A stretch of 43,520 nt of DNA from a virus: positions 1-43,520 of the IMG/VR virus record IMGVR_UViG_3300021960_000157. The stretch is one strand, 5' to 3'. Under the pieces are notes generated by a model. The model did no database searches, was not told where the DNA came from, and saw only the letters and a program-made list of their open reading frames with translations. Numbering within the stretch: position 1 is the stretch's first letter; the number at the start of each line of letters is the position of its first letter. Positions 1 to 43,520 of the stretch are shown one piece after another. Made by a program: the position numbers and the translations under genes.

Positions 1-106
1 CATTTTCATGAGTGAACACCAGTTCGTCATCATGTGCCCAGCAGAGTTCTTCGTATAGGGCATTTAGTTTTCTCATGTCCTCCCAGAGGGCATTTTCATT
101 CGACAT
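1..106 (-). CDS. Partial hypothetical protein, N-terminal part only
   Basis: An open frame begins with ATG at 106 and runs off the left edge of the window; only about 35 residues are visible (start [15 protein letters not shown], then an acidic stretch). The start overlaps the stop of the upstream 100-residue gene, which is the usual packing in this phage. The visible part is charged, has no membrane segment and no motif I recognise. It is called because it continues the same-strand operon and stays open to the edge. Function unknown. Confidence 0.55.
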   Translation of the reverse strand, partial: MSNENALWEDMRKLNALYEELCWAHDDELVFTHEN

Positions 107-398
107 GGTGTGCTTTTAAATCTGGATTTGCCTGGGAAGGAATTACAGGATTCCTAGTGGCGTTTTCAATAACGATGAAAGCATCATTCTGATAAGTCAC
201 CGTACCAAAAGGTTTTGCCCACTTAGGATTAGCATCGGGGTGAGTAGCAGTTCCTGTTACTGACATACCACCAATCTTCACACGGAGTTCATCACCAGCA
301 TCCCAGTTGAGTTTCTCTAGGGCAATAGCAAGTTGCCCTAGCATGTCTGCCGTCGCATAATTCATTGGAACGGAGGCAGATGGAGAAAATGATTTCAC
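96..398 (-). CDS. Hypothetical 100-aa protein, GTG start
   Basis: The start is a GTG that overlaps the TGA of petF by four bases (GTGA). AGGAG lies five bases upstream, so GTG is better supported than the in-frame ATG at 365. The product is 100 residues, soluble and without a recognised domain; the centre has alternating hydrophobic residues suggesting a small beta-rich fold. It follows hli, a 28-aa peptide and petF in the same operon, so it is probably expressed early with those photosynthesis-related genes. I do not recognise the family. Confidence 0.65.
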
Positions 399-688
399 AA
401 GTTCTCCTCTTGCTCAGTCAGGATAACACAGTCGCTAGTGGGGTATGCTACACAGGTGAGGACCCATCCCTCCCCAAGTTGATCATCATCCAGGAACGAT
501 TGCTCCTCATTATCTACGGTGCCAGAGATGAGTTTCCCTGCACAAGCACTACAAGCGCCTGCTTTACACGACGAAGGGAGGTCAACGCCTGCTTCTTCTG
601 CTGCTTCAAGAATGTACTGATCTTCAGGACATTCGATTTTAGTTTCAGTGCCATCGGGAGATTGAAGAGTGACGCTATAGATGGTCAT
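395..688 (-). CDS. petF: 2Fe-2S plant-type ferredoxin
   Basis: This is a 97-residue [2Fe-2S] ferredoxin, an electron carrier that in the host links photosystem I to reductases. The cluster-binding cysteines are visible as [12 protein letters not shown] (C-x4-C-x2-C) with the fourth Cys in LTCVAYP near the C-terminus. Length matches cyanobacterial PetF. The ATG at 688 is preferred over an upstream TTG at 703, because it forms a TAATG overlap with the stop of the 28-aa gene upstream. Cyanophage ferredoxins are known and may feed phage-redirected reductant. It sits in one operon with hli. Confidence 0.93.
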
Positions 689-774
689 TAGTAAGTCTCG
701 CAAATTTTTTCAACGGATGCTGCCAGGAGAACGAACCAGGCAACGGATACCATTGTAAACAAGATTGAAGTCAT
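688..774 (-). CDS. 28-aa single-span membrane peptide
   Basis: An ATG at 774 opens a 28-codon frame ending in TAA at 688-690, where the stop overlaps the petF ATG as TAATG. AAGGG stands about eight bases before the ATG. The peptide starts [19 protein letters not shown] and ends in a short charged tail (SVEKICETY), so it is one hydrophobic span with a polar C-terminus. It fills the gap between hli and petF exactly. Its size and topology resemble the tiny subunits of thylakoid complexes such as PetN or PsbN, but I see no convincing homology. That link is inference from context only. Confidence 0.6.
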
Positions 775-787
775 TGTCAAACCCTTG

Positions 788-991
788 TCAGAAAATGCCG
801 AAAAATAGTTTGCCAGTTGCAGCATAGGAGATGGCACCAAAGATGATACCCATCATTGCCCAACGACCATTGTACATTTCAGTCGTCTGCATGGGGGTCA
901 TCAGTCCCTTACGGTTGTACTCTTGGTACACCATCTCGGGCTCCTTTGCCCACATGTTCATCTGACCTTGGTCGTTAGTAGTTACAGTCAT
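788..991 (-). CDS. hli: High-light-inducible protein
   Basis: This 67-residue protein has the chlorophyll-binding signature of the Hli/Scp family in its C-terminal half: E followed by NGRWAMMG, then one membrane span (IIFGAISYAATGK). Host Hli proteins sit in the thylakoid membrane and protect photosystems by binding pigments. Phage copies are thought to keep photosynthesis running during infection. AAGGAG lies five bases before the ATG. The gene is first in a run with the 28-aa peptide and petF, directly behind a consensus sigma-70 promoter, which suggests early expression by host polymerase. Confidence 0.93.
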   Translation of the reverse strand: MTVTTNDQGQMNMWAKEPEMVYQEYNRKGLMTPMQTTEMYNGRWAMMGIIFGAISYAATGKLFFGIF

Positions 992-1010
992 GTTACTCCT
1001 TAGTTGTAAA

Positions 1011-1040
1011 TCTTAACATATTATATAGGAAATGTTAAGA
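1011..1040. repeat. 9-bp inverted repeat around the hli -10 box
   Basis: TCTTAACAT (1011-1019) and ATGTTAAGA (1032-1040) are perfect inverted copies separated by 12 bases that contain the -10 box. The arrangement looks like an operator placed to shut off the promoter, or a hairpin at the 5' end of the transcript. No matching regulator is recognised in the window. Confidence 0.6.
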
Positions 1041-1048
1041 TCTGTCAA
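1020..1048 (-). promoter_or_regulatory. Consensus sigma-70 promoter for hli-petF
   Basis: On the minus strand TTGACA (1043-1048) and TATAAT (1020-1025) are separated by exactly 17 bases; both hexamers match consensus perfectly. Transcription would start about 20 bases before the hli Shine-Dalgarno. This is the best match to a host vegetative promoter that I found in the window and implies early expression. Confidence 0.85.
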
Positions 1049-1248
1049 TCGTATCGATTCAGGATACTCTGACATTTCTTCTGGTTTTTCTTACAGAAGG
1101 CAGTGACATAAGAATCTACATCTACATCCATTTTATAGTGAGCGTGAATATGTATTAACTCTATAACACAGAGACTACTCACTAACACCAGTAGAAAATG
1201 ACACACTGGACTTGATGCACAACACTTGAGGTTCTTTTTTAAATCCAT
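1045..1248 (-). CDS. Possible small membrane protein, 67 aa
   Basis: The frame runs from an ATG at 1248, immediately after the T-run of the preceding terminator, to a stop at 1045 that overlaps the -35 box of the hli promoter. The product has a hydrophobic segment at about residues 17-31 (CHFLLVLVSSLCVIE) and a polar Cys- and Lys-rich C-terminus. No Shine-Dalgarno is visible because the terminator T-run abuts the start, so translation is doubtful. Transcription would need read-through or a promoter inside the region. It could be a non-coding gap; I do not recognise the family. Confidence 0.35.
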   Translation of the reverse strand: MDLKKNLKCCASSPVCHFLLVLVSSLCVIELIHIHAHYKMDVDVDSYVTAFCKKNQKKCQSILNRYD

Positions 1249-1274
1249 AAAAAAAAGGGGGACCGAAGTCCCCC
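1249..1274 (-). terminator. Intrinsic terminator with UUCG loop
   Basis: Read on the minus strand, GGGGGAC and GTCCCCC form a 7-bp stem closed by a TTCG tetraloop, followed by a run of eight T. It lies about 20 bases after the stop of the outer-membrane-like gene and would end its late transcript before hli. Confidence 0.92.
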
Positions 1275-1295
1275 GAATTATAACAGATATTCAGA

Positions 1296-1667
1296 TCAGA
1301 AGCTGTACTTCAGACCGAACTTGGTGCCGTAGGAACGGTCAACACCAGCAATGCCACTGCCCACGAAGGACACTTCACCGTAGGCACCCAGGTTATCGCT
1401 CAGACCCACGCCCAGGCCTGCCTTACCAGAAGGAACGGTGTCAGCAGTACCAGCATCGGGGAGCTTAACAGTAGCGCCGCCTTGGACATAGTACGAAGCG
1501 TTTTCGCCCAGAGCGCCTTCGTAGCCAACATGGGTGTCAAGAGCAGTGCCACCGTAGTTAGAACCAGACCAACCAGAGTTGGCTTCGACATTCACATAGG
1601 GACCTGCAAAAGCAGCGCCAGCGAACAGGGGGGCAGCAGCAGCGGCTGCGAGAACAGATTTAAACAT
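1296..1667 (-). CDS. Exported outer-membrane-like beta protein
   Basis: This 123-residue protein begins with a clear Sec signal peptide: Lys at position 3, an Ala-rich hydrophobic core, and AFAG at about residues 19-22 as a likely cleavage site. The mature part is glycine-rich with alternating polar and hydrophobic residues and ends in Phe (FGLKYSF), as expected of a beta-barrel outer-membrane protein. AGGA lies seven bases upstream of the ATG. The gene is a single-gene unit with a late-type and an extended -10 promoter upstream and a strong terminator downstream. A role in altering the host envelope late in infection is inference; a virion protein is the alternative. Confidence 0.8.
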   Translation of the reverse strand: MFKSVLAAAAAAPLFAGAAFAGPYVNVEANSGWSGSNYGGTALDTHVGYEGALGENASYYVQGGATVKLPDAGTADTVPSGKAGLGVGLSDNLGAYGEVSFVGSGIAGVDRSYGTKFGLKYSF

Positions 1668-1744
1668 TTGTGTTTCCTCGAAAAATTTACTTGCGGAGTG
1701 GTTACCCGCAGATGGAGGATCGGGTCGTCCCGATCGCTTTAAAG

Positions 1745-1753
1745 ATTATAGCA
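1745..1753 (-). promoter_or_regulatory. Extended -10 promoter before the outer-membrane-like gene
   Basis: TGC-TATAAT on the minus strand is an extended -10 element. No good -35 hexamer is found 17 bases upstream. It lies about 80 bases before the start codon at 1667 and could give expression before the late phase. Confidence 0.5.
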
Positions 1754-1791
1754 CAGAATGGAGCGCGAGTAGTTGAGGCGGTCATTCCATG

Positions 1792-1811
1792 AACTGTCAC
1801 ATGTGACAGTT
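1792..1811. repeat. Perfect 20-bp palindrome
   Basis: AACTGTCACA is followed directly by its reverse complement TGTGACAGTT. The palindrome begins about five bases downstream of the TATAAATA late element at 1816-1823, so it covers the expected transcription start. It has no T-run on either strand, so a terminator is unlikely. It may be a protein-binding site or a 5' hairpin of the transcript. Confidence 0.7.
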
Positions 1812-1815
1812 GTAA

Positions 1816-1823
1816 TATTTATA
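1816..1823 (-). promoter_or_regulatory. Late promoter TATAAATA
   Basis: The minus strand reads GTATAAATATT, an exact match to the T4-type late promoter core. It lies in the gap between the GT25 gene and the outer-membrane-like gene and points at the latter. Confidence 0.75.
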
Positions 1824-1851
1824 CACAATGAGTTTTTCTACTCAGTGCGGT

Positions 1852-2643
1852 TTACCTACCCTCAAAACCAGCAGGTAATGTTCCTAGATATGGATTCAAC
1901 GACAGTAATTGGTTGATATCTTCTATCTTGTTAATTTCATTCCTCCAGAAATTCCAGAGTCCATCATGACTACTACGATGATAAGCATCAACATGAATGT
2001 CATGAATGTCTGAACCAAGGTCAATCTTATAGAGGAAGATTGGGATTGCAAAAGTAAGACCACTGTTGTAGATAAGATCATCTGCAACAGCACGAGGGAG
2101 AACCCTTTGATCTAACTTATACCTGCTGCCTTTAGTGTGGAAGTCTAACAGTTTTTGTGCATACCTTCTATTGATAAGATAGCAGGCAGTAGAAAAGTCA
2201 TTGACATATCTACGATGCAACTGCACACTAATAGTAGCAGGGTTAATGATTGCTAACTGAATACAGTCCCAAGCATGTGGGAAGTGGGATGAAAACTCTT
2301 TCCATGTAAATGGCCAGTGCTTTACAACCTCCAGGTCACAATCATCCTCCATCATTATAGCATACTGGTCGTCACTAGTTTCTAACCAGTGCTTCATTGC
2401 TTTAAGATGAGAGGTAACACATCCAATTTCTCCAGAGGACATGTTATCGGGGTACTTACCAGCGATAATATCACTGAGATCATCTCCTCTACCATCATAT
2501 GCAGAGATCCTAGTGTGGTTTTCTACCTCCCAGTATGCAAACTGGTCTTCCATATACTTACGACGATCTTCCTTATCATCTAAGTTAATCCAGTAGATAT
2601 GAGGTAGACCCTTGAGTTTATGGGCGGATTTATTTTTGTCCAT
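1852..2643 (-). CDS. Glycosyltransferase family 25
   Basis: This 263-residue protein matches the GT25 (LPS/collagen galactosyltransferase) family. The N-terminus has IYWINLDDKEDRR, followed by IGCVTSHLKAMKHWLE and the acidic YAIMMEDDCDLE, the metal-nucleotide site of these GT-A-fold enzymes. The family transfers sugars, often galactose, to lipopolysaccharide cores. The ATG at 2643 is chosen over the TTG at 2652 because GAGG sits at a workable distance only for the ATG. It is the last gene of the glycan island and overlaps the upstream transferase by 14 bases. The acceptor cannot be deduced. Confidence 0.85.
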   Translation of the reverse strand: MDKNKSAHKLKGLPHIYWINLDDKEDRRKYMEDQFAYWEVENHTRISAYDGRGDDLSDIIAGKYPDNMSSGEIGCVTSHLKAMKHWLETSDDQYAIMMEDDCDLEVVKHWPFTWKEFSSHFPHAWDCIQLAIINPATISVQLHRRYVNDFSTACYLINRRYAQKLLDFHTKGSRYKLDQRVLPRAVADDLIYNSGLTFAIPIFLYKIDLGSDIHDIHVDAYHRSSHDGLWNFWRNEINKIEDINQLLSLNPYLGTLPAGFEGR

Positions 2644-3583
2644 AACTATCAATCACCTCTTGTACATTAGGTAGGTAGTGGTTTTTAAGGACATTAGTCC
2701 AGTCGAACTCTTTGGCATACTCTAGGATTTCATCCCGATGGGAGACTGAATACTCCCTGTTCTTAATTATAGCATATTCTACATACTCCACATCATCGAT
2801 CTTAGACTCGGGAATAACAGTGATAAATTCCTTATCAAGATCAAGATTCGCAGTAGCAAACTCACTGACTACCACACCGAGACCAGCAGCAAATGCTTCC
2901 ATGATGACGAGAGAGTGTGCCTCACCATCAGAAAGCAGCACAAGGTTACCATAGTCGGTCAGAAAGTCATGGAGATATTCCTTCTTCCATTCACCAAGAT
3001 AGTTTTTGTTAGCGTTGAATCTCTTGTCAGCAATGTTACCAGCAAAGAACAGACTATCGATCGACTGGAACTTATGCTGACGCTTACGGTAGTCTACCTT
3101 TGCGAGATAGATACTACGGTCAGGGAACTCGGGTGTGTCTGTGGTACGGAAGAGATCCAGGTTAACACCATTAGGAACGATCTTCAGTTTCTCCTCAGGA
3201 ATATCTCCAAAGAACTGATATGCTTTTTTGATACCCTCAGACAGGCAGAAGACATTCGGTTTAGTTTGTTGGAAGTGACCGAAGATCTGCCCATACCCAT
3301 TCATCTTGTCTGGGCGCTCGATGTAGGCAAAGTGGGTGGTACACGCACAAGGATATTGAATATAAGGATAGAGCACAATCCAGTCATCGTAATGAATGTG
3401 GACAAAATCAGGGCGATACGCATTGACTCTCTTGAGCACCTCTCTTGGATCTGAGACATTGATGATGTCAACTTCATGGCCAAGTTTCTCCAGGGTAAGT
3501 TTATAGTCCCAGATTAAACTCTCTACCGCACCCCAACCTACTGGTGGGATGGGAGTAGCGGGACCAATGATTGATAATCTCAT
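2630..3583 (-). CDS. GT4-like glycosyltransferase, copy 1
   Basis: This 317-residue GT-B enzyme has an N-terminal GWGAVESLIWDY segment that follows a Gly-rich start. The nucleotide-sugar-binding C-terminal domain contains IVPNGVNLDLF and EAFAAGLGVVVSEF, the E-x7-E type motif of family 4. Such enzymes add retaining sugars from NDP or GDP donors, such as mannose, to surface glycans. It shares GWGAVE-x-LIWDY and GLGVVVSE with the gene directly upstream, so the two look like tandem duplicates. Overlapping starts and stops link it to its neighbours. Donor and acceptor are unknown. Confidence 0.85.
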   Translation of the reverse strand: MRLSIIGPATPIPPVGWGAVESLIWDYKLTLEKLGHEVDIINVSDPREVLKRVNAYRPDFVHIHYDDWIVLYPYIQYPCACTTHFAYIERPDKMNGYGQIFGHFQQTKPNVFCLSEGIKKAYQFFGDIPEEKLKIVPNGVNLDLFRTTDTPEFPDRSIYLAKVDYRKRQHKFQSIDSLFFAGNIADKRFNANKNYLGEWKKEYLHDFLTDYGNLVLLSDGEAHSLVIMEAFAAGLGVVVSEFATANLDLDKEFITVIPESKIDDVEYVEYAIIKNREYSVSHRDEILEYAKEFDWTNVLKNHYLPNVQEVIDSYGQK

Positions 3584-4545
3584 AGTAAAGATTCTAGTTT
3601 AGGAATGTATTCATAAGCAAGGATGTTTTCAAGACCAAATTCGTGAATGCCGTATTCTCTGATCTCTCTTCTAATCTGCCTAGAATGCCTTTTGTTCTTA
3701 ACTACAACATCTTTAATGTAGTCTTGGTTATTTATTTCAGACTCAGGGATGACATCAATGAAAGACTTAGATGTATCGAGTTCTGGAGTAACCGCTTCTG
3801 ATACTACCACACCTAGACCACAAATCAAAGCTTCCTTTACAACCAGTGGTGTAGTGTTCTCTACCTCACTAAGCAGGATAAAGTTTGAATAGTTTGTAAT
3901 ATTTTGATAGAGAATTTCTCTAGGCATTTCGCCTCTAAAATTCTTATCATTATTAAACTTACCGTACTCTCTCCTACCAAAAATATCAATATGAATATTA
4001 TCCCAGTCCTGCATCAGGTACTGACGCTTGCGATCACAAATTTGGGAAAAGCATAATGTAGTATCAAAGGACGCATAATCATTAAATTGATATGGACCAG
4101 GGCGAACACCCAGTTTACTTAACCAAATATTTTCTTCGACCGCATTGCCATATTCTACAAAAGTATTAATGTCTTTCTGACTAGATGCAAAGATAGTAAA
4201 GTCTTTATTATTAGAATATGTTTTAAAGACTTGACCATATCCATCTCTACCCCATCTAGCAGGAACATTTAAGAATGGATAATGACTAGAGACTACTAAC
4301 GCTTTGCAAAGTGGGACGAGATCTTCTATGATATCTTGGAAGACATCGTAATGTAGATGGACTACATCGTACCGCCCATGTTCCACTTCAAACTTAATTA
4401 GTTCTCTGTCAGGTGTATTGATAATTTCTACTCTATGCCCAAGATCTCTGAGAATGTTAGTGTAATCCCAGATTAACATCTCTACAGCACCCCATCCGTT
4501 AGGTGGGATTTCCATAATGCCAGGACCAATTAATGCAATCTTCAT
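3580..4545 (-). CDS. GT4-like glycosyltransferase, copy 2
   Basis: This 321-residue GT-B fold protein is the paralogue of the next gene. It carries GWGAVEMLIWDY near residue 20 and, in the C-terminal domain, LLSEVENTTPLVVKEALICG followed by LGVVVSEAVTPE. The usual GT4 acidic pair is kept (KEALICG...VSE). It overlaps the downstream copy by four bases (ATGA) and the upstream transferase by four bases, so all three are probably translated together. The divergence between the copies suggests they add different sugars or act at different positions, but that is inference. Confidence 0.8.
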   Translation of the reverse strand: MKIALIGPGIMEIPPNGWGAVEMLIWDYTNILRDLGHRVEIINTPDRELIKFEVEHGRYDVVHLHYDVFQDIIEDLVPLCKALVVSSHYPFLNVPARWGRDGYGQVFKTYSNNKDFTIFASSQKDINTFVEYGNAVEENIWLSKLGVRPGPYQFNDYASFDTTLCFSQICDRKRQYLMQDWDNIHIDIFGRREYGKFNNDKNFRGEMPREILYQNITNYSNFILLSEVENTTPLVVKEALICGLGVVVSEAVTPELDTSKSFIDVIPESEINNQDYIKDVVVKNKRHSRQIRREIREYGIHEFGLENILAYEYIPKLESLL

Positions 4546-5378
4546 TTGTATTCCTCCCAGTACATGTCACTCTTGATATCTTTAATGAACTCAGGACTAT
4601 GTGCAGCAAGAGACTCTACATTCTGGCAGGCACTATGGAACAAGAAGACTTTTTTATACTCTTCCTCCTGTGGATTTTTACCATACCACATACCATCCAC
4701 ATACTTTAGATCTTGCTGGTCTGCTGCAGCACAATGATTGAACGCACCGTTGGTAAACTTATAGTCACCAAACTCGTTCAATGCTAAACAGAGAATCAGT
4801 TCGTCAGTTACACCGTTGTGTATACCACCATCACTAAAAACATCACGGAAGATCTCATCATAACGCTCGAAAAGTTTATCATGCTTGTCCTTCTGGAACA
4901 TGAACGCACCAGAGGCAGCGTACTTATAGGTCGAACGATCTTCGGGCAGATACTTAGACAAACCTGCTTTGTCTACAATGACATTAGTAAAGAAGTCTTC
5001 TAAGGTAGGAACCCACCAGTGCTGAGTACACAGGAATGAATCCTCTGCCTCAGCAATGAGTTCATCAACTCTATCATGAATCACTACAGTATCAGTGTCC
5101 ATGTAGATACAGTGATCAGTCTCCACATGCTTGTAAAGATTGTACCGTTCCTTCCAGATGTGTGGTTGAAACCAGTTACGATCATCATCATTCTCCAGAT
5201 GCTCACCTTTACCACTGACGATCTTTACCTTAGGATCATCAATGGATAGACGGTCATCCATATCAATGATGACAACCTCATGGGGTTGAGTCACCCTTTC
5301 CAGGGACTCACATGCCCGCATGAGATTCTTATAATAAATGTCGTCGCCACCGACGATGAATCCAAAAGATAAAGTCAT
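4542..5378 (-). CDS. GT-A type glycosyltransferase with DTD motif
   Basis: This 278-residue protein has an N-terminal Rossmann-like segment (FIVGGDDIYYKNL, HEVVIIDMDD) and a clear DxD metal/nucleotide-sugar motif in CIYMDTDTVVIHD near residue 95. Downstream, YAASGAFMFQKD and DELILCLALNE resemble acceptor-side motifs of GT8-like transferases. It lies between the GT4 pair and a methyltransferase, with four-base overlaps on both sides. Assignment to an exact GT family is uncertain; sugar and acceptor are not known. Confidence 0.72.
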   Translation of the reverse strand: MTLSFGFIVGGDDIYYKNLMRACESLERVTQPHEVVIIDMDDRLSIDDPKVKIVSGKGEHLENDDDRNWFQPHIWKERYNLYKHVETDHCIYMDTDTVVIHDRVDELIAEAEDSFLCTQHWWVPTLEDFFTNVIVDKAGLSKYLPEDRSTYKYAASGAFMFQKDKHDKLFERYDEIFRDVFSDGGIHNGVTDELILCLALNEFGDYKFTNGAFNHCAAADQQDLKYVDGMWYGKNPQEEEYKKVFLFHSACQNVESLAAHSPEFIKDIKSDMYWEEYK

Positions 5379-5995
5379 TCTTCAGGTTTGATATAGACCC
5401 AGGTTTTGTAAGCGTATTCGTTAGTCAGATGAATATTCTCCTGCTGTTCTTCAGTGAAGAACTCTTCTAGAGCACCCTCAACATCAAAGAAGTCGAAGGA
5501 TACATTATCAGGATCGCAGTAGGTATCGTGACCAGCAATGATACCACCCTTCCTAACCTTAGGATACCATGCCTTCAGATCTTCCAGGACTGCCTCCTTA
5601 GTGTGGTCAGCATCAATGTAGATGTAGTCAAAGAACTCATCTTCAAAGTCCTTAGCACGCTCTACAGAGGCACCCTTACACATCTCTACCTGAGGATTGT
5701 CACCATACAGTTCTTTAACTCTGGCATATCCCTGCTCCACACGGTCTTCAAACTTAGTGAAGTGGTCATCATTACCTTCGGTCTGCCAAAGATCTACAAG
5801 GTAGAACTTCTCTACAGAGTCTTTAAGTTGTGGGTAGTAGATGTCAAGGTATCCACCATACTCTACACCAACCTCAAGAACTTTGAGAGGTCCGTTTTCC
5901 TCAAGACTATCCTTAACCACAGTGGGAAGGTGATCCCTAGAGAATTCAAAGTGTTTGAATCTAGGATTGATTTTAAAATTGAGAGGGTTGTACAT
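5375..5995 (-). CDS. SAM-dependent methyltransferase (class I)
   Basis: This 206-residue protein shows a class I SAM fold. LKVLEVGVEYGGYLDIY is motif I, FYLVDLW is the acidic end of strand 2, and DYIYIDADHTKEAVLEDL with RKGGIIAGHDTY is typical of the Methyltransf_24/cephalosporin-hydroxylase-like group. Members often methylate sugars in surface polysaccharides and natural products. It sits inside the glycan island between two glycosyltransferases, so sugar O-methylation is likely but not shown. The stop overlaps the next start by four bases. Confidence 0.8.
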   Translation of the reverse strand: MYNPLNFKINPRFKHFEFSRDHLPTVVKDSLEENGPLKVLEVGVEYGGYLDIYYPQLKDSVEKFYLVDLWQTEGNDDHFTKFEDRVEQGYARVKELYGDNPQVEMCKGASVERAKDFEDEFFDYIYIDADHTKEAVLEDLKAWYPKVRKGGIIAGHDTYCDPDNVSFDFFDVEGALEEFFTEEQQENIHLTNEYAYKTWVYIKPEE

Positions 5996-5997
5996 AA

Positions 5998-6912
5998 TTA
6001 CAGAAGTTTTAAAATACCTTGTGCGCGATTGATAAATGTATGTTTATCTCTAACTACTTTCATCTGATGCTGAATCAGTTCTACATCCTGATACTTTGCG
6101 AGACCTTCGTTAAACAAATCTAGAATGTTTTCTTGGCACACAATAGTGTCATCGATAAAGTTAGCAAGTTTTGGTGCATTGGTCATGCCCAACATGCCAT
6201 AACTGATTGCTTTGAATATCCTACAACTCTTAACTCCCCAATTTTTATGGGTTTCATTTCTGAGGTCAGGTTGCATAACTGACTTCTGCATGTACTCCCT
6301 ATAGACCTCATCAGGAAGAGGATCAGTCCAAGGATTGCTATGGTAGCAGGAGATTCCTGCTTGCTTACAGTAATGCATCCACTCTGAAATGATTGGTCCG
6401 TTAGCAAAAGGACCAGAGGGAGACACGCTCCCGATCATATAATAAACAGGTTCTCTTTTCCTGAGTGCCCAGTCAAAGTTGAACTCATGAGGCAACAGAT
6501 TTGCTGCCCATGCCATGTAAATTATATCATACTCGGAAGAATTCTTGTCGTAGAGTACACCAGACTCTAGTTCATCACAGTTATCATAGTCTACCTTGTA
6601 TGTATAATTGGTATCCTCCATGTAATCTACATGATATCTCATGTCGATTAACTTTTTGACATTACCCAGATACTTACCTGGGTTTACACATACATGGCAT
6701 ACATATGTACTACTCTTCCTTAGAGGAATTTTTTTATCTCTGTAACCTTCACAGAAGAAAAGACAGTCTTCATAGTCAAAGTCCTCTGGATGATCTTCAT
6801 CAGTAAACCAGAAGACTTCATGTCCCAGGTGCTCAAATGCTTTCTTAAATGCTTCGTAGATATAGGAATAGGTATCCGTGTGTAGCGGATACCCCCAAAG
6901 GACGACCTTCAT
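5998..6912 (-). CDS. Putative GT-B glycosyltransferase
   Basis: This 304-residue protein starts MKVVLWGYPLHTDTYSYIYE and carries FEHLGHEVFWFTDED, the layout of a GT-B N-terminal domain. The C-terminal half contains GVKSCRIFKAISYGMLGMTN, resembling the glycosyl-transferase C-terminal segment in which a phage- or bacterial-type enzyme binds its donor (KAxSYG). I cannot assign a CAZy family. It is located between the FkbM and class I methyltransferases and shares a TGATG junction with the former. A polysaccharide pyruvyl transferase-like role is less likely. Confidence 0.6.
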   Translation of the reverse strand: MKVVLWGYPLHTDTYSYIYEAFKKAFEHLGHEVFWFTDEDHPEDFDYEDCLFFCEGYRDKKIPLRKSSTYVCHVCVNPGKYLGNVKKLIDMRYHVDYMEDTNYTYKVDYDNCDELESGVLYDKNSSEYDIIYMAWAANLLPHEFNFDWALRKREPVYYMIGSVSPSGPFANGPIISEWMHYCKQAGISCYHSNPWTDPLPDEVYREYMQKSVMQPDLRNETHKNWGVKSCRIFKAISYGMLGMTNAPKLANFIDDTIVCQENILDLFNEGLAKYQDVELIQHQMKVVRDKHTFINRAQGILKLL

Positions 6913-7613
6913 CAGACCCTCCCGAGCATATAGTCCTCTGCCTTCTTAGTCTCACCATTGACACACTTCATAGCATCAATGATGTCAGCAGACACCAGAT
7001 CAGGATGAGCCCACCAATCTTCAAAAGGATGCTGATCGTCAACGGAAATATTGTCAACAATAAGAACATAACCGTATGACTCAAGATACTCACGAGAAGC
7101 ATCCCGAACTTCAGGACCATCGTTATAAGCATCGTGCTCGAAGGTGATGGTAGCGAACTTGAACTTATCTAGGTTAATCTTCTTCAGAGCATCAAAGGTA
7201 ACCTGAGAAGGTTCACAATCTACCTGAAGATAATCAAAGGTAGGACCAAGTTCAACCTCTTCAAAGAGAGCATCGTAGTCTGCCTCAAGGGCATTACCCA
7301 GAGCAATGAAGTTCTGCCTTTGATCATTGTAAAGGTTTGCCTCATGCTCTTTAATCTCAAGACCAATACCTTTCCATTGATAAAGAGACTCTAAGAGAGC
7401 AGTATTATTAGAGATGATAGGGTGTCCAGCACCAATCTCTACATAGGTTCCGCCCTTTTTACCGTCAGTCATGCTCAGAACAAACATGTCCTGGTAGCAT
7501 TGTGAGAAATTATTTCTATTAACCGACTTACTATTCTTAAACTTGTACCTGAGTTCTGGTTGTTTATCAGCGGTATAATATGTTGGCAGCTGCCATGCAT
7601 TTGGATCGGTCAT
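6912..7613 (-). CDS. FkbM-family methyltransferase
   Basis: This 233-residue protein fits the FkbM methyltransferase family. It has FSQCYQDMFVL and TYVEIGAGHPIISNNT (SAM-binding motif I) followed by GIGLEIKEHEANLY, then FDYLQVDCEPSQVTFDALKK and FATITFEHDAY. FkbM enzymes O-methylate sugars and other small molecules. The start overlaps the stop of the GT6 gene by four bases (ATGA), so it is probably translated together with it. Together with the other two methyltransferases in the island it suggests that the phage-directed glycan carries several methyl caps. Confidence 0.88.
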   Translation of the reverse strand: MTDPNAWQLPTYYTADKQPELRYKFKNSKSVNRNNFSQCYQDMFVLSMTDGKKGGTYVEIGAGHPIISNNTALLESLYQWKGIGLEIKEHEANLYNDQRQNFIALGNALEADYDALFEEVELGPTFDYLQVDCEPSQVTFDALKKINLDKFKFATITFEHDAYNDGPEVRDASREYLESYGYVLIVDNISVDDQHPFEDWWAHPDLVSADIIDAMKCVNGETKKAEDYMLGRV

Positions 7614-8305
7614 GTTTGATATTCAGAGTTATTTTTAGCTAGGTGAATGATTTTCCGATCATATGGATACTGAGGAAAACACTCAGGGAATGCGTAGTCT
7701 GGGGACAGGTCATTTACCCTGTCTTTATTTTCAGAAAAGAATTTATTAAGATGACTTTCATCATGCCACAAGGCAATTATATCATTACTGTAGTCAGTGT
7801 CAACCCTTTTCTTCAATTCCTTCATCATAGGAATGACTGCAGAGACCTTCCCTCCCCATAGGCATCCCTGATAGTATGCTTTTTCTTTATCAGGAACACA
7901 TGCTGTTGATGCTGGGTTAGTCTCAAAGGTTCCAGAGTAATCATTGTAGTGACATGGATGATGCACTGCGACGAAATCTTTTTCTGGATCTAAGATTTCA
8001 TTAGAGAAGATCTTTTTATTGACCCTCATATCAGCATCCAGGAAGAGTAACCAGTCATATGACTTCAGTTCCTCTTCTGCCTCAAGGATAGTATGGAATC
8101 TCTCTAGTGTGATTGATGGCCAAGGTTTATGCTCGATATTATATACCGAGATATCATCTGGAGTTCCTTCTAGATCTCCATCAGTAAAAACAAAGTATTG
8201 CTTCTTACAATCTGGCATTAAGAGTTCATCACACTGCTCATAATATGATGGTAAAAAATCTAAGTAACGGTTGGTGCCGATGAATACAATAGCAACGCTT
8301 CTCAT
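7610..8305 (-). CDS. GT6 (ABO-type) alpha-1,3-glycosyltransferase
   Basis: This 231-residue protein closely follows the family 6 pattern of vertebrate ABO and alpha-1,3-galactosyltransferases. In order it has FVFTDG, WPSITLERFHTI, the DAD motif (D90-A91-D92) in LLFLDADMRV, HHPCHY, YYQGCLWGG, and WHDESHLNKFF with LSPDYAFPE. The family transfers Gal or GalNAc to a fucosylated galactose acceptor. The open frame extends upstream, but the ATG at 8305 forms an ATGA overlap with the GT11 stop and begins at the family's catalytic core. A GT6 gene has been reported in a cyanophage before. Donor sugar is unknown. Confidence 0.88.
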   Translation of the reverse strand: MRSVAIVFIGTNRYLDFLPSYYEQCDELLMPDCKKQYFVFTDGDLEGTPDDISVYNIEHKPWPSITLERFHTILEAEEELKSYDWLLFLDADMRVNKKIFSNEILDPEKDFVAVHHPCHYNDYSGTFETNPASTACVPDKEKAYYQGCLWGGKVSAVIPMMKELKKRVDTDYSNDIIALWHDESHLNKFFSENKDRVNDLSPDYAFPECFPQYPYDRKIIHLAKNNSEYQT

Positions 8306-9111
8306 AGTTTCATCCAACCTTTGCAGTAAAGATCTTTGGTATTGTGCCTCTGATCTAACGGAGGACCAAACCATTTTTTCGGTGCGATTACTGCCTTTTC
8401 TGGTGTCGTTGAAAGCCATGCTCCCCACCAACTAAATGAACTGTTTGCGATAATAAAATCTACACACTGTGTCATTAAACACAGATCTATATATTGATCT
8501 CCAGATTCTGAGATCATGAATCTATCACCAGAGAATAACTTTTGCTTATGACACCACTCTGGATCATCAGAAAAAATAATTACATTTCTCGTCGAATCAA
8601 AGTATGAAAGTGCCTCTTCATAATAGTCTAGACTGACAATAGGGTGGTGGTTATATTGTGCGTAGTCTGTACGACGAACATGTAAAGCGATAGGGTTGTG
8701 CATCCCTGCCATTGCTCCATCACACACCTCTTTGATATCTGGTTTAAAAGTAAAGTCTTTCAGCAACTCATCTCTAACATTTTCAAAATACTTTTCGCTT
8801 TGAAAAAATCCATCCAGGGTTACCCAATCGGGACAGGTATTAAACAACTTCTCATTAAAATGAAATGTTCCCTCTGAAATTATAGGTCTGCCTGGGTCAA
8901 TACATTGTACCTGCAGTGGGTTAAAAGTTTCTAACACAAAAGGAGTGAACAATTGATGCTCACTCCATTGATCAGCATTAGATTTAAAGTTAGAAGGTGG
9001 GACACAATACTGAAACCCTCTGTTCTTTGCGATGCCTTTTACAGCAGCATACTGAAACATCTGGTTTGCTAGTCTCTCACCTTTTTTTCCTACGCCGTTA
9101 ATACCAATCAT
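8302..9111 (-). CDS. GT11 alpha-1,2-fucosyltransferase
   Basis: This 269-residue protein has the family 11 signature: an N-terminal GERLANQMFQYAAVKGIA, then the GDP-fucose-binding IALHVRRTDYAQ, and IIFSDDPEWC with FIIANSSFSWWGAWLS near the C-terminus. These enzymes add fucose in alpha-1,2 (or alpha-1,6-type) linkage, commonly to galactose. Length is normal for bacterial members. It overlaps GDP-fucose synthase upstream and the GT6 gene downstream by four bases each, so donor synthesis, fucosylation and the next sugar addition are encoded consecutively. Confidence 0.93.
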   Translation of the reverse strand: MIGINGVGKKGERLANQMFQYAAVKGIAKNRGFQYCVPPSNFKSNADQWSEHQLFTPFVLETFNPLQVQCIDPGRPIISEGTFHFNEKLFNTCPDWVTLDGFFQSEKYFENVRDELLKDFTFKPDIKEVCDGAMAGMHNPIALHVRRTDYAQYNHHPIVSLDYYEEALSYFDSTRNVIIFSDDPEWCHKQKLFSGDRFMISESGDQYIDLCLMTQCVDFIIANSSFSWWGAWLSTTPEKAVIAPKKWFGPPLDQRHNTKDLYCKGWMKL

Positions 9112-10046
9112 CTTGTTTGTAAGTCAGTGTTTTGAATAAACCAGTCGTAAGTTTTACGAAGACCGTCTAATAATTTATACTTTGGTCTCCAACCTTTCTC
9201 TAGCAGTTTGGAATAGTCTAGAGGACGCTTAGGCGTACCGTCTGGTTTAGAAGTGTCCCACTTAATCTCACCAGGATAACCAGTAATACCAGCAATCATC
9301 TCTGCTAGTTCTTTGATAGAAACATCCTCACCAGACCCAACATTCAACAACTCTGCAGACTCATAGTTCTCCATGGCAAAGAGACATGCATCAGCAAGGT
9401 CATCACAGTGAAGGAACTCACGGCGAGGAGTGCCTGTACCCCAGCAGGTAACAGGACCATCACCTTGCTGCCAGTTATTGAACTTCTGGAGCATAGCAGG
9501 GATTACATGCCCGTTCAGGGGATGGAAGTTATCATTAGGACCATAGAGATTGGCAGGCATCAGGGAGACGCCCTTGAACCCATACTGTTTATAGTAAGAC
9601 TTCAGCATGTAGATGCCGTGGATCTTAGCGAGAGCATATGCATCGTTGGTAGGCTCTAGTTCTCCAGACATTAGCGACTCTTCCTGCACGGGAGTCTCTG
9701 CAAACTTAGGGTAGATGCAGACACTTCCAAGGAAGAGAAACTTTTGTACACCATGCTTCCAGGCATAGTGAATGAGGTTGGTTTGGATCTGAGTGTTCTG
9801 GTAGATGAACTCTGCCGAGTAAGTATCGTTAGCATGGATGCCACCGACACGAGCAGCAGCATCGAACACATAGTCAATACCTTCAGACCTAAAGAACTTT
9901 TCGACAGCGAACTGATCCATAAGATCAAGCTCCTGCCGAGTTCTAGTAATGATATGCTCATAACCTTCTTCCTGAAGACGACGAACAATGGCAGATCCAA
10001 CTAAACCACGATGACCAGCGACAAAAATTCTTGCGTGTTTCTGCAT
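9108..10046 (-). CDS. fcl: GDP-L-fucose synthase
   Basis: This 312-residue short-chain dehydrogenase-type enzyme makes GDP-L-fucose from GDP-4-keto-6-deoxymannose. IFVAGHRGLVGSAIVRRL binds NADP(H); GSVCIYP and YALAK hold the catalytic Ser-Tyr-Lys; RREFLHCDDLADAC is typical of the family. The ATG at 10046 matches family N-termini; an in-frame GTG at 10061 overlaps the upstream stop as GTGA but lacks a good ribosome site. It works with gmd, one gene upstream, and feeds the GT11 gene that follows. Confidence 0.95.
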   Translation of the reverse strand: MQKHARIFVAGHRGLVGSAIVRRLQEEGYEHIITRTRQELDLMDQFAVEKFFRSEGIDYVFDAAARVGGIHANDTYSAEFIYQNTQIQTNLIHYAWKHGVQKFLFLGSVCIYPKFAETPVQEESLMSGELEPTNDAYALAKIHGIYMLKSYYKQYGFKGVSLMPANLYGPNDNFHPLNGHVIPAMLQKFNNWQQGDGPVTCWGTGTPRREFLHCDDLADACLFAMENYESAELLNVGSGEDVSIKELAEMIAGITGYPGEIKWDTSKPDGTPKRPLDYSKLLEKGWRPKYKLLDGLRKTYDWFIQNTDLQTR

Positions 10047-10057
10047 TGTTCTCAACT

Positions 10058-11305
10058 TCACGGGACTACAACTTCAGGTTGTGGCAGGGGGAACAGTAGA
10101 CGCTTTCCTTTAAACTTAGGATTGTTTACAAAGAAATCTCTGAAGTGCCAGGGTAAGACGATATGAACATCAAACTCTTTGTCCATTACATCTTCTTCAT
10201 CAGCAATGGGGATCCAGGTTCCAGGGGTAAATGATCCATCCTTATCTGGATTAACATCGCCAACCACTTCAATGTCACGATCAGTAAGCATCCAAGTCTG
10301 GAGAGTTACATTGCCCTTAGTGCTGGCACCGAGAGCACAGATGCGACCCTTGTTCTCCTTGTAGAAGTTAAGAATCTTCCAGAACTGCTCACGACATTGG
10401 ACAATACGCTTACCAAATTCGATCCAGGGTTCAGTAGTATCCAGACCCATGTCCAGTTCCATGGCGATGAGACCAGTCAGTTTAGTCGTACACTCTTTAC
10501 GCTCACTGTTAGCAGAAGGAGTGACAACAACAGAAATGCTACCACCATTAACATCATTGAATTCAAAATCAACGATCTTGAATCCTGCCTTATCCATGAT
10601 GTACTTGAGTTGCCTCATGCCATAGTAAGACAGATGCTCATGACACACAGTATCGAATGAGTTCTGCTTCAGCATCTCAGGCATATAGCTCTGCTCAAGG
10701 ACCCAGATACCATGAGGATCAAGACACTCATGCACCTGACGAGCAAACTCGCAGGGATCTTCCAGGTCATAGAACATCGAGAACGATGTAACTACCTTTG
10801 CCTTCTGCTTACCAAACCTCTCCTTAAAGGTAGTAGAGGAGAAGAAGTCTGCAATGTAATTTACATTGGAAGGGAAGTATTGACTGAACTTTTCTGAGGT
10901 GGGATCAATGCTCATGAGTTGTAGATCATGAGGGAAGAACCCCAGGAAGGTGCCATCATTACCAGCGATATCAATGACGATATCACCAGAGTCCAACTTA
11001 ACATCAGACATGATCTTCTCTGCCTTACCACGCAGATGCTTAATCATGCTGCCATTCAGACCAGAGCGATAACCATACTCCTGACCATACATTGTAGGCA
11101 GGTCAAAGGTATGTTCCAACTGAACATGACCACAACCACCCTTAGTCTCATCACACTTAACAAGAGTCAGAGGACCCTTGTACATGTCTTCATCAATCTG
11201 CTTAGGAAAAATGCCAGAAAGATATTGATCACCCAGATCCAGAACGGTTACTAGATGTTCGTTACCACATACTCTGCATTTTTCAATCTTATAAAATTTG
11301 TTCAT
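10058..11305 (-). CDS. Sugar C-methyltransferase with zinc-binding N-terminus
   Basis: This 415-residue protein has the three-part layout of NovU/TylCIII-like C-methyltransferases. The N-terminal zinc-binding domain shows CRVCG and a later [10 protein letters not shown]. The central SAM domain includes [17 protein letters not shown], and [20 protein letters not shown] is a hallmark of the group. The C-terminal domain contains [17 protein letters not shown]. The family methylates carbon atoms of 4-keto-deoxysugars. Its place between gmd and GDP-fucose synthase suggests it acts on the GDP-4-keto-6-deoxymannose intermediate or a related sugar, but this is inference. The start at 11305 gives an ATGA overlap with gmd. 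Confidence 0.88.
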
Positions 11306-12294
11306 TGTCCGTAAATACACATGTCTTCTACAAGTTCTTGGAAACTAATCTCTGGTTCCCAACCTAAGATATCTTTTGCCTTTGAGGCATCGCCCAGAAG
11401 TTGCTCTACTTCTGTTGGGCGGTAATATTTAGGGTTAACTTTGACAACCGTTTTTCCACTAAACTTATCAACACCGATCTCGTCTAGACCTTCACCTTGC
11501 CATTCGATCTTAAGACCGAAATACTTTGATGCTTCATCTACAAACTCTCTAACACTACGCATCTCACCAGTAGCGAGAACGAAATCATCAGGAGTCTCGT
11601 GCTGAGCGATCATCCACATGCCACGAACATAGTCCTTGGCATGTCCCCAGTCACGCTGAGCGTCCAGGTTACCCAGTTCTAGGACATCTTGGAGTCCACA
11701 TGAGATTTGTGAGAGTCCTCTCGTGATCTTACGGGTAACGAAGGTTTCACCTCTCCGTGGGGACTCATGATTGAAAAGTATACCGTTGCTAGCATGGATA
11801 TCATATGCCTCACGGTAGTTCCTAGTGATCCAATACGCATAGAGTTTCGCCACGCCATAAGGTGAGCGTGGGTAGAACGGTGTAGTCTCTCGCTGAGGGA
11901 CTTCCTGCACGAGTCCATACAGTTCACTGGTAGATGCCTGATAGAACTTGCAAGGATGGTCCAACAAACGAATAGCCTCCAGGAGACGCAATGTCCCTAG
12001 AGCATCGACCTGTCCAACATAGTCAGGCATCTCAAAGGATACCTTAACATGACTCATTGCGCCAAGGTTGTACACCTCGTCAGGTTTAATAGATTGAATA
12101 AGACTGATAAGGTTACCCGCATCAGTCAGGTCTCCATAGTGGAGATCGATACGACCATAGATATGATCGATACGGTGGGTATTAATAAGAGAAGAACGGC
12201 GCACGATGCCATGAACTTCATACCCTTTTTCAAGGAGAAATTCGGCAAGGTACGAACCGTCCTGTCCCGTAATACCTGTAATTAATGCTCTCAT
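11302..12294 (-). CDS. gmd: GDP-mannose 4,6-dehydratase
   Basis: This 330-residue enzyme converts GDP-mannose to GDP-4-keto-6-deoxymannose, the first step to GDP-fucose. It starts with the NADP-binding [19 protein letters not shown], has [10 protein letters not shown] and the catalytic YGVAK, and the diagnostic [17 protein letters not shown]. Length fits the family, slightly short. Its start forms a TAATG junction with the small upstream gene. With fcl, three genes of the island make an activated deoxyhexose for the GT11 enzyme. GDP-mannose would come from the host. Confidence 0.96.
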
Positions 12295-12581
12295 TAAAAC
12301 TCTTTACATGATCCTGATGTAAAGGTGATAATATCTTCACCCATACCACCCATTATACCACCAAAGGCAACGGTGTCAGCAGCGCCAACGGGGGAGATGA
12401 TAGTATCACCAAAAATACTGTGGGAAGTTTCTGTCACTGCCTTATCTGCAATGGCACGAAGTCCAAGGTAGTGCCGCCAGATTTCGGACAGAGTGTTCGT
12501 TTCCTCGTCAGTATTTAGTGCTTCAATGAGAGCATCTTTTACAGAGTCAACAGCAGTTTGATACACTTCAAACTTAGTCAT
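12294..12581 (-). CDS. Hypothetical 95-aa protein before gmd
   Basis: A 95-residue soluble protein without recognised domain. The N-terminal 50 residues are helical and acidic; the C-terminus is glycine-rich with [14 protein letters not shown] and ends CKEF. It shares a TAATG junction with gmd, so translation of the two may be linked. No Shine-Dalgarno is visible before the ATG at 12581, and the upstream 89 bases can form hairpins, so its expression may be controlled by RNA structure. Function unknown. Confidence 0.6.
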
Positions 12582-12670
12582 GATTAATTGATGTAGGTTT
12601 GCAGGCTCGCCACCAGTTTTTGAGAGAAACTGGAAACTCTGGGGGATTCCCGACCAGGGCAGTTTTTAAG
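12582..12670 (-). other. Gene-free structured leader before the 95-aa gene
   Basis: No gene is seen in these 89 bases. On the minus strand a 7-bp stem with a 7-base loop (CCAGTTT and AAACTGG, 12613-12633) stands about 30 bases before the start codon. A G/C-rich stretch with short GGG/CCC pairs precedes it. There is no T-run, so a terminator is unlikely. Confidence 0.4.
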
Positions 12671-12931
12671 TCACTCCGCGACTTGATATGGAGATTCTAC
12701 ATCGTCCTTGACATAAGCAGGGACATTATCAGGATCTAACCAGCATGTATAGTCATGATCTTCCATGGCAGTCATTAACTGCATTTCATTATCACAAAGA
12801 TACATGTCACGGTAACGACCCGTATAGGAATCTACTTTTTGAATACGGCAGTCTGGCTTACCATTGATCTCCAGAATACCGCATTGAATATAACGATAAG
12901 GAAAACGCTCCATAAGGATTGTAGTCTTCAC
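12671..12931 (-). CDS. Hypothetical 86-aa protein, GTG start
   Basis: The GTG at 12931 overlaps the stop of the upstream gene by four bases (GTGA) and has GAGG seven bases upstream, so it is preferred over the internal ATG at 12913. The 86-residue product is soluble, rich in Tyr, Asp and Cys (for example YRYIQCGILEINGK and HDYTCWLDPDNVP). I do not recognise a domain. It belongs to a two-gene unit right behind the promoter at 13170-13198 and ahead of the glycan island. Confidence 0.7.
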   Translation of the reverse strand: MKTTILMERFPYRYIQCGILEINGKPDCRIQKVDSYTGRYRDMYLCDNEMQLMTAMEDHDYTCWLDPDNVPAYVKDDVESPYQVAE

Positions 12932-13146
12932 GATGCAACCTCAACAGACTCAAGATCATTGTAAATGTATTCCATCAGAGTATCATAGTCAACCATAGGA
13001 TCACCAGAGAGATCGATACCCTCATTCTGATAGAAGCGTACCACCTTTTTGTAGAGTTTCGGATTCTTTACATCCAGGAAAATATCGCCGTTGGCAGCAG
13101 CACGAAGAGTGCTGAGATCTTTTTTGAACTTTACCGAGAGAGACAT
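12928..13146 (-). CDS. Hypothetical 72-aa protein
   Basis: A 72-residue, helix-rich soluble protein with a basic N-terminus (SVKFKKDLSTLR) and an acidic C-terminus. It is the first gene behind a near-consensus sigma-70 promoter, about 20 bases downstream of the -10 box, so early expression is likely. No domain recognised. Its stop overlaps the GTG of the next gene, consistent with translational coupling. Confidence 0.7.
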   Translation of the reverse strand: MSLSVKFKKDLSTLRAAANGDIFLDVKNPKLYKKVVRFYQNEGIDLSGDPMVDYDTLMEYIYNDLESVEVAS

Positions 13147-13169
13147 TGGTTTGTTTGGTTTACCTGTGT

Positions 13170-13198
13170 ATTATAAGATAAATTTAGGCATTGGTCAA
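13170..13198 (-). promoter_or_regulatory. Near-consensus sigma-70 promoter ahead of the glycan island
   Basis: TTGACC (13193-13198) and TATAAT (13170-13175) on the minus strand are spaced by 17 bases; 11 of 12 positions match consensus. Co-directional genes follow down to 1852 with only one gap near 90 bases, so this could be an early promoter for the glycan operon. Confidence 0.78.
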
Positions 13199-13215
13199 AT
13201 TTGGTGTGCCAGTTG

Positions 13216-13404
13216 TCAGGCTGTCTTAGGTTTGTTCACATACCTATCGAACTTACTGACCTGATAACCCTCTACCATTGCCTGACGAATGATGTTGTCG
13301 TAACTGTGGGAGTGAAGGGGGATGTGACGGTGCAACAAAAAGTCCTCACAATCCTCTGCAAGGCACTCTTTCTGCTCATGAGTCAGGTTGGTCAGGTCAA
13401 TCAT
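13216..13404 (-). CDS. Hypothetical 62-aa protein
   Basis: A 62-residue soluble protein, acidic in the first half (EQKECLAEDCEDFLLHR) and followed by a His-rich HIPLHSHSY stretch. GAAG lies a few bases before the ATG. It overlaps the zinc-ribbon gene upstream by four bases. No family recognised; the two Cys and three His might bind metal, but no known motif is formed. Confidence 0.6.
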   Translation of the reverse strand: MIDLTNLTHEQKECLAEDCEDFLLHRHIPLHSHSYDNIIRQAMVEGYQVSKFDRYVNKPKTA

Positions 13405-13646
13405 CTATCTTCAAATTGGAGTTTACGAACTTTGCGTTTCCGCCTGTTCTCTTGGTATTCTAAGTCATGATTTGACAACACACCACTTTTCTTAATAGTG
13501 TTTTCAGATTCTAGCAACAGAACTTGAGATAAGTCCACTGCTGAAACTGTCTCACCATGAACTACCATCCGATTAGAACACCCGCAACATTGTGTTTTAT
13601 TGGTGCTGGTAATTTCTGTATTGCATACTTTGCATCGTACTAACAT
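13401..13646 (-). CDS. Small zinc-ribbon protein
   Basis: This 81-residue protein begins CKVCNTEITSTNKTQCCGCS, two CxxC pairs that form a treble-clef or zinc-ribbon site. The remainder is charged and ends in a basic tail (RRKRKVRKLQFEDR), which suggests nucleic-acid binding. The ATG at 13646 is chosen because GGAGG sits six bases upstream, while the upstream ATG at 13664 has none. Its first 50 bases overlap the 3' end of the preceding gene in another frame. Similar small zinc proteins occur in cyanophages; the role is unknown. Confidence 0.7.
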   Translation of the reverse strand: MLVRCKVCNTEITSTNKTQCCGCSNRMVVHGETVSAVDLSQVLLLESENTIKKSGVLSNHDLEYQENRRKRKVRKLQFEDR

Positions 13647-13812
13647 TTTGATCCTCCGCGTCATTCCAGTGACGCACTACTCCTGCGATAATGAAACAAT
13701 TAGTGATAAGATAAGAGAGAAGTATAGTAGTCCGTATGATAGCAATGTTATCCGCATCGCGTTTGGATCTACCTTCTTTTTTTCCGAGTGCATAACACCA
13801 AAGTCTCCACAT
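13597..13812 (-). CDS. Small membrane protein, 71 aa
   Basis: A 71-residue protein with a basic N-terminus (LGKKEGRSKRDADNIA) and one membrane span of about 20 residues (TTILLSYLITNCFIIAGVV), then a polar tail. The ATG overlaps the stop of the oxygenase-like gene upstream (TAATG). The last 50 bases overlap the start of the zinc-ribbon gene in another frame; the coding character of the span supports both. Comparable proteins seem common in cyanophages. Function unknown. Confidence 0.68.
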   Translation of the reverse strand: MWRLWCYALGKKEGRSKRDADNIAIIRTTILLSYLITNCFIIAGVVRHWNDAEDQNVSTMQSMQYRNYQHQ

Positions 13813-14465
13813 TAAAAGAATACCACCTCTGTTAATCTAGTTTTTTCTTTATACCTATTATCTATGATCGTTTGTCCATGGGGCCATTGTCCAGGGAAAC
13901 ATACCATTGAATTATATTTACCAAAGATACACAGTTCATGTCTAAAATAACTATTGTCCTTCCATGGTGTAAGGTGTTCGGTATCTTTGTCTAAGAGATT
14001 TTCACCTTTCTGATATGGCCAGTAGATACTAGTGCCAGGATCTGTATCTGGTTGTGGATTCAAATACAATAAAACATTTAGTCTATTGTCAATGTGTGGA
14101 CTCCAGAATTGATCTGGTCCTGGGCAATCCCTTACAAGTCTAAACTGATTGATGACAGAGATAGTATCAATCCTACAGTCTTCATCCTCTTCAATCTTAT
14201 AGAAGTTTAAGATGTTTTCATAGAGTTTACTCCTACAAAGATCCCATCTGTTGTCGCAATGCATTTGACCATCATAATAGTCAACACCATTACTAGAACC
14301 CTTCTGCCACTTATGTGCTTTGATGGGAATGTCTTTTAGATATTCATAAACTCTATCTGGATGCTGATAAACATCATCAATGAAGAGAATATGTGAGTCT
14401 CTATAAGGTTGTATAGTAACTTTCCACTGAGAATTGAAAGCAAAATCAGCGTGTTTATAAAACAT
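13812..14465 (-). CDS. 2OG-Fe(II) oxygenase-like protein
   Basis: This 217-residue protein has the facial-triad pattern of 2-oxoglutarate/iron(II) dioxygenases. It shows HID in SPHIDNRLNVLLYLNPQ, a GTSIYWPY strand, and the distal His and Arg in WPHGQTIIDNRYKEKTRLT. The N-terminal ILFIDDVYQHPDRVYEYL resembles the DUF6445-type phage proteins of this superfamily. Such enzymes hydroxylate proteins or small molecules; the substrate is unknown. It is one of eight proteins of this kind in the window and follows directly after tRNA-Asn and tRNA-Val in the transcript. Confidence 0.72.
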   Translation of the reverse strand: MFYKHADFAFNSQWKVTIQPYRDSHILFIDDVYQHPDRVYEYLKDIPIKAHKWQKGSSNGVDYYDGQMHCDNRWDLCRSKLYENILNFYKIEEDEDCRIDTISVINQFRLVRDCPGPDQFWSPHIDNRLNVLLYLNPQPDTDPGTSIYWPYQKGENLLDKDTEHLTPWKDNSYFRHELCIFGKYNSMVCFPGQWPHGQTIIDNRYKEKTRLTEVVFF

Positions 14466-14472
14466 AATTATA

Positions 14473-14544
14473 TGCTTGATGACGGGATCGAACCGCCGAC
14501 CGCCTCGGTGTAAACGAGATGCTCTACCGCTGAGCTAATCAAGC
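14473..14544 (-). tRNA. tRNA-Val (anticodon UAC)
   Basis: The minus strand folds into a cloverleaf: acceptor GCTTGAT pairs with ATCAAGC, TA at 8-9, anticodon loop TTTACAC giving UAC, T-loop TTCGATC, discriminator A. No CCA is encoded. It reads GUA and lies three bases after tRNA-Asn. Confidence 0.93.
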
Positions 14545-14547
14545 AGG

Positions 14548-14619
14548 CTCCTGTTCCTGGGATCGAACCAGGGACCAAACGATTAACAGTCGTTCGCTCT
14601 ACCGCTGAGCTAAACAGGA
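14548..14619 (-). tRNA. tRNA-Asn (anticodon GUU)
   Basis: Acceptor TCCTGTT pairs with AACAGGA; the anticodon stem AACGA/TCGTT closes a CTGTTAA loop, anticodon GUU; discriminator G as usual for Asn. CCA is not fully encoded. Its first ten bases are also the last codons and stop of the upstream oxygenase gene. Confidence 0.93.
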
Positions 14620-15224
14620 TTGAACATGAATGTGTAGTTAACTCTACGACTCAGTTCACCACCCCACATCGATACGCCATTGGTTCGATGGAAATATTTA
14701 GAATCAAAAATTATGATCCGATTATATTGATAAGGAATGTACCTTGGTTTAGCATTTGATTCTTTAAGGTATTTTGTGATCCGCTCAACATCACAATTAT
14801 ACTCTTTCCAAGTCCATTCCTCAGGTGGTTTCTTATCGTAGATGATAAGACCGTTTTGCGTTGGATCTTTTACACATTCAAGTCGTGTAGTCCACAAGTT
14901 TACATTAATACTTGCGGGGTCTGCATGAGGTGTAACACCTTTAGCAGTATTATTATACACGAATGCCCAACCTCTGTCAAACTCTAGGTTTTTTAAAGGA
15001 CTGAACTCATTGTGTATAGCAGTAATTATATCAGATAAAATGGGAAATGGCAAATTGTTTTTGTCATAATTGATAGAGTGGTATCCATCTTCAGGATATA
15101 CATCGTCTATAGCAGTATGATTTACTGCCATACGATGAAGATCATCGACAACATCATCTAAAAGAAAGTCGTCGATGATTACATATCCATCTTTTTCAAA
15201 AGCGTACTGTACTGGATCAGTCAC
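14610..15224 (-). CDS. 2OG-Fe(II) oxygenase
   Basis: This 204-residue protein fits a phytanoyl/prolyl-hydroxylase-like 2OG enzyme. VTPHADPASINVNLW holds the H-x-D, and IIIFDSKYFHRTN supplies the second His. RRVNYTFMF includes the 2OG-binding Arg. The start EKDGYVIIDDFLLDD is typical of these proteins. The TAG stop (14610-14612) is the T8-A9-G10 of tRNA-Asn, so the gene ends inside the tRNA. The start overlaps the next upstream oxygenase by eight bases. Substrate unknown. Confidence 0.83.
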   Translation of the reverse strand: MTDPVQYAFEKDGYVIIDDFLLDDVVDDLHRMAVNHTAIDDVYPEDGYHSINYDKNNLPFPILSDIITAIHNEFSPLKNLEFDRGWAFVYNNTAKGVTPHADPASINVNLWTTRLECVKDPTQNGLIIYDKKPPEEWTWKEYNCDVERITKYLKESNAKPRYIPYQYNRIIIFDSKYFHRTNGVSMWGGELSRRVNYTFMFNPV

Positions 15225-15804
15225 AAAACTCTGGTGCTTCTTCTTTGTTTATGGTTTTTACTGCAATGCTAAATCTGTGATGACTCTTAAATGGAGTTGC
15301 ACGATGAAGCAATCTTGAGGTAAACATTGAGATAGAATTTGGATAGGGAACTACACCCATAATTTTTTTCTCATCTTCAAAGAAAAACTCAGTCCATCCA
15401 CCCTCAGCGATAGCATATTCCCACAAACTAGACTTTGGATAATAGATGAATGTCATCTGATCAGATTCTTCGCAGCAATCATTGTGAAAGTATGCGTTCT
15501 CTCTAGGAGCAAAGCAGTTTACATACACTCTGTATATGATGTATTTGTTAAAAAATCCTGGGTAGTGTTTTTCAATGTAAGTTTTAAATGTAGAGTAAAG
15601 TTGCTCATCTTTATCCGAAGCAAATCCAGGTTTCTCTATGTTAAAAACATCATGTACTAGTCCAGTAGGATCAGCGGGGTCACTATCTCTATCATCATAC
15701 TCTCCATACCTATATCGAGAATATTCTTCGCAGAACCATGTGACCCATCTAGATATTTCTTCGGGGAAAAAATTATCGATCGCTTGAATTGTTGGTTTAG
15801 ACAT
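15217..15804 (-). CDS. 2OG-Fe(II) oxygenase
   Basis: A 195-residue 2OG dioxygenase-like protein. The H-x-D is in AYFHNDCCEESDQMTFIYYP, followed by GGWTEFFFED, then MFTSRLLHRATPF for the distal His and HHRFSIAVKT for the Arg. The N-terminus TIQAIDNFFPEEISRW is the common entry of this fold. It overlaps the downstream and upstream genes by eight bases each. The three adjacent enzymes between 13812 and 15804 may modify different sites of one target, but nothing in the sequence shows the substrate. Confidence 0.8.
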   Translation of the reverse strand: MSKPTIQAIDNFFPEEISRWVTWFCEEYSRYRYGEYDDRDSDPADPTGLVHDVFNIEKPGFASDKDEQLYSTFKTYIEKHYPGFFNKYIIYRVYVNCFAPRENAYFHNDCCEESDQMTFIYYPKSSLWEYAIAEGGWTEFFFEDEKKIMGVVPYPNSISMFTSRLLHRATPFKSHHRFSIAVKTINKEEAPEFCD

Positions 15805-15982
15805 CTCTACGAAGTGTTTTTAGATAGTCCAGAACATATGACCTGATGTACATAAGTTCATGGTAGCATTTTTGATTGTGAGCACACTGCCTAAGTCTAT
15901 TGTCAGGTTTTAATACAGACTCAATAAACAAATCCAATCCGCGATTGAATTTAATGTCTTCTGATTCGTGGTCAAATTCCAT
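15797..15982 (-). CDS. Hypothetical 61-aa protein
   Basis: A 61-residue soluble protein with charged helices (FNRGLDLFIESVLKPDNRLR) and two Cys (QCAHNQKCYHELMY). It starts 14 bases after the 3' end of tRNA-Gly and overlaps the following oxygenase by eight bases. No motif recognised. Called from its tight fit in the operon and lack of an alternative frame. Confidence 0.55.
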   Translation of the reverse strand: MEFDHESEDIKFNRGLDLFIESVLKPDNRLRQCAHNQKCYHELMYIRSYVLDYLKTLRRDV

Positions 15983-15996
15983 AGTAGTTATGCATA

Positions 15997-16067
15997 AGCG
16001 GGCAACGGGGATCGAACCCGTGACTGGAGCTTGGAAGGCTCAGATGTTACCTCTACACCATGCCCGC
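15997..16067 (-). tRNA. tRNA-Gly (anticodon UCC)
   Basis: Acceptor GCGGGCA pairs with TGCCCGC, the anticodon loop CTTCCAA gives UCC, and the T-arm carries GGTTCGATCC. The discriminator is U, as in bacterial tRNA-Gly. CCA is not encoded. Reads GGA. It begins one base after the stop of the 82-aa gene. Confidence 0.93.
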
Positions 16068-16068
16068 A

Positions 16069-16317
16069 CTAGAACTCCAGGTCCTTGAAGCGAGTCCCAT
16101 GCAGAAGGTCAAGAACTTCTTTTGCTTTATTTAATTCTGCTTCATGGTAATCTGCAAGTTCAGTTACCGTAGAAATCAAATCTTCATAAAAACGACGAGG
16201 TGTAATCTCTTCGTCTTGGAAATAATCGTCTACAACATCTTGGAGACGACCTTTACGCTGAATGTCGTACTGTTTTTGCCAATCCACTTGGAGTTCTGGG
16301 CGTCCTTCAATTGTCAT
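16069..16317 (-). CDS. Hypothetical 82-aa protein
   Basis: An 82-residue helical protein: a basic N-terminal half (DWQKQYDIQRKGRLQDVVDD) and a long helix in the C-terminal half (ISTVTELADYHEAELNKAKE). The ATG at 16317 has AAGGAG seven bases upstream and is preferred over the longer frame reaching 16389, which would run into the upstream oxygenase gene. The stop lies one base before tRNA-Gly. Function unknown. Confidence 0.72.
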   Translation of the reverse strand: MTIEGRPELQVDWQKQYDIQRKGRLQDVVDDYFQDEEITPRRFYEDLISTVTELADYHEAELNKAKEVLDLLHGTRFKDLEF

Positions 16318-16327
16318 TATACACTCC

Positions 16328-16906
16328 TTAGAAGTAATCGTCAATGTTATCGATGCGTACTCTAAACACCGTAGTATATCTATAGACATATGGGTGAGTG
16401 GGTGCTAGACCCCTATGCATATATCTACCAGGGAAAATCAACACCCTTCCAGGAACATACTGATGCTCTTCAATTACATGTTCTCCAGTGTCATCCAGAA
16501 TCTGAAACTGTCCGCCCCATTCTGGTTTCCACTGAGAGCAATTCATGATCATGATAGTATAGTCATCATCATCAGAACCATCAGTGTGACCAGTGCCATC
16601 CTGCCCAAAGTATTGCAGGTTGACATCTATTCTTCTAAGAAAAATGTGATCATTAAAAATTTGTTCTTCAAGAACTTTAAAAGCATCAAAGAATATTTCT
16701 GCTTCTTCTCTTAGATGAGTAACTCTATTCAGTCCCTCACGAACGAATACATCAGTACCGAACAATCTATGACTACCAACCCTACCATTAGGAAAGGATC
16801 TTGGGTTAGCAACATTAGTGCTATGCATTGGCATTTCTAGTAGAGTCTTTTCAAGATCTACTAGAAAATCCATGTCCCAAAGGTCATCAATAATATGTGC
16901 GATCAT
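16328..16906 (-). CDS. 2OG-Fe(II) oxygenase (prolyl-hydroxylase-like)
   Basis: This 192-residue protein is the clearest prolyl-4-hydroxylase-type 2OG enzyme in the window. GHTDGSDDDDYTIMIMNC has the H-x-D, WGGQFQIL is the conserved strand, and VLIFPGRYMHRGLAP gives the distal His; an Arg-rich stretch ends the domain. It sits between tRNA-Thr and the 82-aa gene. Such enzymes hydroxylate prolines or other residues with oxygen and 2OG. In cyanophages their substrate is unknown. Confidence 0.87.
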   Translation of the reverse strand: MIAHIIDDLWDMDFLVDLEKTLLEMPMHSTNVANPRSFPNGRVGSHRLFGTDVFVREGLNRVTHLREEAEIFFDAFKVLEEQIFNDHIFLRRIDVNLQYFGQDGTGHTDGSDDDDYTIMIMNCSQWKPEWGGQFQILDDTGEHVIEEHQYVPGRVLIFPGRYMHRGLAPTHPYVYRYTTVFRVRIDNIDDYF

Positions 16907-16937
16907 TATAAAATTGATTTTCCACTACTATGTAGTA

Positions 16938-17011
16938 AGCCAAATGTCGGACTTGAACCGACGACCTACGGTTTACAAAACCGTTGCTCTATCCAGCTGA
17001 GCTAATTTGGC
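16938..17011 (-). tRNA. tRNA-Thr (anticodon UGU)
   Basis: Acceptor GCCAAAT pairs with ATTTGGC; anticodon stem ACGGT/ACCGT closes the loop TTTGTAA, anticodon UGU; T-loop TTCAAGT. CCA is not encoded. Reads ACA. Its first ten bases overlap the end of the small upstream gene, whose stop is T8-A9-G10. Confidence 0.93.
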
Positions 17012-17172
17012 GATTCATTAATTATATATTCTACTGTCGTTGCAACATCATTCATTGCATCGCGTAGATCAGGTCTCTGCCCCGATTCCATTTTACAGAT
17101 AGGGCGGCGGTTATCTGTAAGAGTCCACCGCCACTGTTTCATTGATCCGCAGTACCAGAGATTAATTCTCAT
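17002..17172 (-). CDS. Hypothetical 56-aa protein ending in tRNA-Thr
   Basis: An ATG at 17172 overlaps the talC stop by four bases (ATGA) and opens a 56-codon frame to TAG at 17002-17004. The product starts MRINLWYCGSMKQWRWTLT and is Trp- and Arg-rich, then acidic (RPDLRDAMNDVATTVEYI). It fills the talC to tRNA gap exactly. The last codons and stop lie inside the acceptor stem of tRNA-Thr. No domain recognised; the coding look and the coupled start support it. Confidence 0.72.
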   Translation of the reverse strand: MRINLWYCGSMKQWRWTLTDNRRPICKMESGQRPDLRDAMNDVATTVEYIINESPN

Positions 17173-17819
17173 TGGTTTGCCTTAAAAGTTTCCCAGTCCT
17201 TGTCAAAGAGTTCTATACCCTTATCAGTCAGAATGTGATTGTACATCTCATCAAAGACCTTTGGTGGCATTGTACAGATCTCAGCACCGTTGTACCAGGA
17301 GCGAACTGCCCGCTGCACACTACGAATAGATGCTGCAAGAACCTGAGTCTTCACTCCATGAATACGATAGAGTTCAGAGATAGAACGAACAACCTCTAGA
17401 CCAGCAACAGATTGATCATCAAGACGACCAACGAACGGTGACACATAAGTAGCACCTGCTTTGGCAGCGAGGACTGCCTGAGCAGCACTGAAGATAAGAG
17501 TCACATTAACCCTAATCCCTTGCTCAGAGAGTCTCTTACAGACTAAAAGACCATCGCGAGTGCAAGGAACTTTGATCGTAGCAACCTTACCAAACTTATT
17601 GAAGAGACGAATTCCCTCTTCATACATCTCACCTATAGTACCAATGACTTCCATACTGATATCGTACAGACCAAGATCAATTAGTTCTTGATATACTTCA
17701 TCAGGGTCTCTACCTGCCTTCATAATGAGGGTAGGATTAGTAGTCACACCATCGATGAGACCAGTGGCATAGTATTGACGAATAATATCTGTGTCTGCTG
17801 TATCGAGAAAGATTTTCAT
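17169..17819 (-). CDS. talC: Transaldolase (TalC type)
   Basis: This 216-residue enzyme belongs to the short transaldolase/fructose-6-phosphate aldolase-like group. It begins MKIFLDTADTDIIRQY, has GVTTNPTLIMKAG, the Schiff-base lysine in ATIKVPCTRDG (about K83), NVTLIFSAAQA, and YVSPFVGRLDD. Cyanophage TalC is known to redirect host carbon from the Calvin cycle to the pentose phosphate pathway, supplying NADPH and ribose for nucleotides. It follows tRNA-Arg and overlaps the next small gene by four bases. Confidence 0.96.
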   Translation of the reverse strand: MKIFLDTADTDIIRQYYATGLIDGVTTNPTLIMKAGRDPDEVYQELIDLGLYDISMEVIGTIGEMYEEGIRLFNKFGKVATIKVPCTRDGLLVCKRLSEQGIRVNVTLIFSAAQAVLAAKAGATYVSPFVGRLDDQSVAGLEVVRSISELYRIHGVKTQVLAASIRSVQRAVRSWYNGAEICTMPPKVFDEMYNHILTDKGIELFDKDWETFKANQ

Positions 17820-17843
17820 CGGTATATGAGTTAGGACAAAAGG

Positions 17844-17917
<74 letters not shown>

Positions 17918-17923
17918 AAAGAC

Positions 17924-18334
17924 TCAGTTAAACTGAGACATACCAGTGCCAGACATCCAACCACCAGGACCACTTTGGAAGTTCTCAGAACCGCCAACGG
18001 GATCGAGTTGTACGGTGGTGTTGCCTCCGCTGGTAGCAATATTATACATCACTTCGTGGATGTTTGCAACCTCTTTGACTGGAGATTGATCTTCCTGCTC
18101 AGAGATAAGAAGATTTTCTTCCTCTAACTCAGCACGAAGTTCTTCCTGCTTTTCAGAAAAAACAGGAATACTAAACCAGGGATCTTCCTCCAGATATACG
18201 GGAGCAGGAACTCCCATATATGGAGGTGTATCCATTACAGCAACTTTTTCTTCATCCATAGAGCACTCATCTTCCTCAAGTTCAGACTTAGGGATAAAGA
18301 CTTGTTTAAGTGCTGCTGTAATCTGCTTAATCAT
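17924..18334 (-). CDS. Hypothetical acidic 136-aa protein
   Basis: A 136-residue protein with strong acidic and low-complexity character. The centre is Glu-rich (KQEELRAELEEENLL) and the C-terminal 25 residues are Gly/Ser-rich (GGSENFQSGPGGWMSGTGMS). No membrane span or domain recognised. It overlaps the lysozyme-like gene upstream by four bases. The flexible C-terminus would suit a virion or accessory protein of that enzyme, but this is a guess. Confidence 0.65.
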   Translation of the reverse strand: MIKQITAALKQVFIPKSELEEDECSMDEEKVAVMDTPPYMGVPAPVYLEEDPWFSIPVFSEKQEELRAELEEENLLISEQEDQSPVKEVANIHEVMYNIATSGGNTTVQLDPVGGSENFQSGPGGWMSGTGMSQFN

Positions 18335-18936
18335 GCCCAGACCAATTTTTTAGTATAGTTGTATGCGTAATGTTGGCGATGCCCTTTGATTCCCCATCCT
18401 AACCAGTAGTAAGCGGCAACCATGTATTGATCGACGGTCTTACCAGGACCTTCAAACTCGGGGAGATACCGTTGGAATACAGATTCATTGATCATGTATG
18501 CTGTCTGACCCTCCAAAGTGGAAGGATCGTATCCATATTTAGTGGCGAACTTACCAAGGTTACGGTAGCGTCCTACTGAGGTCCACTGAATAAGACCATA
18601 CCCCCCGCTATAGCAACGGTTGTAAGGAACTCTAGCCCCTCCCTCGCAAATGTTGGGAACGAAGTTGCTTTCAGACTTAATGTTTCCCATGATCGTAGCA
18701 AGAGCATTGCGATCTGAGATTCTGGTTTTCTCTTGGAGTTTTTCAAGGACATATTTTTCATTAAAATTACATCCAGGGCACTTCCAAGTCTTTGTCACCA
18801 CCTCAATTGGCACTGCCTTCTCTGTGTTAATCGCTACATCAACAGCAGGAGGGTTTTTGATCTCGCTGATGCTTGGGTAAGCACAAGCAGCAGGGATAGA
18901 GGTTGCCAATACAAGTGGCAAGATTTTATTAAGCAT
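18331..18936 (-). CDS. Exported lysozyme-like protein
   Basis: This 201-residue protein has a signal peptide (KILPLVLATSIPAACAYP) and a domain resembling phage tail lysozyme. NALATIMGNIKSESNF holds a likely catalytic Glu; GGYGLIQWTSVGRY and YMVAAYYWLGW follow. A Cys at about residue 18 could be a lipid-attachment site, but the lipobox is poor. Such enzymes cut peptidoglycan. The signal suggests secretion from the infected cell, as in Sec-exported lysins, rather than release through a holin. Alternatively it is a virion protein. Confidence 0.75.
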   Translation of the reverse strand: MLNKILPLVLATSIPAACAYPSISEIKNPPAVDVAINTEKAVPIEVVTKTWKCPGCNFNEKYVLEKLQEKTRISDRNALATIMGNIKSESNFVPNICEGGARVPYNRCYSGGYGLIQWTSVGRYRNLGKFATKYGYDPSTLEGQTAYMINESVFQRYLPEFEGPGKTVDQYMVAAYYWLGWGIKGHRQHYAYNYTKKLVWA

Positions 18937-18969
18937 TAAATTAATTTGAATTCGACATCCACCTCTTGC

Positions 18970-19407
18970 CTAGGGCGTGGGTGGCTCAAAGTAATCCTTT
19001 CGGTAGTAGCGGCCGAGGATGTTGCTATTATAAAAGGCAGGCGTCCCATCCGTCAAGGCTTCTGTCAGGACTCCATGAACAAAAAGCTGACGGGTTTCTT
19101 CATAGTTAACTCTTCCTTTAGATTTATGTAAGGATAAGATTTCTCGTTTGAAGATGGAATTGTCCCCAAGTCTACGGCGTTCTTCATTAAGTTCATCAGA
19201 ACTTCCGTAGTATTTTTTCCAGTTGCTCTCACTTTTAACTCGCCTACCTCCACCTCTAGGTTTTCGTAGTTGGTGAAAGTATTTCCTGCCGATGTAGGTT
19301 TTACCTGTGAGTGTATTTGTAATCCGATAGACAAAACCGAAAGAGTCGTTAATGTCCTCAGATAGAAAAGGGGTGCCCTCAAAAATCCAGGGGTTTTCAT
19401 AATCCAC
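18970..19407 (-). CDS. SegE-like GIY-YIG endonuclease
   Basis: This 145-residue protein has a GIY-YIG-type core, GFVYRITNTLTGKTYIGRKY, with a downstream basic region (KPRGGGRRVKSESNW), KKYYGSSDEL and REILSLHK. It fits the SegE-like family of phage homing endonucleases. The only start is a GTG at 19407, with no clear Shine-Dalgarno. It stands alone between a terminator and the lysozyme-like gene, as expected for a mobile endonuclease gene. No separate DNA-binding domain is seen. Whether it is still active is unknown. Confidence 0.72.
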   Translation of the reverse strand: MDYENPWIFEGTPFLSEDINDSFGFVYRITNTLTGKTYIGRKYFHQLRKPRGGGRRVKSESNWKKYYGSSDELNEERRRLGDNSIFKREILSLHKSKGRVNYEETRQLFVHGVLTEALTDGTPAFYNSNILGRYYRKDYFEPPTP

Positions 19408-19417
19408 TTAGCTAATA

Positions 19418-19446
19418 AAAAAGGCTCATACTATGTATGAACCTTA
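19418..19446 (-). terminator. Intrinsic terminator after the 594-aa gene
   Basis: On the minus strand AAGGTTCATAC and GTATGAGCCTT form an 11-bp stem (one G-U) around an ATA loop, followed by TTTTTT. It ends the late transcript of the Ala/Pro-rich gene. Confidence 0.9.
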
Positions 19447-19479
19447 GCAAAGGTATTCTACTCAGATTTCAGGGTCTTG

Positions 19480-21264
19480 TCAACAGGTGCAAGGATCGTT
19501 ACCACAGCAGGAGCACTTACCTTCTTTCTTCTTAGGCATCTTAGGGTTCTTAGCAACGGTCTTTGGTTTGTCGTCGCTACGATTCCAATCCATTGCCTTC
19601 TTACCATGCTTCGTGGTATACTCATCAACAATATAGGCAACCTCTTCGGGAGTCAGTTCTGGAAGTACCAGAACAGCATGGTCCTCATCGATAGCGAGGT
19701 TCTCGTCTAGAAGATAACCAACAACAATATCATAGAGACTAGTTACCTCTTCCTTTGTATATTCAGAGCGATACTTACCACCAGTCTTCTTGTGGGTGTC
19801 CTCTAGTTCTGCTGCTCTAGCATCAGCATACTTTCTACTCTTTACAGGTTTGCCAACCTTTTTCTCCTCTTTTCCATCGGTGGAACCATAAACCTGATAG
19901 GGCATCTCATCAATCTGCTCTACCTCTTCTTTATTCATTCTCTTTGCTTCTTTAGCGGCATCATCTCTGTCTCTATGATCTGCTCTTCTTTTAGCATCAT
20001 CATTCATAACTTTGGTAATCTTCTTCGATCTTTCCATCGCTTCAGGACTACCATCACGACCAAGATTTCCTGCCTTACGGAACATCTTCAGATAAGGAAG
20101 TTTTTTCTTTTCTTCATCGAGAGTTTCCAGAAGTCTGGAGTGTACATGCTCATACCCTGCTTTCACTACAGTTGGAGTGCCAGTGGCAGCAGCAGTTCCC
20201 TTGTTATAAAGTGCTTTATTAACTTCAGATCTAGAACCACCGCTTTGTCTGATCTTCTGAGCAGCAGCAAGTTTTGGATTTGCTTTTGCCCAAGCAGACA
20301 TATCTGCCGCTTTATTGCCAGTCTGTGCTACAAAGGGTTTGGTAGCAGCAGTAGGTGCTGGTTTAGCGGGTGCAGTAGGTGCTGGTTTAGGAGCAGCAGG
20401 AGCGGGTGCATTTGCTGTAGTTGGATTAACGGCACCTCCCTGCCTCTGTGTGGTCGATCCCAAGTCTCTACCACCCTGACCTCTTTGAGGTTTAGCAGGG
20501 GCAGCAGCAGGGGTGCTAGCAGCGGGTGCAGCAGGAGTGCTAGCACCGCTACCAGGCAGATTACCAGTCGTTACGAAGTCTCCAATGCTCTTCAATCGCT
20601 GATTATTTCTGGCAGCTGCAGGGTTGGTAGCAGCAGTGTTAGGAGTACCAGTAAAAATATTTCTTACCTGATTAGCAGCACCCTTAAACAGGTCACCAGT
20701 CATGTTGGTCAGTGCTCTACCAGCTCTGTAACCAAGATCTTGGTTTTTTCCAGGATTAGTTCCAATTTCTAATCCACCAACCTTACCATAAACACCAGGT
20801 TTCTGAGGTGCCTCACTGATCTGAATAGCGACTGCTCTGGCTTGCTTTCTGCCAGCACTCTGAGCGTTCTCGTTCAGATGAGGATTTACTGTGCCCAGAG
20901 CAGCACGGAAGTCGTGTCCTACGATGTCCTTATCCAGTGCCTCTGCAATGTTATCAATGAGTCTAGGACTCTCATATCCCATGACAATGCATCCTTCAGC
21001 AATGTCAAGGAATCTCTCTGCCAGTTCTACATTCATAACCTTGAGACGCTTGTAGTAGTAGGACTCTGCTACAACCAACTCAAACTTTTCTCTCATCCAG
21101 CGAGGAACGGTGTCGTCCTTCACCTTCTTCATATCCTCAACAGCTTTCTCATTATTCTTACGACGCTTCTTCATATCTGTCTCAAGATATGAATCGTCTT
21201 TGTCTTTTCCTTCAGCAATGTCCGAAAAGGACTGTGCCATTTTAGTGATATCAGAAGGCAGCAT
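19480..21264 (-). CDS. Large Ala/Pro-rich protein, probably structural
   Basis: This 594-residue protein has a charged helical N-terminus (about residues 1-130). A long Ala/Pro/Thr/Gly-rich linker follows (about residues 215-330, APAAPKPAPTAPAKPAPTAA), then a basic region. The acidic C-terminus repeats EEV motifs and ends with a Cys cluster (CSCCGNDPCTC). Such modular, low-complexity proteins are common among cyanophage virion or head-core proteins. A late promoter lies 31 bases upstream and a strong terminator follows, making a one-gene late unit. The exact role is not known. Confidence 0.72.
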   Translation of the reverse strand: MLPSDITKMAQSFSDIAEGKDKDDSYLETDMKKRRKNNEKAVEDMKKVKDDTVPRWMREKFELVVAESYYYKRLKVMNVELAERFLDIAEGCIVMGYESPRLIDNIAEALDKDIVGHDFRAALGTVNPHLNENAQSAGRKQARAVAIQISEAPQKPGVYGKVGGLEIGTNPGKNQDLGYRAGRALTNMTGDLFKGAANQVRNIFTGTPNTAATNPAAARNNQRLKSIGDFVTTGNLPGSGASTPAAPAASTPAAAPAKPQRGQGGRDLGSTTQRQGGAVNPTTANAPAPAAPKPAPTAPAKPAPTAATKPFVAQTGNKAADMSAWAKANPKLAAAQKIRQSGGSRSEVNKALYNKGTAAATGTPTVVKAGYEHVHSRLLETLDEEKKKLPYLKMFRKAGNLGRDGSPEAMERSKKITKVMNDDAKRRADHRDRDDAAKEAKRMNKEEVEQIDEMPYQVYGSTDGKEEKKVGKPVKSRKYADARAAELEDTHKKTGGKYRSEYTKEEVTSLYDIVVGYLLDENLAIDEDHAVLVLPELTPEEVAYIVDEYTTKHGKKAMDWNRSDDKPKTVAKNPKMPKKKEGKCSCCGNDPCTC

Positions 21265-21294
21265 CTTACTAACTTAGACAGGATCTAGTAGAAG

Positions 21295-21302
21295 TATTTA
21301 TA
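21295..21302 (-). promoter_or_regulatory. Late promoter TATAAATA
   Basis: The minus strand reads TTATAAATAC about 31 bases before the start of the 594-aa gene and directly after the terminator of the gene upstream, giving a terminator-late promoter junction. Confidence 0.8.
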
Positions 21303-21306
21303 ACCA

Positions 21307-21345
21307 TGAAAAAAGAGGGTCTCCTGACTGTGACCAGGACCCTCT
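21307..21345 (-). terminator. Intrinsic terminator after the 195-aa oxygenase gene
   Basis: AGAGGGTC and GACCCTCT pair, with a further CTG/CAG pairing toward the loop, and the hairpin is followed by TTTTTT on the minus strand. It separates the nrd-oxygenase transcript from the late gene downstream. Confidence 0.88.
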
Positions 21346-21374
21346 GTGGCAGCGCCGACGATATTCAATTCTAT

Positions 21375-21962
21375 TTAGATAAAGAACTGCTGATTAATTC
21401 TGTAGAGTCTTCTATCAAAGGAACCTTCTTCCATGTATGCAGTGTGCTGTACATTCTGCAGATACATTACCATCCTATTGTATTTCATTTCAACATATCC
21501 AAGAAACTCATCATTCTCAAAGAATGATGTTCCCCCAGAACATTCATCATCAGTATTTAAATATATCGAACTCGCTACATTTTCTCCAGATGGATTATCA
21601 ATATGAGGAAACATGTCCTCATTACCAAAACTCTGCATAACATTCACCATGAATGTTGCCTGAGATAAATTCCAGTTCACATATTCTGAATCCAGTCTAT
21701 TGGGAAAATGTCTTTGTATGTAATCATTGTACACTGGTCCTAACCCACTCAGATCATATGATGCATTGATCGTATATGCAGGATAACCTCCTCTTTTAAT
21801 TTTACTAGAGGGTGGTATTGCCAATGCTAAATTTCTTACTAGTTGTGGATTTCTATAAAATGAGTCTACAACTAGAACTTTAATATTACCAAACCATTGT
21901 ATCTGTTCTTCTCGATGATCGTTTACTTTAAAAACGATATCTTCATTGACGAGGTGTGCCAT
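21375..21962 (-). CDS. 2OG-Fe(II) oxygenase-like protein
   Basis: A 195-residue protein of the 2OG-oxygenase superfamily (DUF6445-like). MFPHIDNPSGENVASSIYL has the H-x-D, GGTSFFEN follows, and MVMYLQNVQHTAYMEEGSF contains the distal His, then RLYRIN. The N-terminus (IKVLVVDSFYRNPQLVRNLA) is shared with the protein at 13812-14465. It overlaps the 52-aa gene upstream by 20 bases and ends before a strong terminator. Substrate unknown. Confidence 0.72.
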   Translation of the reverse strand: MAHLVNEDIVFKVNDHREEQIQWFGNIKVLVVDSFYRNPQLVRNLALAIPPSSKIKRGGYPAYTINASYDLSGLGPVYNDYIQRHFPNRLDSEYVNWNLSQATFMVNVMQSFGNEDMFPHIDNPSGENVASSIYLNTDDECSGGTSFFENDEFLGYVEMKYNRMVMYLQNVQHTAYMEEGSFDRRLYRINQQFFI

Positions 21963-22101
21963 ATTTAAATTTCATTGCCTGCAGGAACCATGCATCGGTC
22001 AATGACTTTGGACCATGCAAGAGAACTTGAACTTGCCTCTCCCCCAAAGAAGGATCAGCAAGTGCTTTCTTTTTCCATTCAGGAGTATCAGAGTTTGCCA
22101 C
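21943..22101 (-). CDS. 52-aa protein, GTG start, overlapping both neighbours
   Basis: A GTG at 22101 opens a 52-codon frame to TGA at 21943-21945. The product begins MANSDTPEWKKKALADPSLG, continues ERQVQVLLHGPKSLTDAWFL and ends QAMKFKYGTPRQ. It looks like an ordinary soluble protein and exactly bridges the 125-base gap between its neighbours. It overlaps the 72-aa gene by 14 bases and the oxygenase gene by 20 bases. The Shine-Dalgarno is weak, and there is no ATG start. A shifted extension of the 72-aa gene is the alternative. Function unknown. Confidence 0.6.
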   Translation of the reverse strand: MANSDTPEWKKKALADPSLGERQVQVLLHGPKSLTDAWFLQAMKFKYGTPRQ

Positions 22102-22306
22102 CGACTACACCATCATTTACTACTCTACTTGAGTCTTCTGGCCATCCTTCTTGTCTGCCTTTCAGGTAAAATCGAGTGCCAGAGATACACTGATCCTCTG
22201 ACAAAGCAGTGACCAACTCTTCACCATCTTTTGCCGCACTGTGCCACAACCCATACTGAGTCTTGTAAACACGGAAGCAGTCATCATACCAAACATAATC
22301 ACTCAT
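22088..22306 (-). CDS. Hypothetical 72-aa protein
   Basis: A 72-residue soluble, aromatic-rich protein (YVWYDDCFRVYKTQYGLWHS; then GTRFYLKGRQEGW) ending VVGGKL. It overlaps nrdB upstream by four bases and the 52-aa gene downstream. No domain recognised. Position between nrdB and an oxygenase might hint at a redox or iron-related accessory role, but there is no direct evidence. Confidence 0.68.
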   Translation of the reverse strand: MSDYVWYDDCFRVYKTQYGLWHSAAKDGEELVTALSEDQCISGTRFYLKGRQEGWPEDSSRVVNDGVVGGKL

Positions 22307-23433
22307 AATTCAAATCCTGCAAAGGTATCTTTACTAACATCCTGCTTAATACCACCAACGATATAAGATTCAACCTCAGTCTCCTGTGGAGCAACCTGAA
22401 GACCCTTAGAAGAGATCCAGTGCTGTGTCCATGGGAGGGGATTGTTCTTAGCAGGGATATCATACAATGGTTTCAAACCAATCGCCTTCATACGACGGTT
22501 TGCAATCCACTCAACATATTGTGAGAGGAGTTTTTCATTCAGACCAATCATCGATCCGTCTTTGAACAGATATTCTGCCCACTGTTTTTCCTGCTGTACT
22601 GCCTGATCAAAGGTCTGATACAACCACTGCTCTTCTTCTTTAGCGATTTTGAGCATGTCTGGATCATCACCACTCAACCAGTTGTTCATAATATTCTGAG
22701 TAATCACCAGGTGCTGATTCTCGTCTCTGGCGATAAGAGAAATAATTTTTGCCGATCCCTCCATGAGCTTAAGTTCACCAAATGCGAACGAGCACGCGAA
22801 GGAGACATAGAATCTAATTCCCTCCAGGATATTGACATTGGCGACTGCTCTATAGAGTTTTCTCTTGAGTTCATAGAGTTCGTTTTGTGCAGAATCTACA
22901 CCTTCTAATGCATGTTCCCATGAGTTACCTGCACCCCACTCTTGAGATGCCTGTAGGAAATCATCATATGCCTGAGTTACAGTGGTAGCCCGTTCAACGA
23001 TACGGGGATCATTGATGATGGTATCAAAGACTTCTGATGGATCGCTGTACACATTCTTAATGATGTATGTGTATGAGCGACTGTGAATCATCTCCATGAA
23101 CTGCCATGCGTTCATACATGCTTCCAGTTCAGGAAGAGAACAGAAGGGGGTAAAAGAGAGTCCAGGACCTCTACCCTGAATAGAGTCCAGCATAACCTGA
23201 TACTTCAGGTTACTTGTGAAGATATGCTTCTGCTCAGGACGGAGGGTATGGTAGTCTGAACGATCTTTCTGAAGGGAGACCTCTTCTGGTCTCCAGAAAT
23301 ATCCCAACTGCGTTTGAGTTAGTTTGTCGAAGACAGGATATTTGTATGAATCATACCTCTGAATCCCCAAAGGAGCACCAAAAAACATCGGTTGTTTCTT
23401 GGTGTCTACAGGGGAGGTATTAAAGACCGTCAT
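22303..23433 (-). CDS. nrdB: Ribonucleotide reductase, class Ia small subunit
   Basis: This 376-residue protein is the beta subunit that carries the di-iron-tyrosyl radical for making deoxynucleotides. It has the NrdB pattern: FWRPEEVSLQKDRSDY, ELEACMNAWQFMEMIHSRSY with iron-binding acidic and His residues, and SLIARDENQHLVIT. Start ATG 23433 (MTVFNTSPVDTKKQPMFFG) matches the T4 NrdB N-terminus. An in-frame GTG at 23478 that overlaps nrdA is an alternative. The ATG lies at the base of a 9-bp hairpin. It works with NrdA encoded immediately upstream. Confidence 0.94.
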   Translation of the reverse strand: MTVFNTSPVDTKKQPMFFGAPLGIQRYDSYKYPVFDKLTQTQLGYFWRPEEVSLQKDRSDYHTLRPEQKHIFTSNLKYQVMLDSIQGRGPGLSFTPFCSLPELEACMNAWQFMEMIHSRSYTYIIKNVYSDPSEVFDTIINDPRIVERATTVTQAYDDFLQASQEWGAGNSWEHALEGVDSAQNELYELKRKLYRAVANVNILEGIRFYVSFACSFAFGELKLMEGSAKIISLIARDENQHLVITQNIMNNWLSGDDPDMLKIAKEEEQWLYQTFDQAVQQEKQWAEYLFKDGSMIGLNEKLLSQYVEWIANRRMKAIGLKPLYDIPAKNNPLPWTQHWISSKGLQVAPQETEVESYIVGGIKQDVSKDTFAGFEL

Positions 23434-23448
23434 TCCTTCGACGGTCTT
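23423..23448 (-). promoter_or_regulatory. Hairpin at the nrdB start codon
   Basis: On the minus strand AAGACCGTC and GACGGTCTT form a perfect 9-bp stem with an 8-base loop GAAGGAAT. The loop holds the only ribosome-site-like GAAGGA, and the ATG spans the loop-stem junction. It could limit or time nrdB translation. Confidence 0.55.
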
Positions 23449-23467
23449 CTTTTCTTTGGCGTCTAGT

Positions 23468-25762
23468 CTAAATTGCACAGGCGTCGCACTCCGATACTTC
23501 TGATAGTTGTTTAAGCAAATCGCTTACGCTGTCTTCTTTTTTCTCTTCTAACTCATCCGTTTTGTTGTCGTAAGTGTTCTGGTAGTAGCTGGTCTTCCAA
23601 CCGTACTTATATGTAGTCAAAAGATCATTTGCCATGACCGAAACAGGAACTTCATTGTCAGGATAGTTCTCTGGATTGTAACTCCAGTTACCAGAAATTG
23701 CCTGGTCGAAGAACTTCTGCATGACTGCAACGATCTTGATATAACCCTCATTAGACTTCATATCCCAGAGAAGAGTATAGAAGTGTTTTAGAGTCCCATA
23801 CGAAGGAACAATCTGCTTAAGAGGTCCCTTCTTCGACTTTTTAGTGGACAGGTATCCTCTAGGTGGTTCGATTCCATTTGTGGCATTTGACACAACGGAA
23901 CTGCTCTCCGAAGGCATCTGTGCGGACAGTGTTGAGTTCCTAAGACCGAACTTCCCGATAGATTCTCTAAGACTCTCCCAATCATATTTTAACTCATTAG
24001 GCACAATGCCGTCAACATCCTTCTTGTATGTATCAATCGGAAGAATGCCCTGAGAATACTTGGTACGATCGAAGTACCCACATGCACCCTGCTCAGCAGC
24101 AAGACTATTAGATGCCTTCAGCAGATAGAACTGGAACGCCTCTGTGAGATCGTGTACGAGGTTCCATGCCTCTTGGTCATCATACTTAACCTTATGCTTA
24201 GCAAGGTAGTGTGCAAGACCGATATAACCAATACCCAGAGACCGACGATTCTTGGTGCCAATCTCTGCTGCCTTAACAGGGTATCCTTGGAAGTCGATGA
24301 GAGCATCTAGACCACGCACAGAGAGGTCGCAGAGTTCTTCAAGTTCATCAAGGTTACGAAGTTTGCCCACATTGATTGCAGACAGAATACAGAGGGCAAT
24401 CTCGCCATCCTCAGTGTCAATATGATTGAGGGGTTTGGTGGGAAGTGTGATCTCCTGACAGAGGTTACTCATCTCCACCTTATCCAGGAAAGAAGAGTGG
24501 GAGTTGCAATGATCCAGGTTCATAATATAGATCCGACCCGTCTCTGCCCGCTCCTTCAGAAGATCGAGAATGAGTTCTTGAGCACCGATAGTCTTTTTTG
24601 GAACAGATCTATCTGATTCATAACTACAATATAGTTCATCAAACTCAGGAGTGCCAAAAGCATCATACAGACCTGGCACATCATGAGGACTGAAGAGGGA
24701 GATCTCTTGGTTTTTGATGAAACGCTCGTAGAAGAGTTTGGTGATCTGAATGGAATAATCGAGTTTGCGTACACGGTTGTCCTCCGTACCCTTATTGTTC
24801 TTAAGGACAATAATGTCCTCTATTTCTTTGTGCCAAATTGGGAAGTGTACTGTCGCTGATCCACCTCTGATGCCATTCTGTGTACAGCATCTGACAGTTG
24901 ACTCAAACTTTTTGAGGAACGGTACAACGCCCGTATGCTGAACTTCTCCGCCTCTGATTTTACTGTTGATGCCACGGATGCGACCTGCGTTGATGCCGAT
25001 TCCTGCCCTTTGAGCAACATAGTAACCAATAGCCATGTCGCTAGTAAAGATGCTATCGAGGGTGTCATCAACATCAACAAGAACACAGCTTGCAAATTGG
25101 CGAAGTGGAGTTCTAACCCCCGCCATGATAGGTGTGGGAATGTTGATCCTGTGTTTGCTGATTGCGTCGTAGTACCGTCTGACATAATCGAGCCTATTCT
25201 GCTTCGGATATTCTGCAAAGATCGTAGCAGCGATCATCATGTACATGAACTGGGGAGTCTCATACACATCGCCAGAACTACGGTCTTGCACGAGGTATTT
25301 ATCGACTACCTGACGCAGACCAGCGTAGGTAAACAGCATGTCACGACTGTGATCGATGAACGAATTCATCTTGTCGATTTCTTCATCATTATAATGGTCG
25401 AAGAAATACTTATCGTATACGCCTCTAGAGACGCAGAGAGTGGCGTGGTCGCCCAGAGAGGGGTGCTCATGCATACGACCCCACAATTGCTTCCTGAGGG
25501 AGAACAGGAGCAGTCTAGCGGCAACGAATTGGTAATTGGGATTATCCAGATCTACAAGATCACTAGCACTACGAATCAGAATCTCCTGAATCTGTGCTGT
25601 TGTGATTCCATCATAAAACTGAATACCAGAATTAATCTCGATCTGTGATGCAGACACACCAGCGAGGTCCTTACATGCCTCTTCTACCATCTTATGCATC
25701 TTATTCAGGTCTAGACTTTCCGTCTCTCCAGACCGCTTCTTTACCTTAGTCCCGTTTGTCAT
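23468..25762 (-). CDS. nrdA: Ribonucleotide reductase, class Ia large subunit
   Basis: This 764-residue alpha subunit reduces ribonucleotides. The N-terminal region begins MTNGTKVKKRSGETESLDL. ASCVLVDVDDTLDSI, NGIRGGSATVHFP, a NLCQEITLP segment with the active-site Cys, and NRRSLGIGYIGLAHYLAK are family motifs. The C-terminus SECDACAI holds the redox Cys pair. Length matches T4 NrdA. The ATG at 25762 is used in place of a TTG at 25777. The start overlaps the upstream oxygenase gene by 17 bases; nrdB follows. Confidence 0.96.
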   Translation of the reverse strand: MTNGTKVKKRSGETESLDLNKMHKMVEEACKDLAGVSASQIEINSGIQFYDGITTAQIQEILIRSASDLVDLDNPNYQFVAARLLLFSLRKQLWGRMHEHPSLGDHATLCVSRGVYDKYFFDHYNDEEIDKMNSFIDHSRDMLFTYAGLRQVVDKYLVQDRSSGDVYETPQFMYMMIAATIFAEYPKQNRLDYVRRYYDAISKHRINIPTPIMAGVRTPLRQFASCVLVDVDDTLDSIFTSDMAIGYYVAQRAGIGINAGRIRGINSKIRGGEVQHTGVVPFLKKFESTVRCCTQNGIRGGSATVHFPIWHKEIEDIIVLKNNKGTEDNRVRKLDYSIQITKLFYERFIKNQEISLFSPHDVPGLYDAFGTPEFDELYCSYESDRSVPKKTIGAQELILDLLKERAETGRIYIMNLDHCNSHSSFLDKVEMSNLCQEITLPTKPLNHIDTEDGEIALCILSAINVGKLRNLDELEELCDLSVRGLDALIDFQGYPVKAAEIGTKNRRSLGIGYIGLAHYLAKHKVKYDDQEAWNLVHDLTEAFQFYLLKASNSLAAEQGACGYFDRTKYSQGILPIDTYKKDVDGIVPNELKYDWESLRESIGKFGLRNSTLSAQMPSESSSVVSNATNGIEPPRGYLSTKKSKKGPLKQIVPSYGTLKHFYTLLWDMKSNEGYIKIVAVMQKFFDQAISGNWSYNPENYPDNEVPVSVMANDLLTTYKYGWKTSYYQNTYDNKTDELEEKKEDSVSDLLKQLSEVSECDACAI

Positions 25763-26288
25763 CTTCGTCCTTAACAATTGTGAAATTAAATGCTAGAGAA
25801 ATTCTAGGTTGTTCTGAATGGTTTCTTGTCACAGAGTGTTCTAGTGTACCAGGAAAGATTAAGAACATACCCTCGTGAGGTTGGAATACTTCTCTCGTGG
25901 GATGATATTTATTATGCGAAGGGTGAAAGCAAATATTACCAGACCCTTCTGGAACAGAAACATAAAATGCTGAACTAACATCACATGGATAGTGATCATG
26001 AATATTAGTACTCATGTTCTTTTCATGTATATGTGCCCACTTACTGTGCAGCATTAGGTCTAGTCCAGATGCTGCTCTGAAGGCAGACATTAACTCATAG
26101 ACAATCTTGTCTACGATTGGATGATCTGGACAAAAAGAATCCTCATAATGTGTATGAGATGGTTCTGGATCCAAACGATTGTTTTTGTGCTCCAGTAACA
26201 CTTCAGCAAGACCAGTTAAATCAACATCAGTAGTTCCCCTCATCACATCAATTTTAGAAATTGTGTGTAGTTCTATACTTTTTTCCAT
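25746..26288 (-). CDS. 2OG-Fe(II) oxygenase-like protein
   Basis: A 180-residue protein resembling the 2OG-FeII_Oxy_5 group. WAHIHEKNMSTNIHDHYPCD has the metal-binding His/Asp region, AFYVSVPEGSGNICFHP is the central strand, and GMFLIFPGTLEHSVTRN supplies the distal His, followed by RISLAFNF with the Arg. It overlaps the primase gene upstream by 16 bases and nrdA downstream by 17 bases, so it is translated within the replication and nucleotide operon. Substrate unknown. Confidence 0.8.
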   Translation of the reverse strand: MEKSIELHTISKIDVMRGTTDVDLTGLAEVLLEHKNNRLDPEPSHTHYEDSFCPDHPIVDKIVYELMSAFRAASGLDLMLHSKWAHIHEKNMSTNIHDHYPCDVSSAFYVSVPEGSGNICFHPSHNKYHPTREVFQPHEGMFLIFPGTLEHSVTRNHSEQPRISLAFNFTIVKDEDDKRD

Positions 26289-27241
26289 TCTGTAAATTTA
26301 ACCTTTGCTTCTAGACCTGAGTGTGTATTCGATTCTATCACACTCTTTACATTAATGCCAGCGAGAATCATATCGTTGATGTCTTTCTCTACGATGTCTC
26401 TTGGCCAGATGACAACACTCTTCCCTGCTGATATGCATCTGCTAATGCGACTGACAATTTCCCTATTACGGGGTTCATTATCATAAACAAGAACGAGATC
26501 GCTTCCCTCAAGACAATGAAGGTTACCATCACTGCCACATAGAGCCACGCTATTGTCAATGAAAGTGCTGTCAAAGGGTCCTTCGACCACATAGACAGGT
26601 AGTTTTGTATCGATTGTGTCAAATCCATAAATCTTTGGTGCTTCATCCTGAAGCATGACTGTGATATATTTAACCTTATTCGGTCCTAGAGATCTACCTT
26701 GGAATCCGACAAGATTTTTTTGGTAGTATAGCGGGATGATGATTCTAGACTCTTCACCCATGTGAGTGTGTACCACATCTGGAAACGATCTGACAAACTC
26801 AGCAAAGTTTTCTGCAAAATAAAATTGGGTGGGATCGATTTTACGCTGCTGAAGATAGGTTCTAGCAACTTCCACCTCACTACATAGAGGAAGAACGATG
26901 GTCTGTGTAAACTTAGGTTTCTCAAAAACGAATTCAGGTTCATCTGCTACAAAGTTCTTACCAGTAAGACCATTCTTATACTTCTCCATGGTGTACCTAC
27001 CATGAAGAGAGGTGTCCAACTTCTTCAAAAGATTGTTGAGGGACATCGAAGCACCACAGTTGTGGCACTTAAAGTTGGTATTACTCTTTACGGCGTATAG
27101 GTATCCCCTCGCCTTGTTCTTATTGCGTTGAGAGTCTCCACACAGAGGGCAACGGAAGTTATACAGATCCGATTTAACCCTTTTAAATTTCTGTAAGCGA
27201 GCAGAGACTAGACTAATATACTTAGAATCAATTAGATCCAT
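26273..27241 (-). CDS. 61: DNA primase subunit (T4 gp61-like)
   Basis: This 322-residue protein synthesises RNA primers with the gp41 helicase. The N-terminal zinc finger shows FRCPLCGDSQRNK and FKCHNCGASMS. The central TOPRIM region contains PVYVVEGPFDSTF and LVLVYDNEPRN, followed by VVIWPRDIVEKDIND. The length and layout match T4 gp61. The gene is followed by an oxygenase and nrdA in one run. It is far from gp41 (35330-36718), as is common in cyanophages. Confidence 0.93.
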   Translation of the reverse strand: MDLIDSKYISLVSARLQKFKRVKSDLYNFRCPLCGDSQRNKNKARGYLYAVKSNTNFKCHNCGASMSLNNLLKKLDTSLHGRYTMEKYKNGLTGKNFVADEPEFVFEKPKFTQTIVLPLCSEVEVARTYLQQRKIDPTQFYFAENFAEFVRSFPDVVHTHMGEESRIIIPLYYQKNLVGFQGRSLGPNKVKYITVMLQDEAPKIYGFDTIDTKLPVYVVEGPFDSTFIDNSVALCGSDGNLHCLEGSDLVLVYDNEPRNREIVSRISRCISAGKSVVIWPRDIVEKDINDMILAGINVKSVIESNTHSGLEAKVKFTEWKKV

Positions 27242-27662
27242 TCACAAAGGGTGTCTCTCCATCTATCATACTCGCTGTAGCGGGTGGTGTCAAGACTTCG
27301 ATGATAGGTGGAACCACTTGTAATACTGCCATAAGGGTAGCGAGGACTGCTCCTGCACCGACAACAAACCTTGCGTTCGTATCCACTTTTTTCTGGATAG
27401 TAGAGACTCTATCGTGCATAGTCTCATGGTCTTTCTCCACTTTTTGTTTTAACTCATCAATCATTTTAATGATGAGTTGGTCAGTTCTTTCACTCTCCGC
27501 TAAGCGCCCTTCATGACGCTCTAAGATGATAGCAATTTTATTGCTATTTTCTGAAATGGTACTGACTGCCCGCTCAAGTTTATCGAGCATTTCTTTGGAC
27601 AGGTCTTCATAAATATCGAGTTTAGATTCAAGGACCGCTAACTTCTGAAGACCGAATGCCAT
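27228..27662 (-). CDS. Coiled-coil protein with C-terminal membrane span
   Basis: A 144-residue protein: residues about 1-95 are one long coiled coil rich in Glu, Lys and Leu. A hydrophobic span follows (FVVGAGAVLATLMAVLQVV), then a short Pro/Thr-rich tail. The layout resembles XhlA/hemolysin-type membrane proteins that work with holins, but no sequence signature confirms that. It overlaps the primase gene by 14 bases and follows a conserved 64-aa gene. A membrane or envelope role is likely. Confidence 0.65.
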   Translation of the reverse strand: MAFGLQKLAVLESKLDIYEDLSKEMLDKLERAVSTISENSNKIAIILERHEGRLAESERTDQLIIKMIDELKQKVEKDHETMHDRVSTIQKKVDTNARFVVGAGAVLATLMAVLQVVPPIIEVLTPPATASMIDGETPFVNGSN

Positions 27663-27663
27663 T

Positions 27664-27858
27664 TTATTTCATCCAGCGGGAGCGAGAACCAGGACCTTGG
27701 TAGATATACTTTTTCTTTTTCTTTACTGGCGGATCATCACCCGCTTCCTTTGTCCCAGCAATCTGCCCACCAGCAATTCTGTTGGTAGGACCACCAACTG
27801 CACCAGCACCCATCATCTCCCTAAGGAGAGTAACTACTTTTTCTAAACGACGATCCAT
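27664..27858 (-). CDS. Small conserved protein, 64 aa
   Basis: A 64-residue basic protein starting MDRRLEKVVTLLREMM, followed by a Gly-rich segment and a KKKKKYIYQGPGSRSRWMK tail. The ATG at 27858 is used because it overlaps the upstream stop (TAATG); the TTG at 27885 is less likely. This pattern, with a helical N-terminus and a Lys-rich tail, recurs in cyanophages as far as I recall. No function is known; nucleic-acid binding is possible from the charge. Confidence 0.75.
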   Translation of the reverse strand: MDRRLEKVVTLLREMMGAGAVGGPTNRIAGGQIAGTKEAGDDPPVKKKKKYIYQGPGSRSRWMK

Positions 27859-28229
27859 TAGATTGCTTTCAACTGTTCTAAACAATAGTCATCTTCTTGA
27901 ATACTATTTAGTTCTGTCAGAGGATACTCAGGTATCCTTCCCAGATAAGTCAAAAAACTTTTAGTGCATGGCCAAAGTTCCTTCTCCAGTTTAAAAAACA
28001 AGAGAGGAACCCCAGCTTCGTCGAACACATTAAACAATACAATAAAGTGATTGAGGATCAGATGCGTCCTCAATTCTCCAGTATTTTTATATCGCTTCAA
28101 CAACCTTTTTATGTATTTGATACGCTTCAAATCATCATAAAAATCCTCTTCGGTTACCGCCTGAGGATTCTCATAGTTCTTAATCGCGAACAAGAGATAA
28201 TTACTGTCATTCAATTCATCAAAACGCAT
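27858..28229 (-). CDS. Conserved 123-aa protein of unknown function
   Basis: A 123-residue soluble, alpha-helical protein beginning with FDELNDSNYLLFAIKNYENP, then DDLKRIKYIKRLLKRY and HLILNHFIVLFNVFDEAG. The composition and absence of a signal suggest a cytoplasmic protein. It shares a TAATG junction with the 64-aa gene. I recall similar proteins in other T4-like phages of marine bacteria, but no role is established. Confidence 0.75.
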   Translation of the reverse strand: MRFDELNDSNYLLFAIKNYENPQAVTEEDFYDDLKRIKYIKRLLKRYKNTGELRTHLILNHFIVLFNVFDEAGVPLLFFKLEKELWPCTKSFLTYLGRIPEYPLTELNSIQEDDYCLEQLKAI

Positions 28230-28243
28230 ATCAAATTACATTA

Positions 28244-28777
28244 TCATTCAAGGTCAGTGGGATAAGGAATACTGCCAGTGCTAATACCACCATTGCCAGC
28301 AGAATCTCTGCCCATGGCAACCAGAACTTCCTTCTTAACTCTCAGGTTTCCATGCATGTCGATGTAAGTTGTAACACCTACCCAACCAGCATGATCGAGA
28401 TCATAGGCAGTACCGCCATGATCAGCAGTAGCAACACCATATACAAAGGCATCTGCATCAGATCTTTCTTCCTGATAGACACTATCAAGAACAGAGGACT
28501 TAGGCAGAGTGGAGACATAGTATGTAGTAGCAGCGATGCTAGTAGCACTCAGACCATCGGTAGTGTCGATAGTCAGAACTCTGTCACTAGTAATACCAGT
28601 GATAACTGCGTCGCCGTAATATGTGCCAACTCCACTATTGACACGAGCCCCGACACGGATTACCTGTCCAACTTCTACATCGGTTGTAAAAGTAGTGCCT
28701 GTTCCAGTTACGGTAGTGCCGTCAACTTCGACAGTACCAAATGTTGTGATGTTATCGTTATCGCCCCAGAGAGCCAT
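28244..28777 (-). CDS. Probable virion structural protein, 177 aa
   Basis: A 177-residue Thr-, Gly- and Val-rich protein (TVEVDGTTVTGTGTTFTTDV; VGQVIRVGARVNSG), all beta in character with no signal peptide or Cys. Such proteins are known as virion components in cyanophages. A late TATAAATA promoter lies 34 bases upstream of the ATG, which supports structural gene timing. The exact position in the virion is unknown. Confidence 0.72.
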   Translation of the reverse strand: MALWGDNDNITTFGTVEVDGTTVTGTGTTFTTDVEVGQVIRVGARVNSGVGTYYGDAVITGITSDRVLTIDTTDGLSATSIAATTYYVSTLPKSSVLDSVYQEERSDADAFVYGVATADHGGTAYDLDHAGWVGVTTYIDMHGNLRVKKEVLVAMGRDSAGNGGISTGSIPYPTDLE

Positions 28778-28810
28778 GTTTTTACACCCAATGTACGATT
28801 TTCTTAGAAT

Positions 28811-28818
28811 TATTTATA
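28811..28818 (-). promoter_or_regulatory. Late promoter TATAAATA
   Basis: The minus strand reads TTATAAATAA 34 bases before the start of the 177-aa structural gene, starting only two bases after the upstream stop codon. Confidence 0.8.
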
Positions 28819-28820
28819 AG

Positions 28821-29024
28821 TCAAGCATCCTCGCGGTTTCTGATTGCGGCAGAAACTGCTTCCAAAAGCTTGTCATCCATATCAGTTTTGGTCAGCTTAA
28901 CTGCTTTACCAAGAATAACCAGACAAATGTCAATGAGTTTTTCGCCAAGTTCCTCGTTCTCGGGAATCTTTGCAACGGCATCGGTAATAATTTTCGATGC
29001 TAATGGAAGAAGAAATCCTAACAT
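28821..29024 (-). CDS. Hypothetical 67-aa protein, possible holin-like
   Basis: A 67-residue protein. The N-terminus is hydrophobic (MLGFLLPLASKIITDAV), and a second hydrophobic stretch follows (LIDICLVILGKAVKL); the remainder is charged. The two amphipathic or membrane-associated helices recall small lysis proteins, but no proper family motif is present. No Shine-Dalgarno is visible before the ATG. It is followed by a late promoter for the next gene. Function unknown. Confidence 0.6.
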   Translation of the reverse strand: MLGFLLPLASKIITDAVAKIPENEELGEKLIDICLVILGKAVKLTKTDMDDKLLEAVSAAIRNREDA

Positions 29025-29058
29025 GATTTTAAAGAGAAAAAACCTCTTCTATATAGGC

Positions 29059-29712
29059 TCAATCTCTTGCGGAATCATATTTCGCTCTTGCATCAGATTC
29101 CTTCTTTTCTTTAGAAGTGAATCCATGCTTACGAACCCGCTCGTTATGCTTCTTAATGCGCTCTTGATTCAGTTCACCTTCTGTGGGTTTGCGACCTCTT
29201 TCCTTTTTCTCTTCACGAGAACCAGGGTGCTCCTTACGGAACTTGTCGGTGATCCCCTTAGCGCGACCTTCCCGTTCTAACTCGGCAACTTTCCTGCCCT
29301 TCTCTTCAACTTCAGGTTTACGAGATTCTTTGAGACGATTAAAAATACTCTCTACATTAAGAGTCTTTGGATAATCCTTATCACCAGGTTTTGCAGGTTT
29401 CTCACCACGCTTACGCTTAGCATGGATATTGTCCCACAAACCTTTCTTCCCCTCAGAAACTTGTTCCTTCTCTTTCTTCTCCTTCTCTTCACGCTCTTTG
29501 TCGATGTCATGATCGGCACCAGTTTTGAGACGCTGTTTCAGAGTCGAAGGACCATACTTGTCCTGCTTATGACGAGTCATTCTCTTCATACGATCGAGAG
29601 TTTCACCACTCGCTCGCTGAAGTTTATTCTCCTGCTCAATACCTTTCTTTACTGCCTTAGCAGCACTCTTTAACTTATCGCGAACCCCCTCTTCAATAGA
29701 GGAGGTTTCTAC
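29059..29712 (-). CDS. Reading frame reached by a -1 frameshift (217 aa)
   Basis: This frame runs from GTA at 29712 to the stop at 29059 and has no ATG until 29589, where no Shine-Dalgarno is seen. The 41 codons before that ATG are open and coding-like (SSIEEGVRDKLKSAAKAVKK). It overlaps the upstream gene only in a seven-A run. The product is highly charged and helical, with GKKGLWDNIHAKRKRGEKPA. The likely product is the C-terminal half of a fusion of about 398 residues made by -1 frameshifting. Alternatives are a homopolymer sequencing error or an independent 176-aa protein starting at 29589. Confidence 0.7.
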   Translation of the reverse strand, partial: VETSSIEEGVRDKLKSAAKAVKKGIEQENKLQRASGETLDRMKRMTRHKQDKYGPSTLKQRLKTGADHDIDKEREEKEKKEKEQVSEGKKGLWDNIHAKRKRGEKPAKPGDKDYPKTLNVESIFNRLKESRKPEVEEKGRKVAELEREGRAKGITDKFRKEHPGSREEKKERGRKPTEGELNQERIKKHNERVRKHGFTSKEKKESDARAKYDSARD

Positions 29713-29733
29713 TTTTTTTCAGTTTCTTCCTCT
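29683..29733 (-). promoter_or_regulatory. Candidate -1 programmed frameshift signal
   Basis: On the minus strand an SD-like AGAGGA (29728-29733) precedes, after nine bases, the in-phase slippery heptamer A-AAA-AAG (29712-29718), followed at once by the zero-frame TAG. After a 4-base spacer comes a hairpin of AACCTCCTCT, a 5-base loop, and AGAGGGGGTT (29683-29707): 10 pairs with one G-U, of which the inner eight are strongest. A TGA in the -1 frame just upstream limits the switch to the A-run. The three parts match the order in E. coli dnaX. Confidence 0.75.
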
Positions 29734-30254
29734 TTTACGCAGTTAGGAACTTCTTTACCACCCTTCTTCTTAGTGCCCTTGGCAGTATAACCATCCCAGC
29801 AGGTAGAAGCGCCAACATTCTTACGCGCCTGCTTCATACCCTCACCGATGTACTTATCCTCATACATTCTGAGGATCATGTTGGAGACAGACTCCTTCAT
29901 CTCAGGGTTAACAATAATCTTATTGTTAACTGGTTTCTCAGTAATCTCTACCTGCTTCTCACTAGAAGTGGTAGCGTCCTTACTTTGATGAAGAGCAGTT
30001 GCTTCCATCATCTTCTGTCGAAGAGACTCTTCCATCTCTTCTTTCATGGATTTTTTCTTACCTCTGTCAGCAGCAATAGCTTTACCAATCGCCTTGCGAC
30101 GCTTGTGCAGATACTTGTCACTGCTGTCAGAGTCACCGTCGTTATCGATATCGGCGTCTTCTTTTCCTACTGGATCCAATGCCTCAGGCATGAAAACATT
30201 TACCATGCTGCGAAGCATGATGAGTTCCGAGTTCTCTTCAATAAAATTTGACAT
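29709..30254 (-). CDS. Probable virion-like protein ending at frameshift site
   Basis: A 181-residue charged protein: an acidic segment (GKEDADIDNDGDSDSSDKYL), a Lys-rich helix, and a C-terminal GASTCWDGYTAKGTKKKGG-type motif that recurs in cyanophage structural proteins. It ends ETEKK before a TAG that sits next to a slippery A-run. A late TATAAATA promoter lies 32 bases upstream, inside the 3' end of the preceding gene. Two forms, 181 and about 398 residues, are expected if the signal works. Role in the virion is unknown. Confidence 0.75.
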   Translation of the reverse strand: MSNFIEENSELIMLRSMVNVFMPEALDPVGKEDADIDNDGDSDSSDKYLHKRRKAIGKAIAADRGKKKSMKEEMEESLRQKMMEATALHQSKDATTSSEKQVEITEKPVNNKIIVNPEMKESVSNMILRMYEDKYIGEGMKQARKNVGASTCWDGYTAKGTKKKGGKEVPNCVKEEETEKK

Positions 30255-30271
30255 CGACCTTCTACGGCTGA

Positions 30272-31483
30272 CTATTTCTTGTTATTATTTATAAATGACC
30301 TAACCTTCTCGGAAGGTGTCAGTTGCTGTACATACTCTCTGTATGAATCTGTACCAACTTCTCTCTTGGAGGCAACGACTCCGCTGACAGGTTTCTTAAA
30401 GTATTCATTCAAATCCTGAATCCAAGATTTGAACATGATACCTTCATTTGTAACAGCGATGACATAGTTAGTGCCCTTTCTCATCACCCTACCGATGAGA
30501 CCTGTATTCATATTCTCTACAAGTTGACCAATGTTAAAGACATTACCAGAGATGTATTGTTCTCTCAGAGTCTTCCAATCAAACTTAGGCGCGATCTGCC
30601 ACAGTTCAAGACCTTCTTTCTTGGTAGCAGCCTTACCCATAGATTTCTGAACTGTATTAAACAGTTCTCTAGCGACTACACCCTTTGCTGCTTTGGGCAA
30701 TCCTTTTTTAAATGCCTCAAAGTCTCCGTCTGCTGCTAAAGCTCTGAGCTTGGAAGCAGACATACCCTCGACCCCTTCAGCATCAGGGTCTCGCTCCCCT
30801 GCACTGATGACATTAAGCGAATCAAAAGTATAGAGACTCCCGTTGTATTTGTTCGCGAGACTCTCAAACTCCTGCTTTCTGTCAGCACCAACCACGATAT
30901 TGACAGAGGAGAATCCTTGGGTGTCTGCATTTTTCAAAGCATCAATAATAGTGCGAATAGATGGATCATAGACAATATTAGAACTATGATCAGGGAACAT
31001 CTTCTTCATGAAAAGAACCTTTGTCTCAGCATCCAAAGGATTCTTCTGTGCATCAGTGGTATGGGAAGGGTAAATCAAATATTCACCATCTTCAGCAGCA
31101 TCTTTAATTCTGTCTAGCAGTTTCTCGTGTCCAGATGTAGGAGGATTGAACCTACCGAATCCAATAGTGATGGTTCCGCGTGTCTTTTCTACTGCTTCTT
31201 CTTCCTCTTCTGGAGCAGCCTCTTGACCACCAGCACCAGGTGGTCCTGGGGGAGGTGCTTCTGGAGCAATTTGTCTTGCTGCTCTACCTGGTTTTGTTGG
31301 ATCTGTATCCTGTGATGGTTTTCTACCGCTAGAAAAAACTAACTCACCATCTACAGTTCTACCAACAACCCTGTCATTGGAATCCAACCAGGATCCATGA
31401 CCATCACCCTTTAGCCCAAGCTTCTTTGCCTGCTTAGCAGCATTGGACTGTGCCTCTCCTAAAAAATTGAAGAAAGATTTCAT
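30272..31483 (-). CDS. Virion-like protein with nucleotidyltransferase domain
   Basis: A 403-residue modular protein. After a helical N-terminus (MKSFFNFLGEAQSNAAKQA) and a Pro-rich linker comes a cytidylyltransferase-like domain. TITIGFGRFNPPTSGHEKLL holds the HxGH-type nucleotide site, and GMSASKLRALA matches the second motif of the superfamily. The C-terminal 120 residues are a separate region. The family includes NMN adenylyltransferase-like enzymes. A late promoter lies 43 bases upstream, which suggests the protein is packaged or made late. The ATG at 31483 is preferred over a TTG at 31498. Confidence 0.78.
   Translation of the reverse strand: MKSFFNFLGEAQSNAAKQAKKLGLKGDGHGSWLDSNDRVVGRTVDGELVFSSGRKPSQDTDPTKPGRAARQIAPEAPPPGPPGAGGQEAAPEEEEEAVEKTRGTITIGFGRFNPPTSGHEKLLDRIKDAAEDGEYLIYPSHTTDAQKNPLDAETKVLFMKKMFPDHSSNIVYDPSIRTIIDALKNADTQGFSSVNIVVGADRKQEFESLANKYNGSLYTFDSLNVISAGERDPDAEGVEGMSASKLRALAADGDFEAFKKGLPKAAKGVVARELFNTVQKSMGKAATKKEGLELWQIAPKFDWKTLREQYISGNVFNIGQLVENMNTGLIGRVMRKGTNYVIAVTNEGIMFKSWIQDLNEYFKKPVSGVVASKREVGTDSYREYVQQLTPSEKVRSFINNNKK
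30286..30293 (-). promoter_or_regulatory. Late promoter TATAAATA
   Basis: The minus strand reads TTATAAATAA inside the last codons of the 403-aa gene, 32 bases before the start of the 181-aa gene. Confidence 0.78.
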
Positions 31484-31487
31484 AGTA

Positions 31488-32102
31488 TCAGCGACCAAAC
31501 ACCCGTCTATTAGACCCTTTAGTGGTATTTATATTAAATGCTAGTGTGATCCTAAGTTCATCACTGTCTGTGGGTTTAACAAGATGCCTCAAGAATGAAG
31601 GGAAAATTATAACATCTCCTTCAGACACATCAGGAGTGTAAGATCCAGAAACAGATCTGGCACAGTTATCTCCCATCACTCTTCCATTATTCATAAACAT
31701 ATACAACTGATGCTGAGGGTTCATAAAGTCTGTACTGCTATGAACTTCTGGATTAAATTTAACATAATGTATGCCAGAAAAAAATCCTGGCAGATGATCA
31801 TGCTCTTCCTGACCATGATCTTTACCTTGGTAAAAATTTAACCAACTCTCATCTATATAACATCTCTCTTCCAACAGATCGAGATCAGATGTAAGTCTTT
31901 CCATGACATCTCTATATATCTCTCCATATCTGTTTTCATCAGATGAATGGAATTCAGTTCTTAGATTACAAGACCATCCTGTAGGTGTTCCATTTATAGG
32001 ATACTCGCTGAATGTCTCAAACTTTTTTTCAGCGATTTGTCTAATCTCTGTAGGATCTTTCCAATATTTAAAGATAGGAATACCAAAAATATATTCACTC
32101 AT
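31488..32102 (-). CDS. 2OG-Fe(II) oxygenase-like protein
   Basis: A 204-residue protein of the 2OG-FeII_Oxy_5 type. EEHDHLPGFFSGIHYVKF carries the His/Asp site; EGDVIIFPSFLRHLVKP contains the distal His, followed by LRITLAFNI with the Arg. It begins MSEYIFGIPIFKYW, the common start of this family. Its ATG overlaps the stop of the 443-aa gene by four bases. It is separated from the other oxygenase genes and lies between two unrelated genes. Substrate unknown. Confidence 0.8.
   Translation of the reverse strand: MSEYIFGIPIFKYWKDPTEIRQIAEKKFETFSEYPINGTPTGWSCNLRTEFHSSDENRYGEIYRDVMERLTSDLDLLEERCYIDESWLNFYQGKDHGQEEHDHLPGFFSGIHYVKFNPEVHSSTDFMNPQHQLYMFMNNGRVMGDNCARSVSGSYTPDVSEGDVIIFPSFLRHLVKPTDSDELRITLAFNINTTKGSNRRVFGR
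31526..31533 (-). promoter_or_regulatory. Late promoter TATAAATA
   Basis: The minus strand reads ATATAAATAC inside the 3' end of the upstream oxygenase gene, 43 bases before the start of the 403-aa gene. Confidence 0.75.
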
Positions 32103-33430
32103 TCTAATTTAATGTAAGGGGCAGAGTAACTTGCTTGAGAACTAGCATAGAGATAAAGATCTTGTACAACCTGATCTTGTATTTTCTTTGGCGCGTTCTT
32201 CATGGTTAGTAAAAGAGTCAGTACAAGATACTTTGAATACCTATACTTATTGGAATTGTTCTTAACTAGAGTAGTGGCACCCTGAACATCTGCTGGACTA
32301 ATTATACCATACTGTGCCATCATTGAGGCAATGTTAGCAGCATGTTTATCACTATTTGCCATTGCCAGTGCAGCGGACTCGGATGACTTTGGTAACTGTG
32401 GAAGACCATGCCGCTTCAAAATAAAGTTAATAGGACCCAAAGATACTTTACCTTGGTTTGCAGAAGCACCTTTAATTTCTCCCTGCCATCCAGTCAGAGA
32501 TGCTTCACCACCGAAACTTCTGAACTGAATCTTTTCTGTTGTAGCAGTGCCCCACTGGATGTATCCATCCATTGCTTCCGTGTTCGTGGTCGTTCCACGG
32601 AAAGATGCAGTAATGGACTTTTTATCCGATGGAAAATTTTTCTGACTGATGCGTCCTATCTGACCATTGATCTTTTTTAGAGATACTCCGATCAATTGAT
32701 TAGACTGAACATACTCAAACATTTTTTCATTCAAACCCTTAAGAGTTCTTTCTTGAGTCAACTCTCCAGGATTAAAACCTTTACCAACAATATAGATATC
32801 AGCAGGACTCCACTTATTAAGATTACCAAAAGCAGACTCTTCTCTATTGATGGCAGTAAATGTCTTTTCAATAGCATTTACTAATGGAGATCCTCTATGA
32901 AAAGTAAATTGACCTTTCCCACCATACATTCTGTACAGTGCATTAGCACCAGCGATGGATGAATTGATCCAATCATCTGGCAAACTGTTTATCATCAGAT
33001 CAAACTTCTCATCTGTAATAGCTCCTGCTGCTGCTCTTACAAAATTGTCTTTGGTTACATCCTTATTAGTCATCTCACGGCGAAGAACATTAAACACAAC
33101 CGATGCGTAAAGTGCTTGCGATGACTCAGCGAGTTTAGTTAATGCTGCACCAGCTCCTGATCCACCACCTGCACCTTTCTTGTAGATGAGTTTAATTATG
33201 CTGGACGACAGCGTAATCTTTGTAATTGGAAAAGAGGATTCGTTTTTGTCAATCTCATTGACAAAGGGAACCCTCCTAGTTTTCAGTATTTTAGATATTT
33301 GATCTTGCGCTTCTGCCCGCTGAGCAGAAATAATTCTTATCTTATCTACTTTTGGTCCAGCCTTTACAACCTTAGTCTGAACTCCTGTCAGAGCAGAGTT
33401 CACTGCTAATAGAATTTCTGAGTCTGACAT
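32099..33430 (-). CDS. 443-aa protein of unknown function
   Basis: A large protein (443 residues) with no recognised domain. It has a KIRIISAQRAEAQDQISKI N-terminal region, a GGGSGAGAAL glycine loop, and KWSPADIYIVGKGF near the middle, a motif I have seen in uncharacterised phage proteins. The C-terminal third is helical and Lys-rich. There is no signal or membrane segment. It follows a candidate terminator and is linked to the 2OG gene by a four-base overlap. Enzyme or DNA-associated role cannot be decided. Confidence 0.65.
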   Translation of the reverse strand: MSDSEILLAVNSALTGVQTKVVKAGPKVDKIRIISAQRAEAQDQISKILKTRRVPFVNEIDKNESSFPITKITLSSSIIKLIYKKGAGGGSGAGAALTKLAESSQALYASVVFNVLRREMTNKDVTKDNFVRAAAGAITDEKFDLMINSLPDDWINSSIAGANALYRMYGGKGQFTFHRGSPLVNAIEKTFTAINREESAFGNLNKWSPADIYIVGKGFNPGELTQERTLKGLNEKMFEYVQSNQLIGVSLKKINGQIGRISQKNFPSDKKSITASFRGTTTNTEAMDGYIQWGTATTEKIQFRSFGGEASLTGWQGEIKGASANQGKVSLGPINFILKRHGLPQLPKSSESAALAMANSDKHAANIASMMAQYGIISPADVQGATTLVKNNSNKYRYSKYLVLTLLLTMKNAPKKIQDQVVQDLYLYASSQASYSAPYIKLE

Positions 33431-33431
33431 T

Positions 33432-33471
33432 AAAAAAGAGGGACTATTCTTCTCTCTTATTTAGATAGTCC
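33432..33471 (-). terminator. Candidate terminator before the 443-aa gene
   Basis: GGACTAT and ATAGTCC pair with a 17-base loop, then CTC and TTTTTT follow on the minus strand. It overlaps the 3' end of the 65-aa gene and abuts the start of the next one. The loop is long and the stem only 7 bp, so it may be weak. Confidence 0.45.
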
Positions 33472-33641
33472 TTTTCAGATTGATAAGGATGTGTCTCTCC
33501 AGACCACAATTTATACCCCTCAACAAGATCTGGAATTAGCCATTGGTCCACCCGATAGCAATACTGCCAGTTAACAGGTTGAATACAATTCATCACAACA
33601 ACTTGGAAGAATGCTACTAGGTGGATCCAGAAACTATACAT
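33444..33641 (-). CDS. Hypothetical 65-aa protein with N-terminal membrane segment
   Basis: A 65-residue protein beginning MYSFWIHLVAFFQVVVMNCI, a hydrophobic N-terminal span, followed by a Trp-rich soluble part (VNWQYCYRVDQWLIPDLV) and a charged tail. It lies six bases after the stop of the 61-aa gene and overlaps the candidate terminator at its end. No domain recognised; an anchored membrane protein is likely. Confidence 0.65.
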   Translation of the reverse strand: MYSFWIHLVAFFQVVVMNCIQPVNWQYCYRVDQWLIPDLVEGYKLWSGETHPYQSEKDYLNKREE

Positions 33642-33647
33642 CAGAGA

Positions 33648-33833
33648 TCAGCACTCATCCATTCCAAGAGGTTTAGATGCTTCCAGTGCCTCATCAATTT
33701 TTTTGATCGTATCGCGAATAATAACAATACGCTCTGGTACACACACAGGATCTTGTGTAAATCCTTTTTGTGCATCGATCAATGCTTGCAGGACCCAGAC
33801 TGCGTTTACTGGTTCGAGTTCAATGTTAATCAT
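33648..33833 (-). CDS. Hypothetical 61-aa protein
   Basis: A 61-residue helical protein (VWVLQALIDAQKGFTQDPV; VIIRDTIKKIDEALEASKP). The ATG at 33833 overlaps the mazG stop (TGATG); the TTG three bases upstream is less likely. Function unknown. Probably translated with mazG. Confidence 0.65.
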   Translation of the reverse strand: MINIELEPVNAVWVLQALIDAQKGFTQDPVCVPERIVIIRDTIKKIDEALEASKPLGMDEC

Positions 33834-34459
33834 CAACGGTCTCCTGCTTTACGATTCTCAGAGTAGTAGGCATCAAAGGTGCCTTCGGGATAACGAGAAC
33901 TCAGTTTATCGATGTTACGATCCAGAACTTCTTCCAGAGAAACGCCGAGTGCCATACATGCCTGAGCAACATACCACATGACATCGCCCAGTTCGATCTT
34001 CAGATGCTCAATGTTATCCTCATTCCAGGGTTTGCCTTGAAAGGTGATCTTCTTAACGATCTCCATAAATTCACCACCCTCAGCAGCAATGCCAACAGCA
34101 GCAGTCAGGAGACGCTGAATGTCACAACCTTCTGCTTGCAGAGATGCAACACGAGCAATGAACTGAGCATTGTCCTTAGAAGGAGCACTGGTAACCTGAT
34201 CAACAAACGAGATGTACTTATCAGATTTTGCAGTGGTGGTGGCAGGAGTCACTACAACACTAGTTTGATAGTTAATAGGTTCTGCTTCCTGAGGAATAGT
34301 ACCCTGTTGACCAGTAGGGTCTTCAGGATTATCCCGCCATGCGTTCACAACTTCAGGATCGCCAGGTTCTGCTTCCCAGAACTCTTTGGGACGATTAGGA
34401 CGACGAGGGGGAGTAGGTTGTGGCACCTCTTGATTGAGGGCATTGGTGTTCATTGGCAT
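33833..34459 (-). CDS. mazG: MazG nucleotide pyrophosphohydrolase
   Basis: This 208-residue protein has a C-terminal MazG domain (about residues 105-195). AAVGIAAEGGEFMEIVKKI contains the EExxE-like metal site, and LGDVMWYVAQACMALGVSLE follows. The first 75 residues are Pro- and Glu-rich and seem disordered. MazG hydrolyses nucleoside triphosphates; in cyanophages a role in nucleotide pool or (p)ppGpp handling has been proposed, but the substrate is debated. It sits between an oxygenase-like gene and small genes in the replication block. Confidence 0.9.
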   Translation of the reverse strand: MPMNTNALNQEVPQPTPPRRPNRPKEFWEAEPGDPEVVNAWRDNPEDPTGQQGTIPQEAEPINYQTSVVVTPATTTAKSDKYISFVDQVTSAPSKDNAQFIARVASLQAEGCDIQRLLTAAVGIAAEGGEFMEIVKKITFQGKPWNEDNIEHLKIELGDVMWYVAQACMALGVSLEEVLDRNIDKLSSRYPEGTFDAYYSENRKAGDR

Positions 34460-34461
34460 GA

Positions 34462-35337
34462 TTAATAACTAATAATTTTGGTTTTCTTTGGATGGAAATT
34501 GTGGATCTTATCTAGATGGAAAAACTCCCATGAGTAAGAAACATCTTCCAGATGCCTTTCTTCAAAGTTTAATTCTTCTGGAGATACACTGAGGAAACCA
34601 GCAATAGTAAGTCTATCACGGTCAGTGAACCAGTTGGACTTCATGTATGGATTATGAAGGAAGTGTGATGGATATGCTACCAGACTATTATAGTCCATAG
34701 TGACGATTTCTTCAAGCTTGTATGGTTCGTAATCTTCGATCTGAAACCACTTGGTATTGTCATTAGAAGTTCCCTGAATATACTGATTGAAATCTTCTAC
34801 TTTAGATTCGTCGTTAAAACTAAAATCTAGTTTTGTTTTCTTACCTTCGTATGACCAGAATCCAGTCTGGACCATATCATTTCCTGTTGGTTTGGTTAAG
34901 GAAATATTGAAGGCAATTTGAGGAGAGGATTGAAACTCTCCAACAATATCCGTATGAGGAAATGCTGCAAGAACATTGTTTAATGGCATGTCTCCATTGA
35001 AACAGTTTCCATTAATAGAATGAACCTTTATGTTCTGGACACCTAGTAGAGATTTGAATCCACGAAGGATTGGTTGAGCAAACCATTCCATGATTTCCTC
35101 ATGAAAATATAAAGATCTACCAGGTCTAATGAGATTGTCCGTCATATGATTATGACCATTTTCCCACCAGTGACCTTGCTCAAAAAACTTTGTTACCTGA
35201 TCAGGATTTGCAAAGAAATTTTTAGCAGTAAGAATAGGAATATCTTTATCTTTACCCAGATAAGAATACTCACACGCCAGTCTATTTACCTGACAAATGT
35301 CATTCCAGACTGTATTATGATTTTGAATTCTAGACAT
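34462..35337 (-). CDS. 2OG oxygenase-like protein, 291 aa
   Basis: A 291-residue protein, the longest of the oxygenase-like set. AAFPHTDIVGEFQSSPQIAF has the H-x-D, and LVAYPSHFLHNPYMKSNWF contains the distal His, with RDRLTIAGFLS following. It resembles the DUF6445 group. It overlaps gp41 by eight bases and ends three bases before the mazG start, so it is in the replication operon. Substrate unknown. Confidence 0.7.
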   Translation of the reverse strand: MSRIQNHNTVWNDICQVNRLACEYSYLGKDKDIPILTAKNFFANPDQVTKFFEQGHWWENGHNHMTDNLIRPGRSLYFHEEIMEWFAQPILRGFKSLLGVQNIKVHSINGNCFNGDMPLNNVLAAFPHTDIVGEFQSSPQIAFNISLTKPTGNDMVQTGFWSYEGKKTKLDFSFNDESKVEDFNQYIQGTSNDNTKWFQIEDYEPYKLEEIVTMDYNSLVAYPSHFLHNPYMKSNWFTDRDRLTIAGFLSVSPEELNFEERHLEDVSYSWEFFHLDKIHNFHPKKTKIISY

Positions 35338-36718
35338 CAGAAAAATTTAACTTTGCAAATTTACTTTTCATAGCACTTGTATCTGGAGGAGTATATTCTT
35401 CTTCTTGTCCACTGTCTAAGAGATCTCCACCTTTAGACTGTTCACAATCATACAGTCTCATCTTTGCCCTGTCAATACCAACTACAAATCTCTTGTTTAT
35501 TGATATGTCATTGTAGCGGTTCTTCAACTGCTTCACCATAATTTGTCCCAACTCCTCAAGCTCTTCTGTAGAAATAAGGGCAAACATAAGATCAGCAGTA
35601 GCAGGGAGACCAAAGGACTCAGAAGTGTCAGTAATGTCAACATCAGAGCTACCATAACCAGAACGAGTGGTCTGCGTGGCAGAAACGATAGGGACACCTG
35701 CTTCAACAGCCAACCCTCTAAGCTCTTCAGCAATTGCTTTGATATAGCTATATGAATTGACATTGCCACCCTGGCGATACCGCGAGGAAGCGCATATATT
35801 AAGGTAATCGATGAAAATAATATCAGGTCTAAATGACTTCTTAAGTGCAAGCTCATTAAGAAGTGCCTTAAAATGTCCACTATGTGCGCTAGCAGTAGGA
35901 TACTCCTTAATAATTAGCTGACCTTGAGTCTTCTTTGCAAGTTTATTAACTTTATTTTCAAACATTACCTTAGGCAGGTCGGCAATGTCTTTGATATTTA
36001 CATTGAGGAGGTTCGAGTCAATCCGCTCAGCAATTCTGACCTCCGCCATTTCAAGAGTGATGTAGAGAACATTCTTCCCCTGCAAGAGGACGGAGCTAGC
36101 CATGTGGCACATGAATAGAGACTTGCCGACGCCCGTACCAGCGAGAGCGACATTGAGAGTCTTATTAGGGAGACCACCTTTTGTGATCTTGTTAAAGAAC
36201 TCGATGTCGAATGGGATCTTTTCTTCTTGTTTGTGATAGAACTCATAGCGTTGTTCGTAGTCTTCTAGGTAATCGTGCCCTACATGGTTGTCGAAGCAAA
36301 CCGACAGAGCATCACTGAGGATACTGGGGATTGCATCTCTACCTCTCTTGTCATCCTTACCATCTGCAATCTGGATGGATTCCATGAGCGCAAGGTATAT
36401 AGCACGATCTCTACACCACTTCTCAGTAGAATCGAATAACCAATCGATATTGGTATCGTCCTGAGACAGGAGTGGAATGATCGCACTAGTATCTTTGAAT
36501 TCTTGTCCAGTAAGATCTTCTCTATTAGAAATCTCAATCTGCAGAATCTCTTGTGTAGGCAACTTACCATACTGCGTAACGAAATCAATGATCTCTTCGC
36601 AGATGATCTTCTCTGTCCTTAGATCAAAGTAGTCTAAGTTGATGAATGGAATAACTTTTCTGGTGTAGTCTTCATTATAAAGGAGATTCTTTAGAATCGT
36701 GATCTCAATTTTTTCCAT
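35330..36718 (-). CDS. 41: Replicative DNA helicase (T4 gp41-like)
   Basis: This 462-residue hexameric helicase unwinds DNA at the fork and recruits the gp61 primase. The RecA-like core has the Walker [13 protein letters not shown] at about residues 194-205, and [18 protein letters not shown] holds Walker [13 protein letters not shown] follows as a family motif. Length and order match T4 gp41. It overlaps uvsX by 14 bases and the next oxygenase-like gene by eight bases. Confidence 0.96.
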
Positions 36719-37712
36719 AACTGAATTCTTTATTGGCGGTTTCGTCCAGTGCTTGCATCACTTCTGGAGTGAAATACTTCTCGGGGTCTGCGAGAATTTG
36801 CTTAGCATAGATTTTTTTACCGTCAATTTCGTATCTGCCTGCGACATTTTTCCAAAGTCCACCAATCTCACCGAGCTCAAGAAGACCGTAATATCTATCA
36901 AGACCACGCTCATCATAATACAAACGAACTTCCACATCTTTGTTCTCCTTACTCAAACGCGACTTGTGAGTCTTAGCCTTGATAATATTGCCGACCACTT
37001 CTGTTCCATCCTTTTCTTTCTTTTTGCTGAGATAGATGATTGTAGACGCTGCATACTTGAGTCCACTACCTCCGCCCATTTCTTTAGTAGGTACATAGGA
37101 TCCGATAACATCGTAGGTGTGATTGGTGACGATCATTGGAATGTTCGCCTGCCCCAGTTTCAGGGTCAGCATACGAAAAGCACCTTTAATAAGTTGGGAT
37201 TTCGTCATATCCCTAACCTGCTTATCGTTCAGAGCGTCAGTAATTTCTTTCTCCGTAGAAAGCATCCCAAGGGAGTCTAGCACGAACATGCAAGGTTTAC
37301 GCTCATCTTCAGGTTTTTTTAAGTATATATCTACTGCCTTGAGTGCTTTACTACGAAACTCTTCTACCGTCACAACATTGACGACTACCAAACGGTTGAC
37401 ATCAATACCACGAGACTCAATCAGTGACTTAGTGATAGCTGCCTCAGTATCAAAATAGAGACAATACCCATCGGGATTGGTATCAAGAAAATTCTTAACA
37501 ACGGCGAGTGAGAAGAAAGTCTTTCCAGTAGAAGACTCTCCAGCAATAGCAGTAATCTTATTGCCAGATACACCACCAAATACACTACCTGAAACCAGTG
37601 CATTAAAAATGTACGAACCCGTGTCAACATAAGTCTCTGACTCATCAATATCTGCTGCAAGTTTGGTGTATTCATCACCAATTTCTTTCACAATGTCCTT
37701 TAAGAAATCCAT
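36705..37712 (-). CDS. uvsX: RecA-like recombinase UvsX
   Basis: This 335-residue strand-exchange protein carries the Walker [12 protein letters not shown] at about residues 57-67, [14 protein letters not shown] as Walker B, and [14 protein letters not shown] and [13 protein letters not shown] for DNA and nucleotide contacts. UvsX drives recombination-dependent replication and repair. A promoter with an extended -10 (37735-37743) lies at the end of gp43. The gene leads a run with gp41. Confidence 0.96.
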
Positions 37713-37734
37713 AAAATGTGCCAGTAATACAACT

Positions 37735-37743
37735 ATTATACCA
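37735..37743 (-). promoter_or_regulatory. Extended -10 promoter before uvsX
   Basis: TGG-TATAAT on the minus strand lies about 23 bases before the uvsX ATG, right at the gp43 stop. No good -35 box is seen, so it may use an activator or rely on the extended -10. Confidence 0.55.
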
Positions 37744-40239
37744 TCAGATGAAGAAATTCTCTAGCGTGTTTGCTTTCTCAATACTCCATCCAATAGACTC
37801 AATGATAATCTTTAGAGGTTCTAAAAATGCTTTCTCAAACTGAAGATCATAATCAACATACTTATCAATACCCAACTCCTTAGGAAAATCTTGAATGAAA
37901 GAGATCACATTCTCGTGGAACTTGTTAGGTTTTTTCAGATAGCAGAACTTAATCTTCTCTCCATTGGAGATCAATGAATACTTTTTAGTAAGATTGTTCT
38001 CTTTAATGTAGTGATTAAACAAGAGGGCACCCCTACAGTGGATAGGAGTTCCTTTGATATAGATGTCTGATGAAGACCTATACTTAACTACATCACTAAC
38101 TGAGCGTGGAAAAGAAATCTGCTCTGGAGGAAGAGTCTTAAACTCCTGACGACATTGTTCAATGAAGTCGATAAGGTCATCCTCTGTTTTATTCATCATA
38201 ATCTTGAGGGCATCCTTAATCATCTGACGACAAGGAGCAGGTGTAGAGGATTTCACTGCCTCAATACCCATCATCTTCAGTTTGGGTTCACTGTATTGAA
38301 CACCTTCACTGTTCCAGACATTGAGAATATAACGCTTCTTTGCGGTCCAGATGCCACGCTCAGCGATATTCTCACGCTTCATCTGCATCTTCTGATCATA
38401 CGCCGACACATAATCCGCCAACTCCTGATATGAACATTCAATAAAAGGTTCCAGTTTTTCCTGGCAGATCTTGTCAAGTATCCCCACAATTGCTGCTTTG
38501 TCGCCAGACTTAGTACTAAAAAATTTAGTAACAAGAGGTCCAAGGTTAAGATAGATACTGTCAGTGTCGGATGCAATGACATAATCTTCTGCTTCCGTTT
38601 GCAAAAGTTTATTTAGATATTGGTTCATTTTGCCTTCGATCCAACGAATCGAGACCTGACCAGACAAAGTAATCGCCTCAGCGTTCGCTACTTTGAAATA
38701 CCTGAAGTATTGATTACCAATAGCACCATAAGCAGAGTTAAGAGAAATCTTTTTCGCCATTTGAATGTTGTTACATCTGGCGATCTCTTTTTCAAGTGCA
38801 ACAGTAGGAGTCTTCTGGTACTCCTGCTTTGCGGCGAGCATTTTCTTCTTGTAGATAACACGATCGCCATACATTTTCTCCATCAGTTCGGGTAGGAATC
38901 CACGCTTATCCTTACGATACATGGCACCGTTAGCACAAACAGCGTAGTTCGAATACATCTCGAAGTTTATCTCCTCATTAAGGATTCTATCAACTGTAGA
39001 TGTTGGATGTTTCTCGTCCAGAATGGTTTCGGGCGAGATATTGTATTGCATGATGAGATGAGGATAAAGACTGTTAAGGTCAAAACTGACCACCCAATCA
39101 TACACCCCAGGAGTCGGTTCCTTAACATAAGCACCTGCGTACTTTTCGTCTTTATCCGTCTGTTCCTTGGGAGGAATAACGATGTTTTTCTTCTTCAGGT
39201 AATTGTAGATAATGGTATCCCACATCCGAACCTGATAGAAGACATCATTATAGTTAACTTTGGCGTCATATGCCATAGTCAGGGCGAGCTCGATCAACTT
39301 CATCTTGTCTTCAAGACGGTCTACGAGCTCCACATCGATGATGTTGTACTCTACAAACTTTTTCCAACCATGGGTGTAGAAATCTTGGAAGGTATCAAAC
39401 TCAGAGTGATCGAGTTTCTTTTGACCAAGTTCTACATTGGCAATGTGGTCTAGACGATACGATTCCTGATTAGTATAAGTAAATTTCTTATACAGATCCA
39501 GGTAATCTAGTTGTGTAATGCCGCCGATATCATAGTAAACCTGCTTACGACCCTTAATGAACACCTCTTTCTGAGTAACAAGACCCCAGGGGGACAGTCT
39601 CTTAGCAAGTTTTTCACCAAGAACACGGTCCAAACGCTTAGCGATGAACGGCATGTCGAACAGTTGGATGTTCCATCCAGTAATAATATCTGGAGTATGA
39701 TCCATCCACCACTGAATAAAACTGTTCAGCAGATCACGCTCATTGTTGAACTCAATGTACCGTAGATTGTCTTTATGAACCTTAAAAGGACCCTGACCCC
39801 AGGTAATAATCTCCTTAGTGTTACTATCTTGAATAGTAATCAACAGAATTTCCTGGTCAGCAGACTCCACATCAGGGAATCCGTTCTCAGAACGGGTCTC
39901 AATATCGATTGTATAGAGGCGAATCTTGCTGATGTCGAACTTAATCTCATCTTCTGGATACTTGTCCGAGATATATTGATAGATAAACCTTTCGTTACCG
40001 TAGATCTTAAAGTTGTTTACGCCATCATATTTTTTGATGAACTCTCTACACTCGCGAACAGATCCAGGTTTGATTGCCTCCACATAATCGCCTTCCAAAG
40101 TCCTATAATTTGTAGGTTTGCCCGAGGGAACAAACAAAGTAGGCGAATATTTCTCACGGAACTGGAAATACTCGCCACGATCATAACCACGAACGAGGAA
40201 ATTATCCCCGATCATTTGCACATTAGTATAGAACTTCAT
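37744..40239 (-). CDS. 43: DNA polymerase (family B, gp43)
   Basis: This 831-residue replicative polymerase has the exonuclease motif DIETRSENG (about residue 112). Polymerase motif A is [11 protein letters not shown] (387-393), motif B is [14 protein letters not shown] (about 496-508) and motif C is ASDTDSIY (558-561). It copies phage DNA with the gp44/62 clamp loader and gp45 clamp. Length is near that of T4-like cyanophage enzymes and shorter than T4 gp43 (898). No intein or split is seen. Confidence 0.98.
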
Positions 40240-40247
40240 TAAAAAAC

Positions 40248-40541
40248 TCAGTTTTTGGCAATCAATTCATTATAAACTTCCAGAAGTTCCACCTCTGGAT
40301 CTACAAGTGTCAGTATAGCATCAGATGAGATACGACACTGGTTCTGAGCGGTCAGATGTCTACCTGGCCATCTACGAAGTCTCTGTTTCCAATCCTTTGT
40401 AGGATCTTCGGGATGAATGAACTCAACTGGATCAGTCAATTCGCAGTCTGGTTCACCAATTTCTGCTCCAACTTCGCGAATTTTTGCAATCAGAACCTTA
40501 TAATCACCCTTAAAGACAATAAGTTTAACTATTGGATTCAT
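40248..40541 (-). CDS. Hypothetical 97-aa protein before gp43
   Basis: A 97-residue soluble protein (MNPIVKLIVFKGDYKVLIAK; then CELTDPVEFIHPEDPTKDWK and an Arg-rich LRRWPGRH). The ATG at 40541 is used because AGGGA lies at a good distance; the ATG at 40556 lacks one. It overlaps the upstream gene by 17 bases. The role is unknown; its position between regA/hsp20 and the polymerase is conserved as far as I know. Confidence 0.68.
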   Translation of the reverse strand: MNPIVKLIVFKGDYKVLIAKIREVGAEIGEPDCELTDPVEFIHPEDPTKDWKQRLRRWPGRHLTAQNQCRISSDAILTLVDPEVELLEVYNELIAKN

Positions 40542-40842
40542 TGAGAAGTCCCTCATACATAGATTTTAGGTCGGAAATTGGTTCAGCAATAGTCACAACC
40601 GTTGCAGGATTAACCAAATGATCTGTATCCTTTACCACATCAATCCATGTCTGAAGACCGACTTTCTTCAAGGTAGAATTGTGAGCACCTGCTTCTTCAG
40701 TCAGGGTCATTTCTGGAGTATAGGTTACCTGAAATGGTTTCTTGAACAGATATTGATACTGTTTACTCTCTGGATCATGAATCTCTTTGATATCAGAGAT
40801 CAACTGAGTGCCGTCACTCAGGATTGCAATCTTAATCGACAT
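40525..40842 (-). CDS. Hypothetical 105-aa protein
   Basis: A 105-residue soluble protein starting MSIKIAILSDGTQLISDIKE, of mixed alpha/beta character. It has its own promoter directly after the hsp20 terminator, with a TAAAAT -10 box 22 bases before the start and AGGT upstream of the ATG. The next gene and gp43 follow in the same transcript. No domain recognised; an Sm-like RNA-binding fold is possible from length and the start, but is not shown. Confidence 0.7.
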   Translation of the reverse strand: MSIKIAILSDGTQLISDIKEIHDPESKQYQYLFKKPFQVTYTPEMTLTEEAGAHNSTLKKVGLQTWIDVVKDTDHLVNPATVVTIAEPISDLKSMYEGLLNESNS

Positions 40843-40863
40843 AGTTGGAACTTACCTGAAGTC

Positions 40864-40872
40864 ATTTTACCA
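40864..40872 (-). promoter_or_regulatory. Extended -10 promoter after the hsp20 terminator
   Basis: TGG-TAAAAT directly follows the T-run of the hsp20 terminator and is 22 bases before the start of the 105-aa gene. It would restart transcription toward gp43. Confidence 0.55.
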
Positions 40873-40898
40873 CAAAAAAGGGGGGTGATCAACCCCCC
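40873..40898 (-). terminator. Intrinsic terminator after hsp20
   Basis: GGGGGG and CCCCCC pair around a TTGATCA loop, followed by TTTTTT on the minus strand. Confidence 0.92.
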
Positions 40899-40903
40899 GC
40901 TAT

Positions 40904-41344
40904 TTAGAACCAGTCCTTACGCTTGTGCGCCTCTGGTACTATCTTCCCTAGCGTCACAGTCAGGAGACCATCTTCAAAGGTCACATCCCTAACCTCTGTA
41001 TCATCCGAGAGTGTCCAGACCCGCGTGAAGGACCTCTGCGCCAATCCTTTATGTGCGTAGTCTGTATCGGTCTCCTTGTCCTCCTTCTGACCTTCCACGA
41101 AGAGTTTGCCATCCTGTGTATAGACAAACACTTCTTTCTTCTTAAATCCTGCCAGGGCGATTTCTAGTTTACATTCTACTGCGCTGACATTGATCAGATT
41201 ATATGGGGGATAATTAGAAGTTGTTTCGTGCAACTTGCCGAAGATACGGTCGAAATAATCTTCCATACCAATACTATTGCGATTCAGTTTATCGAGCAAC
41301 TGCTCCATATTCGCAACATGATACCGCGCTAATGCGTTAGTCAT
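40904..41344 (-). CDS. hsp20: Small heat-shock protein (Hsp20)
   Basis: This 146-residue alpha-crystallin-domain chaperone (domain about residues 45-135) contains YNLINVSAVECKLEIALAGF, FVEGQKED and SFTRVWTLSDDTEVRDVTFE with GLLTVTLGKIVPE. These match the IbpA-like pattern. Such proteins hold unfolded proteins; cyanophage copies probably help phage protein folding or protect photosystem components. GGAG lies eight bases before the ATG. A promoter and terminators on both sides make it a one-gene unit. Confidence 0.95.
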   Translation of the reverse strand: MTNALARYHVANMEQLLDKLNRNSIGMEDYFDRIFGKLHETTSNYPPYNLINVSAVECKLEIALAGFKKKEVFVYTQDGKLFVEGQKEDKETDTDYAHKGLAQRSFTRVWTLSDDTEVRDVTFEDGLLTVTLGKIVPEAHKRKDWF

Positions 41345-41411
41345 TTGTACTTCTCCTTTTAAAGCGAGATTAGATTGTGTGTACCCTTACGGCGTACAAT
41401 ACTATTTAACC

Positions 41412-41420
41412 ATTTTAGCA
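41412..41420 (-). promoter_or_regulatory. Extended -10 promoter of hsp20
   Basis: TGC-TAAAAT begins three bases after the T-run of the regA terminator and lies about 70 bases before the hsp20 ATG. The region 17 bases upstream (the terminator stem) carries only a weak -35 resemblance. Confidence 0.5.
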
Positions 41421-41422
41421 TT

Positions 41423-41447
41423 AAAAAGGGGGGTCGGTAAACCCCCC
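41423..41447 (-). terminator. Intrinsic terminator after regA
   Basis: GGGGGG and CCCCCC pair around a TTTACCGA loop, followed by TTTTT on the minus strand. It lies about 55 bases after the regA stop and separates it from hsp20. Confidence 0.9.
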
Positions 41448-41504
41448 ATAGAGTAGCGTATATTCCGTATGTATAGAGTCGCGCACGAAATGGCGACGAA
41501 CTAT

Positions 41505-41945
41505 TTATGCAGGTTCTTCGCCTTCTGGTTTCTTTCTTCCAATATTATACTTAGTCTCAAGAATCCAATCTCCCTTGTCTTTGTACGACAGGACCTTGAT
41601 CTGATTCAGAGGAGCAATGTCGGCAATTTGGTCTACATTGACGACTTTGATTAGACCCCAATCCGCAAGCAGTTGAGAGATACGATTACGACGCTGGACA
41701 TCGTTCACCGTAAGATTTGCTCTCTTACCATCGAGGGCAAAGAGTTCTTTAAAGTGTACGATATAGTAACGACCCTGCTTATGGAGAATGTGGCAGGACT
41801 GATACAGTTTCTTTTCTTTACGGGATGCAACTCCAATCCTCGTAAGAGTTTCTCGCACCTTCAGGAAGTCATCAGGTTCGCTTAGTGCAACTTCTACCAT
41901 CTGATCGGCAGACCAGTTCACAGTGGGTTCAACAACGACGCTCAT
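41505..41945 (-). CDS. regA: Translational repressor RegA
   Basis: This 146-residue protein binds the start regions of early mRNAs and stops their translation. It matches T4 RegA in FLKVRETLTRIGVASRKEKK, LYQSCHILHKQGRYYIVHFK and LLADWGLIKVV. The first 15 residues are an extension relative to T4. A second start (MVEVALSEPDDF, 41900) would match the T4 start but lacks a better ribosome site. It sits in the usual block with gp62 and gp43. Confidence 0.95.
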   Translation of the reverse strand: MSVVVEPTVNWSADQMVEVALSEPDDFLKVRETLTRIGVASRKEKKLYQSCHILHKQGRYYIVHFKELFALDGKRANLTVNDVQRRNRISQLLADWGLIKVVNVDQIADIAPLNQIKVLSYKDKGDWILETKYNIGRKKPEGEEPA

Positions 41946-41972
41946 CTCAATAAAGCAAAATGTTTTTATTAT

Positions 41973-42776
41973 TTAGTAAATAATTCTTGGAGCAGACGGA
42001 CCTTCTCCAATACCAGTGCCTTTAGTGATGTATTCAGTACATCCATGATAATAATATTCGATCTCATATTTTTTATGGAGATCCTTCTTGTTAATCTTTT
42101 TGCCCGTAATTTCTTCGTAGATAGTCATAAATGTTCCGAACATATGCCACTGTAATGGTGGAATATATGATGGGGACAAACAGATAAAGATTTGATCAAA
42201 CTCATAGTTATCTTTCCAATCATATCTCTCCATGGTGGAGTATGTAAAATTAGGAAGATGCTTCTCAGCATATTGAATGTGATCTATATTTTCACTCTTA
42301 TCATCACCGATCCAAGTATAAGAAGATAGTCTACCTTTAGTATGTAACCACAGAGACCAATTACCTTCCATCACTCTATCGTAACACTCAAGAAGTTTAC
42401 GCTCGTAGAGAGAGTTTACATCTCCAGATTCATCCTCATTCGATATACGAAACACTCCAGAGAAAACATCATCATGATGATCGATATTGATAATGTCGAT
42501 ATCGGTATGTCCCTCTAGTCCATAAAGAATGTTGTCATGATCATAACCAAAATAAACTTCTCTACAGTTTCTAAGTGCTCTAAGATAGACACGAAGACAA
42601 TAGTGATAATATTCTATGTTGATGTCATGCCTGAACTCTCCAGGAAAATCATTAAACAATTGCCACCATTTTAAGACTGGCCATTGATCATAATTTTCCT
42701 CACGGATCTCATCAATTTTATTATGATTAATCGCTGGTTCGCAAATATAGTCCAAGTCAATACTTAGAACTCTCAT
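41973..42776 (-). CDS. Putative metal hydrolase of arginase-like fold
   Basis: A 267-residue protein starting LSIDLDYI, with DIDIINIDHHDDVFSG (Asp/His-rich, metal-site-like) and a later FDQIFICLSPSYIPPLQW. The layout resembles the UPF0489/arginase-deacetylase-like proteins, which bind metals through Asp and His. The substrate is unknown. It overlaps gp62 by four bases and stands just before regA, which is unusual for an enzyme gene. Confidence in the family is moderate. Confidence 0.5.
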   Translation of the reverse strand: MRVLSIDLDYICEPAINHNKIDEIREENYDQWPVLKWWQLFNDFPGEFRHDINIEYYHYCLRVYLRALRNCREVYFGYDHDNILYGLEGHTDIDIINIDHHDDVFSGVFRISNEDESGDVNSLYERKLLECYDRVMEGNWSLWLHTKGRLSSYTWIGDDKSENIDHIQYAEKHLPNFTYSTMERYDWKDNYEFDQIFICLSPSYIPPLQWHMFGTFMTIYEEITGKKINKKDLHKKYEIEYYYHGCTEYITKGTGIGEGPSAPRIIY

Positions 42777-43156
42777 TTCATACCACCCGTATCCATTTTC
42801 TTTTTGATGTAAGCGATCTGTTCTTTAGTCAGAATCCTGAGAGTCTGATGTGCTTTTTCATCACTGTATCTATAGTATTTTTTGACGGCATCAAGGTCGG
42901 AGATCTTCTCCTTCTTTAACCACGGAGAGAACCTACGCTTCTTACGAAGACTGTTGAGTAGAAACTTATACTGCATGTCCTTGTCCAGAAAGTGACTCTT
43001 GTTCATCTCATTCGCGAACATGATAGAGTCGATGTGTCCAGACAGACACTTGTTCACAATGAATGGAGGATACTTCTTAATAGCAGAAGGATCCTCTTCC
43101 AGAAGGTCATCCTTTGTGAAGTTTATAGAGTTCAACCAGTCTTTGAGTTCCATCAT
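42773..43156 (-). CDS. 62: Clamp-loader small subunit (gp62)
   Basis: A 127-residue helical, basic protein matching the cyanophage gp62 type: ELKDWLNSINFTKDDLLEED, then HIDSIMFANEMNKSHFLDKD and RKKRRFSPWLKKEK. It works with gp44 to load the gp45 clamp. T4 gp62 is longer (187), but cyanophage proteins are short. The ATG at 43156 overlaps the stop of the 47-aa gene as ATGA; a second ATG at 43153 is possible. gp44 and gp45 are not in this window. Confidence 0.85.
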   Translation of the reverse strand: MMELKDWLNSINFTKDDLLEEDPSAIKKYPPFIVNKCLSGHIDSIMFANEMNKSHFLDKDMQYKFLLNSLRKKRRFSPWLKKEKISDLDAVKKYYRYSDEKAHQTLRILTKEQIAYIKKKMDTGGMK

Positions 43157-43296
43157 TTCATTTTAACATTAACACTGAGAACTTGGGCACCAGGGTTGCG
43201 AGCAAGGGCAACAGACCTGGCATGGGCATAGTCACGAGCAACGACCTCTTCGGTGAACACAGTGCCTGCCACATAGAGTTTAACTTCACACTTCAT
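43153..43296 (-). CDS. Small conserved protein, 47 aa
   Basis: An ATG at 43296 opens a 47-codon frame to TGA at 43153-43155. The product MKCEVKLYVAGTVFTEEVVA continues RDYAHARSVALARNP and ends SVNVKMK, a small alpha/beta protein. The ATGA overlap with gp62, and an 11-base overlap with the upstream methylase gene, support it. I recall similar proteins next to gp62 in cyanophages. Function unknown. Confidence 0.75.
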   Translation of the reverse strand: MKCEVKLYVAGTVFTEEVVARDYAHARSVALARNPGAQVLSVNVKMK

Positions 43297-43520
43297 AATT
43301 CATCAATAATAGTTCTTTACGGTCTTGCTGGTTCTTCATGTAATCACCGACCGAACGCATTGTGTAGGTCAGATCATACTCCTGAGCGTTCCATCCTTCA
43401 AAACGATCCTTAACCAACTGGGCAGAGTTATACGAAACCATCATAGGACCAGTATGATTATCGCAATCAGCAGCAAACTTATCGTGATCAAATCCTTTGT
43501 GCATTGATCCCTTACGCCCA
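43286..43520 (-). CDS. Partial DNA adenine methylase (Dam-like), C-terminal end
   Basis: Only the C-terminal 78 residues or so lie in the window; the frame stays open to the right edge (GRKGSMHKGFDHDKFA before the segment). HKGFDHDKFA, PMMVSYNSAQLVKDRF, EYDLTYTMRS and the final KELLLMNYEV match the C-terminal region of Dam-type N6-adenine methyltransferases. Such enzymes may protect phage DNA or regulate it. The catalytic DPPY region lies outside the window, so activity cannot be judged. Confidence 0.75.
   Translation of the reverse strand, partial: GRKGSMHKGFDHDKFAADCDNHTGPMMVSYNSAQLVKDRFEGWNAQEYDLTYTMRSVGDYMKNQQDRKELLLMNYEV

Follow-up and report, generated by a model that had tools for sequence, protein, structure and literature searches.

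A programmed -1 ribosomal frameshift of the dnaX type, joining two reading frames (ORF1 and ORF2) into one gene, is very probably the best explanation for the arrangement described here, with slippage, its rate and the fusion protein all inferred from sequence alone. The frames lie on the minus strand of IMG/VR record IMGVR_UViG_3300021960_000157, whose whole analysed stretch of 43,520 nucleotides (hereafter the window) carries DNA polymerase, UvsX-, helicase-, primase- and NrdA/B-like ORFs, and which we take to be a T4-like cyanophage. The sequence elements of the signal, with their phase and spacing, their repeated occurrence in one genomic slot of many T4-like cyanophages, isolates included, and the coding constraint on the -1 frame are established by direct observation. 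Because the layout recurs in that slot with different flanking proteins and different hairpin sequences, the dnaX-type reading is supported, and the original prediction, which had proposed a dnaX-like -1 frameshift for this one gene, is more general than it claimed, slippage itself remaining an inference.

According to this reading, most ribosomes would terminate at the TAG that closes ORF1 and release a protein of 181 residues. A fraction would be paused by a hairpin, aided by SD pairing, allowing tRNA-Lys(UUU) in the P and A sites to re-pair on the slippery heptamer A-AAA-AAG one base back and so to produce a fusion of 398 residues.

The putative signal and its two frames

The elements of the signal and the genes around it are collected in Table 1. 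Read directly, the minus strand of the window has a run of seven A's (29719-29713) followed by a G, and in the -1 frame a TGA stands directly 5' of the heptamer, leaving 0 open codons upstream. The predicted hairpin has stem arms AACCTCCTCT (29707-29698) and AGAGGGGGTT (29692-29683) around the loop ATTGA; its first pair lies 4 nt past the heptamer, and its first two pairs are A-U. Folding of 66 nt gives -18.0 kcal/mol (z -3.2, with 2 of 200 shuffles equally good), and a 60-nt fold beginning directly past the heptamer gives z -2.2. The AGAGGA is a modest SD, its duplex energy of -5.9 kcal/mol being equalled by 7% of control positions in ORF1. At both thresholds of an Rfam search the window signal matched no model and no frameshift element, and a search of viral contigs for the exact window junction with a variable A-run returned 0 matches; the length of the A-run in the window rests on a single metagenome contig. 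ORF2, which contains a GLWDNIHAKRKRGEKPAKPGDKDYPKTLNVE module, has no usable start near its beginning, its first ATG being 41 codons in, 120 nt past the ORF1 stop and without an SD.

Every sequence statement of the original prediction held on direct reading and folding, namely the AGAGGA, its spacing of 9 nt, the A-AAA-AAG, the TAG, the 10-pair hairpin, the TGA directly upstream in the -1 frame, and the 41 codons that precede an SD-less first ATG. It had also predicted a fusion of about 398 residues beside a 181-residue form; the frame lengths held (181 + 217 = 398), and the fusion protein itself is undemonstrated.

Table 1. Elements of the putative frameshift signal and neighbouring genes in the window
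Feature	Position	Strand	Remarks
SD-like AGAGGA	29728..29733	(-)	9 nt upstream of heptamer; possible upstream stimulator; read directly
Slippery heptamer A AAA AAG	29712..29718	(-)	in phase with ORF1
Zero-frame stop TAG	29709..29711	(-)	directly 3' of heptamer
Candidate stimulatory hairpin	29683..29707	(-)	10 pairs, 5-nt loop; from folding
ORF1, zero frame	29709..30254	(-)	181 aa, MSNFIEENSE...NCVKEEETEKK-stop; ends with heptamer and TAG; relatives L001-L006, L084-L086
ORF2, -1 frame	29059..29712	(-)	217 codons past the putative shift, plus stop; protein P0001, VETSSIEEG...AKYDSARD
Upstream neighbour, NMNAT/cytidyltransferase-like (phrog_395)	30272..31483	(-)	starts MKSFFNFLGEA; homologue is a virion protein in S-SCSM1
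Downstream neighbour, conserved 67-aa protein (gp187 / T4-GC 424, phrog_402)	28821..29024	(-)	anchor of the slot survey

Both ORFs are mosaics of modules that occur elsewhere in cyanophages (CWDGY...PNCVKEE; GLWDNIHAKRKRGEKPAKPGDKDYP). One relative, L001, is 95% identical to ORF1 through residue 177 and then continues into another in-frame module without a heptamer, and in L084, L085 and Sf-FS3 a single continuous frame crosses the slot. Thus, some versions have a single frame, and it is a cassette that sets the window apart from these. Set against L084 and L081, the window linker appears to hold some 9 extra bases, ACCTCCTCT, which make up most of the 5' arm of the hairpin, with the caveat that the alignment of so short a linker is not unique. 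ORF1, ORF2 and the 67-aa gene are all without a Pfam match above cut-off (a 'PBAN' match to ORF1 was rejected, as its score fell below the curated cut-off), and PHROG matches in the slot, which is located near primase and nrdA, are of unknown function. The 67-aa gene is T4-GC 424 in P-SSM4 and Syn19. Elsewhere in the window, a 594-aa gene at 19480-21264(-) has charged linkers (EEVEQIDEM..., KEEVTSLYD...) in the style of ORF1 and ORF2 and is possibly another head-internal protein, and a long series of ORFs at 1852-12294(-) resembles glycosyltransferases and GDP-sugar enzymes.

Recurrence in the same slot of T4-like cyanophages

The slot was defined as the region between the NMNAT-like gene and the conserved 67-aa gene, and regions upstream of the latter, used as an anchor, were gathered from viral contigs and cultured phages. 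A heptamer-first search, for A-AAA-AAG followed by a stop at once or one codon later, found 61 distinct ORF ends, of which 42 have a -1 frame open for at least 25 codons and 6 an open +1 frame; the 19 with a closed -1 frame are mostly NMNAT gene ends and serve as natural controls. Because this search began from the heptamer itself, a heptamer-independent test was run on 217 distinct slot contexts, in which ORF pairs were scored for a second-ORF start codon near the end of the first ORF. Where the second ORF overlaps in the -1 frame and has no start codon, A-AAA-AAG ends the first frame in 13 of 14 contexts, against 14 of 96 where an ATG lies near the junction (Fisher P = 9e-9, indicative only, since the contexts are not phylogenetically independent). 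Most of the 14 ATGs that do accompany a heptamer are the internal Met of a V-x-V-M-P motif. The heptamer is absent from all +1 pairs (0/38), and its baseline across ORF ends is about 2% (56/2819). The one start-less -1 overlap that lacks A-AAA-AAG (L008:1396-1414) has a 13-A run at the end of its first frame and a 628-codon second frame, and is a candidate for transcriptional slippage or assembly error.

Counted overall, the heptamer layout is present in about one seventh of slot contexts (32/224), and a start codon sits at the junction in 129/217, most two-ORF phages surveyed. The slot has three solutions, a frameshift (inferred from its sequence), a continuous frame, or a separately started second gene.

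Among cultured phages the signal is found in S-CAM1, S-CAM3, S-RIM44, S-RIM32, Syn1, S-H9-2 and Sf-CH1a, and is annotated as a frameshift in none of them. The -1 extension has been annotated as a tiny gene of its own, its start being internal or overlapping, in S-RIM44 (L246:4394-4477), S-CAM1 (L244:4307-4471) and S-CAM3 (L247:4351-4476). Small slot ORFs at L250:3301-3558, L257:3198-3479 and L247:2974-3165 are labelled ribonucleotide reductase subunits in GenBank, apparently through propagated misannotation. The slot gene of S-H38 (L162) ends without such a signal. Sites in L312/L314, L325, L356, L313 and L381 also combine the heptamer with an open -1 frame, but they either lack a convincing hairpin or possess a start of their own, and were not accepted as firm cases.

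Firm sites were sorted by eye into about eleven groups: F1 (the window), F2 (L002/L206), F3 (L193, L197), F4 (S-CAM1, L200), F5 (S-RIM44, S-RIM32, Syn1, S-H9-2, Sf-CH1a), F6 (S-CAM3, L182 and others), F7 (L322), F8 (L301 and others, with an ORF2 of 203-757 codons), F9 (L199), F10 (L076) and F11 (L061). Their first-frame proteins differ (MSNFIEE, MANLKHV, MERQKPV, MLSQKLQ, MSSFSEF), and the ends encoded by the heptamer are all KK. The A-run counts seven A's in many members and only six in several (L193, L197, L200). By ORF length the strongest sites are those of F8 (L301, L324, L328, L329, L300) and L199, where second frames of 450-757 codons without an early start follow A-AAA-AAG and a hairpin.

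Stimulators, coding constraint and a shared cassette

Frameshifting is known to be stimulated by a structure located 5-8 nt downstream and by an upstream SD (PMC4066793). Predicted stems begin about 4-6 nt past the heptamer in F1-F4 and F6-F10, with unrelated sequences and z commonly between -2 and -5; they are weaker in F8 (z about -1 to -2.8) and part of F4, and F5 has no convincing hairpin (z -0.6 to -2.5). The original prediction had proposed looking for a conserved heptamer and hairpin in relatives, and what relatives offer is a recurring heptamer followed by hairpins that are alike in position and unrelated in sequence. Within F6, a 16-pair structure has standard pairs in 90% of cells, against 31-65% for slid versions, with a covariation score of 0.228 versus 0.139 shuffled (0/500) and ten double-sided changes versus 4.4 in shuffles. 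This amounts to moderate support, because the structure derives from one of the ten sequences compared, and these are related to each other; one member, L187, breaks the stem. Strong SD-like elements occur in F5, F6, F7 and F11 and in three of the five members of F4, with AAGGAG(G) as the sequence in F5-F7 and in most F4 members; F1, F2 and F10 have a modest one, and F3, F8 and F9 have none.

In the stretch that runs from the heptamer up to the earliest ATG in ORF2, variable columns across five families number 11, 8 and 30 at -1-frame codon positions 1, 2 and 3. Over the same stretch, which L084, L085 and L087 read in a continuous frame, differences between the window and these relatives fall at third positions in 13/22, 14/20 and 13/18 cases, respectively. 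Given this third-position bias, the start-less stretch in the frameshift families is under protein-coding constraint in the -1 frame. Furthermore, the stop in F5 isolates is TAA in some and TGA in others, and the heptamer is retained in both; what is conserved is therefore not an overlapping GTG. Predicted fusions supply peptides that lie upstream of the first ATG or span the junction, such as SASVEVMPDIEDGAEDATAK in S-CAM3, KPVVEVMPEIDDGEPDPKPTAGK in S-RIM44 and VETSSIEEGVR in the window.

The window and L206 have in common GAAAAAAAGTAGA, CCTCCTC and GAGG in register, forming a heptamer-TAG-hairpin core, and their flanking protein modules differ on both sides. This comparison suggests that the signal was retained, or transferred, as a unit when its surroundings were exchanged. 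Four distinct records of S-RIM44 are 100% identical across the signal, as are six of S-CAM1, which makes read error unlikely for this class of signals; L002-L004 come from three metagenomes.

Efficient slippage on A-AAA-AAG, compared with other homopolymeric heptamers, has been described where there is a single tRNA-Lys, as in E. coli (PMC5009743). In a pattern search, tRNA-Lys(UUU) was found in four of five Synechococcus assemblies and tRNA-Lys(CUU) in none of the five, which fits that situation; the actual host of the window is unidentified.

Alternative explanations

A recent one-base deletion, or a sequencing or assembly error in the A-run, could have split a continuous gene and left the heptamer as an incidental feature. 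In its favour, orthologues with a single frame exist, homopolymers are error-prone, and the exact window junction is known from one copy only. Against it, the same heptamer, stop and open -1 frame recur across numerous independent contigs and in isolates whose copies are identical, the cassette is common to L206, and a hairpin at stimulatory distance would have to be a coincidence, so we consider this explanation unlikely. Expression of ORF2 as a separate gene, whether through re-initiation or with a GTG that overlaps the stop (AAGTGA) as its start, is less likely still. Most two-ORF phages surveyed do have a start codon at the junction (129/217 contexts) and TGA-type members offer a GTG there, from which some of them could possibly start ORF2. 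However, the first ATG of the window is 120 nt past the stop and lacks an SD, coding constraint on the -1 frame sets in at the heptamer in TAA- and TAG-type members although these have no junction start, and the conserved element is the heptamer, not the GTG. Slippage of RNA polymerase rather than the ribosome could also join the frames, and seven-A runs are present in many members; transcriptional slippage on nine A's has been described for Thermus dnaX (PMC3711429). This can be all but dismissed, as L193, L197 and L200 have only six A's, and the phase with tandem Lys codons, the SD and the hairpin spacing are ribosomal features. A reading of the pair as tail assembly chaperones (gpG/gpGT) was ruled out by gene context, the slot lying between NMNAT-like and gp187 genes, near primase and nrdA.

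Several points nonetheless count against the dnaX-type frameshift: orthologues with a single frame, the weak hairpin of F5, the missing SD in F3, F8 and F9, and the absence of expression, ribosome profiling or mass-spectrometry data for the fusions. The original prediction had held that it would be refuted by homologues in which both parts form one frame without a slippery site, and L084, L085 and Sf-FS3 formally meet that description. They do not refute it, because the slot consists of exchanged modules, and the heptamer with an open -1 frame persists in other phages, some of them isolates.

A proposed function

By a narrow margin we favour the view that the frameshift would place a C-terminal cargo on a minority of the copies of a head-internal protein, one comparable to the T4 internal proteins. 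The following observations lead to this inference. Mass spectrometry identified both the NMNAT protein of S-SCSM1 and the product of the gene just after it as virion proteins (PMC9602691), a result that lends positional support only to the 'virion-like' label of the original prediction. The NMNAT neighbour in the window begins, at 31483, with MKSFFNFLGEA, which resembles the T4 internal-protein targeting sequence (MKTYQEFIAEA-like), where residues 4 and 7 are important to targeting and residues 8 and 10 to processing (PMC9026906); ORF1 itself starts MSNFIEENSE, and some separately started second modules begin MKSFNEFSEG, MKSFNEFVSEG or MKSFKQLREEC. Finally, a second gene starting MKSFKQLREECGCDKK in L043 corresponds to KK/VSEACGCDDK past the putative frameshift in L200.

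A bolder reading, for which the balance tips slightly the other way, is that of a Gag-Pol-like device. The frameshift would determine how much core-protein-cargo fusion is made relative to core protein, the fusion would be carried into the prohead by its ORF1 part, and the prohead protease would free the cargo just past the junction, with the heptamer-stop-hairpin cassette exchanged between phages as an alternative to a start and targeting sequence of the cargo's own. Candidate protease sites just past the junction are SIEE/G (window), VSE/A or VNE/A (F4) and VAE/G (L076). Such a site is plausible in F1, F4, L193 and F10 but implausible in F5-F9, and the processing step is therefore speculative.

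Relation to known systems and significance

The mechanism itself is already known from dnaX, phage tail chaperones and Ig-like extensions. Like E. coli dnaX (tau/gamma), the window has an SD-like element about 9-10 nt upstream, A-AAA-AAG, and a downstream hairpin at a similar distance, but in dnaX the slip gives the shorter product, whereas here it would give a longer fusion, and the gene, host group and protein function differ. The gpG/gpGT tail assembly chaperones would be a parallel in that only a minority of the ribosomes translating a phage gene shift -1 and so append a C-terminal part; the genes are different, and since long-tailed phages, T4 excepted, are stated to conserve the G-T frameshift (PMC5009743), this would be a separate use in T4-like phages. 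Ig-like extensions of phage capsid and tail proteins (T3/T7, A2, A118, PSA) are likewise interchangeable C-terminal parts added in frame or by frameshift (PMC5009743), whereas the slot extensions are charged low-complexity modules and the slot proteins look virion-internal rather than part of the shell. T4 internal proteins, with their targeting sequence and gp21 processing, are matched by MK(S/T)FxxFxxE N-termini on the neighbour and some separately started second genes, and by hydrophobic-x-E/(A,G) sites between modules (PMC9026906), but in cyanophages targeting and cleavage are only inferred by likeness, and to our knowledge no T4 internal protein is made by frameshifting.

To judge from the searchable literature, such a frameshift has not been reported for this gene or this phage group, nor has the recurrent use of the cassette: the open-licence papers searched on cyanophage frameshifting and on T4-like cyanophage genomes and proteomes contain no report of the signal, and an earlier report elsewhere is not excluded. 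T4-like cyanophages belong to the most abundant viruses of the oceans. In cultured phages, annotation has divided the gene into two hypothetical genes of unknown function and, if the frameshift reading is true, the fusion proteins are absent from the protein databases used for virion proteomics. The slot would then also let the same parts be compared side by side, in natural versions that are fused, started separately or joined by frameshifting.
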